This document shows, in pieces, positions 1 to 42,920 of a DNA stretch of 42,920 nucleotides (position 1 is the stretch's first letter; the number at the start of each line of letters is the position of its first letter). Source of the stretch: a virus; IMG/VR virus record IMGVR_UViG_3300042396_000673, positions 1 through 42,920 of that record; one strand, written 5' to 3'. A model generated the notes under the pieces. That model was not told where the DNA came from. It searched no databases and was given only the letters and a program-made list of their open reading frames with translations. The position numbers and the translations under genes are program-made.

Positions 1-136
1 TCCGATCTATAGCGCCAAATAAACTGCTTTTGCCTGAGCCGTTTTCGCCAAGTATGGCAACCAAACCGCGAGTAAACTCACACGTACGCTGCCGATGGTG
101 TACCCAATTCCGGACTTCCAACTTCAAGAGTTGCAT
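1..136 (-). CDS. sbcC: SbcC/Rad50-like ATPase subunit, N-terminal fragment cut by the window edge
   Basis: Only the first 45 residues lie in the window. They begin MQLLKLEVRNW and carry a textbook Walker A, GENGSGKSS (residues 30-38), followed by LFGAID, the layout of the SbcC/Rad50/T4 gp46 ATPase head. The partner nuclease gene is immediately upstream, as is usual for this complex, which opens and resects DNA ends for recombination-dependent replication. The ATG at 136 lies inside the sbcD reading frame, giving a 59-base overlap. No strong Shine-Dalgarno is visible, so translation is probably coupled to sbcD. The rest of the protein (coiled coil, zinc hook, Walker B) lies beyond base 1. Confidence 0.88.
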   Translation of the reverse strand, partial: MQLLKLEVRNWVHHRQRTCEFTRGLVAILGENGSGKSSLFGAIDR

Positions 137-1238
137 CGTTTAGTTCTCGTGTATACCTTGAAAACTGTTCATCAAACTCTTTTACAGGATCGACAGCGTT
201 TAACAACGCCGTCGCTAATTTGTATGCGGCGCTACTGTCGCCGAGCAGGTCGGCCACGGCGGCCAGTAAATCGTTTTTTGTATGGTCTCTTGTCGCGACC
301 GTTTTGGAACTTGCTTTATCCGTAATCGCCTCGCAGGCGACGTGAGCAAGATCTGACGCTGATGTCATAAGCCGGAGATAGGCGTCCGGCAGTTTCTTGT
401 CAAATTTGATACGCACAAGCGGCTTATCGATCTCTGCAGGCAGTCCGCCACGAACAGCCGCGATGTCTTTTGCCAGTTGCCCGGCGCAGAGCTTATCCAG
501 GGTTTCCGAATCTTTAACTGTGTAGGTCAGAAACCGGCGTGTTTTTAATTGCACGGGCTCAAAATGGATTATGCCGGTGATTGTCTTATTAATAACAAAA
601 AAGAACTTGTCTGGCGCCTCACTCATGTCTTGCATCGCCGTAGAGCCGGGCGACAACATGCGGACTGGTTTTCCATTTGCGTTTGTGCCCTCTGCAATTT
701 TTGTGACGTGAAAATCGCCGGCCAACACGGTGTGGGCGTAATGCACATCTGACAACTCGCATTCGGTGCGGCCGATTTCACCCATAAAGTCTTTCCAGAC
801 CTGATGCGTAACAAGAATGTCCGTGTCTTTCGGTACTATTTTCATGGCTTCTTGTATCTCGCCGCGGGGCAACCAGTCAAGCCCCCATACGGCTACGTCA
901 TCAAATAAGACGCCAGTGTCGTGCAAGTGAATAGGCCAGGGATGAATACTAAGCCAGGGTGCGTTGCGGTCGTATTCGTGATTGCCCTGAATGTAGTAAA
1001 CAGAAATACCAGCATCTTGCATTCGCGTTAAACCGCGGCACAGTTTCGCGATGGGGCGGGCAAGATTTTGCTTTTTCTCAAGGATGTCGCCGCCGAGGAT
1101 TAGCGGCAGTTTTTTTGCCAAGCAGTACTCTACGATCTGCTCGAAACTGTAATACGCGTCGCCATAAATACCGGGCCTAGATGTCCAGGCACCGTCTTCT
1201 AAATGCAAATCAGCACAGAACACAAAAAGAGGCTGCAC
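78..1238 (-). CDS. sbcD: SbcD/Mre11/gp47-like metallophosphoesterase nuclease
   Basis: This 386-aa protein has the calcineurin-like phosphoesterase motifs in order: D10-x-H12 in CADLH, GGD (49-51), GNHE (85-88), THQ with H145 and GDFH (174-177). These bind the two catalytic metals in Mre11-family nucleases. With SbcC it should form a nuclease acting on DNA ends and hairpins during phage recombination and replication. The start is GTG at 1238, preceded by AGGAG about seven bases away, directly after the TAG stop of the upstream gene. The C-terminal third has no motif I recognise; it is the region that usually docks on the ATPase. Length is normal for the family. Confidence 0.9.
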   Translation of the reverse strand: MQPLFVFCADLHLEDGAWTSRPGIYGDAYYSFEQIVEYCLAKKLPLILGGDILEKKQNLARPIAKLCRGLTRMQDAGISVYYIQGNHEYDRNAPWLSIHPWPIHLHDTGVLFDDVAVWGLDWLPRGEIQEAMKIVPKDTDILVTHQVWKDFMGEIGRTECELSDVHYAHTVLAGDFHVTKIAEGTNANGKPVRMLSPGSTAMQDMSEAPDKFFFVINKTITGIIHFEPVQLKTRRFLTYTVKDSETLDKLCAGQLAKDIAAVRGGLPAEIDKPLVRIKFDKKLPDAYLRLMTSASDLAHVACEAITDKASSKTVATRDHTKNDLLAAVADLLGDSSAAYKLATALLNAVDPVKEFDEQFSRYTRELNDATLEVGSPELGTPSAAYV

Positions 1239-1247
1239 TAGATTCTC

Positions 1248-1847
1248 CTACTCGTCTGAGTGTTCGTCGTCTTCTTCATAATCTTCGTCATCGTAATTCT
1301 TGTCTTTGGCGTACGGCGGCCAAAAATTCATCGGTGTATCTTCTGCTTCTGGAAAATTTGTGAATAACTCCAGATGCTTGAACAACTTTGCAAACGTGTT
1401 AAATATTGCCGACGGCATTTTTTTATTCGGCGCCTGTTGGCTTTTCATCTGCAGCAGCAATTTATGCCACTCGTCTGGTTTACCGCTAAACCAACCGACG
1501 TCTTTGTTTTTAATACTGCCGTGTGCTGTATCGACTGTCGTAAATATCTTGAAAAACGACAACGAAAATAAATCGGCTAGGTCGTCTAACGACGGCTTAG
1601 AACTTGGGCTGCGCTTAATGAATTTTTGACAGGCGGGCAAATGCACTAATGCATGCTCAAATTCAGCCTGCATGTGCTGTAGCTCTACCGCCATACTGGA
1701 AGCAGAAACGGCGTCATACACGTCAAGCCCATCTGGGTGCATCAAGGCTAGTGCTGTATTTAAGGTGCTGAAGTCGCGGCGCAGGGCTGAGACGTACGTG
1801 CGGATAAACAACATTTCCGCTGGCGACATTTGCTCTGGCTTAAGCAT
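1248..1847 (-). CDS. Hypothetical protein with acidic C-terminal tail (199 aa)
   Basis: I do not recognise this protein. It is a soluble, mostly helical-looking 199-aa chain with no signal peptide or membrane segment, ending in a tail of about 17 residues rich in Asp and Glu (DDEDYEEDDEH). The ATG is preceded by GGAGG at good spacing. Its TAG stop lies nine bases before the sbcD start, so the two are probably co-transcribed. The context suggests an accessory role in recombination or replication, but nothing in the sequence proves that. Confidence 0.75.
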   Translation of the reverse strand: MLKPEQMSPAEMLFIRTYVSALRRDFSTLNTALALMHPDGLDVYDAVSASSMAVELQHMQAEFEHALVHLPACQKFIKRSPSSKPSLDDLADLFSLSFFKIFTTVDTAHGSIKNKDVGWFSGKPDEWHKLLLQMKSQQAPNKKMPSAIFNTFAKLFKHLELFTNFPEAEDTPMNFWPPYAKDKNYDDEDYEEDDEHSDE

Positions 1848-1917
1848 TTTGAGCCTCCGTGCTCAGTATACAGCAAATTAAATGTTACAGGCGGCGACAT
1901 GTTATCGAAACGTGTCG

Positions 1918-2409
1918 TTATTCTTTCGTCTCTGCGACACGTTCTTCAGTGCACGGACCGTACTTAGCCTCGATCTGTAGCATATAGTCGTGTAGCGGTT
2001 GATTGCACGACCACACAATTTCACCCGGATCGCAGATCTCTGATGTATCGGCGTACCGATAGGTTCGCGGTGACGGATATTCCGTTCCCGCTTCGAGCAC
2101 GACGACGCGACCGTTTTCCTCATTAATAAGCGGGCCGTTTTCTTTCAATACTAAACCGGGTGGAGCAGGTTCCAGTTCTTCCTTGGGGCACACTGTTCCA
2201 AACGGCACACCCGTATCACGGTGGTACTCAGTGAATAGATATTTGTGATTAAATTTCTCGCGGATGCCGATAAAACCATTGCTGGCCTGCACGAAAACGC
2301 CAAAGCCAAGATTTCGACTGGACAGTCTATACACCCAGCCGTTGCGACACTCGTTGAGCGGAATAGTGTTTTCTCGAATTGGAGCAGACCCGGCATCTTC
2401 CTGTGTCAT
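1918..2409 (-). CDS. Hypothetical protein (163 aa)
   Basis: The start MTQEDAG at 2409 is preferred over an upstream in-frame ATG because it follows AGGAAG at ideal spacing, and because the upstream codons overlap the tail of the preceding gene. The protein has a small beta-rich core (GFGVFVQASNGFIGIREKF) and motifs typical of short phage accessory proteins, but I cannot assign a family. A 6-bp hairpin (GGCTGC/GCAGCC, 2427-2443) sits between the end of the LLERTK cassette and this gene's ribosome binding site. Confidence 0.7.
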   Translation of the reverse strand: MTQEDAGSAPIRENTIPLNECRNGWVYRLSSRNLGFGVFVQASNGFIGIREKFNHKYLFTEYHRDTGVPFGTVCPKEELEPAPPGLVLKENGPLINEENGRVVVLEAGTEYPSPRTYRYADTSEICDPGEIVWSCNQPLHDYMLQIEAKYGPCTEERVAETKE

Positions 2410-2447
2410 ATCAACTTCCTTTCTCGGGCTGCTCAATGCAGCCGTTC

Positions 2448-2681
2448 TCACTTCGTTCTCTCCAAAAGTCCGTCAAGGACCGCCGCTATCTCGTTGCATT
2501 TCACATCGTCCTCATCGGCGTAAATGTCTCGCACCTCTTGCAAAACGAACCGTTCCGATTTGGTAAGCGTGGGTTCTTCGCTGTTAATTACGGCCTGTAG
2601 GCGCCGCACTTCTGCCGCGAGTAACGCTATCTCGCGATCATCAGGCCGAGATGCCTCAATTACGTCAGGGTCGATTCTCAT
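2448..2681 (-). CDS. Small LLERTK-family protein, last gene of the cassette (77 aa)
   Basis: This is one of five small adjacent proteins that end in LLERTK or a close variant. The start MRIDPD at 2681 overlaps the previous stop as ATGA, which favours it over an ATG 39 bases upstream. It has a short coiled-coil-like segment (ALLAAEVRRLQAV) and ends LDGLLERTK. Its LTDEER equivalent is diverged to LTKSERF. Function is unknown. Proteins of this type are, from memory, frequent in planctomycete genomes and their phages. Confidence 0.75.
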   Translation of the reverse strand: MRIDPDVIEASRPDDREIALLAAEVRRLQAVINSEEPTLTKSERFVLQEVRDIYADEDDVKCNEIAAVLDGLLERTK

Positions 2682-3103
2682 TTGGTTTTCTCCAGAAGTC
2701 TGCTTAGTGTGATGGCCCACTCCGCACGTTGAGCAGGATTCATTGACGGCTCGCTAACCATTATTTTCCTAGCCATATTTATCGCCTCCCGCTCCTCGTC
2801 GGTGAGGGCGTGTTGGCCGGAAAGGCCATCAATGATTTTCTCGCGATCCGCGTCTGTCACCCACAGCATGACGCTGTACGGTGCCTCATCACGCGGAGGT
2901 GCAGGAAGACGCATCCAGTGAGTTGGCCTGCCTGACTCATTCCAGCGCAGGCCGGGTTGAGATTCATCGTCGATCTCTCGCCACGCCATGCCGTATGCGG
3001 CGTTTCCCCAGTGCTGGTCTGCATCGCGGAATCCCAGCACGGCCCCGCCCTTTTCGGGCAGGGATTCTTCAACAGAAATCCACATCGAAAGTAATGTCCT
3101 CAT
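2678..3103 (-). CDS. DUF551-like domain fused to an LTDEER/LLEKTK tail (141 aa)
   Basis: The N-terminal half begins MRTLLSMWISVEESLPEKG and later has THWMRLPAPP, the start and end signatures of DUF551 (WISVxxxLPxxG ... HWMxLPxPP), common in phages. The C-terminal half carries the cassette motif ALTDEEREAI and ends SRLLEKTK. So a DUF551 module has been joined to the LLERTK tail. The ATG at 3103 overlaps the upstream TGA, and GGAGAGG inside the upstream gene's LLER codons is its ribosome binding site. A longer reading starting near 3271 would run through the neighbouring gene and is unlikely. Confidence 0.78.
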   Translation of the reverse strand: MRTLLSMWISVEESLPEKGGAVLGFRDADQHWGNAAYGMAWREIDDESQPGLRWNESGRPTHWMRLPAPPRDEAPYSVMLWVTDADREKIIDGLSGQHALTDEEREAINMARKIMVSEPSMNPAQRAEWAITLSRLLEKTK

Positions 3104-3300
3104 TTCGTCCTCTCCAGTAGTGCGCGGAGCGTAGCGGCTGCGCTGTCTGCGCGAATGTATTTCATTTGGTTGATCGCAAACTTCAGAGAATCCCGTTCCT
3201 CGTCGGTGAGTGTCAAGTGTTCCTGCGAAGAATCTTGACACGGCCCAGTACCCCAGACCGTTTTTCGCCACTCGGTCATCTGGTCGTCAAGGTCGCTCAT
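3100..3300 (-). CDS. Small LLERTK-family protein (66 aa)
   Basis: A 66-residue protein with a variable N-terminus (MSDLDDQMTEW), the shared LTLTDEERDSLKFA block and the terminal LRALLERTK. The ATG overlaps the preceding stop as ATGA, and the gene overlaps the next by the same four bases, so the cassette appears translationally coupled end to end. No catalytic motif is visible. The pattern (fixed tail, variable head) suggests an adaptor or interaction tail, which is inference. Confidence 0.78.
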   Translation of the reverse strand: MSDLDDQMTEWRKTVWGTGPCQDSSQEHLTLTDEERDSLKFAINQMKYIRADSAAATLRALLERTK

Positions 3301-3626
3301 TTTGTCCTCTCCAGTAGGTTGCGAAGCGTGTCAACGCGATCAAACTCTTCGCAGTTTCCAGCGAGTTCTTCCGCCCACTCCACCGCCTCCCGCTCCTCGT
3401 CGGTGAGCGTGGGCTGAAAAATCCTCGCAATCCTCCGCGCCGCAAGCCTCGCCCTGTCTTCGGCGTAACTGTTGCCGCCCTGCCACTTCTTTGTGGTGCC
3501 CTCGCGATACCACCGCATGGCGCAGTGGACGATTTCGGCACCCCGCTCCAGTTGGGATTCCCCGTGAGAACCAGCGGATGCAGGAGACATCGCCTTGTCG
3601 TCCTGCGGTGTAGTTTCGTCACTCAT
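3297..3626 (-). CDS. Small LLERTK-family protein (109 aa)
   Basis: This 109-aa protein has a polar N-terminus, a central segment with MRWYREGTTKKWQGG, then PTLTDEEREAVEWAEELAG and the terminal RNLLERTK. The EREAVEWA helix is the best conserved part of the family. The start at 3626 has GGAG about eight bases upstream and, unlike the next three genes, lies 25 bases after the previous stop. The stop overlaps the following ATG. Function unknown. Confidence 0.78.
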   Translation of the reverse strand: MSDETTPQDDKAMSPASAGSHGESQLERGAEIVHCAMRWYREGTTKKWQGGNSYAEDRARLAARRIARIFQPTLTDEEREAVEWAEELAGNCEEFDRVDTLRNLLERTK

Positions 3627-3651
3627 GCGATGCTCCTGATCCTGCGTGTTC

Positions 3652-3840
3652 TCACTTCATTCGCTCCAGCAGCCCCCGCAGCGTGCGTATCTCGGCAACG
3701 CAATCGGTGGCTGAGTGCAAGGCCATCTCCACGCACCACTCCACCGCCGCCCGCTCCTCGTCTGTGAGCCGCAAACGCTCAACTTCGGCGAAAAAAAAAC
3801 CCGCGCGCGCTTCGACAATCAGTTTTTCTTTGTCATTCAT
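3652..3840 (-). CDS. Small LLERMK-family protein, first gene of the cassette (62 aa)
   Basis: The shortest complete form of the family: MNDKEKL..., LRLTDEERAAVEWCVEMA, and the terminal LRGLLERMK. It heads the five-gene cassette and probably shows the minimal domain, an acidic helix followed by an amphipathic Leu-rich helix. An AGGAAA ribosome binding site overlaps the end of the micro-protein gene upstream. Function unknown. Confidence 0.75.
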   Translation of the reverse strand: MNDKEKLIVEARAGFFFAEVERLRLTDEERAAVEWCVEMALHSATDCVAEIRTLRGLLERMK

Positions 3841-3849
3841 TGTTGCTTT

Positions 3850-3930
3850 TTATTTCCTGTTCAAAAGCCACAGTATCACTAACAGCCCGCCCGCTGAGAT
3901 ACAGCAGTGCGTCACGTCAACCAATGTCAT
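3850..3930 (-). CDS. 26-residue membrane micro-protein
   Basis: A short reading frame runs from an ATG with GAGG six bases upstream to TAA. It encodes a 26-residue peptide starting MTLVDVTHCC, whose second half (ISAGGLLVILWLL) is a single short hydrophobic segment followed by NRK. The good ribosome binding site, membrane-segment character and snug fit between the tRNA and the LLERTK cassette support a real gene. Single-span peptides of this size are easy to miss. Function unknown. Confidence 0.5.
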   Translation of the reverse strand: MTLVDVTHCCISAGGLLVILWLLNRK

Positions 3931-3969
3931 ATATGCCTCGCGATCATAACTAAAACGTCAGCCTCCGAA

Positions 3970-4039
3970 AACTAGTGGCGGGAATCGAACCCGCGACCTG
4001 CCGATACAATCCGGCGCTCTACCACTGAGCTACACTAGT
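3970..4039 (-). tRNA. tRNA-Thr(TGT)-like, with a contracted anticodon arm
   Basis: The acceptor stem ACTAGTG/CACTAGT, the D arm GCTC-AGTGGTA-GAGC and the T arm GCGGG-TTCGATT-CCCGC are all canonical. Between GAGC and the variable loop AGGTC there are only 16 bases instead of 18. The anticodon arm therefore folds as GCCG/CGGC with an eight-base loop (GATTGTAT), or as five pairs including G-T with a six-base loop. The only anticodon with a preceding U and a following A is TGT (Thr). A second, regular tRNA-Thr(TGT) exists at 35886-35958. The gene may be decaying, specialised, or contain a 2-base deletion. Confidence 0.7.
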
Positions 4040-4042
4040 TGT

Positions 4043-4132
4043 GCCGAGAACTGCCCTACCATCACCGCCGTCACGTATTTCGCCAGTAGGGTGTCAGTCA
4101 TTAGACGGGACCGTGTTTAGAACACCATCGGC
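4043..4132 (-). ncRNA. Possible cloverleaf-like structured spacer between two tRNAs
   Basis: The spacer between the two tRNAs can be closed by GCCGA (4132-4128) with TCGGC (4047-4043). Inside it are a hairpin GTGTT-CTA-AACAC, a short GTC-TAAT-GAC hairpin and CCCTAC/GTAGGG pairing. It has no TTCRA T-loop and is not a standard tRNA. It may be a relic tRNA, a processing element or chance pairing; folding and conservation analysis would decide. Confidence 0.2.
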
Positions 4133-4135
4133 TTA

Positions 4136-4208
4136 ATGCCCGGGTAGGATTCGAACCTACAACCGAGGGAACCAAAATCCCTTGCTCTGCCAGTTAAGCT
4201 ACCGGGCA
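4136..4208 (-). tRNA. tRNA-Gln(TTG)
   Basis: All arms are canonical: acceptor TGCCCGG/CCGGGCA, D arm GCTT-AACTGGCA-GAGC, anticodon stem AGGGA/TCCCT with loop TTTTGGT (anticodon TTG, reading CAA), variable CGGTT, and T arm GTAGG-TTCGAAT-CCTAC. A U1-A72 closing pair is usual for bacterial tRNA-Gln. The CCA end is not encoded, and the base after the acceptor stem is T. It is probably co-transcribed with the tRNA-Thr-like gene. Confidence 0.93.
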
Positions 4209-4213
4209 ACCGC

Positions 4214-4606
4214 TTATTTTTTACAACAACTGTCGCACTGCGTCACAATCCAACCACCAGATCTTTGCTTGCCGGGGTTGCCGCATACCTCACAAGTAAC
4301 TAATGACATCTCGTGGGCCATGCTTAGCACGCCAAAAATATACTCGTCAGAATATCCGTCGTGGTAGAGCCGCAATCCGCCAAACTTCTCTTTAATTTGA
4401 GCCCAGACAAATTTTGCGTCTGGATTTTCCTGCTGCACCTTATTCATGTGCAGGCTGATTAACTCTGACGTGGCGTTAATCAGGCCATACCAGCCGTCGC
4501 CGCATTCGCAGCCGAAGCACATCAGGCTTTCTGTCGGCGGTAATTCCGTAGTCGCGAACAACTCGGGATACGACATTACAAGTTCGTGCTCAAGTTCTGA
4601 CTTCAT
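4214..4606 (-). CDS. Conserved phage protein with C-terminal zinc-binding cysteines (130 aa)
   Basis: The start MKSELEHEL at 4606 is chosen because the gene then overlaps the exonuclease by only 17 bases. The protein shows CECGDGWYGLI, KEKFGGLRLYHDG and a C-terminal CEVCG...CDSCC, a four-cysteine zinc-ribbon or treble-clef arrangement. I recognise the GDGW...KEKFGGLRFY pattern as a widespread uncharacterised phage and bacterial family. It sits directly after the exonuclease in the same transcript. Function unknown. Confidence 0.75.
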   Translation of the reverse strand: MKSELEHELVMSYPELFATTELPPTESLMCFGCECGDGWYGLINATSELISLHMNKVQQENPDAKFVWAQIKEKFGGLRLYHDGYSDEYIFGVLSMAHEMSLVTCEVCGNPGKQRSGGWIVTQCDSCCKK

Positions 4607-5171
4607 TTGGCAATAACTCCAGAAACTTCTTGGCGACAGCGATCGTAGCAAGGTTGTCGTTTTCTGCGTTATGGGCCGTGCCGGTTTCAATGTTGAAAAG
4701 CGTGCGCAAATGCGGCAAACCACACCCGCCGGAAATCATACGTGCTGTCATTAAAAACCGGGCCACAGCACAAGTGTCGAGCGGCGGGTGAGTAAAGTAG
4801 TCGCGCCACGCCTTGTCCGGCATCACATAGGCATGCATGAACTTCATGTCAAAAGGCACGTTATGCCCTGCCGGCACAAGTTTTTTGACGCCGCTCATAG
4901 AAATGGCTTCTTTGACAAACGCCAGAAAAATTTCTTGGGCCTCTGCCACCGTAAAACCATGCTCATCGTTGTCAGCCAGTTTGATCTGGTTAACTTCCAT
5001 GGCTCTCGGATGCGTCACGTATTCGGCGTGTTTGAACCGCAGGTACACACCTGGGTCAAACCCGTGCGTTGGCACAATGTTGAACTTGCCATCCGTGACA
5101 ATTGCCGACAGCGTAAGCAGACTGTAGTCAGGAGTCAGCCCGCCAGTTTCCGTGTCGAAAAACAGATACAT
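4590..5171 (-). CDS. DnaQ-like DEDDh 3'-5' exonuclease (193 aa)
   Basis: The protein opens with MYLFFDTETGG, the ExoI motif with D6 and E8. It has GHNVPFD (D108) as ExoII and HNAEND with H167 and D172 as the ExoIII HxxxxD. These four acids plus histidine define DEDDh exonucleases such as DnaQ and RNase T. The length (193 aa) fits a stand-alone exonuclease domain. Likely roles are proofreading, end trimming or nucleotide salvage in phage replication; sequence alone does not choose among them. Confidence 0.9.
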   Translation of the reverse strand: MYLFFDTETGGLTPDYSLLTLSAIVTDGKFNIVPTHGFDPGVYLRFKHAEYVTHPRAMEVNQIKLADNDEHGFTVAEAQEIFLAFVKEAISMSGVKKLVPAGHNVPFDMKFMHAYVMPDKAWRDYFTHPPLDTCAVARFLMTARMISGGCGLPHLRTLFNIETGTAHNAENDNLATIAVAKKFLELLPNEVRT

Positions 5172-5173
5172 GC

Positions 5174-5434
5174 TTACTCGAATTCGTTTGGGTGAAAACT
5201 GACAAATTGTCCGCCGTCATTGTCGAACAGAATGCCAGGAGAACCGCCGTTCGTTTCAGCCGCCCGCATTGCAATGCGCTCAAGTTGCCGGTAGATAGTT
5301 TTACCCTTTTTTCCGAATTTAAGGGAGAGGAAACCAAAAACCGTCAAGTGTTTCTCGACACCGCCAAGATCATCTGTCATCTCGTATCGGTTGTCGTCGT
5401 CGATATGGCCTTCAAAATCAAAGTTGGGCGTCAT
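5174..5434 (-). CDS. Hypothetical small protein (86 aa)
   Basis: This 86-aa protein starts MTPNFDFEGHIDDDNRYE and contains a GFLSLKFGKKGKTIYRQLERIA segment that looks like a basic amphipathic helix. It is linked to the upstream gene by a TAATG stop-start overlap and lies two bases before the exonuclease start. No family recognised. Confidence 0.7.
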   Translation of the reverse strand: MTPNFDFEGHIDDDNRYEMTDDLGGVEKHLTVFGFLSLKFGKKGKTIYRQLERIAMRAAETNGGSPGILFDNDGGQFVSFHPNEFE

Positions 5435-6549
5435 TAAAATATCCTTAATGCAATGAGCTTATCTTGAGTCGGAAATAAATAAATGCCTTGTACCGCGAGT
5501 TCACGCGGTTGGTCGTTTCTTAGCAGCACCTCGTCTGTCTGCTGATCAACTAGCCGAGAAACTATGTAGCCACCTGTATGGCCGTAGTCGGCGTGCAGGG
5601 CTACTGCCATGTTCGTACCAGGAACCGGGAGCCGTGCCGTCGTGGCCGCGGTGACATGTGCCACCATGCTATCTGCTGTTTTAGACGTGTCAACTATTGC
5701 CTGTAAAAAGTTAACTGGCGGCTTCGCGGCAAAGGTTGAAAAAGGAATAACTTTGACGTCGCCCGAAAACGCACCAAGTGCACCGCCGATTACAACACCT
5801 TCTGGGTCAATTACAGCCCCAACATTTTCTAAATGAGCAAACGCCAGGTAGACGTATGCCAGCAGTACTGCCGGTACAGACGTGTAATCCTCGGGCGTTG
5901 TGAGCGACGTAATACCGGCCTCAGCCTGCGGAAGTTGCAGATATTCGCCGGTCTCGAGGATTATGTGCTGCGGGTCAGACCCGAACGAAGCACCCCGAAT
6001 TTGCGGGCCATGCGGCGCCTTATACAGAACAAGCCGCATACCCAGACTGCGGCAAATTTTTTCATCGAGCGGTTTTGCTTTGAAGATCTTACTGATGTTC
6101 TGCGGCTGAAACAATGCAGTTGCTGTACCCTCAATAGCCGGCGCGTTCCAATGCGTCTCTATTAGCTCGCTCACTACAGCTTCAAATACTTCGGCCGTCG
6201 CTTCTTCGGGTGCGTCTGCAAGGATGTCACTAAAGACAGCAATAGCCTTTAACAAGACGAGCATAAGTTTGTCGGCGTCCGCGGGTTCTTTTACGTGCTG
6301 TGCTATTGCCTTCTGACAACTTGTGCTCACAGCCTGCGTGAAAGAGAACTGCAGTTTTTCCCAAGCGACGTCGGGGACCTTGGACGCAAAATTGGCAATA
6401 GCCGTGGCGGCCCGTTTGTCCAGCAACTGTGCCCGACGCAGCAGTTCGATTACCGCCGCAATAACGAATACCTTTTTTTGCAACTCGTTGGTTTGAATAT
6501 TTTTAATGAGTTTCGTTACGTGGTCAGAAACAAGATTTTTCTCCGACAT
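5434..6549 (-). CDS. Hypothetical protein (371 aa), coupled to the exonuclease block
   Basis: I do not recognise this protein. The N-terminal 150 residues look all-helical (KNIQTNELQKKVFVIAAV). The C-terminal part is beta-rich, with Gly/Ala stretches such as GVVIGGALGAFSGDV (about 250-265). No signal peptide, no clear membrane segment and no nucleotide-binding motif are visible. It begins four bases after the stop of the HTH/deoxyhypusine-synthase-like gene, so the two may be co-expressed. Confidence 0.7.
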   Translation of the reverse strand: MSEKNLVSDHVTKLIKNIQTNELQKKVFVIAAVIELLRRAQLLDKRAATAIANFASKVPDVAWEKLQFSFTQAVSTSCQKAIAQHVKEPADADKLMLVLLKAIAVFSDILADAPEEATAEVFEAVVSELIETHWNAPAIEGTATALFQPQNISKIFKAKPLDEKICRSLGMRLVLYKAPHGPQIRGASFGSDPQHIILETGEYLQLPQAEAGITSLTTPEDYTSVPAVLLAYVYLAFAHLENVGAVIDPEGVVIGGALGAFSGDVKVIPFSTFAAKPPVNFLQAIVDTSKTADSMVAHVTAATTARLPVPGTNMAVALHADYGHTGGYIVSRLVDQQTDEVLLRNDQPRELAVQGIYLFPTQDKLIALRIF

Positions 6550-6552
6550 AAC

Positions 6553-7665
6553 CTATTTTCCTATGTATGCGGCGTCGCACGCCGACACTAATTTGCAAAA
6601 AGCATCTGAATATGTGCCATCAATAAATACGGTCTGCCAGCCAGACGGAATAGATGCCAACAATTCTTTAGAGTGTTGCTGTGCCCCAAGCACAACAACC
6701 ATTCCGCCGGCCGCATTGTCTGGCATACAAGACTGTAACGTGCGTACGGTCTTGTGTAGCAGACGCAAAGCCCTGTGTGGCTCACCAAGCACGACGAGCA
6801 CGCCGCCAGGCGGTAAGCATGCCTGTCGCAACTGCTCGGTCATCACTAACAGATCCACGTACGCTGCTGCGCCGACCGAAGCCCCTAACTCAGCGCCGCG
6901 GATTGCCGGTGCTGTGTGCGCCGCAATCTCACCAATCTCGGCTTGCACGGTAAGCGGCTTCCTGGCGTGAAAACACGTATGCATGAGATAATCGTCAGCC
7001 CAGCGCCCAATGGCTTCGCCGTAGCCGATGCCGTGTGCCGCCGCAAACTTCGCCATGTCGGTTAAGTCCACGTCAGGGGCTGCGGTCGCCACCGCCGAAA
7101 GCGTGACAGCCAAACTAGTCACGTAATCTGTCAGCATAAACTCGCGCACGGCTTTGGTGCCGCAATCGGCTACGCCGTCGACACCTAAGAAAAAGCACAC
7201 CGGTTTCCCGGCAAGCCGGGCCCTGTAAATCGCAGTCCCGGCGGTGTGTGCGTCATTGCTCGGGGACTTACTGGCACGACGCTTGCACGGTTTAGCGACG
7301 GCCGGAACAGTTAACGTGTCAAAGACGGGAAACGAACTAGCAAGCGTTGCCGGAAACGTAATGGGTAGCCCGGCCGGTAACTGCTCCGGCTCAAGAACCA
7401 TCGGCCCTATACCGAGCAAGAGCCACTCTGCTTGCACATTCGTATGTGCGGCTATTTGTGCCAGCATCCGTACCGTGATGGTTTTTTTAAACTTTATGCA
7501 TACGTACAAGTGCCTGTAGTTCACATTTGTGGTGGCGGCCAGTTGTTTCAGGCTGCCACCAAAAAGAACGTCCGCAACGTGCTGCACGCGAGCACGGTAA
7601 ACCGACGACTCAGACAGCAGGCGTTGCACCTGCCGGGCCAGTGAGAGTTTTTTTGGCGAGGGCAT
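6553..7665 (-). CDS. HTH domain fused to a degenerate deoxyhypusine-synthase-like domain (370 aa)
   Basis: Residues about 30-90 resemble a phage repressor-type helix-turn-helix: LKQLAATTNVNYRHLY, then LAQIAAHTNVQAEWLLLGIGPM, matching the WLLxGxGPM ending of CI-like regulators. Residues about 150-345 follow the planctomycete deoxyhypusine-synthase-like (GGHVIK) pattern: YRARLAGKPVCFFLGVDGVA, YVTSLAVTLSAV, GIGYGEAIGRW, KPLTVQAEIGEIAAHTAP, GASVGAAAYVDLL and PPGGVLVVLG. The IHDFE segment and other expected residues are replaced, so catalysis is doubtful and a ligand-sensing (NAD or polyamine) regulator is possible. The gene overlaps the upstream Rep-like gene by 56 bases. The domain match is from memory of the family and is moderate, not certain. 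Confidence 0.5.
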   Translation of the reverse strand: MPSPKKLSLARQVQRLLSESSVYRARVQHVADVLFGGSLKQLAATTNVNYRHLYVCIKFKKTITVRMLAQIAAHTNVQAEWLLLGIGPMVLEPEQLPAGLPITFPATLASSFPVFDTLTVPAVAKPCKRRASKSPSNDAHTAGTAIYRARLAGKPVCFFLGVDGVADCGTKAVREFMLTDYVTSLAVTLSAVATAAPDVDLTDMAKFAAAHGIGYGEAIGRWADDYLMHTCFHARKPLTVQAEIGEIAAHTAPAIRGAELGASVGAAAYVDLLVMTEQLRQACLPPGGVLVVLGEPHRALRLLHKTVRTLQSCMPDNAAGGMVVVLGAQQHSKELLASIPSGWQTVFIDGTYSDAFCKLVSACDAAYIGK

Positions 7666-8665
7666 CGTTTTTTCTTTCGCGCATGTATGGTATGAGTGCC
7701 CGGCCGGTTTTTGCCAGCAACCCTGTGCCGCTCACCAACCGCAAACCGTGTGCTGCATGCAGGTACGCCGACGTTAGTTCCGCGTAACCAGTAAGCAACT
7801 CCAGAGGATAGCGGCAAAACTCTCCGAAGAGTTCGAAAAAGTCCGTAGCGAAATCAGGCCGAGTAGCGTCCAATTTTACGCTCTTTAAGTACGTTACTTT
7901 TGCACCTCGAATACGCACAACCGGCAATCGGATATTAGGCCGGCAAATGAAAAACTGCCGCACTTCAATGTTCCAACCTGCTGCGTCAGGAATAACAACC
8001 AGCCGCCACAATGATCCACGCGTCGATCGTGCTAATTTTTTGCCATCAATTAATTGACGGTAGTTTTGTTTTTGTTTAACAAGCACTCGTCGCAGCAGCC
8101 GGGCGTGTTCTTGGATTTGCTTGTGGTCTGTTCCACGTATTGGATTAAAACCAGGAGCGGGTACATACCAGCGAACAACGCGACATACGCCCACAAAATT
8201 GGAATCATGTTTTAACAACCTATTGATGGCGTGTTTGACGTACACATAGTGTGCCGTTACTAGGTTGACCGTGCAAAACGGACAAATGTGCGTACGCCAG
8301 CACGGCCGTAACTCAACCTGATGCCCATCAGGCGACTGATAATGAGCACACGACGGCCGGCAAAACATGCACCGCCGATACGCGCTCTTAAACTTTTTCA
8401 AGTCAAAATTTGGATCGTACGGCGACAACCAGCGCTGCTTTGTAGGCAACCACATTTCGCGGGTGGTCATCTCTTGCAGACGCCAAATCCATAGCCGCCG
8501 AAATCGGTTTAATCTACGAGACAGGGTAAAAAGCGATTTGCTCTTCATTCCGAGCACGAAGTGCATAGCAAAAATTTTGCTGATGCGTGTGCCCGCCCTG
8601 TCTATCCGCCACCGACGATACCTAAAATTTTTGACGTATTGCGGGAAATCAAATTCAAACGTCAA
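7610..8665 (-). CDS. Zinc-finger protein resembling a plasmid/phage Rep initiator (351 aa)
   Basis: A basic N-terminus rich in Arg and Trp leads to a cysteine cluster at about residues 99-131: RRCMFCRPSC, then LRPCWRTHICPFC. This spacing resembles the zinc site in rolling-circle-type Rep proteins. The C-terminal YAELTSAYLHAAHGLRLVSG also recalls the ending of such proteins. I cannot place the HUH motif or the catalytic tyrosine with confidence, so Rep-like is a hypothesis; a zinc-dependent DNA-binding protein is the safe call. It overlaps the SEC-C gene by four bases upstream and the HTH fusion by 56 bases downstream. Confidence 0.55.
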   Translation of the reverse strand: MTFEFDFPQYVKNFRYRRWRIDRAGTRISKIFAMHFVLGMKSKSLFTLSRRLNRFRRLWIWRLQEMTTREMWLPTKQRWLSPYDPNFDLKKFKSAYRRCMFCRPSCAHYQSPDGHQVELRPCWRTHICPFCTVNLVTAHYVYVKHAINRLLKHDSNFVGVCRVVRWYVPAPGFNPIRGTDHKQIQEHARLLRRVLVKQKQNYRQLIDGKKLARSTRGSLWRLVVIPDAAGWNIEVRQFFICRPNIRLPVVRIRGAKVTYLKSVKLDATRPDFATDFFELFGEFCRYPLELLTGYAELTSAYLHAAHGLRLVSGTGLLAKTGRALIPYMRERKNDALAKKTLTGPAGATPAV

Positions 8666-9168
8666 TGGTCTTCGCCTGTTCCTTGGCTAGTGGTTTCCTG
8701 ACCGCCCTGAATGGCGTCCAGCGTTTCCTGTGCCGGAGTTAACTCGCCAGCACGTCCGTACTCGATACGCTCGCGCACAAGCTGCGTTGCTATTTCAACA
8801 TCAACTTCAACGTACGGAATTTTTTCCTTAAGCAATTCAAGTTTTGTCGGGCCAACTCCGGCCACATTAATTTCGCCAGGGTTTTGGTCGGCAAAGTCTT
8901 CAAGCCTGGCGACCTGCAGTGCGTCTTCGTAAGTATCAAATAACAATGCCCGATTGTCTTTGTCAGCAAAAAAACGAACGCCGCTTGGATCGCAAATTAC
9001 CCAGCGCACAGGACTCTCGCCAGAGTCAATAAACAGCGGTCGTCGGGGGGCCGCCTGCACTATTGCCGGCGCTTCTGGCGAGCAACAGAACTTGAACTTC
9101 TTGCCGCTGTTGCAGGGGCAACGGTCATTGCGACGAACGATCATGCCGCCGCGGGGATTGGCAACCAT
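8662..9168 (-). CDS. SEC-C motif protein (168 aa)
   Basis: Residues 13-31 contain VRRNDRCPCNSGKKFKFCC, a near-perfect SEC-C zinc-binding motif (RNDPCPCGSGKKYKxCC) known from SecA and many stand-alone bacterial proteins. The remaining 130 residues are acidic and unassigned; KLELLKEKIPYVEVDVEIATQ looks helical. The start follows AAGGAGG at good spacing. A candidate sigma-70-like promoter lies upstream, so this gene may open the transcript that runs to sbcC. Confidence 0.82.
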   Translation of the reverse strand: MVANPRGGMIVRRNDRCPCNSGKKFKFCCSPEAPAIVQAAPRRPLFIDSGESPVRWVICDPSGVRFFADKDNRALLFDTYEDALQVARLEDFADQNPGEINVAGVGPTKLELLKEKIPYVEVDVEIATQLVRERIEYGRAGELTPAQETLDAIQGGQETTSQGTGEDH

Positions 9169-9201
9169 ACTGGCCTCCTTGCCGGTCGTTGAGAGGACGA
9201 A

Positions 9202-9229
9202 AGCATATCCAGTCGCTCAAAAACGTCAA
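9202..9229 (-). promoter_or_regulatory. Candidate sigma-70-type promoter for the SEC-C gene, with interleaved inverted repeats
   Basis: On the minus strand TTGACG and TATGCT are separated by 16 bases, about 34 bases before the SEC-C start. Two inverted repeats interleave around it: GTCGCTCAA (9212-9220) with TTGAGCGAC (9253-9261), and CGTCAA (9224-9229) with a matching TTGACG about 40 bases further on. They could form an operator or a pseudoknot. The -35/-10 match is good but unproven. Confidence 0.35.
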
Positions 9230-9342
9230 GTGGCCCAAAACTGCATACCCCCTTGAGCGACAAAAATTTGACGCAAACCATTGCACCACAATGAGATCTG
9301 ACAAGCCACAAAAAAAATCTTGTCCGAAGTACGCTATCCATG

Positions 9343-9363
9343 TGTATTTCCTTCGGAAATACA
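9343..9363. other. Perfect 9-bp hairpin in the 9169-9403 intergenic region
   Basis: TGTATTTCC and GGAAATACA flank a three-base loop. On the minus strand it follows the stop of the gene ending at 9404, and a run of eight T comes about 20 bases later, so it could be a weak terminator or an RNA processing site. No gene is visible in 9169-9403. Confidence 0.35.
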
Positions 9364-9403
9364 AGGAGTGTAGTGAAGATTTTTTGAGTCGGGGTGTACG
9401 TTA

Positions 9404-9853
9404 CTAAACATTTTCAAGCACGGTAGTGACTGATTTTTGGTTCAACAGATTTGTTTTGACGGTCATTGGTCCAAAAGATCTATTCCAACTTTCTGCTGCC
9501 CAAGTTAAAACTCTGTGGTGTTGTGTTTCTATAACGGGATAATTCATTCGAATACTCCACCTATTGGTGCCCTCTATTTCTACAGTAAAAAATCCACAGG
9601 CTTTAATCTGCTGGGCTAGCTTGTAACTACCTGTGAACAATACGTAAAAACCATTTGGGTGTCCTTCGCAGCTGAATTGTGGTTTTCCGCCAAGTTTTTC
9701 GATCATTAGCACAAAGAAATTTACACCGCGTTCTAGTTCTTCTAACTGCCCTGTAAGCGGTGAGACGCGCAGCAATTTTAGTTTTGCCGCTTGTTTCCAT
9801 GTGCTAATTTTTACAGATTTTTGTCGACTTTTTGCTGACTTTGTAGCCGCCAT
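9404..9853 (-). CDS. Conserved phage protein with SCEGHPNGFYV motif (149 aa)
   Basis: A lysine-rich N-terminus (MAATKSAKSRQKSVK) is followed by ELERGVNFFVLMIEKLGG and FSCEGHPNGFYVLFTG. I recognise the second as a recurring motif of an uncharacterised phage family. The C-terminal half alternates short strands and helices, ending near EIEGTNRWSIRMNYP. It overlaps the upstream membrane-protein gene by 50 bases, mainly through the basic N-terminal tail; the true start could be a little later. Function unknown. Confidence 0.7.
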   Translation of the reverse strand: MAATKSAKSRQKSVKISTWKQAAKLKLLRVSPLTGQLEELERGVNFFVLMIEKLGGKPQFSCEGHPNGFYVLFTGSYKLAQQIKACGFFTVEIEGTNRWSIRMNYPVIETQHHRVLTWAAESWNRSFGPMTVKTNLLNQKSVTTVLENV

Positions 9854-10103
9854 ACTTTTGATCGCGTTGTTGATTTAACAGACTTGCCCGCAATAATTCT
9901 GCGGGTGTAAGCGCTATACGTACCGGCTGTTTAAGCAAATTGTTTACTTGTCGTTTTTGGTAAATAACAGTACCAAGCAACGCAAGAACACTAAGGCAAA
10001 CGCAGACTGAGACGTGTTTGCTGACGGTTTCATGATGTACTCCGCAAAGTGTGGCGACCCAAAATAAAAAGGCGTTCTGCCAGTGATAAATTGTGTCAAT
10101 CAT
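9804..10103 (-). CDS. Small membrane protein (99 aa)
   Basis: A hydrophobic N-terminal stretch (FLFWVATLCGV) and a clear membrane segment (VSVCVCLSVLALLGTVIY, about residues 32-49) are followed by a basic polar tail. The topology suggests one or two spans with a cytoplasmic C-terminus. The last 17 residues are encoded in the overlap with the next gene. Small membrane proteins near phage lysis or superinfection-exclusion functions often look like this, but no family is recognised. Confidence 0.55.
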   Translation of the reverse strand: MIDTIYHWQNAFLFWVATLCGVHHETVSKHVSVCVCLSVLALLGTVIYQKRQVNNLLKQPVRIALTPAELLRASLLNQQRDQKYGGYKVSKKSTKICKN

Positions 10104-10173
10104 TGTAAATCCTGTTTACATAGGCCAGTTGTTCTGGCACAATTATAGCATCGTTAAATGCACTCTTCCTGGA

Positions 10174-10241
10174 GATCCCGCCATCCGATTTGCGCAGATA
10201 CGCCGTGGATTATGAGCCCACAGCGGCACTAAGCCCGGGAT
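10174..10241 (-). ncRNA. tRNA-like element with a Met-type CAT anticodon arm
   Basis: On the minus strand GTGGG-CTCATAA-TCCAC is an ideal anticodon arm for tRNA-Met or tRNA-Ile2 (anticodon CAT). It is flanked by ATCTG-CGCAAAT-CGGAT, which sits like a T arm but with a diverged loop, and by ATCCCG/CGGGAT as a six-pair outer stem, with CCA three bases downstream. The D arm is reduced to about GGC-TTAGT-GCC. It is either a degenerate or armless tRNA or a tRNA mimic; standard tRNA finders might miss it. Confidence 0.35.
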
Positions 10242-10245
10242 GTTA

Positions 10246-10285
10246 GTCTGTTTTCTGGTGACTTAGGCCAGCACGTATAACAGAC
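10246..10285. other. Nested hairpin in the 10104-10336 non-coding stretch
   Basis: GTCTGTT (10246-10252) pairs with AACAGAC (10279-10285), and CTGG/CCAG nests inside. A competing pairing, GTGACT (10258-10263) with AGTCAC (10291-10296), would exclude it. Together with the tRNA-like element this 233-base gap seems to be structured RNA rather than coding DNA; no reading frame with a ribosome binding site was seen in it. Confidence 0.3.
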
Positions 10286-10336
10286 AAGTGAGTCACGCTT
10301 TACCGGATTAAGAGGCTGCGTAACGAGCACTGTGAA

Positions 10337-11002
10337 TTAAGGGACGAACGTGCCCTTGTTGTTGATGATGTTATTCATGATCGCAACAAGGCGCTTTTGG
10401 TCGTCAGGGAGCTTTTCTTCCCAGGAAACGACTCTAAGGGCTTTCGTATTGGACATTCTATCTGTATCAAATGCACCGTAACCGCCTTCAAACGCAATCT
10501 CGATCAGCTTCAACTGCGCACGCGAGAAGAAGCCGGTCAGCCCGTTTGTAAACTTACCGTCCTCAACTGTTTCTTGAAAGTCAAGAATGACCTCTTTCGT
10601 GAAATCATTTACGGTTGTTTGATTGTTGTAGAGCGTGCAGCTCATAAACAGCGCCCCAAGGGCACAGCACTCACAGGCCGGGATCTTCTTTTCCAGGAAT
10701 AATTCCCGGACCGGCGCTGTGCCGTTGAACTTGATATCCAGTTCTATGTTCTCTGTGTTCTTTTCGTTGACGGGATTTACCCAGACGCCAGCCTTGGGCC
10801 TGAACCGCTTGGCTTTGATCTGAGCAATGATGTCTTCAGCGATCAGCACACGCTTTCCAGCCGGCGTGGCTTTTGCGAACAGTCTATTACGCCTTGCGAC
10901 CTCGGCCGCGACGTCGATCGGCTTTTTTGCTGGCTTTTTTACGGCCGCCTTTTTGGCCACCCGCTTGGGGCTGGCTTTCTTCTTTTTTGCCTTCGTGGGC
11001 AT
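10337..11002 (-). CDS. Conserved phage protein with histone-H1-like Lys-rich N-terminus (221 aa)
   Basis: The start MPTKAKKKK at 11002 follows AGAGGA at good spacing and is preferred over an ATG 39 bases upstream. Residues 1-30 are Lys/Ala/Pro-rich, like a histone H1 tail. The body has KIPACECCALGALFMSC and GFFSRAQLKLIEIAFEGG, motifs I have seen in an uncharacterised phage and bacterial family. The tail probably binds nucleic acid non-specifically. The tail-coding region overlaps the 3' end of the upstream gene in another frame by 116 bases. Confidence 0.75.
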   Translation of the reverse strand: MPTKAKKKKASPKRVAKKAAVKKPAKKPIDVAAEVARRNRLFAKATPAGKRVLIAEDIIAQIKAKRFRPKAGVWVNPVNEKNTENIELDIKFNGTAPVRELFLEKKIPACECCALGALFMSCTLYNNQTTVNDFTKEVILDFQETVEDGKFTNGLTGFFSRAQLKLIEIAFEGGYGAFDTDRMSNTKALRVVSWEEKLPDDQKRLVAIMNNIINNKGTFVP

Positions 11003-11228
11003 TTTGTTCCTCTTTGTGAAACGGTAAAAACACGGCTTCAAATCCGGCGCCGAGGATTACAAACGAGAATCCCCAGCCCCATTCGTACGTGTAATACGTG
11101 CATTCTGTGGTCGGTTGAAATCGAAACCCGTACTCACGCACATCGCCGTACGTACGGAAACCGACAAACGCAATAGGCCAGTACCACTTGATGCTGGTCG
11201 GCCAATAGTCGTTAATTATTCTTAGCAT
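10887..11228 (-). CDS. Small aromatic-rich, probably membrane-associated protein (113 aa)
   Basis: The first 75 residues are rich in Trp, Tyr and Phe (WPTSIKWYWPIAFVGFRTYG, YEWGWGFSFVILGAGFEAVF) and look like a conserved fold with at least one hydrophobic segment. From about residue 76 the chain becomes Lys/Gly/Arg-rich because it is read in a second frame through the Lys-rich tail of the next gene. The overlap is 116 bases. The N-terminal part argues for a real gene; the C-terminal tail may be a by-product of overprinting. Confidence 0.6.
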   Translation of the reverse strand: MLRIINDYWPTSIKWYWPIAFVGFRTYGDVREYGFRFQPTTECTYYTYEWGWGFSFVILGAGFEAVFLPFHKEEQNAHEGKKEESQPQAGGQKGGRKKASKKADRRRGRGRKA

Positions 11229-11722
11229 TTGGCAAATAGCTTGCGGACAGCATCACGCCGCAAAACATAAGGCTCAATAAGGGCCCGGTCGAATTTCCCG
11301 CCATAACCCAGCAGCGGGTCAAACCAGCGATCGAGGCTGTAGCCGCGCCAGGCGATTACGACAGTCTTTTTGTTGACTTTGGTAACGACATACCACGCGT
11401 AGCCGTCGCCCCGCGGGATACTAAAAAGTTTGCCGACGAACAGCCCGTCGGGAAGTGCGTCCGACAACGTCCGTGCCGCTTCGGCTTCATTGTTTACGTA
11501 GTTGTCGTATTCGCTGCCAAAACTCGTAGGGATTTCACGGACGTCTGTTTCTTTTACAAGATACGTCTTGCCGGTAATAGCGTCTGAAATTGTCAACAAT
11601 TTATGGTCGTTGTAGTTTGCAATCGCTGCACCGCCGTAGCGATCCAGAATGCCGTACACCGTGTGACCGGCAACACCCGGCAATTGAAACTTGACTTGAT
11701 AGTAGTCGGGAATTTTACTCAT
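11222..11722 (-). CDS. Hypothetical protein (166 aa)
   Basis: The start MSKIPDYYQV at 11722 overlaps the methyltransferase stop by eight bases. The protein is soluble and beta-rich (KFQLPGVAGHTVYGILDRYGG, DAITGKTYLVKETDVRE), ending in a short basic helix (YVLRRDAVRKLFAKC). No family recognised. Its position behind the methyltransferase suggests co-expression but not a specific role. Confidence 0.68.
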   Translation of the reverse strand: MSKIPDYYQVKFQLPGVAGHTVYGILDRYGGAAIANYNDHKLLTISDAITGKTYLVKETDVREIPTSFGSEYDNYVNNEAEAARTLSDALPDGLFVGKLFSIPRGDGYAWYVVTKVNKKTVVIAWRGYSLDRWFDPLLGYGGKFDRALIEPYVLRRDAVRKLFAKC

Positions 11723-12719
11723 CGAACATTCCTTGTGCGTTTTGTACGATGTGCTGTATGACGTCAATAACGACGCTATTGCCAAATTGTTTTATGGCTT
11801 CGGTAGTGCGGGCGTGAGGCTCGAATGTTTCTGGGAATCCGTTGAGGCGGGCACACTCGCGGGGCGTCAGCCGGCGGACAGCCTTGTGAGCGTAATACAT
11901 GCCCGTCTTGGCCCCTACGCCGCCGCCAGAGGCCGATATGGTGACCGCGTGGCCGTCCACATGGTATATCCGCTCTCCCTGCCGCCCTAGGCCAACCTGG
12001 CCGATCCTGACGGGTTTTGGGGTGCCGGGTTTTACCTTGGTAAGCACGTTGACGACTGGCGGGTATTTAACCTCGTCAATATGCATGTCTTCTACGCCCG
12101 GAAACTTTGCGGGCTGTAGGATGTCGCGGACTCGAATTGTTTTATTAACAGGTTCTGGCCATTCGTAACGATGGCACCGGAACGGGCGCTTTCGGTCGAA
12201 GCCCAGGATGTAAATACGTTCTCGTTTTTGCGGGACGCCGTAATGGCTGGCGTTTAACACGCGCCACGTTACGTCGTACCCAATGCCAACCAGCGTGTTG
12301 AGGATCGTGGTCAGCGTGCGGCCGTTGTCGTGGGCCGCAAGGTTCTTGACGTTTTCCAGCAACAGCAAGCGGGGCTTGTGGTGCTTGGCTACGCGCACTA
12401 TCTCGTGAAAGAGTGTGCCGCGGGTCAGATCTGCAAAGCCTTCTTGTTGGCCTGCAATAGAGAACGGCTGGCAAGGAAACCCAGCACACAGGATATCGTG
12501 TGCTGGGATTTCCTTGGCCGCAATCTTGGTGATATCGCCCGACGGGCACTCACCGAAATTGTTTAAATACACTTCCCGGGCGTTGGCGTCGATGTCAGAA
12601 GAAAATACACACTTCCCACCAAACGACTCCAAGGCGAATCGAAAACCACCGATCCCGGCAAAAAGGTCTATAAACGTAGCGTTACGCAGAAACCTTTTCT
12701 TCGGCTCGATAGTGATCAC
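11715..12719 (-). CDS. C5 cytosine DNA methyltransferase, Dcm/HhaI type (334 aa)
   Basis: All key motifs are present in order: motif I FAGIGG (20-25), motif IV GFPCQPFS with catalytic C83, motif VI ENV (122-124), motif VIII QKRERIYILG and motif X QFGNSVV (about 311-317). The segment between VIII and X (about 175-285) is the target recognition domain. No restriction endonuclease gene is adjacent, so it is probably an orphan that protects phage DNA or alters regulation. Target sequence cannot be read from the protein. Confidence 0.95.
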   Translation of the reverse strand: MITIEPKKRFLRNATFIDLFAGIGGFRFALESFGGKCVFSSDIDANAREVYLNNFGECPSGDITKIAAKEIPAHDILCAGFPCQPFSIAGQQEGFADLTRGTLFHEIVRVAKHHKPRLLLLENVKNLAAHDNGRTLTTILNTLVGIGYDVTWRVLNASHYGVPQKRERIYILGFDRKRPFRCHRYEWPEPVNKTIRVRDILQPAKFPGVEDMHIDEVKYPPVVNVLTKVKPGTPKPVRIGQVGLGRQGERIYHVDGHAVTISASGGGVGAKTGMYYAHKAVRRLTPRECARLNGFPETFEPHARTTEAIKQFGNSVVIDVIQHIVQNAQGMFDE

Positions 12720-12740
12720 GGGTGCTTCCTTGCATAGGTA

Positions 12741-13142
12741 CTACCGGGTGAATTTGGTTCCGGTAGCGAACGGGCGCCGACCAGCGGCCCCCGAATGCGG
12801 CAGCGTACCGTGCTTTCGGCTCCTGTGCAACAACTGCCAGACGTGAAAACCCGTCATATGCAGGTTGTGCATTGAGTTTAGGTGATTGACGGTCCTATCC
12901 ATCAACGGCGTATACGGCCAGTGATCGCTGGGGACCGCCGGACCAGCCGCGTAAAGAAGTTCAACGCCGGTTAAGACGTCAAATAACTTGTCGTTGTCAG
13001 CAATGCCGACTTCGAGCAGCGTATTGGCGCCCATTGCACTGGCAACGGCGTCAATATGCTTACGCATCAACGTTAAACTAGCTTCACGTTCGGCTTTAGT
13101 TAACTTTTTCTTGGTAGACACAACACTATCCTTTTTACTCAA
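12741..13142 (-). CDS. Hypothetical protein (133 aa)
   Basis: A basic N-terminal segment (STKKKLTKAEREAS) leads into a helical central part (LMRKHIDAVASAMGANTLLEV). The end is basic and His-rich (LLHRSRKHGTLPHSG). The ATG overlaps the ParB-like stop as ATGA. No recognised domain; it lies between the ParB-like and methyltransferase genes in one transcript. Confidence 0.65.
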   Translation of the reverse strand: MSKKDSVVSTKKKLTKAEREASLTLMRKHIDAVASAMGANTLLEVGIADNDKLFDVLTGVELLYAAGPAVPSDHWPYTPLMDRTVNHLNSMHNLHMTGFHVWQLLHRSRKHGTLPHSGAAGRRPFATGTKFTR

Positions 13143-14062
13143 AGACCTGGAATATTGCCCGTTAAAAACTTTTTGCTACCGACGCGGTTGTTGTACAAGT
13201 CAAGAAAACACTTCGCCGCTACTTTGTAACGGTCGCCGCTTTTCAGTTTTCTTAGGCTTGTCTTTGACTGCCCCTCGATAGCGTCGACCACCTTTTCGGG
13301 CGTAACTCGTTTCATTCTTTTTAAAAGGTGATGCAGGTTTACGCGGTCATCAAAAACTGTCAAGAAGTACGACAGCCCGCGCGGAATATCGTCCTGCAGT
13401 GCTTCTTTTTTTCCGGGCCACGCGTCGTGAATGAGATCTAAGACGGTTTTAAGTTGTGCAATCCCGCCGTCGCTGACGATGTTTTGCACCGCCTTCACGG
13501 CCCGAAAATTCGGGTAGCCCGTCTTGTTCGACAGGCATGTAAAATCAAAGCCACAACTACGCACAGTCTTGAGCACCGATATGGCGTGCGGGTCTTTTTT
13601 TGCCAAGTCGGCAATAAACAACTCCTGAGCCCCGACGTTAACCCGGTTTTTATTTATGCGGACAAAGACCTCGGCTTCATGAGCAACCCCTTTCGACTCA
13701 AACATAATGCAACGCGCCATGTTGTGCTCGTCGGCGTTTTCTGGGTCTTTTTCAGCCATAATTTGTTTGGCCGTAATGCGCTGTTGACCGTCAACACCCC
13801 ACCGTGTCCCATCCTCCCGTACGCCGATAATCGGTGCGCCGAACGACACCGGACAATAGTTCGCTACGATCTCGTTAATCACTTTGGGTTTTAAAACCCG
13901 CTGATACACTTTTCCAATTCTTGTTGGATGTTTGTCGTCAAAGATATAATCCCTGCAAAATTGCACCGTTGTTAGGTCTATATTCTCAACCCGAGTATTA
14001 ACACCCAGTATTTTTGAGTGGACAACGGGCGACGACTTTAACCGAGCAGTTGTTGCGACCAT
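13139..14062 (-). CDS. ParB-like nuclease-domain protein (307 aa)
   Basis: The start MVATTARLK at 14062 follows GGAGAAAAGAG, better than an upstream ATG lacking a site. Residues about 75-110 contain FGAPIIGVREDGTRWGVDGQQRITA, the ParB/sulfiredoxin-fold motif in which GxDGQQR corresponds to the GxHR nucleotide-binding signature. FVRINKNRVNV follows, as in phage ParB-like and DUF6551-type proteins. Such proteins may be CTP-binding clamps or nucleases. A second ParB-like gene is immediately upstream and a methyltransferase lies two genes downstream. Confidence 0.82.
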   Translation of the reverse strand: MVATTARLKSSPVVHSKILGVNTRVENIDLTTVQFCRDYIFDDKHPTRIGKVYQRVLKPKVINEIVANYCPVSFGAPIIGVREDGTRWGVDGQQRITAKQIMAEKDPENADEHNMARCIMFESKGVAHEAEVFVRINKNRVNVGAQELFIADLAKKDPHAISVLKTVRSCGFDFTCLSNKTGYPNFRAVKAVQNIVSDGGIAQLKTVLDLIHDAWPGKKEALQDDIPRGLSYFLTVFDDRVNLHHLLKRMKRVTPEKVVDAIEGQSKTSLRKLKSGDRYKVAAKCFLDLYNNRVGSKKFLTGNIPGL

Positions 14063-14113
14063 TCTCTTTTCTCCAAGGAATACCGCTACATAGCGGCGTA
14101 ATATCGACAAAAA

Positions 14114-15463
14114 TCAACGCACGATGTCGGAGTGGGTTTTGGCAAACCAGTAATCCGCCATCTTTTTCTTAGCAAAGAACTTCCGCAGGTGCATGAGGTC
14201 AGACGCTTTGTGCTCGTCCTTGGAGTAGTACAGGTCCAGGGCGTCCTTGAACTTCGGGGAGAAGTTTTCAGACGGCCGCCTAGCCGGCTTGAACAACTCC
14301 TTGACCATCTTCACAACCGCACAGCAGTTCTTGACGAACCGAGCCTCTTGCGACGTAAAGCCCTTTGAGCCGGGGCATACTTCAAAGCCCATCAGCCCGT
14401 CGCACGCTTCACGGCTAATGTCTGACGCGAGATTCTCGATCAGCTCAGGCGGTGTGGTCTTCAGCAGATGCCCGGTCATGCTGCTGTGAATAAACCCAGG
14501 CCGCTCAAACACGTCGACGTACATGCACCAGCCGGCCAGCGAGTCAGCCGTGATTGCCGACGTATGGCCGTTCCACTCGGGGTAGGCCGGATCGCCAAGC
14601 AACTCTAGCACACGCCCGAGCACTTCCGGCCCGTAACGGTAATAGAGCTTTTCGACCGTCTGGATCGCCGTAATCTCGAAGCGGCTACTGCGAGTGCCGG
14701 CGTGCGTGGAAAACTTGAACCCGTGATGCTCCACCAGCTTCACGATTTCCTCAAGCCGCTCGTCCTTCTCGGCGATGCGGGCCCGATAAATATCTCGCTT
14801 TGCGTGAGCACGGCGGTTGTAGTTTTCGTCCTTGTAGATCTGTGCTTCGTCGCGCATTTCTTCCACGATGAGCACGGTGGCCCGTACATGCGTGAAGCCC
14901 AGTTCCTTTAACGCTACGGTGCGGTGTACGCCGTCCGTTAAAGAAATAACTACGGACTGCAGTTTTCCGTTTGCCGCAAAAACCTTACGGAACGTAATCT
15001 TCGGCAGCGACAGCGAGCCTGGGTTAAAGTCCACCACGATCTGTGCGACGTGATTCCAGTCAACTTTTCGTTGCCGGCACCAAGCCTCATCGACTGTAAT
15101 GAAACTGATTGGCACAAGCCCAATAATTGTGCCGCCGTTGGTTTTGATGCCCTGCTCTTTCTCTAACTTAAGCAGCGCTTCGTTAAGTTCTTCCAGTTCG
15201 TAAGCAACCATGTCGTACAGGTCGCTTTTTTCCTTGAGCGATCCTTCGCTCTCGGTGAACATGTCCGGGCCTTGGCGGGCAGAAGTAAAGTTCTTGAACG
15301 TATACTTCTGCTTGGTGTTTCTAGTCGCAACGGTAAACGGTCGCGACTTTGTTGCCGTGCCTTCGGACTCGTGCTCGTCCGAGGACGTGCTTTCTTCGTG
15401 CGGGATGATGTTGTCGTCGTTTTCGTCGTTAATAGCGTCCACGTGCTTTGCGTGTCCTTTCAT
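14114..15463 (-). CDS. ParB-like protein, second of a tandem pair (449 aa)
   Basis: Taking the ATG at 15463, the first 60 residues are acidic and disordered (HEESTSSDEHESEG). A ParB-type core follows with PKITFRKVFAANGKLQSV and SLTDGVHRTVALKELGF, where DGVHR is the signature. A long helical C-terminus (IAEKDERLEEIVKLVEHHGF onwards) could bind DNA or mediate dimerisation. No strong Shine-Dalgarno precedes the ATG, which lies 14 bases after the previous stop. It is distinct from the 307-aa neighbour beyond the ParB core. Confidence 0.8.
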   Translation of the reverse strand: MKGHAKHVDAINDENDDNIIPHEESTSSDEHESEGTATKSRPFTVATRNTKQKYTFKNFTSARQGPDMFTESEGSLKEKSDLYDMVAYELEELNEALLKLEKEQGIKTNGGTIIGLVPISFITVDEAWCRQRKVDWNHVAQIVVDFNPGSLSLPKITFRKVFAANGKLQSVVISLTDGVHRTVALKELGFTHVRATVLIVEEMRDEAQIYKDENYNRRAHAKRDIYRARIAEKDERLEEIVKLVEHHGFKFSTHAGTRSSRFEITAIQTVEKLYYRYGPEVLGRVLELLGDPAYPEWNGHTSAITADSLAGWCMYVDVFERPGFIHSSMTGHLLKTTPPELIENLASDISREACDGLMGFEVCPGSKGFTSQEARFVKNCCAVVKMVKELFKPARRPSENFSPKFKDALDLYYSKDEHKASDLMHLRKFFAKKKMADYWFAKTHSDIVR

Positions 15464-15477
15464 GGAGCGTTGTGATA

Positions 15478-15789
15478 CTAGTCGACCGCAGCGGGCACAA
15501 CTTCCCGCGTCGGCATCGGCGGCAATTTTTCGAACAACTCGCACGGGATGTCGAGAAACAGCCCGCGAAATAGGTCTGACGCTGGATGCAAAATTTGCAA
15601 CGAGCATCGGAGGTGCGGATCTACGGGTTTTCCGGCCGCATGTTCGTGAATCATGATTGGCGACACAGCCACAATGACGTCATCGGGCAATCGTTCTATT
15701 GCCTCCGGCACGACTTGCCGGTTGTAGTTCATGTGGTTTGCAGCCTCGTTCAGTTTTGCCAGGAGCTTTTTGTCAGCGAGTCGAATCAT
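15478..15789 (-). CDS. Hypothetical protein (103 aa)
   Basis: The protein begins MIRLADKKLLAKLNEAANHM and has LPDDVIVAVSPIMIHEHAAG and LRCSLQILHPASDLFRGLFLD. It is soluble with no membrane segment. It starts two bases after the small membrane-protein gene and ends 14 bases before the second ParB-like gene, so these are co-transcribed. I do not recognise it. Confidence 0.68.
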   Translation of the reverse strand: MIRLADKKLLAKLNEAANHMNYNRQVVPEAIERLPDDVIVAVSPIMIHEHAAGKPVDPHLRCSLQILHPASDLFRGLFLDIPCELFEKLPPMPTREVVPAAVD

Positions 15790-15791
15790 TT

Positions 15792-16064
15792 TTACCTGTT
15801 TTTTCGTTGCTGTTGTGCTTCGTGAAACCGCATCACTGCGTCAGCCGCTTGGCGAGATTCAGCGGCGTTGTAGCCTTCTTGCTTGAATCGCTCTTGCACA
15901 TACCTGTGCTCGAAAGAACCGCTGCTTGCGGGTGGCGTTGTAGAGCTCGAGTTGGAGCTCGTGCTGCCGCCACCGCCGACTAGTTGGCCAAGCATAGCAA
16001 TGCCAAATACGATGGCAAGTACCACCCAAAATCCGCCGTTATTTCCGTTATTTTGTGCTGTCAT
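15792..16064 (-). CDS. Small single-span membrane protein (90 aa)
   Basis: The ATG at 16064 follows AAAGGA at good spacing. A short polar N-terminus (MTAQNNGNNGG) precedes one membrane span (FWVVLAIVFGIAMLGQLV). A Gly/Ser/Thr/Pro linker leads to a charged helical tail (YVQERFKQEGYNAAESRQAA). Topology is probably N-out/C-in or the reverse; no signal peptidase site is evident. Function unknown. Confidence 0.68.
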   Translation of the reverse strand: MTAQNNGNNGGFWVVLAIVFGIAMLGQLVGGGGSTSSNSSSTTPPASSGSFEHRYVQERFKQEGYNAAESRQAADAVMRFHEAQQQRKNR

Positions 16065-16087
16065 GATTGTCCTTTCTGCGTTTGAAA

Positions 16088-16657
16088 TCAGTCCCACCAC
16101 ATCGGATAGTGCTGGTTTATGATGGCAAAAAACCAACGAGCCTCTCTGGCCTGCGTGGCTTCGTCGGCGTCAATTGCCGCCATGAATTCTTGTCGTTCTT
16201 GTTCTGCGGTGGCCGGTGTCACGTTTTGTCGCTTGGTCACCATTACGGCCCCGCCTCGGCCAGCAAACTTTCCGTTTTCAAACTTTCCGGCTGGCTCAAA
16301 CGTTGTTTCTGGTTCGCCCCACTTTTTGTTGTGGCAGTTCATTGCTTGGTCGTAGTTCTCGCGGCTAAGGCGTTCGCCCAAGCGAATGGCGACGCGTAAA
16401 GCCTGCAAAGTCTTTGCGTCGTGCTTGCACACAGAGTCGTTAACTAAACAACGTTGAATGCGTTTTAATTTAAACACTATCAACGCAATTAAATATGCGC
16501 CGTCAAAGTCGTAATTTTCTCGCCCGAACATTGCAAACGCCCACATACGCTGCACTTGTTTTCGGGTGCGGTATTGCCAATTACGCACGGCGCGAAACGG
16601 CTTGAAGAACCAATGGTCTTCAAACAATATCAATGCCTCTTCCCACCATTTCGTCAT
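16088..16657 (-). CDS. Conserved phage protein, MTKWWEEAL family (189 aa)
   Basis: The start MTKWWEEALILFEDHWF at 16657 opens with the W-rich segment conserved in a phage family I recognise (WWxxxLLxxDxWFxKPxRAxRNW). After it come RAVRNWQYRTRKQVQRMW and FDGAYLIALIVFKLKRIQR. The C-terminal part (EQERQEFMAAI) is helical and acidic. It overlaps the previous gene by 38 bases. The family has no established function. Confidence 0.7.
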   Translation of the reverse strand: MTKWWEEALILFEDHWFFKPFRAVRNWQYRTRKQVQRMWAFAMFGRENYDFDGAYLIALIVFKLKRIQRCLVNDSVCKHDAKTLQALRVAIRLGERLSRENYDQAMNCHNKKWGEPETTFEPAGKFENGKFAGRGGAVMVTKRQNVTPATAEQERQEFMAAIDADEATQAREARWFFAIINQHYPMWWD

Positions 16658-16841
16658 GCAAGTGTCGTCGTGCGGCTTCAAGGGCTTCGTTAGGTGTTGT
16701 ATATTCATGCCCGTACTTAAGTGCGTTTCGTAACCACAGGTCAATACTTTCGACAGTCAGCTTCCAGTCCATGCCATGTATGGCGGCCATCATTTCGCTG
16801 TGGTCTTCACTGCTGTCGAACTCAAGAATGGTCTTCGCCAT
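16620..16841 (-). CDS. Conserved small phage protein with DLWLRNALKY motif (73 aa)
   Basis: The start MAKTILEFDSSED at 16841 is preferred to an upstream ATG lying inside the previous gene. The signature WKLTVESIDLWLRNALKYG, followed by EALEAARRHLHDEM, matches a short phage family (LxDLDxWLRxxLKY...ALExVRxxL). It is helical, acidic and soluble. It forms part of the block 16088-17073, where each gene overlaps the next. Confidence 0.72.
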   Translation of the reverse strand: MAKTILEFDSSEDHSEMMAAIHGMDWKLTVESIDLWLRNALKYGHEYTTPNEALEAARRHLHDEMVGRGIDIV

Positions 16842-17073
16842 CGCGCATTTCTTTCGTAATAACGTCCCAGCCAATTTGTGCAAAGACACGCTTTGTGGCT
16901 ATGTAGTCTTCGTCAGTTTCGGTGCCGGTGACGAGAATAAGACGTTGATTCTTTTTGTCAATTTTAAAGGCTATCCCTGAGCGCGGAATGCCCCATACAC
17001 CGCCGTCTTTCAGCGTTTGCGTTAAATTTCGGCACCACTGTAAAACGTGTTCGGGTTCTTTTGGTTCCGTCAC
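16822..17073 (-). CDS. Conserved small phage protein with GGVWGIPRSG motif (83 aa)
   Basis: The core LKDGGVWGIPRSGIAFKID, followed by ATKRVFAQIGWDVI, matches a recurring phage family (GGVWxIPRSG...TRRVFxxxGxxV). It is predicted to be a compact alpha/beta protein of unknown role. It lies eight bases after the short methyltransferase gene stop and overlaps the next gene by 20 bases. Confidence 0.72.
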   Translation of the reverse strand: MTEPKEPEHVLQWCRNLTQTLKDGGVWGIPRSGIAFKIDKKNQRLILVTGTETDEDYIATKRVFAQIGWDVITKEMRDGEDHS

Positions 17074-17081
17074 GAAAACTG

Positions 17082-17765
17082 TTACCTCGTTATAAATGCC
17101 GCCAGTTGTTCGCCGATGTGTTGCGTATACGCGGGCGGCAATCCTTCTTTAAGTTCGTTCCACGTTACTTTACGTGTAACGCCCATAGCCCACATGCCTT
17201 CTTCCAACGTCTTGGCTGTTGAGCCGCCAATGACCAGTTTGCCTGTTTTCTTGCACACGCCTTTGCATGTGTCGCCCATGACGTGGTACACGCCAATAGG
17301 CTTTCCCTGCTCTTTGTGGCGGCACGGGAGCCGCACGAGGGGTACGGCGTCTGAAAGAAACAGGCGATGCCGGCGAACCTTCAAAGCATGTGAAGATCCG
17401 CATTCGATAACCGCGGCCTCCATTCCTGGAGCGCCGGGAACATTTTCAACTACCCATGGAATTTTCAACTCACGCAACAGAGCAAGTGCGGGAGTAAGCA
17501 GGTCGCCTGCTTTACTTTTGCCGCCTTGTGCGTCCCGCAAATGCTTGGCCCGGGTATGGGCTTGGCACGGCGGACTGGCGTGAATACCGTCGAACTGCTT
17601 AAGAAACTCTTTGTCTTTTAAAAGTTCTAGTGCGTCGGTCTGTATAAATTTGTGCGGGTAATTAGGCTGTGGGCGAATATCCACTCCGGTGACTTTAAAA
17701 CCTGCGGCTGCATAGCCGTCAGAAGCAAGCCCGGCACAGCAAAATAAATCTAATAACTGCAGCAC
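17082..17765 (-). CDS. Short phage-type C5 cytosine methyltransferase (227 aa)
   Basis: Motif I appears as LLDLFCCAGLASDGYAAAGF, motif IV as ASPPCQAH with catalytic C67, motif VI as ENVPGA (107-112) and motif VIII as RRHRLFLSD. The end PPAYTQHIGEQL replaces motif X, as in the short phage-encoded family. The recognition domain is very small compared with the 334-aa enzyme 4.4 kb away. Two different C5 methyltransferases with no visible endonuclease suggest extensive self-modification of phage DNA. Confidence 0.9.
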   Translation of the reverse strand: MLQLLDLFCCAGLASDGYAAAGFKVTGVDIRPQPNYPHKFIQTDALELLKDKEFLKQFDGIHASPPCQAHTRAKHLRDAQGGKSKAGDLLTPALALLRELKIPWVVENVPGAPGMEAAVIECGSSHALKVRRHRLFLSDAVPLVRLPCRHKEQGKPIGVYHVMGDTCKGVCKKTGKLVIGGSTAKTLEEGMWAMGVTRKVTWNELKEGLPPAYTQHIGEQLAAFITR

Positions 17766-17795
17766 TGTAAAATTCCTTTACAACAGCGCCCGCCG

Positions 17796-18191
17796 CTACG
17801 CGACGAGTTCTATCTCTTTCGTGTCGTTCTCGGGTGTCGGCGGTTCAAGCAATTCTTTCTCAAGGCTTTTACGGTTGCCGTACATCCAACTCTGAACCGC
17901 GATGTGGCGAAACCAGTCGTTGATCGACGGAATACGCCCCAAATCTTCTTGTACGTGTTGTTCGCCGATATAGCGAACCATTACCTCGCGTCCGGCAGAA
18001 TTTGTAATAGTGTGGCCGAAAATCCTTTCCGCCATAAAGATACCTTCTGAATGGTGCCGCAGGGCTCGATGCCGGAAATCTGCCATGTGGCTTTTAGACT
18101 CATCGAACCAGTCGTGAATGGCTTGATAGTCTTCGGGTTTGCCGCCCCATTTTTTGACGCTTGAAAGTGCGTGATGGTAAGGGTGGGCCAT
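17796..18191 (-). CDS. DUF6915-like conserved protein (131 aa)
   Basis: The sequence MAHPYHHALSSVKKWGGKPE, then IHDWFDESK, FRHRALRHHSEGIF, RYIGEQHVQEDLGRIPS and a C-terminal WM, matches the DUF6915 pattern across its length. The many conserved His residues (HH, HRALRHH) could bind metal. Function is unknown. It is typical of phages and mobile elements. Confidence 0.85.
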   Translation of the reverse strand: MAHPYHHALSSVKKWGGKPEDYQAIHDWFDESKSHMADFRHRALRHHSEGIFMAERIFGHTITNSAGREVMVRYIGEQHVQEDLGRIPSINDWFRHIAVQSWMYGNRKSLEKELLEPPTPENDTKEIELVA

Positions 18192-18416
18192 TTAATCCCC
18201 GTTTTTCTCGTCTGTTAAAAGAGATTCTAGGCAATAAAGAATGTCGTCGTGCGTAGAAGACCAGTCAAACTTGTCGTCAATTTGCTCGACGTCGGCAGCC
18301 CACGCTTCGTCGTCTTGCCGGTCAAACATATCAGCGTTCCACCACGCAAGAATAATGCTTTTTACGCCCGCGGCTTTTTCAGCTTCTAGTAGTTTAATGG
18401 CTTCGTCAATCGTCAT
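18192..18416 (-). CDS. Conserved small phage protein, MTIDEAIKLLE family (74 aa)
   Basis: MTIDEAIKLLEAEKAAGVKS and ILAWWNADMF, followed by FDWSSTHDDILYCL, are signatures of a small acidic phage family. It ends directly before the DUF6915-like gene and overlaps the preceding gene by 11 bases. Role unknown. Confidence 0.75.
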   Translation of the reverse strand: MTIDEAIKLLEAEKAAGVKSIILAWWNADMFDRQDDEAWAADVEQIDDKFDWSSTHDDILYCLESLLTDEKNGD

Positions 18417-18633
18417 TTTCTACAGCCTCGCGCATGAATGCGGCATCAGCGTCAAACGCGTAGCAACTAGCCAGCGCGTCGCAATCCTCGCAGTCGACGG
18501 CGTAGATATCGACAATAACGCCCTCGTCTGTCTTTTTAATGTAAACAGAAAAGTCTTTCGTACCGACCCAGGTGCTTTCAGCCAGGTCGTCTATAACGGC
18601 GTCTGATTCTTCGTCTAGGACAGGCCTACTCAT
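18406..18633 (-). CDS. Small acidic protein (75 aa)
   Basis: The start MSRPVLDEES at 18633 overlaps the upstream stop by eight bases. The protein is strongly acidic (DEESDAVIDDLAES, ENDD end) with a strand-rich middle (DFSVYIKKTDEGVIVDIYAV) and a CEDCDALASCY cysteine cluster. No family recognised. Confidence 0.62.
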   Translation of the reverse strand: MSRPVLDEESDAVIDDLAESTWVGTKDFSVYIKKTDEGVIVDIYAVDCEDCDALASCYAFDADAAFMREAVENDD

Positions 18634-19207
18634 TTTCTTCCTCATGACAGAGCTGCTCGTACAAATTAAAGTCTTCGCAGATTTTGTGGGGGATGTGCTC
18701 TTCGAGCCACTGCACGGTGTTGTCAAAACCTTCTAGTGACCACTCTACGTCCACCCCGTAATTAAACTCACCAACATAGCCCATGCTAAGTTCGCAGTAT
18801 GTGGCAGCAACACCAAAACCAAGTGCCGTCATTTTTGAGTAAAACTCAACTGGCGGTGACCACGCAGACCGAAAACTTAGCGTAATTTTCTTGTCATTAT
18901 TTGTGACAACTACATCAGGTGCTCCCTCATGTCGTGCAACGCCCCATTTAGTGCCCCAGTTAGCGACCTGCCAGTCGTACCAATTCGCATGACCGTAAAG
19001 TTTGACGTTTATTTTTTCGCGCTGCTCTTGAATAAATTTCTCGGGGGTATTGCTGGGATAGTGGGCTGACGGCGTATTTTTTACATCTTCTGGGCACGGC
19101 ACAAATGTCTCCATAAGTGCGTTGTTGTTCCAGGCCTCTGCTACGCGTCTAATCTGCGTGGGGTCGGAATGTGTGAATGTGACTACGTTATCGCACCAGT
19201 TTGGCAC
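18626..19207 (-). CDS. Api92/YubB-like ferredoxin-fold protein (193 aa)
   Basis: It starts MPNWCDNVVTFTH, the MPNWCxNxVxxxG opening of the DUF1281/Api92 family, and later has NWGTKWGVARHEG and LSFRSAWSPPVEFY, also characteristic (WGTKWD...F.SAWSPP). The family occurs on plasmids and phages and has no settled function. The C-terminal tail is acidic (CHEEENE). Confidence 0.87.
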   Translation of the reverse strand: MPNWCDNVVTFTHSDPTQIRRVAEAWNNNALMETFVPCPEDVKNTPSAHYPSNTPEKFIQEQREKINVKLYGHANWYDWQVANWGTKWGVARHEGAPDVVVTNNDKKITLSFRSAWSPPVEFYSKMTALGFGVAATYCELSMGYVGEFNYGVDVEWSLEGFDNTVQWLEEHIPHKICEDFNLYEQLCHEEENE

Positions 19208-19226
19208 AGCATCCTCGTAATTAAAA

Positions 19227-19706
19227 CTAATTGTCGTTGTATTCTTCTGACTCGTAGTCGTCGTGATCGTTGTAGTTCTCGTTGAAATCGATAACTACGG
19301 GATCTGTTTTGTGGTACTGAGCCAGTGGCGTAAATGTAATGTGACCATACGCGCCGGCGTCTATTTCCCAGCCGGCGTGCTTTGTTTCTAGGAGCAGTTC
19401 CGCTACGTCAACCACAAGTTCTACGAGCGTTAGCGGTTTCTTTTTGAAATCGCGGGGTTTGATTGCACCGCCCAAGTAACTGTCGTCGAAATAGGTGTGC
19501 GACAGGTCCTCGTTGGCGACGTCTGTAAACACAATTGTTTCTAGTGACTGGTGCGACAGTTCAACGTCGTCAATAGTTTTAGCGTGCACAGATGACACGC
19601 AGCCGCTGTCACCTGAGCCGTCAAAATACGCAATGGCGTATTTGATTTCGTGATACCGCAGTTTTTCCAGTAGAAAATCTAAGGTAGTTTTTGTTTTACT
19701 TGTCAT
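19227..19706 (-). CDS. DUF6878-like protein, first paralogue (159 aa)
   Basis: Near the N-terminus IKYAIAYFDGSGDSGCVSSV contains the YxGSGDSG signature. The rest includes LVELVVDVAELLLETKHAGW and DAGAYGHITFTPL, the usual downstream block, and a very acidic tail (YNDHDDYESEEYNDN). A second family member lies one gene upstream at 20092-20478. Its ATG overlaps the upstream stop as ATGA. Confidence 0.78.
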   Translation of the reverse strand: MTSKTKTTLDFLLEKLRYHEIKYAIAYFDGSGDSGCVSSVHAKTIDDVELSHQSLETIVFTDVANEDLSHTYFDDSYLGGAIKPRDFKKKPLTLVELVVDVAELLLETKHAGWEIDAGAYGHITFTPLAQYHKTDPVVIDFNENYNDHDDYESEEYNDN

Positions 19707-20092
19707 CGCGGTTTCCGGAAATAAATGTCGAACGCGGCGTCGCTCACGTCGATACAGAACTCTTCATATTTTTCTAGAGAACTTTTCCAGTTCTTTGGCA
19801 CGGCGATAAACTCACCAAAATCATCGCCGCCGACGAGGGCTCGGGCAGTCTCCCACCACTCTTCGTCAATTGCCGGATTGCAGTCTTGCGCGTAAGCACA
19901 GTAGGACGAGTCAGTGCCGGCAACTAGATCTCGCGGGTTGCCGTTCGACATTAAATAAACGCCTTGGTCGTGCACGAACAGAAAGCCTGGCTGGGCAGGT
20001 GCGTCCGACCACGCCATGTTCCAGTGTTTTGACATCAAGGCGTGTTCAACACATCGGCGTATGGCTGTTGTTTTAAAAACACATAGCCCCAT
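19703..20092 (-). CDS. DUF3085-like conserved protein (129 aa)
   Basis: The core PGFLFVHDQGVYLMSNG matches the DUF3085 pattern (PGLxxVxDxGVYLMSNG). LVAGTDSSYCAYAQDCNP and DDFGEFIAVP follow, as expected. Function is unknown; homologues are common on conjugative elements and phages. It lies between the two DUF6878-like paralogues. Confidence 0.72.
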   Translation of the reverse strand: MGLCVFKTTAIRRCVEHALMSKHWNMAWSDAPAQPGFLFVHDQGVYLMSNGNPRDLVAGTDSSYCAYAQDCNPAIDEEWWETARALVGGDDFGEFIAVPKNWKSSLEKYEEFCIDVSDAAFDIYFRKPR

Positions 20093-20478
20093 TAGTAACG
20101 CCTCACATCACGGCTAGACTCGGTGTAATAGGTCGTATGGTCAACAACTATCCGGCCTGTTTTAGTTGTAATTTTGATAGTGCCTTCGCCGCCTTCGTTG
20201 TTTTCGAATCCAACGGGCAGCAGTTCCCACAATTCACGCTCGACGTCTTTAAGCGTAAAACCGCCGGTGAACACGGTCGTCACGTCCGAGAAATGAAATT
20301 CTTCTTCTTCGTTGGCGATAGAAAATTCAAAGTCGCTGCAGCTGTCGCCGGAACCTGAGTATGTTACGCACATACTTTTCCATCCGGCAGCGTACAGCTC
20401 TTTGCAGTATTTTTTGATTTTCTGCGCGTGGTCTATAGCCGGAGCTTTGCCGATTATTTTACGCAGTTCAAGCTCCAT
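20092..20478 (-). CDS. DUF6878-like protein, second paralogue (128 aa)
   Basis: CVTYSGSGDSCSDFEF gives the GSGDS signature, followed by LWELLPVGFENNEGGEGTIK and TTKTGRIVVDHTTYY, the characteristic second half. A frame from 20565 would add 29 Lys/Pro-rich residues that shadow the end of the upstream gene, so MELELRKIIG at 20478 is the likelier start; this is not certain. It is paralogous to 19227-19706. Confidence 0.75.
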   Translation of the reverse strand: MELELRKIIGKAPAIDHAQKIKKYCKELYAAGWKSMCVTYSGSGDSCSDFEFSIANEEEEFHFSDVTTVFTGGFTLKDVERELWELLPVGFENNEGGEGTIKITTKTGRIVVDHTTYYTESSRDVRRY

Positions 20479-20497
20479 ATCCCGTTCGGTGCCCTTT

Positions 20498-21028
20498 TTA
20501 GTAGGAGGCGAGGACGGTGCAGGGCTCTCCAGTTTCTTTTTCTTTTCTTTCGGCAAGTGCGACAAACTCCCTAAACGATTTTGTAACTTCGTAAATATAG
20601 TCTTCCCCGTCTTCCGGGTAGAGCGAATTGCAGCGCAGGCGAATCGCCTCCTCGACAGACATAGGTGCGGTGTGTACGTTTCCGCTGTGGGCGCCAGAGA
20701 TTGTTACCGGTTCTTTATCCTCGCTGCCGTTGTGTATTTTTTTGAGCAGTTCCGGAAGCAGCATCGCTAGCATGTCACCGCCCTCGACGCCCCGGGCTGG
20801 CTCTGTGACGCATTTGAGCCGCATCCGCATCGTGGCGGCAGGGATCTGGGCTTCGCATTCGCTAGCCTCAAACGCCTCACGCACCAAAATCTTTGTCGCA
20901 TATGGCCCGCCGTGATAGGCCTCTCGCAGGTAACCGACGTTGCCAGAAGTTGTGGAGTAGCCCGTTATTTGATTTTGCTTCTCTTCATCAGTCATACCGG
21001 GCCACTTTAAATAGATGTCAATTCCCAT
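20498..21028 (-). CDS. Conserved phage protein, MGIDIYLKWPGM family (176 aa)
   Basis: The start MGIDIYLKWPGMTDEEKQ at 21028 follows GAGGG. GYSTTSGNVGYLREAYHGGP and YATKILVREAFE are strong signatures of an uncharacterised phage family. The C-terminus has FREFVALAERKEKETG. It overlaps the upstream gene by 11 bases. Function unknown. Confidence 0.78.
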   Translation of the reverse strand: MGIDIYLKWPGMTDEEKQNQITGYSTTSGNVGYLREAYHGGPYATKILVREAFEASECEAQIPAATMRMRLKCVTEPARGVEGGDMLAMLLPELLKKIHNGSEDKEPVTISGAHSGNVHTAPMSVEEAIRLRCNSLYPEDGEDYIYEVTKSFREFVALAERKEKETGEPCTVLASY

Positions 21029-21269
21029 CAGTTTTGCCCTCGTTATTCTTGGCTTCAGTTTCGCGGGCACAGGCCTCAAGCCAGCCTTCGCGCGTCGCCT
21101 CGCTCACGTCTACAGACGCACCTACGTCTTCTCGTAGAAACTTGACATTTTCGGGTGTGCCGCCGTGGAGTCGTTCAGCGGCTGCTCGCTTTGCGTCGTC
21201 AGCGTTGGCCGCGATTACAACAAGTTCTTGGCTGTTCTGGTTGCTGACGCGGACATGGTAGTACTTCAT
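21018..21269 (-). CDS. Small hypothetical protein, beta-alpha type (83 aa)
   Basis: MKYYHVRVSNQNSQELVVIA followed by NADDAKRAAAERL gives a strand-strand-helix pattern like many small phage host-interaction proteins. It is the first gene after the strong terminator at 21298-21335, so it probably opens a new transcript. No family recognised. Confidence 0.68.
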   Translation of the reverse strand: MKYYHVRVSNQNSQELVVIAANADDAKRAAAERLHGGTPENVKFLREDVGASVDVSEATREGWLEACARETEAKNNEGKTDGN

Positions 21270-21297
21270 TGTTCAAAATCCTTAACATTGTGGGTGT

Positions 21298-21335
21298 AAA
21301 ACAAAAAGGGCGTCGAGTACATACTCGACGCCCTC
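21298..21335 (-). terminator. Strong Rho-independent terminator after the secreted-protein gene
   Basis: GGGCGTCGAGT (21308-21318) and ACTCGACGCCC (21323-21333) form a perfect 11-bp GC-rich stem with a four-base loop. On the minus strand it is followed directly by TTTTTGTTTT. It separates the secreted-protein gene from the block beginning at 21269. Confidence 0.9.
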
Positions 21336-21367
21336 CTTAGCGCGAACTTGTTAGTTGCCCGCCGAGA

Positions 21368-21694
21368 TCACTGGCAGCGACCGGCAGCACAGCAGCCGCG
21401 ACGAACGCGAACCGCCCGAGCCGGAGCCGTCACAACCTTGACAGGCACCTCAACAACCGCACGCGTAACGGTACGCGTCCGCTCGATCGTGCGACCGAAC
21501 AGACCTGGACGGCACGTAGCACGGGTCGAACTTTCCGCACAACACGTACCTTGAGCACAAGCATTGCAGTCTGTAGCTGGAGCAGCGACGACCACGGGGG
21601 TCGGCTCCGGCGTCTTGACGAGAACACTTTCCTCGCCGGCGAGGCCGCAAGCGCAGAACAGAGCGAACGCAAAAGAAGCAATACAGGTCTTCAT
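21368..21694 (-). CDS. Secreted cysteine-rich protein of planctomycete style (108 aa)
   Basis: The start MKTCIASFAFALFCACGLAG at 21694 follows AAGGAG and is a typical signal peptide; cleavage is probably near CGLAG-EE. The mature chain has CNACAQGTCCAES, a basic repeat-like core (TRTVTRAVVEVPVKVVTAPA) and a GCCAAGRC end. Small exported proteins with RTVTRxV...APxRxVR cores are, from memory, common in planctomycetes. Its own terminator and hairpin-bounded upstream region suggest an independently acquired cargo gene. Confidence 0.75.
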   Translation of the reverse strand: MKTCIASFAFALFCACGLAGEESVLVKTPEPTPVVVAAPATDCNACAQGTCCAESSTRATCRPGLFGRTIERTRTVTRAVVEVPVKVVTAPARAVRVRRGCCAAGRCQ

Positions 21695-21786
21695 TACTAG
21701 AAATCTCCTTGAAAAATCGAACAACAAGGTGCACGCGTCCGTTGCGTGAACCGATCTTCTAACACAAACACACCGGGCGGTCCAGA

Positions 21787-21810
21787 GTGGGCTGAAAAAT
21801 TTCAGCCCAC
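21787..21810. other. 10-bp perfect hairpin after the VWA gene
   Basis: GTGGGCTGAA and TTCAGCCCAC with a four-base loop lie between the VWA-gene stop (21830) and the secreted-protein gene. Neither side has a T tract, so it may be an RNA stabiliser or processing site rather than a classic terminator. Confidence 0.5.
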
Positions 21811-21829
21811 CCCAGACTACCTAGTTTCC

Positions 21830-24800
21830 TTAGTCTCCGATCCCGACCAACTTCCGTTCTTGCTGCATTGCGTTTCTGAGGAAACGCACAATTTGCGGCA
21901 AGCACTTCGCGACATCGTTGACAAACACAACGTGCTTGTCGCCATACTGTCGCTTAAAAGCACCCTGCTGCGTACCGTGCACGCCAACAGCGAACGCATA
22001 TGTGCTGATCTTGAGGCGCTCACGTGTGAATTTGCACACGCTCGTGACATGCTTTTCAGCAGTTTCACCGCCGTAGCCAGAACCAGCTGGCAAACCGTCG
22101 GCAATTACAAACAAGTACTTCTTTTTAGCCTGATCCTCTGACAGCCGTTTTGCTACATCTTTGATAGCGTAGCCGTCGTAATTGTTGGAATGTGCACGAA
22201 TACCGCCGAGCCTGGTTAAATTTTCACCGTCGCGCGGCGTATAGTGCTCAAAAATAGTCATTGAGTCGGCACCAAACTCATTAGCAGTGTGACCGTAAAC
22301 ATACAAACGCACTCCCGCGATCTTTCTGACCGCCTCGGCGAGCATAATGCAGATGTCACGGGCACTGTTGATTTTGGGGCCTGACATGCTACCAGACTGG
22401 TCAACGAGTAAACCGACTGCCACGTCGGGCAGTTTGCTTATCGTCTTTTGCGACCAGATATGTTCGCAGTCGTAATCCAACTTATGCAGGCTGCCCTCGT
22501 CGAGATCGCCGGACAATAAGCCGTGAACTTCAACGCTGCGGCGGCCCGCCTGGAACTGCAATGCACTCCGAATACGTGCAATAGCGTTTTTGTTTTTCGT
22601 ACGTACGATTTGCACAGTCTTTTGGCTGTCACCGAGGCGACCACTTTCTTCGCGCACCCGTGCCTTTGGTTTTGTAGAATCGCTGTTGTTTAAATACGCA
22701 ACATACTCTTCTTCTTGGGCGTTGCTGGCCTCGTCATTAACGTGACCGATAGCGTCGCCAGTCAAAACCTTGGTCTTAGCCTCAACCTTTTCGCCGAACA
22801 AACCACCGTCAACCGGACTAAATGCCGCATGTGCGGCCCCCATCTTTTCATTAACGTTTTCCGCGGTCTTTTCTGCAGCACTGCTGTCTTTGGCGGAACC
22901 CCTGAGCGTATTCAATGCCCGAATTAACTTTTCCATCGTATCTAGGTCGAGCTTGGGCGCGGCTATCGCGTTACGGCGCTCTATCGGTTCCAGCCCGCTT
23001 AACTTTGACAGAAAGCCGCCCGACAGCGTCTCAAGCAACTGTGCGAGAAATCCAACGTCGGAGATTGCCTCGTGGCCCATGGTATTTTCTACGGCCACGG
23101 GCACAGCCGCTGATTTAGGCAGGTCATCATGTTGCATCGCCTGGCTCAACTCGCGAACCAAGTTCCGCAGCAGTCCACTAGTGTGCAACTCATAGTTGTC
23201 ATAAAACGTATGTGCAGCACGACTATTAAGTGCCGACATTACGGATCTGACTGCGTTAAGCTGTGTTACCAGTTTGTCTGACGTACGACACTCCGCGACA
23301 AGATTCTCAGAATGCTCGATGCGCGGCAGATTGTCTTTGATTGTCTGAATATAAGTGGAAACACCCTCAATAAGTTTATTTAACAACGCTGTTGCACACA
23401 CTTTTTCGCCGTGTAACGTGGGGCCGGCCGCAACGTCATTTCGCAGTTTTTCAAGTTTTGCTTGAATCTCTACGAACTTTTCTCGCTGGGTTTCAAAATG
23501 AGTTTTTGCCCCGTGAATTGCCTCTTGAACTTCTGTCTTGTTTGGGCCGTGAAGCGTCTTAGCTGCGGCTTTTGCCTTTTTAACAAGATCTTCTAGCAGG
23601 CTTTGGACTTTTTCGACGTCCTTTTCGGTCGGCGCTGTACTCATTAATTCGGCGTGCAGTTTATCGAGATTCGGTACAAACTCGCGAGCTTCTGCCACAC
23701 CCGCTTTTTCCAAAGCCTCTATTGCCTGCGGCCGAGCCTGCAGCGCGTAGGCTATTTGATGCCGCAGCGTGTCAACGGTTGAACGCTTGGCGGCGGGGGT
23801 GAGATGCTCGTCGGCACAACTAGACTTAACACTTTCAAGCTGCTTATCGAGCGACTTAATCGCTTTGATTAACTGCTCAATAGACTGCTCACCACGCGCC
23901 TTGCTGCCTGCCCGTGCCAACAATTCTTCTTGCTCGTTGCTTTTTGCCAACCCGTTGCGCTGCTGCTCTGCAATATCGCCCATACCCTCGCCGAGACAGG
24001 TCAGCATATCCTTCATTGCACTGGCACCAGTACTCGTCTTACTCTGCTCTTCTTGTGCCTGCTTGAACATATCCTGCAGGGCGTTTTCAATATCGCCTGC
24101 GGGGGCATCTTCGTTTTCTTTATGCAACAAATCGCTGATGTCGTGTACAAGCTTCTGACACGTCTCAAGCAAGTTTGCCGGCTCGACCTCGGCACCCAAA
24201 TGCTTTGACGCGAGTTCGGCTACTTGCTCTGGAATGGCTAGCGGGTCCTCATCAGCGATCATGTTGTAAGCCAGCCGGCCTACAATCGCTTCTAACGACG
24301 GTTCTGCCTTTTCCAGGTTTTCACGTACCGTAATAAACTTTTTCGCGTGACGCACGAAGTAGGGCGCGAAACCACCCCAGTCTGACACCACCGTACGGCG
24401 AGCCAGCCGCGTGAGCATGCTTTTTGCAAGCATTCCAGCCAGGTAGTACTCGGTTGTAGCGAGTGCCATTTTCTTGGCGTCTAACTTGCTAAAATTTGCG
24501 TCATTTGCGAAAAATTCTTTGGCCGCGTGAAAGCCAATCAATTGCAGACCTGTGCCGTTAATTGGTCCCAGCACGTCAGGAGTGATATCCTGCGAAATCT
24601 GCACACGAAGCAATACAAACCCTGTAAGTGCGTCGACAATCGCGTCTTCGACTTCGGCCGTATCGCTCGCCAGCAGGTCGTCGGGCGACACAAAAACGAC
24701 ACGCTGTTTGTTGTCGTTTAATGCGTCGGTGACGCCGTTGCTGTCAGAGCCCTGGCTAAACTGCACAGCAAATGACGTCTTATTTTGACCAGTCTTATCG

Positions 24801-25252
24801 ACAATCGTATTGGCACTGCGTGTCAGGTTGCGCAGTGCACGGATCGCCTTGTTCTGTGCGTCGCTGTCTGTACCGTAAGCAAATGACGTACGACTAGAAA
24901 ACGTCGAACGAAACAAGCTAGAAGGCGAGTAATCGACATTGCGACTATATCGAAAACTGTTTCGGCGATACCAGTCCATGTCCGAATCGTCAAACGACTC
25001 GCTGTAACTGTAGCCGCTGTATCCGTATCCGCCGTAATCAGAACCCGCGCGATCATCGGCAGCATAATCGCCGTAAGAGGAATAACCGCCTGACTTTTCA
25101 GTGTGAAAACCAATTGGTCCGTGTTCGTCGCCGTCGTCTTCAATAGATCGATAATCTGGATTTGGCCGAGGACCGCGAGGCTTCTTAGCCTCGTCGGTAT
25201 CCTTTTCGGCTTCGTAGTTGCCCCACAGAGACTTCCACTTTTTATCTGCCAT
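21830..25252 (-). CDS. Giant CobT-like VWA-domain protein (1140 aa)
   Basis: The C-terminal 200 residues form a von Willebrand A domain: VGLLVDQSGSMSGPK (near residue 950) is the MIDAS DxSxS, with YVYGHTANEF and VIADGLPAG further on, as in cobaltochelatase CobT. The N-terminal 120 residues are Gly/Tyr/Ser/Asp-rich and probably disordered. The middle 600 residues are helical and Lys/Glu-rich. It follows the MoxR ATPase gene by three bases, so the two probably work as a MoxR-VWA machine that remodels or inserts metal into a target. It is much larger than the cellular CobT (about 600 aa). Confidence 0.87.
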   Translation of the reverse strand: MADKKWKSLWGNYEAEKDTDEAKKPRGPRPNPDYRSIEDDGDEHGPIGFHTEKSGGYSSYGDYAADDRAGSDYGGYGYSGYSYSESFDDSDMDWYRRNSFRYSRNVDYSPSSLFRSTFSSRTSFAYGTDSDAQNKAIRALRNLTRSANTIVDKTGQNKTSFAVQFSQGSDSNGVTDALNDNKQRVVFVSPDDLLASDTAEVEDAIVDALTGFVLLRVQISQDITPDVLGPINGTGLQLIGFHAAKEFFANDANFSKLDAKKMALATTEYYLAGMLAKSMLTRLARRTVVSDWGGFAPYFVRHAKKFITVRENLEKAEPSLEAIVGRLAYNMIADEDPLAIPEQVAELASKHLGAEVEPANLLETCQKLVHDISDLLHKENEDAPAGDIENALQDMFKQAQEEQSKTSTGASAMKDMLTCLGEGMGDIAEQQRNGLAKSNEQEELLARAGSKARGEQSIEQLIKAIKSLDKQLESVKSSCADEHLTPAAKRSTVDTLRHQIAYALQARPQAIEALEKAGVAEAREFVPNLDKLHAELMSTAPTEKDVEKVQSLLEDLVKKAKAAAKTLHGPNKTEVQEAIHGAKTHFETQREKFVEIQAKLEKLRNDVAAGPTLHGEKVCATALLNKLIEGVSTYIQTIKDNLPRIEHSENLVAECRTSDKLVTQLNAVRSVMSALNSRAAHTFYDNYELHTSGLLRNLVRELSQAMQHDDLPKSAAVPVAVENTMGHEAISDVGFLAQLLETLSGGFLSKLSGLEPIERRNAIAAPKLDLDTMEKLIRALNTLRGSAKDSSAAEKTAENVNEKMGAAHAAFSPVDGGLFGEKVEAKTKVLTGDAIGHVNDEASNAQEEEYVAYLNNSDSTKPKARVREESGRLGDSQKTVQIVRTKNKNAIARIRSALQFQAGRRSVEVHGLLSGDLDEGSLHKLDYDCEHIWSQKTISKLPDVAVGLLVDQSGSMSGPKINSARDICIMLAEAVRKIAGVRLYVYGHTANEFGADSMTIFEHYTPRDGENLTRLGGIRAHSNNYDGYAIKDVAKRLSEDQAKKKYLFVIADGLPAGSGYGGETAEKHVTSVCKFTRERLKISTYAFAVGVHGTQQGAFKRQYGDKHVVFVNDVAKCLPQIVRFLRNAMQQERKLVGIGD

Positions 25253-25255
25253 TAA

Positions 25256-26719
25256 TTAGGCTCCCTTGCTGGTCGCCGCCGCCTGGGCCGCGATCAGGTC
25301 ACCAAACTTGCCCTGAATAATGCTCTGCACCTTGACGCGCTCGGAATCGTCGTCGCCTTCGGGAGAGAAATGGTTTGTGATTGTAAACTGCAGGGTGTCA
25401 ACGCCGCCCAGCACAAAGTCGTGGGCTGCCGCGATCAACTGCCGGGTAGACAGGCTTTCCGTCAGCGTAGCCGACAGTCCAGTCGAATCTTGCCGGATCT
25501 TGTTAGCCATCTGTACGAGCCGCGACGCAATGTCCTTGGTTACGCCAGTACGGTTAACAAGCAACTTTACCTCGTCGCTTTCGGCAAGATACGTCAGTTC
25601 GACGGCACGCGGGAAACGATCTCGAATCGCACGGTCGAGTGCCGACGTACCGGTATAGCCGGCGCCCTCGTTCATCGACGCAAAGAACACCGTACCCGGC
25701 CCGACGATGATCTTGTCGCCCTTCTCCTCAAGGTATGTAAACCGGCGGGCGTCCAGAATCGGCATCAACGTATTGAGCAGATTCGGATTTGCACGGTTAA
25801 GCTCGTCGAGCAGGATGACGTGGTTGCCGTTCTGCACCGCACGCACAAACTGCGACTCATGCCAGAACACGGTGCCCTCGCGGGCAGACTTGTACCCGAA
25901 CCAGTCGCGAGCCTCACGGAGATTAGCGCAGTCCATGATCAGCAGCGGCCGATCGTGTCGGGCTGCAAACTGGATGGCCAGTTCAGTCTTACCGCAACCA
26001 TGTGGTCCGATAAGATTAACATTTTGCGGGCACTTTTTGCTGGACGTTTCCAGAATTCCAAACAGGCGCTCGATTTGCGGGTTAATGATGTACGTCGTGT
26101 CAGACTTCGGATAAAAGACGCCGTGCTCTTCGTCCTTTTCCTTTTCGGCTTCCGCACTAACCACACCGAGCTTTGGAGACTCCTTGGTCATCCGGGCGAA
26201 GCCGTAATCGTTACCCGCAACCGGCGTTCCAAACGACATTTCGGCCGCCTTCTCTGCGGCGGCAATTGCCTTGGGGTGACCGTTAATGAACCAGCCGTAC
26301 TTTCGCTCGTTCATGATCGAGTTCACAGCCCGCTTGTTCAAGTTAATAACAGCCACTGCACGACCCATCCAGTCAGAACCTGGGCAGCCGTCGGCAGCGT
26401 TGAATTCGTCTACAAGTGCCTGAAGGGAGTTACGCTGTTTCTCCCACATCGAGCCGGACAGCGTATCGATCATCGCGACGAGCACGCCATAGGCGACCGA
26501 TTCGCCGGACACTGCGTCGCTATCAGAGGCAGACCCGTTCTCGATTACCCAGTCCTTTAACTTCTTGGCAGTCGTGCCTTCAGCGCTGATAAGTTCGTTT
26601 GGAACAACGCTGACAGCCACTTCAATATCTTCGCGGTTATAGTGATTCGCGGCCATACGACCACGGTTGCTCGGCATAAAACCAACAGCGTCAGCGTCTT
26701 CGTTCACGTACAGGTACAT
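25256..26719 (-). CDS. MoxR/CobS-type AAA+ ATPase (487 aa)
   Basis: The Walker A LIGPHGCGKTEL (residues 236-247), Walker B VILLDELNRA (301-310), sensor-like FFASMNEGAGYTG and the ALDRAIRDRFPRAV arginine-finger region are those of MoxR and CobS. The first 200 residues form a separate unknown domain. MoxR ATPases act as chaperones with VWA partners; the partner gene is directly downstream. In phages, cobS/cobT-like pairs have been annotated as porphyrin genes by homology only, so a chaperone role is at least as likely as cobalamin synthesis. Confidence 0.92.
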   Translation of the reverse strand: MYLYVNEDADAVGFMPSNRGRMAANHYNREDIEVAVSVVPNELISAEGTTAKKLKDWVIENGSASDSDAVSGESVAYGVLVAMIDTLSGSMWEKQRNSLQALVDEFNAADGCPGSDWMGRAVAVINLNKRAVNSIMNERKYGWFINGHPKAIAAAEKAAEMSFGTPVAGNDYGFARMTKESPKLGVVSAEAEKEKDEEHGVFYPKSDTTYIINPQIERLFGILETSSKKCPQNVNLIGPHGCGKTELAIQFAARHDRPLLIMDCANLREARDWFGYKSAREGTVFWHESQFVRAVQNGNHVILLDELNRANPNLLNTLMPILDARRFTYLEEKGDKIIVGPGTVFFASMNEGAGYTGTSALDRAIRDRFPRAVELTYLAESDEVKLLVNRTGVTKDIASRLVQMANKIRQDSTGLSATLTESLSTRQLIAAAHDFVLGGVDTLQFTITNHFSPEGDDDSERVKVQSIIQGKFGDLIAAQAAATSKGA

Positions 26720-26722
26720 GCG

Positions 26723-27031
26723 TTATTTCTTTTTCTTGTTTTGTTTATGCTCTTGAATGGCACAAACAATAGTGTTTTCAAAATCTTCCGGCGCAATGTA
26801 GTCGGCGCCGTTGAAATAATCTAAGACGTGTTGTGCCGTTTCTCGGTCAAACATGTCTTTAAACAACTTTACACCGCTGGCGGTTTCCAGGCGGTATTCG
26901 GTGATGTCGTGGAGGGTCACGACCTCTGGAATAGCGACAACGTCTTTGTACGCCTCACGCAATTGAAATAATGCGTCTAAGGCGTCCAAAATACGTTCTT
27001 TGTCCTCGACGTATTTTTGGTCTGTGCTCAT
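26723..27031 (-). CDS. Hypothetical protein (102 aa)
   Basis: A helical acidic chain (MSTDQKYVEDKERILDALDA) with a beta-rich centre (HDITEYRLETASGVKLF) and a Lys-rich end (EHKQNKKKK). It ends three bases before the MoxR gene start, so it is likely the first gene of that operon. No strong ribosome binding site is visible. No family recognised. Confidence 0.65.
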   Translation of the reverse strand: MSTDQKYVEDKERILDALDALFQLREAYKDVVAIPEVVTLHDITEYRLETASGVKLFKDMFDRETAQHVLDYFNGADYIAPEDFENTIVCAIQEHKQNKKKK

Positions 27032-27054
27032 TTAATGGGCGGCACGGCCGGCAT

Positions 27055-27105
27055 CGGCCAGCATAGCCGAAGCGAGAGAGAACCTCAAATACCGCGTGCT
27101 GGCCG
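27055..27105. repeat. 9-bp inverted repeat upstream of the MoxR operon
   Basis: CGGCCAGCA (27055-27063) and TGCTGGCCG (27097-27105) are separated by 33 bases in the 118-base gap 27032-27149. They could form a hairpin in the leader of the MoxR operon or an operator. No gene is visible in the gap. Confidence 0.3.
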
Positions 27106-27149
27106 GGCATAAACGCCTCGACCAGCGACGCGGCTTTGGGCTAAGAGGC

Positions 27150-27929
27150 TCAGAGAACGTCGGTCAGCTGCTGGTGCAGCTCCAAGACGTTACGTGCCTC
27201 TTCGTACGAATCGCCGCAGGCGGCGATAAATGCCTTTGCCGCTCGCAGATGAGCGACAGGCAGGGAGTCAGTGGTGTCGGCCGCGGGACGCACCTTATTG
27301 GCTGGCCGCTTCAGTTCCACGCCTTTGCGTGTGCTTACGGCAGCACGGTGCTGCTCGGCGGTTTCAGCCGCCTTGGTCTTCCGCGGGTTACGACCCTTGG
27401 CACTAACGCCCGCCTTCTTTAAAAGCTGGCTTACTTGTGCTGGGCTAACCTTAACGCCCTTCTTCGTGAGTGCGTTAACAATGTCAACGCCGCGGAGAGA
27501 TTCGCCAGCGGCGTTGCGCCGGTCAATCTCGTCACGGACGTAATCGGACATGCTCTTCTTCTTCTTATCAGCCATGGCAGTAACTACCCTCGTGGTCTTA
27601 CTTGGTTCTTCGTCGGCGTCCACAGCGGAGTCGACCTCTTCGTCATCTTCCTCGTCGGCGTCGTCGCCGGTTTCGGAATCGAATCCGTCAGCGTCGTCAT
27701 CGGCGCTGTCGTCTTCAACGTCATCACTTACCGCGGAACCAACAAGCTCAGCATCAGTGGGCTCGTCTTCGAGTTCCGCGTCGACGTCCGAGTCGATCTC
27801 ATCATCAGGCAACATCCGTGTTTCCTTTTCCTTTGAAGTTTTTAGGGCTGGCGCCGGGCGGTTGCCAAGCGGTTTTCCCCAAAGATTTGCCGGGTTAATA
27901 ATTTCTCCGGCTTCTACCTTTTTGGACAT
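27150..27929 (-). CDS. Acidic protein with planctomycete-style HTH and C-terminal helix module (259 aa)
   Basis: Residues about 40-108 are almost all Asp/Glu/Ser (SDVDAELEDEPTDAE onwards). After a short basic linker, SLRGVDIVNALTKKGVKVSP and AQVSQLLKKAGVS form a winged-helix or HTH unit like the KPxEVVxALxxxGxxVSxxLVS proteins frequent in planctomycetes. The C-terminal LPVAHLRAAKAFIAACGDS also matches those proteins. It probably binds DNA, with the acidic region masking it or contacting partners. A promoter-like sequence lies upstream. Confidence 0.72.
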   Translation of the reverse strand: MSKKVEAGEIINPANLWGKPLGNRPAPALKTSKEKETRMLPDDEIDSDVDAELEDEPTDAELVGSAVSDDVEDDSADDDADGFDSETGDDADEEDDEEVDSAVDADEEPSKTTRVVTAMADKKKKSMSDYVRDEIDRRNAAGESLRGVDIVNALTKKGVKVSPAQVSQLLKKAGVSAKGRNPRKTKAAETAEQHRAAVSTRKGVELKRPANKVRPAADTTDSLPVAHLRAAKAFIAACGDSYEEARNVLELHQQLTDVL

Positions 27930-27968
27930 GACTACTCCTTGTTGCCGTCGGCAATGCCGACAACATCT

Positions 27969-27996
27969 ACAATAGACCCAGAAAAACAGAAATCAA
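27969..27996 (-). promoter_or_regulatory. Candidate promoter for the acidic HTH gene
   Basis: On the minus strand TTGATT and TATTGT are 16 bases apart, about 40 bases before the ATG. GTCGGC occurs repeatedly nearby, twice around AAAATTT just upstream and again in a GTCGGC/GCCGAC inverted repeat in the leader, as an operator might. AAGGAG precedes the ATG. Unproven. Confidence 0.3.
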
Positions 27997-28021
27997 TAGC
28001 CGACAAATTTTGCCGACTAGA

Positions 28022-28501
28022 TTAGCGATTTGAAGCAGCAACAAGGGCTCTAAGTGCTTCAAACGTACTGGTCGTTTGCACTACTTGTTGCTGCGGTGGC
28101 GGTACGGGCGTTGGTACCGGAAGGTTAGACGCCGTCGGTGCCCGACTGGCGGCGACATTCGGCGGGGCACCGCAATTTTCTGTACGCAGCAAGTCTTTGT
28201 TCAGATGCGGCCACAGTTCCATTGAGTGGATCGCCCCGAGCAGATTCCAGGCTGCATGTGCCAAATGTTCTTCACTGCGGTCACCGCCAAGAAAATTGTA
28301 TATGTGTGCGATTGCGTGATTCAGCATGTCAGTAACCGGCATGCCGTTCTCCCAGTTGCCGGCCCCAAATTTTTCCGCACCTTCAGCATACGTGCGTGCT
28401 AGAGCCCGCAGCCCAATCGGCGAAATCAAATCGTAGCGTACGTTATCGCAATCAGCACTTCGAACAGCGCCGGTGTCGTATTCATGACGATTATTGCTCA
28501 T
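28022..28501 (-). CDS. dATP/dGTP diphosphohydrolase-like (MazZ/DUF5664-type) protein (159 aa)
   Basis: The start MSNNRHEYDTG at 28501 overlaps the upstream stop by 11 bases. RYDLISPIGLRALARTYAEG, KFGAGNW, NHAIAHIYNFLGGD and HLAHAAWNLLGAI match the dATP/dGTP diphosphohydrolase N-terminal domain (RxDLIP...YxxGAxKYGxxNW...HLAHAAWN). The E and D side chains bind magnesium in this all-helical fold. A Pro-rich linker ends the protein. Such enzymes adjust dNTP pools and, in some phages, support 2-aminoadenine DNA; no PurZ or DpoZ gene is seen here. Confidence 0.83.
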   Translation of the reverse strand: MSNNRHEYDTGAVRSADCDNVRYDLISPIGLRALARTYAEGAEKFGAGNWENGMPVTDMLNHAIAHIYNFLGGDRSEEHLAHAAWNLLGAIHSMELWPHLNKDLLRTENCGAPPNVAASRAPTASNLPVPTPVPPPQQQVVQTTSTFEALRALVAASNR

Positions 28502-28799
28502 CGTGAGTCTCTGCGACGAAGGAGAAATAAAACCTGGGTGTATCAAGAAACAGCACTGTACCACGCTGGCCGTCTTTTTTACGGATTACGTAAACGTACG
28601 GTGCATCGAAAAAGGCGACCTCGAATATTTTTAGCAGTTCTTCGTCGGTCCACACTTCATCGGCGTACGCGTTTTCCAGCAGTGTCCGTATTTCGCCGCG
28701 CTCATACCTGCCGTATTGATGCGCCAGTATAGTTACAAGTGCCTCGCGAGAACCGGTGAACGGAATAGATATTTTTTCCGGACATTTTTTATTGCTCAT
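28491..28799 (-). CDS. Conserved small phage protein (102 aa)
   Basis: VWTDEELLKIFEVAFFDAPY and VYVIRKKDGQRGTVLFLDTP, followed by RFYFSF, fit a recurring phage family whose end reads DxxGxLxFxxxPRxYF. It overlaps genes on both sides by 11 bases. Function unknown. Confidence 0.7.
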   Translation of the reverse strand: MSNKKCPEKISIPFTGSREALVTILAHQYGRYERGEIRTLLENAYADEVWTDEELLKIFEVAFFDAPYVYVIRKKDGQRGTVLFLDTPRFYFSFVAETHDEQ

Positions 28800-29193
28800 T
28801 ACGCTGTTGTTCGTCAGTGGGCTGATTTAATGCATTTAATTGATCGACTCGATCTTTAATGCGTTCTGCGAGCTCGGCGGCATACCGATCGAACATTTGC
28901 AATTGATTTACAAAGTCGCGTTGCACGTCTACGCTGAACGCTGCAATGCGTTTTAATAACGCTAAGAGGCCTGCGATGTACGGCGGCTGTTGCTGCCGCA
29001 ACCGCAACAGACCCGCGGGCAAGTTTTCGGGTTGGTTTGTCCAGATTGGAATGATCGCCACGCCGGCAAGTTCTGGCACTGCCGTGAGGGCTTCGACACA
29101 AAAATCATCGCAACGCTTATAGAATTCGGCGTCAAAAGGCAGACGGGCTGGTTCTATCTGATTACTCTGATCGGGTGTCGGCTGACTGTCCAT
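28789..29193 (-). CDS. Conserved phage/planctomycete protein (134 aa)
   Basis: The start MDSQPTPDQ at 29193 follows GGAGACAAT. GVAIIPIWTNQPENLPAGLL, PPYIAGLLALLKRIAAFSVD and QMFDRYAAELAERI are conserved in an uncharacterised family I associate with planctomycete phages. Two long helices dominate the second half. It overlaps the membrane-protein gene by 32 bases. Function unknown. Confidence 0.72.
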   Translation of the reverse strand: MDSQPTPDQSNQIEPARLPFDAEFYKRCDDFCVEALTAVPELAGVAIIPIWTNQPENLPAGLLRLRQQQPPYIAGLLALLKRIAAFSVDVQRDFVNQLQMFDRYAAELAERIKDRVDQLNALNQPTDEQQRNEQ

Positions 29194-29557
29194 GATTGTC
29201 TCCAAAAGGGTCTTGTACATATCGCATACGGGCTGGTAATAAGCCGTCTACGATGTTGCTCACGCGTGTTGCGGCGAGGCTGTAGATAATTAATCGTGCC
29301 GCCGCGGCCATCGTATCACCGAGCCAGACTCCCGCCAAGAGGGCGATGAAAAAATAGAATGGTACGTGATAACTCTTGCAAAACGGGCAATTCAGCAACT
29401 CAAGTAATTTGCCTTTTATCGAGTCTGGCGCTGTGACGTCTTGCACAGCCTGCGAGTACGCCCGCAAATGGTCGAATATCGAGCCTTTGTGCCAGACCTC
29501 GATCACCGCACCAGTGGCGAAAATGACAGCAATAAAATCGAGAAGTGTGAATGTCAT
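29162..29557 (-). CDS. Membrane protein, DUF1360-like (131 aa)
   Basis: The start MTFTLLDFIAVIFATGAVIE at 29557 opens with a membrane span. LLELLNCPFCKSYHVPFYFF carries a CxxC next to a second span, and LAGVWLGDTMAAAARLIIYS is a third; DUF1360 proteins have the same NCPxC feature. It is probably an inner-membrane protein that binds a metal or forms a disulfide. The ATG overlaps the previous stop as ATGA. Confidence 0.68.
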   Translation of the reverse strand: MTFTLLDFIAVIFATGAVIEVWHKGSIFDHLRAYSQAVQDVTAPDSIKGKLLELLNCPFCKSYHVPFYFFIALLAGVWLGDTMAAAARLIIYSLAATRVSNIVDGLLPARMRYVQDPFGDNHGQSADTRSE

Positions 29558-29742
29558 TGGCGTTTCTTTTGCCGGGCTTTCTTTTCGCCGCGGCTGATAG
29601 CGTTTGTGGCGGTAAGCATGAAGTACATGGCGACATAAATAGGAATTACAGCACCAGCACCAAATACCGGCCCGCACACCAAAGACGCCAGCAGCATTAG
29701 ACCAGCGAGCGTAATAAACGAATTGGTGGGACTAGAGCTCAT
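29554..29742 (-). CDS. Small two-span membrane protein (62 aa)
   Basis: Two hydrophobic stretches (FITLAGLMLLASLVCG and VIPIYVAMYFMLTATNA) are followed by a very basic tail (RGEKKARQKKRQ), suggesting both termini in the cytoplasm. It is coupled to the DUF1360-like gene by an ATGA overlap. Holin-like size and topology, but no direct evidence for that role. Confidence 0.62.
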   Translation of the reverse strand: MSSSPTNSFITLAGLMLLASLVCGPVFGAGAVIPIYVAMYFMLTATNAISRGEKKARQKKRQ

Positions 29743-29752
29743 TTAATTTGTC

Positions 29753-29995
29753 CTAGGGCGCATTGGCATCTCCATTTGGCCAGGCTTCAGTTAGGTTTGA
29801 AGTATTAACAATCGGGCTGTCGGTAACGCAGTCTATTTCTACTGGTTTAGGTGCCGGATACGGCGCCGTCAGCGTAATGTGATGCACCGGATTATCAGGG
29901 AGGTACACTTGAGGTTTCGGGCCACGGGACGTTCCCGGAAACTCGGCCTGCCGGCGATCCTGATATAGACGTGCACTTTTTCCAACTTGAGCCAT
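29753..29995 (-). CDS. Hypothetical small protein (80 aa)
   Basis: A basic, Pro-rich chain beginning MAQVGKSARLYQDRRQ, with LPDNPVHHITLTAPYPAPKP and an acidic end. The ATG follows GAAGGAG at ideal spacing. The long inverted repeat at 30011-30057 lies just upstream. No family recognised. Confidence 0.6.
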   Translation of the reverse strand: MAQVGKSARLYQDRRQAEFPGTSRGPKPQVYLPDNPVHHITLTAPYPAPKPVEIDCVTDSPIVNTSNLTEAWPNGDANAP

Positions 29996-30010
29996 GCTAT
30001 ACTCCTTCGA

Positions 30011-30057
30011 TTAAGTAGGCAGCGGGTCACCGTTTAGTATACCCGCCGCCTACTTAA
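30011..30057. repeat. Long inverted repeat (16 bp with one mismatch)
   Basis: TTAAGTAGGC and GCCTACTTAA, then one mismatch, then GCGGGT/ACCCGC, enclose a 13-base loop. Its fit between the gene starting at 29995 and the stop of the small gene at 30067 suggests a leader hairpin or processing site. No T tract follows on either strand. Confidence 0.6.
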
Positions 30058-30066
30058 ATACTCGGT

Positions 30067-30249
30067 CTACTGCTTACACAAACTTCGGTACGCATACACC
30101 GGCAACATAAGCACACCGAAAAGCACGGTCAGGATTAAGCCTCCTGTTATTATGCATAGTTCGGTGGCTATGTTTTCGAGCCACTGTAGTTCGACCGGAT
30201 CTGAGTCGTGCCGAGACGACCGATTAAACCTACGCCTACGTTTGCACAT
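30067..30249 (-). CDS. Small membrane protein divergent from the terminase (60 aa)
   Basis: A very basic N-terminus (MCKRRRRFNRSSRHDSD) is followed by one strong membrane span (CIITGGLILTVLFGVLMLPV). Its ATG at 30249 abuts the internal ATG of the terminase gene at 30250 (CATATG). A longer start at 30288 is possible but would lie inside the terminase frame. No ribosome binding site is evident. It may be a real small membrane protein or a shadow. Confidence 0.42.
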   Translation of the reverse strand: MCKRRRRFNRSSRHDSDPVELQWLENIATELCIITGGLILTVLFGVLMLPVYAYRSLCKQ

Positions 30250-32178
30250 ATGGCACCAGAAAAAATAATGCAGGATGGTAGCCTGCACGAATCAACAGCG
30301 GTTGAAATTCCAGACGCAGGAGTTCAATCGCTGTTACAAGAACTGCTGTCAATTAACACGGCCGACCAAGCGTCCGTTACATCGCGGACGGCTGTGTTGA
30401 AAGAACTGGCAACAAGATGCGCGTTTCCGTCGCTTGAGCCAATTCTTCCGCTTGTATTGAATTTAAATGGTAAGCCGTACAGTATTAAAGATCATTACCC
30501 GTTCGGCCCATTATTCAGAGTATTAACACCCAAAAATCAAGTGTGGAAAACCGGGCGTCAGTTAAGTAAATCTACGTCGCTCGCGGCGCATGGAATTGTA
30601 GTCGCTAACTCTATTCCATTTTTTAAGACGTTGTATGTCACGCCGCTGTACGAGCAGATTCGCCGTTTTTCCAACAATTACGTGCGACCGTTTATCGACC
30701 AGTCGCCTGTCAAGTCTCAGTGGTCGAGCAGCGAGACTGAGAACTCTGTGTTGCAGCGCAGCTTCAAGAACAAGTCTTTAATGCTGTTTTCTTTTGCACT
30801 GCTTGACGCTGACCGTGTCCGCGGTGTGTCGTCTGATCGAATGTGCATCGACGAAGTTCAAGACATGGACCCTGACCACATTCCAATTATTCAAGAGACG
30901 ATGAGTTATTCGCGTTACGCGATTTCTCATTTTACGGGGACGCCAAAATCGACTGATAACCCGTTAGAGGGGTTGTATAAAAGGAGCAGTCAAGCCGAGT
31001 GGTTCATTCCGTGTTACTCGTGCGGCAAGTGGAACATACCGTCTATCGAGCACGATCTTGATGCCATGATCGGGCCCATGAACATTCACATCAGCGAGAA
31101 AAACCCTGGTACTGTATGTGCAAAGTGTCGCAAACCGATTAGCCCGCGGCATGGGCGGTGGGTGCATAGACACCCTGACCGCCGCTGGCAATTTGCCGGG
31201 TATCACGTGCCGCAATTAATTTTGCCGCTGCACTTCTCAGATCCTGAAAAATGGAACACGCTGCTACTGAAGCGCGAAGGTTACGGCAACATGACGCAGG
31301 CACAGTTCTACAACGAAGTCATGGGCGAATCTATCGACGCCGGTCAAAAACTTATTAGCGAAACAGAACTACGTGCGGCGTGCCTGTTGCCATGGGAAAA
31401 CAAAAAAGAACCCGTACGTGAAGTGTTTGAAAATTTGAATGATTACCGCTCACGCGTGCTGGCCATCGACTGGGGCGGCGGTGGCGAAGAGGGTATTTCG
31501 TTTACTGTGTTGACGGTTCTTGGTTTTCGTCACGACGGCACAATTGACGTCCTCTGGGGGAAACGTCTGCTCATCGGCGGCGATCACTTAGCAGAAGCCG
31601 TTGAATGCATGAAATACTCTGATTTATTTCAGTGCGAATTTGTGGCTCACGATTACACCGGGGCCGGCACGGTACGTGAAACCGTTATGGTGCAGGCGGG
31701 GTTTAACCTAGACCGCGTGCTAGCGATGCGTTTGGTGCGGTCAGCGTCGCAGGATCTTATGGTGTACAAACCGCCGACAGCGATCAACCACCGCGCACAT
31801 TACAGCCTAGATAAAACACGTTCTATTCTTTACACGTGTCAGGCTATCAAATTAAAACAAGTCAGGTTTTTCCAGTACGACTGGGCTTCGCAGGACTCGC
31901 CTGGTTTGATTTCTGACTTTTTAGCGCTGGTAGAGAACAAAGCAGAATCACGCATGGGCGGCGACATTTACACCATCACGCGAAACACGCTTCTTAGCGA
32001 TGATTTCGCGCAGGCTGTAAACATCGGCTGTGCCGCGTTGTGGCACATCAACGAAGCCTGGCCTAACTTTGCCCAGTTGGCCGGTCTCGGCCGCATTACG
32101 CAGCAGCAGGCCAAAAACGAACTTGAAGACGACCACTGGGCAGACGACGCTACGGCAGATCGTTTTTTCGGCTATTAA
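30208..32178 (+). CDS. terL: Phage terminase large subunit, GpA-like (656 aa)
   Basis: Counting from the GTG at 30208, a deviant Walker A (GRQLSKST, 116-123), Walker B (RMCIDEVQDM, 211-220), a CYSC...CAKC zinc pair (269-272, 304-307) and nuclease acids in AIDWGGGG (D421) and HDYTGAG (D482) form the ATPase-nuclease layout of GpA-type terminases. It cuts concatemers and pumps DNA into the prohead. The ATG at 30250 is an alternative start; neither has a clear ribosome binding site. The gene is alone on the plus strand, with no small subunit or portal gene recognised next to it. Confidence 0.93.
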   Translation: MPRRPIKPTPTFAHMAPEKIMQDGSLHESTAVEIPDAGVQSLLQELLSINTADQASVTSRTAVLKELATRCAFPSLEPILPLVLNLNGKPYSIKDHYPFGPLFRVLTPKNQVWKTGRQLSKSTSLAAHGIVVANSIPFFKTLYVTPLYEQIRRFSNNYVRPFIDQSPVKSQWSSSETENSVLQRSFKNKSLMLFSFALLDADRVRGVSSDRMCIDEVQDMDPDHIPIIQETMSYSRYAISHFTGTPKSTDNPLEGLYKRSSQAEWFIPCYSCGKWNIPSIEHDLDAMIGPMNIHISEKNPGTVCAKCRKPISPRHGRWVHRHPDRRWQFAGYHVPQLILPLHFSDPEKWNTLLLKREGYGNMTQAQFYNEVMGESIDAGQKLISETELRAACLLPWENKKEPVREVFENLNDYRSRVLAIDWGGGGEEGISFTVLTVLGFRHDGTIDVLWGKRLLIGGDHLAEAVECMKYSDLFQCEFVAHDYTGAGTVRETVMVQAGFNLDRVLAMRLVRSASQDLMVYKPPTAINHRAHYSLDKTRSILYTCQAIKLKQVRFFQYDWASQDSPGLISDFLALVENKAESRMGGDIYTITRNTLLSDDFAQAVNIGCAALWHINEAWPNFAQLAGLGRITQQQAKNELEDDHWADDATADRFFGY

Positions 32179-32408
32179 GTGCCTGCAGCGGCGACTGGCT
32201 GCGTAATAACCTCAATGATATCAGGCGGGCAGATACACGACAGCCCGCGACCGTTATCCCACTTTACGTGCAATTGCGTGAACTTCTCTCGTGCCCAGCC
32301 CGCGTTAACGTGTGTCACATCTTCGATAGTACCCTCGGTGCCGGGCGGGATTGGCTGTGGGTCATTAGGCATAAAAACCATGCGAATGCGGTCACCCGGC
32401 TTGTACAT
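32175..32408 (-). CDS. DUF4314-like protein (77 aa)
   Basis: MYKPGDRIRMVFMPNDPQPI and PPGTEGTIEDV, followed by HVKWDNGRGLSCICPPD, match DUF4314 (KPGDRIxLxxMxxDPxPIPPGTxGTV...WDNGRxLxLxxPxD), a small beta-barrel found in phages. The ATG at 32408 follows AAAAGGACG. It converges with the terminase, the two stops overlapping by four bases. Confidence 0.85.
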   Translation of the reverse strand: MYKPGDRIRMVFMPNDPQPIPPGTEGTIEDVTHVNAGWAREKFTQLHVKWDNGRGLSCICPPDIIEVITQPVAAAGT

Positions 32409-32904
32409 CGTCATCGTCCTTTTCAAATAGACTTCTGTGGTTGGCAACAAACTGACGGCCATTGTCGTTTACGGAAAACGCAAAACTATCATTGTCAGAA
32501 TCGAAAGAGACATCAATAAGATCTCTGCTGACGCCTGCTGAAATGACGTTTGACATGATTCGCGTAAACAGTGCTTCCATCAACTTATGCAGTTGCTCCA
32601 TGGCTGCCTTCTTGGAATTGCCACCGACAGCAAACAGCGCTCCGTTATCCGCGGCACTGAAGTCGCGCACGATGGTTTCGGTTTCCTGCAGCGACAGAAA
32701 CGCGCATTTTTCTTCAAACGACGCGCTGTTGGCATCGACTGCTATGCCGCTTTGCTCGGCAATGTAGTGATCGAACAACTTGATCGCTGAGTCTCGCAAA
32801 CATTCCATAGGCAGAACTGGGGCGCCTGGGTTTTCAAAGTCCGGCTGCCCGTCAGAACTACGATGGAAAAATTCGTCTAGTGGGCTGGTGTCTTCGTCAA
32901 ACAC
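32392..32904 (-). CDS. Hypothetical protein with GTG start (170 aa)
   Basis: GTG at 32904 follows a perfect AGGAGG at ideal spacing and is chosen over other starts. The chain reads FDEDTSPLDEFFHRSSDG, then a helical centre (ECLRDSAIKLFDHYIAEQSG), and ends in acidic residues (LFEKDDDDVQAG). No family recognised. It overlaps the DUF4314-like gene by 17 bases. Confidence 0.72.
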   Translation of the reverse strand: MFDEDTSPLDEFFHRSSDGQPDFENPGAPVLPMECLRDSAIKLFDHYIAEQSGIAVDANSASFEEKCAFLSLQETETIVRDFSAADNGALFAVGGNSKKAAMEQLHKLMEALFTRIMSNVISAGVSRDLIDVSFDSDNDSFAFSVNDNGRQFVANHRSLFEKDDDDVQAG

Positions 32905-33211
32905 GGGAATCCTCCTGCAGTCGGGCCGCGGCCAGGCTGGCCTCGTAGTTACCGCGGGCAAGAATACGGGCACGGACAGCGTTACGCATGTCGGCAAGGT
33001 AATCCTGATACTGCACGTCAGTGTTTACGATCGCTTCTGCAGACGAATACGAGTGCGGCTTGCCCGTCAGTGCATTGTCGCCGCTAGCCATGATTCTTTC
33101 AATAGCCGCCAACTTTACCGCGATCCGGTTATCTTCGAGTCGCATTTCAGCGAGCGTGGCATCAGCGAGATTAGAGGCTGTTACTTCGATGTTACGCACA
33201 AAATCAGTCAT
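32897..33211 (-). CDS. Conserved phage protein with LTGKPHSYSSAEA motif (104 aa)
   Basis: An all-helical, Ala/Arg/Glu-rich chain with DNALTGKPHSYSSAEAIVNT, a motif recurring in a small phage family, and helices such as NAVRARILARGNYEAS. It overlaps the GTG-start gene by eight bases. Function unknown. Confidence 0.72.
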   Translation of the reverse strand: MTDFVRNIEVTASNLADATLAEMRLEDNRIAVKLAAIERIMASGDNALTGKPHSYSSAEAIVNTDVQYQDYLADMRNAVRARILARGNYEASLAAARLQEDSRV

Positions 33212-33219
33212 TTTTTTCT

Positions 33220-33465
33220 CTAAGTGGTTTCGTAATCTTTGAAGTCGTAATTTGACTTCTGTTCTTTAATAGTCAGTTGCCGTTTGGGGTATTTTTCCGG
33301 GTGGCATACCTGACAACGAGCTCGGGCGCAGCCAGCACAACGTAAAGACTTTCTGAATCGACCGGCTTCTACTTCTGGCCAATTTCCGATTAAAGACCAA
33401 AGTAAGTGCCGGCGCAACTTAGCGCGATTTTCTAGAATGTGCTTTTCTTCGTGATAGCGTTTCAT
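33220..33465 (-). CDS. Small zinc-binding phage protein (81 aa)
   Basis: The ATG at 33465 follows GGAG. After a basic helix (HILENRAKLRRHLLWSLIG) the sequence SLRCAGCARARCQVCHPEKY gives four cysteines and a histidine in a compact CxxC...CxxCH pattern, probably one zinc site. I have seen the CxxCHPEKxPKR ending in phage proteins. Probably a small nucleic-acid-binding protein. Confidence 0.75.
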   Translation of the reverse strand: MKRYHEEKHILENRAKLRRHLLWSLIGNWPEVEAGRFRKSLRCAGCARARCQVCHPEKYPKRQLTIKEQKSNYDFKDYETT

Positions 33466-33514
33466 TTTTAACTCCGTGTACAAGTAACTACATAGTTATT
33501 GTAACACGCGGGAA

Positions 33515-34207
33515 TCAGACCTTGACGAGCGACTTCGAAGCACGACGCTTCTTCATCGCAGCCTCAGTGGGCTCTTCGCCGTACACGGCACTCATGCCAG
33601 GCGTGAGGCAATCAGCCGTGAAGCGCCCGAACCTAGGCCGCCACTCGCACAGGCCGCACATCGTGCCCGCTTTCTTGATCCAGCGATCAAGTTGGGCAAA
33701 ATTGATGATTGAGTCCTCGAACGAAATCGACACAACAGCCGACCAGTCATGGAAGATTGGCCGAGTCGAGACGACGCGAGACTGCTGCCGCGCCACCAGC
33801 GTGGTGAACCGGAAACCTTCGGCTTCCGGAGTCGGGCGGGGCGACGTGTCTTCAAACATTGCTTCCGGCTCGCGCGGACCGGCGTACTCTAACTTAAAGA
33901 ATCCCGGGGGCGCCGCGAACACAGCGCACTTGGCGAGCTGGCCTTCCTTGGTCTTTCGAGCCGCGGCGTTAATCGCTGCTACGATGGTCGCACCGGGCAG
34001 TACGGGACCCAACTCCTCGTGCATATGCAGGCTGCCGAGGAACTCAATATGCCCCATCTCGATGTGGTCGGCGTCGGTCTTGACGCGCTTCGAACTGACG
34101 CTCTTGAGCGCCTTAGAGAACTTGTTCAGCGGGTTTGCCATCTGAACGTTTTTCACAACCATCGGGCCGTCCCCGGTGATCTTGTAATCAACATTAACCC
34201 AACTCAT
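33515..34207 (-). CDS. Conserved phage protein with WRPRFGRFT motif (230 aa)
   Basis: MSWVNVDYKITGDGPMVVKN, DPLNKF-like (NPLNKFSKALKSVSSKR), MGHIEFLGSLHMHEELGPVL and, near the end, MCGLCEWRPRFGRFTADCLT are conserved in a widespread phage family usually next to an HNH gene, as here. The family has no assigned function. A role in DNA processing is suggested only by neighbourhood. ATG and the upstream stop overlap as ATGA. Confidence 0.78.
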   Translation of the reverse strand: MSWVNVDYKITGDGPMVVKNVQMANPLNKFSKALKSVSSKRVKTDADHIEMGHIEFLGSLHMHEELGPVLPGATIVAAINAAARKTKEGQLAKCAVFAAPPGFFKLEYAGPREPEAMFEDTSPRPTPEAEGFRFTTLVARQQSRVVSTRPIFHDWSAVVSISFEDSIINFAQLDRWIKKAGTMCGLCEWRPRFGRFTADCLTPGMSAVYGEEPTEAAMKKRRASKSLVKV

Positions 34208-34521
34208 TGATCTATGTCCTTCCGTTGATGAATCGTGGGAACAATGTAATTACAGCCCAAGTCTTTGTTTTTGTAGCGACGAGCTCGTATTACATTTGTT
34301 ATTGCTTCGTGACACTCGCTGCATAGCGTAATTAAATCTTTTTCGACATCCTCTTCGCCAAACCGTTCATACGTCTTGTGATGCACTTCGAGCTGATATA
34401 CAGATCCGTCGTGCAAACACGTTTGGCATTCATAGTTGTCAATCACTAGACGTTGCGTGCGCTTTTCACACCAGTCATATCTGGCCATGCGCACGGCATA
34501 ATTTAACGTCGTTGAATCCAT
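34204..34521 (-). CDS. HNH endonuclease (105 aa)
   Basis: CQTC (about 33-36), LEVHHKTYERFGEED, DLITLCSECHEAI and the C-terminal basic helix form a complete HNH/beta-beta-alpha metal fold with two CxxC zinc knuckles. Stand-alone HNH proteins of this size nick or cut DNA in packaging, homing or recombination. It lies directly downstream of the pentamer array. Confidence 0.88.
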   Translation of the reverse strand: MDSTTLNYAVRMARYDWCEKRTQRLVIDNYECQTCLHDGSVYQLEVHHKTYERFGEEDVEKDLITLCSECHEAITNVIRARRYKNKDLGCNYIVPTIHQRKDIDQ

Positions 34522-34561
34522 TTGTTACCCCTGGTTTATGTGTAGTTTCCGCAGCACATAA

Positions 34562-35392
34562 AACCGCAACCTACCCTAATTGTTTTGAAAGAAAAAACCA
34601 AACCCAACGTCACCCTGCGTTACCTTACCGGACGTTACCCGACCTTACCGGACCATATTTTGTTTGAAAGAAAAAACCAGACCTGACCAAACCCCAGCTT
34701 ATGCCACCCCACCGAGCCAAACCCTATTTTGTTTGAAAGAGAAAACCAGACCTTACCGTGCCTGACGTTACGCTACCGAACCAGACCGCACCCTAAATTG
34801 TTTTGAAAGAAAAAACCGAACCAAACCCAATAGCGCCATGCGTTACCGAACGAAATCAAACGTTGCCAAAACAGACACTACCGAACCGTACCGGACCTAA
34901 CGCAAATTATTTGAAAAAACCATACCGAAAGCTACCGGACAAAACGCAACGATACCGGACCTGACCGCAAAATTTTGAGAAGAGAAAACCAAACAAAACC
35001 GAGCCTAACGATACCCTGCCGTACGCTTGTTGAGAAAAAAACCATACCTGACCTGATCCCGCCATACCGTACCATGCCGTACCGGACAAGACCCTACACG
35101 ACGTTACAACACCTTATATGTTTGAAAGAAAAAACCAGATCTGACCAAACCCCAACTTACCCTGCCCCACGCTACAGTTTTGAAAAAGAAAAACCCTGCC
35201 ACACCGTACCAAACCTAACCCGACGGCATTCGACCGAAGCTAACCACAAAGTTTTGAAAGAAAAAACCATACCCGATCGAACGTTACAACACCTCACGTC
35301 ACCAGACCCGACCTAACGATAAAGTTTTGAAAGAAAAAACCTAACCTTACGCCGCCATACCGAGCCGGACCTGACCTTACGCCAGCCGACCA
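34562..35392. repeat. Array of about 113 NNRCS pentamers in eleven A-tract-led blocks
   Basis: On the plus strand eleven copies of TTTTGAAAGAAAAAACC or a close variant (G of GAAAG at 34587, 34666, 34735, 34805, 34913, 34977, 35032, 35124, 35182, 35256 and 35329) each begin a block of 7-17 five-base units. Counted from each motif's ACC, position 3 is A or G in every unit I read, position 4 is C in about nine of ten, and positions 1-2 vary freely. Typical units are TTACC, GGACC, ATACC and CGACG. The blocks contain 11, 9, 9, 17, 9, 7, 14, 7, 10, 10 and 10 units. No gene is visible in 34522-35400. Confidence 0.9.
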
Positions 35393-35400
35393 TAAGTATG

Positions 35401-35850
35401 TTATTTAGCGCTGTCGCCAAGAATGACGTTGCGACAGCCGCACGATGTTGCGAGAGGAAGCACATCATCTGCATAGCCCGCGACTAGTTTCTCTTTGTCG
35501 AGATAACCAGTGCTGATAAGTGCCTGCAAGCCTAATCGAGCAAAGCCCCGCCGCCGGAACGCCGGGTCGACAAAGCATTCCACCGTCTGCACAGCGACAA
35601 ACGTGTCTTTTACATGCTCGCGCCATGGGCGTGTGCCCACCCAGCCGACTAAAACACCTTTAAGCCACACGAAGGCTATTGCCATGTTGGGGTGCGGGCC
35701 TGGCTGCGGGTTGAGGTAACGCTTATCCAGTTCTTTTTGAATAGAGCTCGCACTGCCTGAGTCTGGCCACGAAAGCCGCGAACAAATAGCAGCGACATCA
35801 ACCGGCCGCAATTGATTGATGTCTTTGATGTAAATGTTAATCTCGTCCAT
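35401..35850 (-). CDS. GNAT-family N-acetyltransferase (149 aa)
   Basis: The ATG at 35850 follows GGAGG at suitable spacing. VECFVDPAFRRRGFARLGLQ is motif A of GNAT enzymes (RxxGxA/G, binding the acetyl-CoA pyrophosphate), with AFVWLKGVLVGWVGTRPW before it and CGCRNVILGDSAK at the end. Length is normal. Substrate unknown; phage GNATs often modify host proteins, nucleotides or small molecules. The pentamer array begins directly after its stop. Confidence 0.75.
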   Translation of the reverse strand: MDEINIYIKDINQLRPVDVAAICSRLSWPDSGSASSIQKELDKRYLNPQPGPHPNMAIAFVWLKGVLVGWVGTRPWREHVKDTFVAVQTVECFVDPAFRRRGFARLGLQALISTGYLDKEKLVAGYADDVLPLATSCGCRNVILGDSAK

Positions 35851-35885
35851 ATAGGCCTCCATACCTGGCACACGAGTTTAACTAT

Positions 35886-35958
35886 AGCCGGCGGCGGGAG
35901 TCGAACCCGCAACCTACTGATTACAAATCAGTTGCGCTGCCAATTGTGCCACGCCGGC
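35886..35958 (-). tRNA. tRNA-Thr(TGT), regular
   Basis: Acceptor GCCGGCG/CGCCGGC, D arm GCAC-AATTGGCA-GCGC, anticodon arm ACTGA-TTTGTAA-TCAGT (anticodon TGT), variable AGGTT and T arm GCGGG-TTCGACT-CCCGC are all canonical. CCA is not encoded. It duplicates the specificity of the odd tRNA at 3970-4039. Confidence 0.94.
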
Positions 35959-35970
35959 GATCCGCACAGT

Positions 35971-36336
35971 TTACCCAAAATCGATGGCGCTAATAGCCGC
36001 AAATTGTCGCATGGTCATGAATTTAACGCGTTCGCGGTAAAAAGCCGCGTCGTGATGAGCACTGATTGATTCGCCCTCGTTATCATTGCCAAGAACTAAA
36101 CCGTAACCCGCCAGCGGTTGCGGGTAGTCGGGCAGTGCAAAAAACTTAGTGCTGGGCTCGAGTTTGAGTAAGCCTTCGTCGTCAACAAAGACGTCATCGT
36201 CATCAGCCAGACGCACCAACGCAAAACAATCGACCTTGATGTGCTCATAGATTTGCTTGTAGTCGCCGTTATACGTGACGTCTGTGACTTCTTCTTTGTA
36301 CGGGTCAATCAGGACAGCCTTGTGTTCAGCAGTCAT
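35971..36336 (-). CDS. DUF3846-like protein (121 aa)
   Basis: The ATG at 36336 overlaps the previous stop as ATGA. KAVLIDPYKEEVTDVTYNGD, CFALVRLADDDDVFVDDEGL and PLAGYGLVLGNDNEGES match DUF3846 across its length. It is a small alpha/beta protein frequent in phages; function unknown. Confidence 0.83.
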   Translation of the reverse strand: MTAEHKAVLIDPYKEEVTDVTYNGDYKQIYEHIKVDCFALVRLADDDDVFVDDEGLLKLEPSTKFFALPDYPQPLAGYGLVLGNDNEGESISAHHDAAFYRERVKFMTMRQFAAISAIDFG

Positions 36337-36794
36337 ACGGGCTCCAGTTTTGTAGGCCATACGTACGGCAGGTAGATCTCTTCCATCCAGCCAAATTTGG
36401 AATAGTGCGCGTAATCTTTACGCAAGAGATTGCCGCGGTGAGACGCATGAAAGTCATCGTCGCCAAACCACGGCGGGTAATTATTTGCTTTTATTGTCGG
36501 TCTAATAATTGAGTACCGATGTTCAAATTCCCGGCATAGATTGTCTGTAAACTTGCGGCGGCGCCACTCACGGCACATGACGATGCTATAAACAAGCAGG
36601 GCTGTTTCATAGCCTGCCCACATTTGCACCGCCGGGTGGTTACGCCAGCGAGAGACGCTTGGCATATGGGCACCAATCGGCACGCCTAGGCACAGCAGTA
36701 TTTGTTTACACTCTACGCGCTGTTTGCCTAGACGCTTATTGTCCAGCACCGCCGCCGACCGCCGAAAACTCGGCAGGGGCAGAAATGTTTGCAT
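36333..36794 (-). CDS. Pyrimidine-dimer DNA glycosylase-like (DenV/MSMEG_6728-type) protein (153 aa)
   Basis: MQTFLPLPSFRRSAAVLDNK, RLGKQRVECKQIL, WRNHPAVQMWAGYETALLVY and HASHRGNLLRKD, ending LPYVWP, match the MSMEG_6728 family, distant relatives of T4 endonuclease V (DenV). A Thr following the initiator Met is catalytic in DenV; here it is Gln, with Thr third, so activity cannot be assumed. Role would be repair of UV-damaged DNA. Confidence 0.85.
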   Translation of the reverse strand: MQTFLPLPSFRRSAAVLDNKRLGKQRVECKQILLCLGVPIGAHMPSVSRWRNHPAVQMWAGYETALLVYSIVMCREWRRRKFTDNLCREFEHRYSIIRPTIKANNYPPWFGDDDFHASHRGNLLRKDYAHYSKFGWMEEIYLPYVWPTKLEPV

Positions 36795-36799
36795 GTTAA

Positions 36800-37141
36800 T
36801 TAGTCATCGTAATCGTCGGAATCAAAGTCGTGCTCGTACTCGGGCTCTTCTTCGTCTTCGTCTTCGTCGTCTTCGTCTTCGTCATTCCAGCTAAATGACT
36901 CTTCGTCATCTTCTTCTTCGTAATCCTCGTCTTCGTAATCCTCATCTTCGTCTTCGTCATCTTCGTCGGCGTACCAGTCGACATTTGGCTTGTATAAGAC
37001 GTCGTCATCGTCGTCATCGTCATCGTCATCGTTGTCGCTGACGAACTGCCACTCTTCTTCAATGAAATCGTCGTCCAACCCGTCGTCGTGGTCTTTTTTG
37101 CTAAAAATGGATTGTTCAGCCCGTCGACGATCATATGCCAT
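36800..37141 (-). CDS. Extremely acidic protein (113 aa)
   Basis: After a basic start (MAYDRRRAEQSIFSKK) the chain is mainly Asp and Glu, with Tyr and Trp interspersed (NVDWYADEDDEDED, ESFSWNDEDEDDEDED). The coding DNA is a near-microsatellite of GAC/GAA codons. It may be a DNA mimic, a chaperone tail or a disordered scaffold; the sequence cannot choose. It begins five bases after the primase-like gene's stop. Confidence 0.68.
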   Translation of the reverse strand: MAYDRRRAEQSIFSKKDHDDGLDDDFIEEEWQFVSDNDDDDDDDDDDVLYKPNVDWYADEDDEDEDEDYEDEDYEEEDDEESFSWNDEDEDDEDEDEEEPEYEHDFDSDDYDD

Positions 37142-37146
37142 AGACG

Positions 37147-39777
37147 TTATCCAATTTCTCTTGCAGGAATCTCGTTGTTTGTCCAGTAGTTATCACACCA
37201 CGGCGTACTGACTAAAATGCCCGGCATACCTTGGACGGTTTCTTCTCCGCCAAACACGCCGTCATTAATTAGCAAGTTTATAACACCGAGCCAGTTTGGC
37301 GGAATATTTTTATCGTTTGTGAAATAGTTATCTATGGCCCGGCGATTTAACCACCAAAACTCTTTGCGGCGGAGCAGGTAATTTTTTGGCTGCATTTTTC
37401 GCCGGGGCCTAGGAATTACGTCTAATTTTTCGTGGTGCACGCCGCGAACTATTTCTTGGATTAAAGCCTCGTGGGCACGTTCCGACACGCCAAATTGCTG
37501 GAGCGTTTGGGGTAAATGAAACGTGGCGCCGTAAACCTCGTCGAGCCATGTGTGCAAATCTGTTAAAACGCTGATGACCAAATTTGGTGACTTGGCGACC
37601 AGATTCATGCGGCTAAGCAGGGTATGGCGGATATAGGCCGGCAGTACATAACGCAAATCGCTAAAATCGTTTAGCGTGTCGGGCGCTACGCCGGTGCTTA
37701 TTTTGTTCCAGCCGTAACCTAGTGCGGCAACCGCCCCGGACTCTGGCATGCGCACGATTACCGGTCTGTTATGAATATGTGTAATGCTAGGTGCTGTGTC
37801 GGCGTCGTTGAACTCACTGGCTAGAAACACCGGCCAGAGTAAATCGGCCGAGTTTTTACGCAAGAAGTCGGCGACGCTGGCGCGGTGCAGTGTGGATGTC
37901 ACCCGCTGCTGGCAACCAAGTGCTGCCCCGATTCGAGCGGCGGTATTAAACGCGACTCCAGATATAGCCGTGGCGACGCAATCTTTTCTGACAATTGGTG
38001 CAATTAAATTAGCGGCTATGGTGCCAAAGACGCCCCAGACAAACGCGTTCTTATTTTCTGCTGTTAGAAAGCGCCGCACGCCAATCGGGCCGGCATCGAG
38101 CGGCTCTGGGAAACTAACCGCCTGTGATTGTTTAATTATCGCCGGCGTGTTTATAGTTTCCCCGGCATTGGTGAACGCATAGTCACGGAAACGAAACATG
38201 CTCGCCTGCTCGTCCCAGCCTGTTTTTGTGGAAACAAGCGTGAGCACGGGGCTGTGCAGTTGTATAGAAATAAGGTGGCTGCGCTTATTCCAGGACCTGT
38301 CGTAGGTGATGAGTTTCCCGTGAGGGGCGGCGATGGCGGCTGCATAAGCAAGAAGCCCCATGTGCTCGATTCGTCGTGCGTTTTCTGTGAACGTTATCTC
38401 CCAATCCCGCATGCAGACACGCCCGGCGTAAATTTTTTCACCGTCGTCTGCCTGCATAATTTGCGTGATTACCACGCGGGCATTGCACACCTGCTGCCCG
38501 ACATGGTTCCACCACGCATTGTCCTGCTCGACCAAAACCCATTTTTTATGCGTTCTTGTCGGCGCTGTCGGGGCCAGATCTATTGTCTGCAGTACGCGTT
38601 TCACAAAGTCTTCAGAGAATTGATCGCCGTGGTTTTTAAAGAACAACTGTAGCCGGCTATGTTCGATAGCCAGTTTTGTCGCAAATGAGTACGACGTCAT
38701 CTCGTTGTGCCCGGCGAGCGTTTTATTCAATACGCTTTGCCAAGTATCCGCGGCACTACATATTTTTGCGAGACACTGCAGCGTATACCGGCAACTAGGC
38801 CGGGCCGCGACGTCAGGAGCCACGACGCTTACGTAGCCTTTTCCATTGGCCGCCTGACTCAGTAATTCTGGTGTAGCGGCATTGCCCTGAAAAAATCTGG
38901 GCGTGGGTGGCAGGGCGCTCCAATTAGTGCCGTAACTAATCGCCTCCGGCCCGGCGTACCCGGCGACGATGGGCAGTGCGGGTAGGCCGTACTTAAATTG
39001 CCGGCACTGCTCTTTTAATGCCCACAGCTGGTCCTCTACGACAAACTGTTTGTTTTTTAGCACGGTCGGTGGCGGCAATAAAAGATTCGGCAAGAAGCAA
39101 TAACCGGCATCAACGCGTTGGCGGTCATACCCGCTGACCGGGATAAATGTTTTACGCATTTCTGCGTCAGCGGAGTAATGGAGCAATAAGAAACCAGACA
39201 GGCGGCCCGGAAGCGTGTAATACGGCAGCACAAGACTAGAGCCGTCTTTACGGGCTAGACGTGGCTTTGCTCGCCCGAGTTCGCGACACAACTTTAATAC
39301 TTGATCAGGATGTGCGGCTCCGACAAGGTTTGTTACGTCATACTCTGGTTTTAAACCGATGTCGTAGATCCGGCAGGCTAGCAAATCGTCGCTGTGATTC
39401 CAGAGTTGACTTGCCGCTGCCGTCCAGAATGTTTCAGCCGCTTTTTGACGACTAAACGCCCGGTCGTAATCAGCCGCTGCTTTGTCGGCTTCGGACGGCG
39501 TTATTACCCCTAGTTCCGCCATTTTTGACAGGGCATGCGGTAAACTTGTATTCCAGATTTGAGCCCCAAAGGTTATGATATCTCCATGGGCTAAACACGA
39601 ATTACAGTGCAGCCAGATACCGTCAGTGACAATATCGTCAAACAAATGTAGGGTATTTTCCTGACATAATGGACATAGAACCACAGCCGGAAACGCAGGA
39701 GTTTCCGGGGCTACCCCAAGAGCCGACAGGGCGCGAATGTGGTTATGTCGGCGAATTAAACAGGTAGGTAAACCCAT
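37147..39777 (-). CDS. Primase-helicase-like protein with CHC2-type zinc finger and a probably inactive NTPase region (876 aa)
   Basis: Residues 35-64 (CPLC at 35-38, CNSC at 58-61, H64, ending GDIITF) form a primase-type zinc finger. The middle holds VVEDQLWALK, possibly a diverged Toprim. Near 600-620, ISGVAFNTAARIGAALG sits where DUF927-type helicases have a P-loop, but the GK[ST] is missing. It resembles bacteriophage primase-helicase chains that have lost ATPase residues. Start bases overlap those of the divergent gene at 39776. Confidence 0.6.
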   Translation of the reverse strand: MGLPTCLIRRHNHIRALSALGVAPETPAFPAVVLCPLCQENTLHLFDDIVTDGIWLHCNSCLAHGDIITFGAQIWNTSLPHALSKMAELGVITPSEADKAAADYDRAFSRQKAAETFWTAAASQLWNHSDDLLACRIYDIGLKPEYDVTNLVGAAHPDQVLKLCRELGRAKPRLARKDGSSLVLPYYTLPGRLSGFLLLHYSADAEMRKTFIPVSGYDRQRVDAGYCFLPNLLLPPPTVLKNKQFVVEDQLWALKEQCRQFKYGLPALPIVAGYAGPEAISYGTNWSALPPTPRFFQGNAATPELLSQAANGKGYVSVVAPDVAARPSCRYTLQCLAKICSAADTWQSVLNKTLAGHNEMTSYSFATKLAIEHSRLQLFFKNHGDQFSEDFVKRVLQTIDLAPTAPTRTHKKWVLVEQDNAWWNHVGQQVCNARVVITQIMQADDGEKIYAGRVCMRDWEITFTENARRIEHMGLLAYAAAIAAPHGKLITYDRSWNKRSHLISIQLHSPVLTLVSTKTGWDEQASMFRFRDYAFTNAGETINTPAIIKQSQAVSFPEPLDAGPIGVRRFLTAENKNAFVWGVFGTIAANLIAPIVRKDCVATAISGVAFNTAARIGAALGCQQRVTSTLHRASVADFLRKNSADLLWPVFLASEFNDADTAPSITHIHNRPVIVRMPESGAVAALGYGWNKISTGVAPDTLNDFSDLRYVLPAYIRHTLLSRMNLVAKSPNLVISVLTDLHTWLDEVYGATFHLPQTLQQFGVSERAHEALIQEIVRGVHHEKLDVIPRPRRKMQPKNYLLRRKEFWWLNRRAIDNYFTNDKNIPPNWLGVINLLINDGVFGGEETVQGMPGILVSTPWCDNYWTNNEIPAREIG

Positions 39778-40945
39778 GACGAATATTCCGCTGGATCACG
39801 CACACGACGTCAGTGGTCGCGAAACGCACCGTTTAACGTCGCTGTATGCCGCGCCCGACTTTGTTAAAAATGCATCCGAGGATCGACTGGTCGGTACAGA
39901 CCTTCCGCGTCATTTATACGCTGACCAGCACAATAAACTTTACCCGTGTCACACCGGTCCCGCAACATGGATGTCTGCGTTATTCTTCGCGGACAAGCAG
40001 GCTGAGTTTAACGAAAAGGTTGCGGGTGAGATCCGGCAACGTATTAATACCGCCGCAGAATACTTCGGTATTGCCGGGTTGGTACGCGGGCTGGAAGAGA
40101 AGGTAGCCGCCTCGAACGCCTCCGATCTGACAACGCTGCCCGATTCTGATTTCGCTATTGTGTGGGCTAGCGAGGGCGGGGCTGTTCGCCAGTGGCCGCT
40201 GCGTAACGCCACTGAAGTTAAATTTGCCGCGGCGCATTTTAAAAAGTACCGTGACGAGTTTACGTTTAACGACCGGCACGTTATTGCCACAAAAATCTTA
40301 AACAAAGCGGCGCAGTATGACGCCGACGTTAGCGAGGCCGACGATACGCTGGCACTCGCGGCTGGCCTGGGGGTTTGTGCTTCCAAGGTTGCCAGTGACA
40401 TGCTCAAAGATCGCGTAAGGCTTACTCAGCGCAAGTATCATGACTTGGCGGGTGAGTTGTCCAAGTTAGCCGACGCTATCGACCAAAACCCTGAACGGGC
40501 CCGGTCGGTCGAGGTGCGTCTTAAGTTGGCGAGCGCGGTCGACACTTTTGATAGGAATACGCATCTTAATCGCCTGTACGATTCGGGCGGGCTGTCCAGG
40601 CCTGAAGAGGTGCTCTTTGCTATCACGGAAAAGGTCGCTCGGGCGTTTATGGCCGACAACGTCGAAACCACAACTGGTAATGTTTACTCGTTATCCGATC
40701 TTGAGAAACTGGCGGTTGAGGACGTCCGGGAATGGCTGGGTGATGACTTCGTAGACGCTGTCAGTGCTGGTGGCGTGTACATGGACCGCGACAAGCTCGC
40801 GGCGATTATCCCCACACTTGATCGCGGCATGGCCATGACTTTAGACCGGCTGCTGCAAGAAAGCGGTGCGACGGCCGTCGTGAAACAAGCCTCTGAAGAT
40901 TCACTGCTTCCGTTGGCCAAACTGTACGAACTGGCTAACAGTTAA
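39776..40945 (+). CDS. Hypothetical phage protein on the plus strand (389 aa)
   Basis: The ATG at 39776 follows AGGTAGG. The N-terminal part reads LPRHLYADQHNKLYPCHTGP, then WMSALFFADKQAEF. The rest is helical and charged, with EKVARAFMADNVETTTGN and a C-terminal Leu-rich region (LDRLLQESGATAVVKQ). I have a weak memory of LYADxxxxxYPCHTxxATWxSA in large-phage structural neighbourhoods; a structural or scaffold role is possible but unproven. It ends in two hairpins and a terminator. Confidence 0.7.
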   Translation: MTNIPLDHAHDVSGRETHRLTSLYAAPDFVKNASEDRLVGTDLPRHLYADQHNKLYPCHTGPATWMSALFFADKQAEFNEKVAGEIRQRINTAAEYFGIAGLVRGLEEKVAASNASDLTTLPDSDFAIVWASEGGAVRQWPLRNATEVKFAAAHFKKYRDEFTFNDRHVIATKILNKAAQYDADVSEADDTLALAAGLGVCASKVASDMLKDRVRLTQRKYHDLAGELSKLADAIDQNPERARSVEVRLKLASAVDTFDRNTHLNRLYDSGGLSRPEEVLFAITEKVARAFMADNVETTTGNVYSLSDLEKLAVEDVREWLGDDFVDAVSAGGVYMDRDKLAAIIPTLDRGMAMTLDRLLQESGATAVVKQASEDSLLPLAKLYELANS

Positions 40946-40972
40946 CCTTGGTCCCGATAGGGACTAACCTTG

Positions 40973-41018
40973 ACCCGCCGGGTGTGGCTACGAGCGTGCC
41001 CCGGCGGGTTTCTTTTTT
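40973..41018 (+). terminator. Rho-independent terminator of the plus-strand gene
   Basis: ACCCGCCGGG (40973-40982) pairs with CCCGGCGGGT (41000-41009) and is followed by TTCTTTTTT. A second hairpin (TTGGTCCC-GATA-GGGACTAA) lies just before it. It overlaps the last codons of the convergent gene ending at 40988. Confidence 0.87.
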
Positions 41019-41512
41019 ACAGTCTTCGGCCGGCGAAGTGTCGCCGTATCGCGAAGCAGTTTCTTGAGCCGCTTTAAAACAGTTGCGGCCGGAACGTCAT
41101 GCCATGCAACCTTATCCCACGCAATACGCTCGTCAACGTTGCGCCTGCCGGCTTCGGCGTGCAGCTTGCGAGCGTACTTTGGATTTATCCAGCGATATGC
41201 CTGCTGCCGCCGAGACTCACGATTATCTACGGCCGTTATTTCGCAGACTTGCTGGTCGGTAAGGCTAATGACCGCCTGCGCAGAGCCAAGGCTTAAAGCT
41301 ATATCAACGTCAAAGAATGACGCCTTTGGGCCGTAGCACGACCAGCAATACCGACTAACTTCGTTTAGATTAAATTCCGCAGCAGCGAAAAAGTCGGCCG
41401 GTGTTGGGGCTGGCGGCACAGCCGGGGCTTTTGCTGCTTTCTTTTTTACAACTGTCTTTGCGGTTTTCTTTGCGGTCTTCTTTTTGGTGGGTGATCGTCT
41501 TGACTTCGTCAT
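40988..41512 (-). CDS. Conserved phage protein with histone-like Lys-rich N-terminus (174 aa)
   Basis: The start MTKSRRSPTKKKTAKK at 41512 opens a Lys/Ala-rich tail of about 30 residues. The body has SRYCWSCYGPKASFFDVDIA and LGSAQAVISLTDQQVCEITA, followed by YRWINPKY, motifs of an uncharacterised phage family. The end (RRPKTVKKKPAGARS) is again basic. The tail-coding DNA overlaps the upstream gene by 143 bases in another frame. Confidence 0.75.
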   Translation of the reverse strand: MTKSRRSPTKKKTAKKTAKTVVKKKAAKAPAVPPAPTPADFFAAAEFNLNEVSRYCWSCYGPKASFFDVDIALSLGSAQAVISLTDQQVCEITAVDNRESRRQQAYRWINPKYARKLHAEAGRRNVDERIAWDKVAWHDVPAATVLKRLKKLLRDTATLRRPKTVKKKPAGARS

Positions 41513-41717
41513 GTGTTTCAATCCATACACGAGCGCCGCAGTCGAGCGGCTCTTTGGGCTGGTATACGACCCTACACGGGCCAGAGATTATGACTTCGTG
41601 GCATTTAGTGTTGCTGTTATACGTCTTGACAGTCAGCGGCGGTTCCAGTTGTCCCGCTGTCGCATTCTTCTTGATGATGTGTTGGTTGACGTGAATTATC
41701 GTTCGCTTCTTTCTCAT
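41370..41717 (-). CDS. Conserved protein, HVNQH...GPSRVVY family (115 aa)
   Basis: IIHVNQHIIKKNATAGQLEP and PLTVKTYNSNTKCHEVIISG, followed by RVVYQPKEPLDCGARVWIET, match a compact family found in many bacteria and phages. After residue about 72 the chain becomes Lys/Cys-rich because it is read across the Lys-rich tail of the next gene. The start at 41717 is provisional. The conserved part supports a real gene. Confidence 0.72.
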   Translation of the reverse strand: MRKKRTIIHVNQHIIKKNATAGQLEPPLTVKTYNSNTKCHEVIISGPCRVVYQPKEPLDCGARVWIETHDEVKTITHQKEDRKENRKDSCKKESSKSPGCAASPNTGRLFRCCGI

Positions 41718-41910
41718 TGCTCTCATCGACTATGTCGGTCAGTCGTCGAATGTCGTCTTTTGATATATTCTGGGACGAGATGCCCGCATTGGCTTCTGCT
41801 TCATCTAACTGGCTTTCAAGGTAGGCGCACCAGTTTTCGTAAGAGTCGCGATCGTCGTTGTTCTGTTCAGGCCAATACGGATCTTCAAACAGTCGATCGT
41901 TCCAACCCAT
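41617..41910 (-). CDS. Conserved small phage protein, MGWNDRL type (97 aa)
   Basis: MGWNDRLFEDPYWPEQ and DRDSYENWCAYLESQLDEA resemble short phage proteins that begin GWND and carry a DRDxYExW segment. The second half (DIVDESNEKEANDNSRQ onwards) is polar and disordered. It overlaps the next gene by 101 bases, so its last 33 residues are overprinted. Confidence 0.62.
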   Translation of the reverse strand: MGWNDRLFEDPYWPEQNNDDRDSYENWCAYLESQLDEAEANAGISSQNISKDDIRRLTDIVDESNEKEANDNSRQPTHHQEECDSGTTGTAADCQDV

Positions 41911-41919
41911 AAAGCACCT

Positions 41920-42600
41920 TTAGGCTGAGCGGCCGAGACTATTTTGCAGTAGTTCTGCAACTTGCTTTGTCTTGCCGTTTTTAAGTTGCAGTGCTGCTAA
42001 TTGCGCGGCCAGCAGTTTTGTACGCAATACAATCGTGTGGTTGATGTCTTCTGTCTTGCCCGTCTCCAAATCGTAGACGGCATTGAACATTGTAGGGTCG
42101 TCCGAGAAGTCGCCAATTGTCGGCGAGACTCGGGCGGCTCTGAGGGCAATCCGCAAGACATCAGGCGGATTGATGATGCCCTCGCTATCCAGCACGGCAC
42201 CGATGTAGGCCCGTATCTCGTCCGTGAACGGCTCTGGGTCGTCGTCGTCAGGCGGGCTGATGAGGACACTTTCCGTAATCCCCCACGCCACCTCTTCGGC
42301 ATCCGCCGGATTGAACACGTCCGGGCGGTACTCGTCGCCGCTCAGGACGTTGCAGAACATGATGAAGTCGGGCAGGTTTTTGTAGAACCTGTCGGTAGTC
42401 AGGATCTGAATTGCGGCAATTAACTTGTCGAAAGTTTCTTGCGGCAAGTCGACGTTAAACTCCTCTTCGACCTCAAGCGCGATGGTCGCGGGGTCCCAGG
42501 TGAGTGCCTCGGTCCCGAAGGCGTCAAGAAACAGCGTTAGCAGAACGGCTGCAAACGTCTCCTGACTTGTCCACGCTTCCTGCATTATATTTTTGACCAT
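41920..42600 (-). CDS. Conserved phage protein, NPADAEEVAWGITE family (226 aa)
   Basis: The ATG at 42600 has AGGAACGG upstream. The first half is helical (FAAVLLTLFLDAFG); the second has FNPADAEEVAWGITESVLIS, DEIRAYIGAVLDSEGIINPP and VLRIALRAARVSP, typical of an uncharacterised phage family. The C-terminal helix (RTKLLAAQLAALQLKNGK) is Leu/Ala-rich. Function unknown. Confidence 0.75.
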   Translation of the reverse strand: MVKNIMQEAWTSQETFAAVLLTLFLDAFGTEALTWDPATIALEVEEEFNVDLPQETFDKLIAAIQILTTDRFYKNLPDFIMFCNVLSGDEYRPDVFNPADAEEVAWGITESVLISPPDDDDPEPFTDEIRAYIGAVLDSEGIINPPDVLRIALRAARVSPTIGDFSDDPTMFNAVYDLETGKTEDINHTIVLRTKLLAAQLAALQLKNGKTKQVAELLQNSLGRSA

Positions 42601-42920
42601 GGAATCCGTTCCTGTTTTCGAGCATTAGAACACCCTGCCTATACAGCTCGCTTAAATTGTACCCGATTGAGATGACGGGCACGGCGGGCATACAGGTAAC
42701 GTTTTCGCCGCTCTGCAGGTCAAGAAAGCCCGTATAGCCGGTCCACGTGCTGTACCGGTTGTCGGCAAACAGCAGGTGTATTAAATCCGTAGCCGGGTCA
42801 GCATTAAACACCGTACGCAATTCTGTTAAAAGCAGCGTGCGCTGTTCCGGCTGCAGAGCGGATATCCGTTCTAAGGCGTCAGCCACGAGCAGGCAAAACA
42901 AGTCTTCTTGGGCTATTTCG
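42524..42920 (-). CDS. Hypothetical protein, 5' end beyond the window
   Basis: The frame is open to the window edge, and its first visible residues are EIAQEDLFCLLVADALERIS, so the start lies beyond 42920. It contains LLLTELRTVFNADPATDLIH and FADNRYSTWTGYTGFLDLQS. The last 25 residues are overprinted by the next gene (77-base overlap). No family recognised. Confidence 0.62.
   Translation of the reverse strand, partial: EIAQEDLFCLLVADALERISALQPEQRTLLLTELRTVFNADPATDLIHLLFADNRYSTWTGYTGFLDLQSGENVTCMPAVPVISIGYNLSELYRQGVLMLENRNGFHGQKYNAGSVDKSGDVCSRSANAVS

Follow-up and report, generated by a model that had tools for sequence, protein, structure and literature searches.

What reads a long run of degenerate five-base units that a virus carries between two of its genes? 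The stretch of DNA analysed here (42,920 nt; hereafter, the window) holds such an array, and it lies on the minus strand in the order GNAT gene, array, HNH gene (34521-34204), vipr (34207-33515). All genes from GNAT to vipr are on the minus strand, as is the sense of the array, and the TGA stop codon of the HNH gene overlaps the ATG of vipr. The terminase gene (30208-32178) is oriented opposite to array, HNH gene and vipr, with the array about 2.4 kb away. The window sequence was also found within two longer IMG/VR contigs, of 167.8 and 123 kb, and we therefore consider it a fragment of a larger phage. Other genes in the window include one for a pyrimidine dimer DNA glycosylase near the array (36333-36794; Pfam PF03013, E = 4.5e-18), CobT-like and CobS-like genes at 21830-26719 (PHROG matches: cobaltochelatase CobT, porphyrin biosynthesis), present here in a large phage, and a gene for an 876-aa protein (37147-39777) with relatives 32-33% identical and a sub-threshold DnaG zinc-ribbon match (E = 0.011), which is perhaps a primase-helicase.

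We propose, with a probability of roughly 0.93, that the array is a set of 11 guide RNAs of a phage-borne VIPR (Viral Interference Programmable Repeat) system, with a mechanism carried over from the preprint in which VIPR was described (PMC13142463; bioRxiv 10.64898/2026.04.26.720920; 2026). In the main text of that preprint, VIPR consists of a phage-borne ancestral RAMP protein, Vipr, and of vrRNAs with 9-16 YNNGG (GGY/NN) repeats and an invariable 3′ tail. The NN pairs specify a double-stranded DNA target, one base being skipped per unit, and the system represses transcription; two clades mostly target satellites and prophages, and phages seem to aim VIPR at rival phages. Seven types (I-VII) and six accessory genes (vap1-6) are described, predicted nucleases being reported solely for those types that are enriched in defence islands. 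The 3′ tail of the SUSP1 clade is invariable and structured, with a pseudoknot, and VIPR is proposed as an ancestor of CRISPR (PMC13142463). Among the matches listed in our literature search, which left most subscription literature outside, there was no further paper on VIPR.

The product of the gene that follows the HNH gene is, by sequence and by structure prediction, Vipr, a member of the RAMP superfamily with a Csm3/Cas7-like fold. The sole clear PDB sequence match of its family was chain D of 36pp, annotated 'SUSP1 Vipr protein'; E was 3.5e-62 when the family profile was used, and 2.6e-26 in a search by the window protein alone. An AlphaFold2 model built with 50 relatives had a mean pLDDT of 94.9 and a pTM of 0.86. 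In a Foldseek comparison of this model with the PDB, 36 entries matched at E ≤ 0.001. The 50 matches listed, of 596, are CRISPR effectors without exception, of which almost all belong to types III and VII and one to type IV; their E-values are modest (best 2.1e-5) and their TM-scores lie at 0.1-0.53.

Dynamic-programming parsing of 34521-35410 yielded 128 five-base units in 12 blocks, plus one stray unit. Twelve of the 128 are the first unit of a tail (GGTTT in sense), which leaves 116 array units, 114 in 11 complete blocks and two in a three-unit stub. In sense, the unit is SGYNN: position 1 is S in 106 and position 2 is G in 102 of the 116 units, position 3 is Y in every one (T in 102, C in 14), and positions 4 and 5 are free, with entropies of 1.95 and 2.00 bits. 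Since the parse itself favours SGYNN-like units, the period is a fairer measure: 89 of 140 RC dinucleotides had a second RC exactly five bases on, whereas 1000 shuffles that preserved dinucleotides gave 23.2 ± 4.1 and never more than 40. The original prediction of a five-base array is thus borne out, as are its statements, made for the plus strand, that the third base is always A or G and that the first two vary freely. Its fourth base, 'almost always C', corresponds to G at position 2 in most units, but the description 'mostly GGTNN' is too strict, with GGY in only 73 of the 116 units and SGY in 94. The 11 blocks hold up, the count of about 113 units compares with 114 in the complete blocks and 116 in all, and the range of 7-17 units per block applies to complete blocks once the tail unit is set aside. 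The A-tract motif reported to lead each block is present, but in the sense of the neighbouring genes it is a trailing, U-rich tail.

Table 1 Features of the array and the adjoining genes in the window
Feature	Position	Strand	Remarks
Putative VIPR guide (vrRNA) array	34561..35391	-	11 complete SGYNN blocks, each with U-rich tail, followed by 3-unit stub; arrays adjoin vipr in relatives
vr1	35337..35391	-	11 units incl. tail unit
vr2	35264..35318	-	11 units incl. tail unit
vr3	35191..35245	-	11 units incl. tail unit
vr4	35132..35176	-	9 units incl. tail unit
vr5	35039..35113	-	15 units incl. tail unit
vr6	34986..35025	-	8 units incl. tail unit
vr7	34917..34966	-	10 units incl. tail unit
vr8	34813..34902	-	18 units incl. 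tail unit, several degenerate
vr9	34743..34792	-	10 units incl. tail unit
vr10	34674..34723	-	10 units incl. tail unit
vr11	34595..34654	-	12 units incl. tail unit
3-unit stub (relic guide?)	34561..34575	-	Last block of array; usual tail absent
HNH endonuclease, candidate Vipr-accessory protein	34204..34521	-	Pfam PF01844, E 2.6e-8
vipr, 230 aa, phrog_4652 family (PHROG function unknown)	33515..34207	-	Predicted RAMP fold (Csm3/Cas7-like)

All 11 complete blocks end in GGTTT, a pyrimidine-rich run and CAA. The exact tail TTTCTTTCAAA occurs in only six of them, the remainder having pyrimidine-rich variants that end in CAA. Single-sequence folds of the 11 tails, by a method that does not treat pseudoknots as such, were no better than shuffles, and do not support a tail hairpin in the window array. 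Without the tail unit, 8 of the 11 guides fall within 9-16 units; vr4 (8), vr6 (7) and vr8 (17) lie outside. A CRISPR array was also considered and rejected, as there are no identical repeats with unrelated spacers, the blocks being pentamer runs with short tails. Rfam searches at gathering scores of the window and the loci of 29 relatives returned only tRNAs, with no match inside the arrays.

The stub, the degenerate units of vr8, the modest number of strict GGY triplets and the variable tails might indicate that the array of the window phage is decaying or no longer used. We regard this as improbable, given that eleven guides of 7-17 units are still in register, that the vipr and HNH frames are open, and that the HNH motif residues are kept in four aligned HNH proteins.

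Arrays and vipr occur together well beyond the window and its near relatives. Felixounavirus VpaE1, Gordonia phage MakoManhole and Pseudomonas phage LESphi2, chosen because they encode a Vipr family protein, all carry SGYNN arrays with hairpin-like separators in non-coding gaps beside vipr. We then considered 96 loci fetched with the protein by alignment search, 80 of them viral (the best 80 of 179) and 16 from bacterial genomes that range from Streptomyces to Bacteroidaceae; these represent 92 distinct sequences, some groups of which are closely related, and hence fewer than 96 independent cases. With a log-odds array detector whose threshold was the highest shuffled score (22.8), a sense-strand array was detected in 93 of the 96 loci and an antisense array in none, and the sense score exceeded the antisense score in all 96. 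The best array segment was at most 808 bases from vipr (median 166). The three loci without a clear array were L185, in which the contig ends beside the gene, L210 (score 20.0) and L213 (16.8). In 73 terminase loci that served as controls, a set that includes one locus with the protein present but cut before the array (L036), scores reached 17.1 at most.

Several of these arrays also contain, between or beside the guides, what appear by eye and in single folds to be tRNA-like minihelices, in which an acceptor-like stem closes on a T-arm with the motif GGTTCGAnTCC (L115 at 1671, 3004 and 3122; L159 at 2572, 2714, 2807 and 2906; L137 at 4157 and 4265; L161 at 3663; L162 at 2896; L169 at 3813; L212 at 3605). 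Across the 96 Vipr loci the sense strand has 12 copies of the motif, 10 of them located at arrays, and the opposite strand has one. ARAGORN detected no full tRNA in L115. The minihelices might guide processing of the arrays by tRNA enzymes; the main text of the VIPR preprint does not mention tRNA (PMC13142463).

A complementary set was assembled from relatives of the window terminase (the best 80 of 119). Period-5 arrays were present in 7 of these 80 loci and a Vipr family protein in 7, and the two occurred together in 6: L034 and L035, both from the phage of the window itself; L057 and L058, which are the contigs of two further loci, L027 and L028; and L060 and L105. The two odd loci are both contig ends, L036 stopping just after the HNH gene and L101 inside the array. 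The remaining 72 had neither array nor Vipr in the stretch examined, and 36 of the 72 had a GNAT relative. The Vipr proteins of L060 and L105 are very distant family members (phrog_4652, E = 1e-14 and 3e-16), and their arrays lie 3′ of vipr, indicating that the array is not simply a leader. In these two loci the arrays (L060 10911-11691 and L105 10231-10961) are long, nearly unbroken runs of NNGGY with separators such as GGCAGG and TTTAGACATGGCAGG, they adjoin a phrog_15946 gene as well as the distant Vipr, and they are possibly of the staggered kind named in the main text of the preprint (PMC13142463). The terminase ORF of L105 (5351-8608) encodes 1085 aa rather than the usual ~650, and the sequence inserted after GRQLSKS has the look of an intein.

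The phage contigs L027 and L028, found with the 230-aa protein, are 62% identical to the window in Vipr and 77% in terminase. Both have an SGYNN array at the same place, with units that differ from those of the window and with tails such as TTTTATTTTCAAA. The suggested look for such arrays at this locus in related phages thus gave a positive answer, the arrays having diverged in place, and the contrary outcome, the same genes around random sequence, is not seen in these contigs. When L027 and L028 were aligned by BLASTN, the piece spanning array to vipr was 90.0% identical and contained 9 gap openings, as against 80.7% identity on the GNAT side. Inspection by eye showed four guides in common and two private to each contig. 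Within the four shared guides the two contigs disagree at 2 of 71 N positions and at 5 of 36 Y positions (Fisher p = 0.04, for one phage pair). A steadier N is expected if the NN pairs carry information, and would not be predicted for a neutral spacer.

These comparisons bear on two other explanations. TRAP targets are (G/U)AGNN units, a triplet and a two-base spacer repeated about eleven times. The window array shares this plan of triplet and two-base spacer, a likeness that had led to the earlier suggestion of a TRAP-like design, and it is situated 5′ of the HNH-vipr operon, as would befit a regulatory leader bound by a protein ring that controls expression, with NN as neutral spacers. Such a leader is nevertheless very improbable, even more so than a decaying array: vipr is followed by an array, on its 3′ side, in L060, in L105 and in many of the 96 Vipr loci, the triplet is SGY and not (G/U)AG, the neighbouring protein has a predicted RAMP fold, N is the more conserved position in the one pair compared above, and NN encodes targets according to the preprint (PMC13142463). 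A double-stranded DNA site for replication origin, partition or packaging, which had been offered as an alternative, has in its favour the long non-coding direct repeats not far from a terminase gene. It is scarcely credible when 72 of the 80 terminase-related loci show neither array nor Vipr in the stretch examined, half of these 72 have a related GNAT gene, sense exceeds antisense throughout the Vipr loci, and vipr has its array in phages whose genomes are otherwise very dissimilar. As the array keeps company with vipr rather than with terminase, and is found on either side of vipr, we reject a leader, an origin and a packaging site alike.

The VIPR reading accounts for the array as a guide set rather than a regulatory binding platform. 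We file the locus as VIPR because the protein and the guide design, the main testable features, agree with those described; the tail is only partly alike. The original prediction that a multimeric RNA- or DNA-binding protein reads the array survives in part: the reader is most likely an adjacent oligomeric RNA-binding protein that takes one fixed triplet per five bases of minus-strand RNA, but it would be a RAMP (Cas7-like) Vipr and not a TRAP-like ring. The two bases regarded there as a spacer would, by the preprint, be the pairs that choose the DNA target (PMC13142463). Judging from gene order and strand, the minus strand would be transcribed through array, HNH gene and vipr, and each block would yield one guide RNA, an SGYNN run that ends in a U-rich 3′ tail. 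The RAMP fold and the preprint suggest that about ten Vipr subunits would coat one guide, each gripping one GGY, and that the outward NN pairs would bind double-stranded DNA as NNxNNxNN, with one base skipped per unit, as shown for SUSP1 VIPR (PMC13142463). Once bound, the guide would silence a gene in a satellite, a prophage or a rival phage; target cutting by the coupled HNH protein is a further possibility in the window lineage.

The HNH gene is a recurrent neighbour. A related HNH ORF lies directly 5′ of vipr, or overlaps its start, in 43 of 105 Vipr loci including the window, a phrog_5926 gene follows vipr in 49, the two are never together, and 13 loci have neither. On a Vipr tree of 59 of the 105 rows, near-identical proteins having been collapsed, both labels are strongly clustered (HNH, 3 changes versus 18.4 when shuffled; phrog_5926, 3 versus 19.2), and the window Vipr belongs to an all-HNH group of 8 rows with support of 95/87. 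With vipr starts chosen by script, the HNH frame extends ~90-290 bases past the vipr start, in a different frame, in 39 of the 43 HNH loci (for example, L138, HNH 2658-3077 and vipr 2986-3609), while in the window the overlap is limited to TGA/ATG. Coupling, a frame open by chance or fusion by frameshifting could each explain the long overlaps. The main text of the preprint does not contain the word HNH (PMC13142463). A bolder proposal, which we advance tentatively and would sooner doubt than adopt, is that HNH is translationally coupled to Vipr in a separate phage-borne VIPR branch, such that guides lead to rival DNA being cut and not only silenced, with whole blocks exchanged between related phages and the array serving as a changing list of rivals. 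As a possible phage-made DNA cutter, the HNH lineage lends itself to direct test. HNH genes next to vipr are common among the VIPRs of viral contigs, and this HNH-linked variant may be of separate interest.

We decoded the 11 guides and compared them at skips of 0-3 with 0.9 Mb of related phage loci, alongside 40 permuted guides for each at skip 1 only. Ten of the 11 did not exceed their permuted guides at skip 1 in these loci, and skip 1 had in general no advantage over skips 0, 2 and 3, which gave similar maxima. The exception was vr2, for which 18 of 20 bases agreed with a site in L062 at skip 1 (best of the 40 permuted guides, 17; other skips, 14-16). This site lies within an 89-aa ORF, which by eye looks like an excisionase-type DNA-binding protein, and the skipped base falls at the codon wobble position. 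For vr2 it was also the sole match at ≤3 mismatches, with none in the backwards control, in 50 records among those behind the 80 terminase loci; vr1, vr2, vr3, vr7 and vr11 were compared with these records, and no target stood out. The same five guides had no match at ≤3 mismatches in the 167.8-kb sister record, and hence show no sign of self-targeting. Scans of the collection with 8 units each of vr2, vr5 and vr1 gave 10, 2 and 11 stretches, respectively, the best being 18 of 20 in L062 and L216 for vr2, 19 of 20 in L229 for vr1, and 18 and 19 of 30 for vr5; by our own estimate, a few such matches are expected by chance in a collection of this size. When two units (4 bases) of vr2 were held out, the ten stretches, some of them identical, matched 0-2 of the 4 held-out bases, which is the chance level. 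Across the related loci, the 50 records and the collection scans, no natural target of the window guides was established.

In VIPR, only recently described, DNA is read through a gapped RNA code (PMC13142463), and the locus analysed here extends it to large phages with long guide arrays. Two distant Vipr lineages occupy similar places in terminase-related phages. We conclude that the window is a well-supported additional case of VIPR, to which the mechanism is transferred from the preprint.

TIGR-Tas systems have a protein with a Nop-type domain. They resemble the window locus in having phage-borne arrays of guides for DNA (PMC12045711), but differ from it in protein and guide design. Class 1 CRISPR-Cas effectors such as Csm3 and Cas7 share the predicted fold of the window Vipr, and the likeness drawn in the main text of the preprint extends to a guide coated by repeated subunits and to periodic gaps in pairing (PMC13142463). 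Unlike Class 1 CRISPR-Cas, the window has no repeat-spacer array, its guide information would reside in NN only, its units are 5 nt long, and a single small protein is involved. The nearest described system is the type II VIPR of Escherichia phage SUSP1, as described in the main text of the preprint, although there the tail has a pseudoknot, whereas that of the window is U-rich and variable with no predicted stem (PMC13142463). The window also has 11 guides, all 5′ of the operon, its Vipr is on a separate branch, and its HNH gene precedes vipr, whereas Felixounavirus relatives have phrog_5926 after vipr. Common to both are a RAMP Vipr, GGY/NN guides of about ten units with a 3′ tail, carriage by a phage, and arrays beside vipr (PMC13142463).
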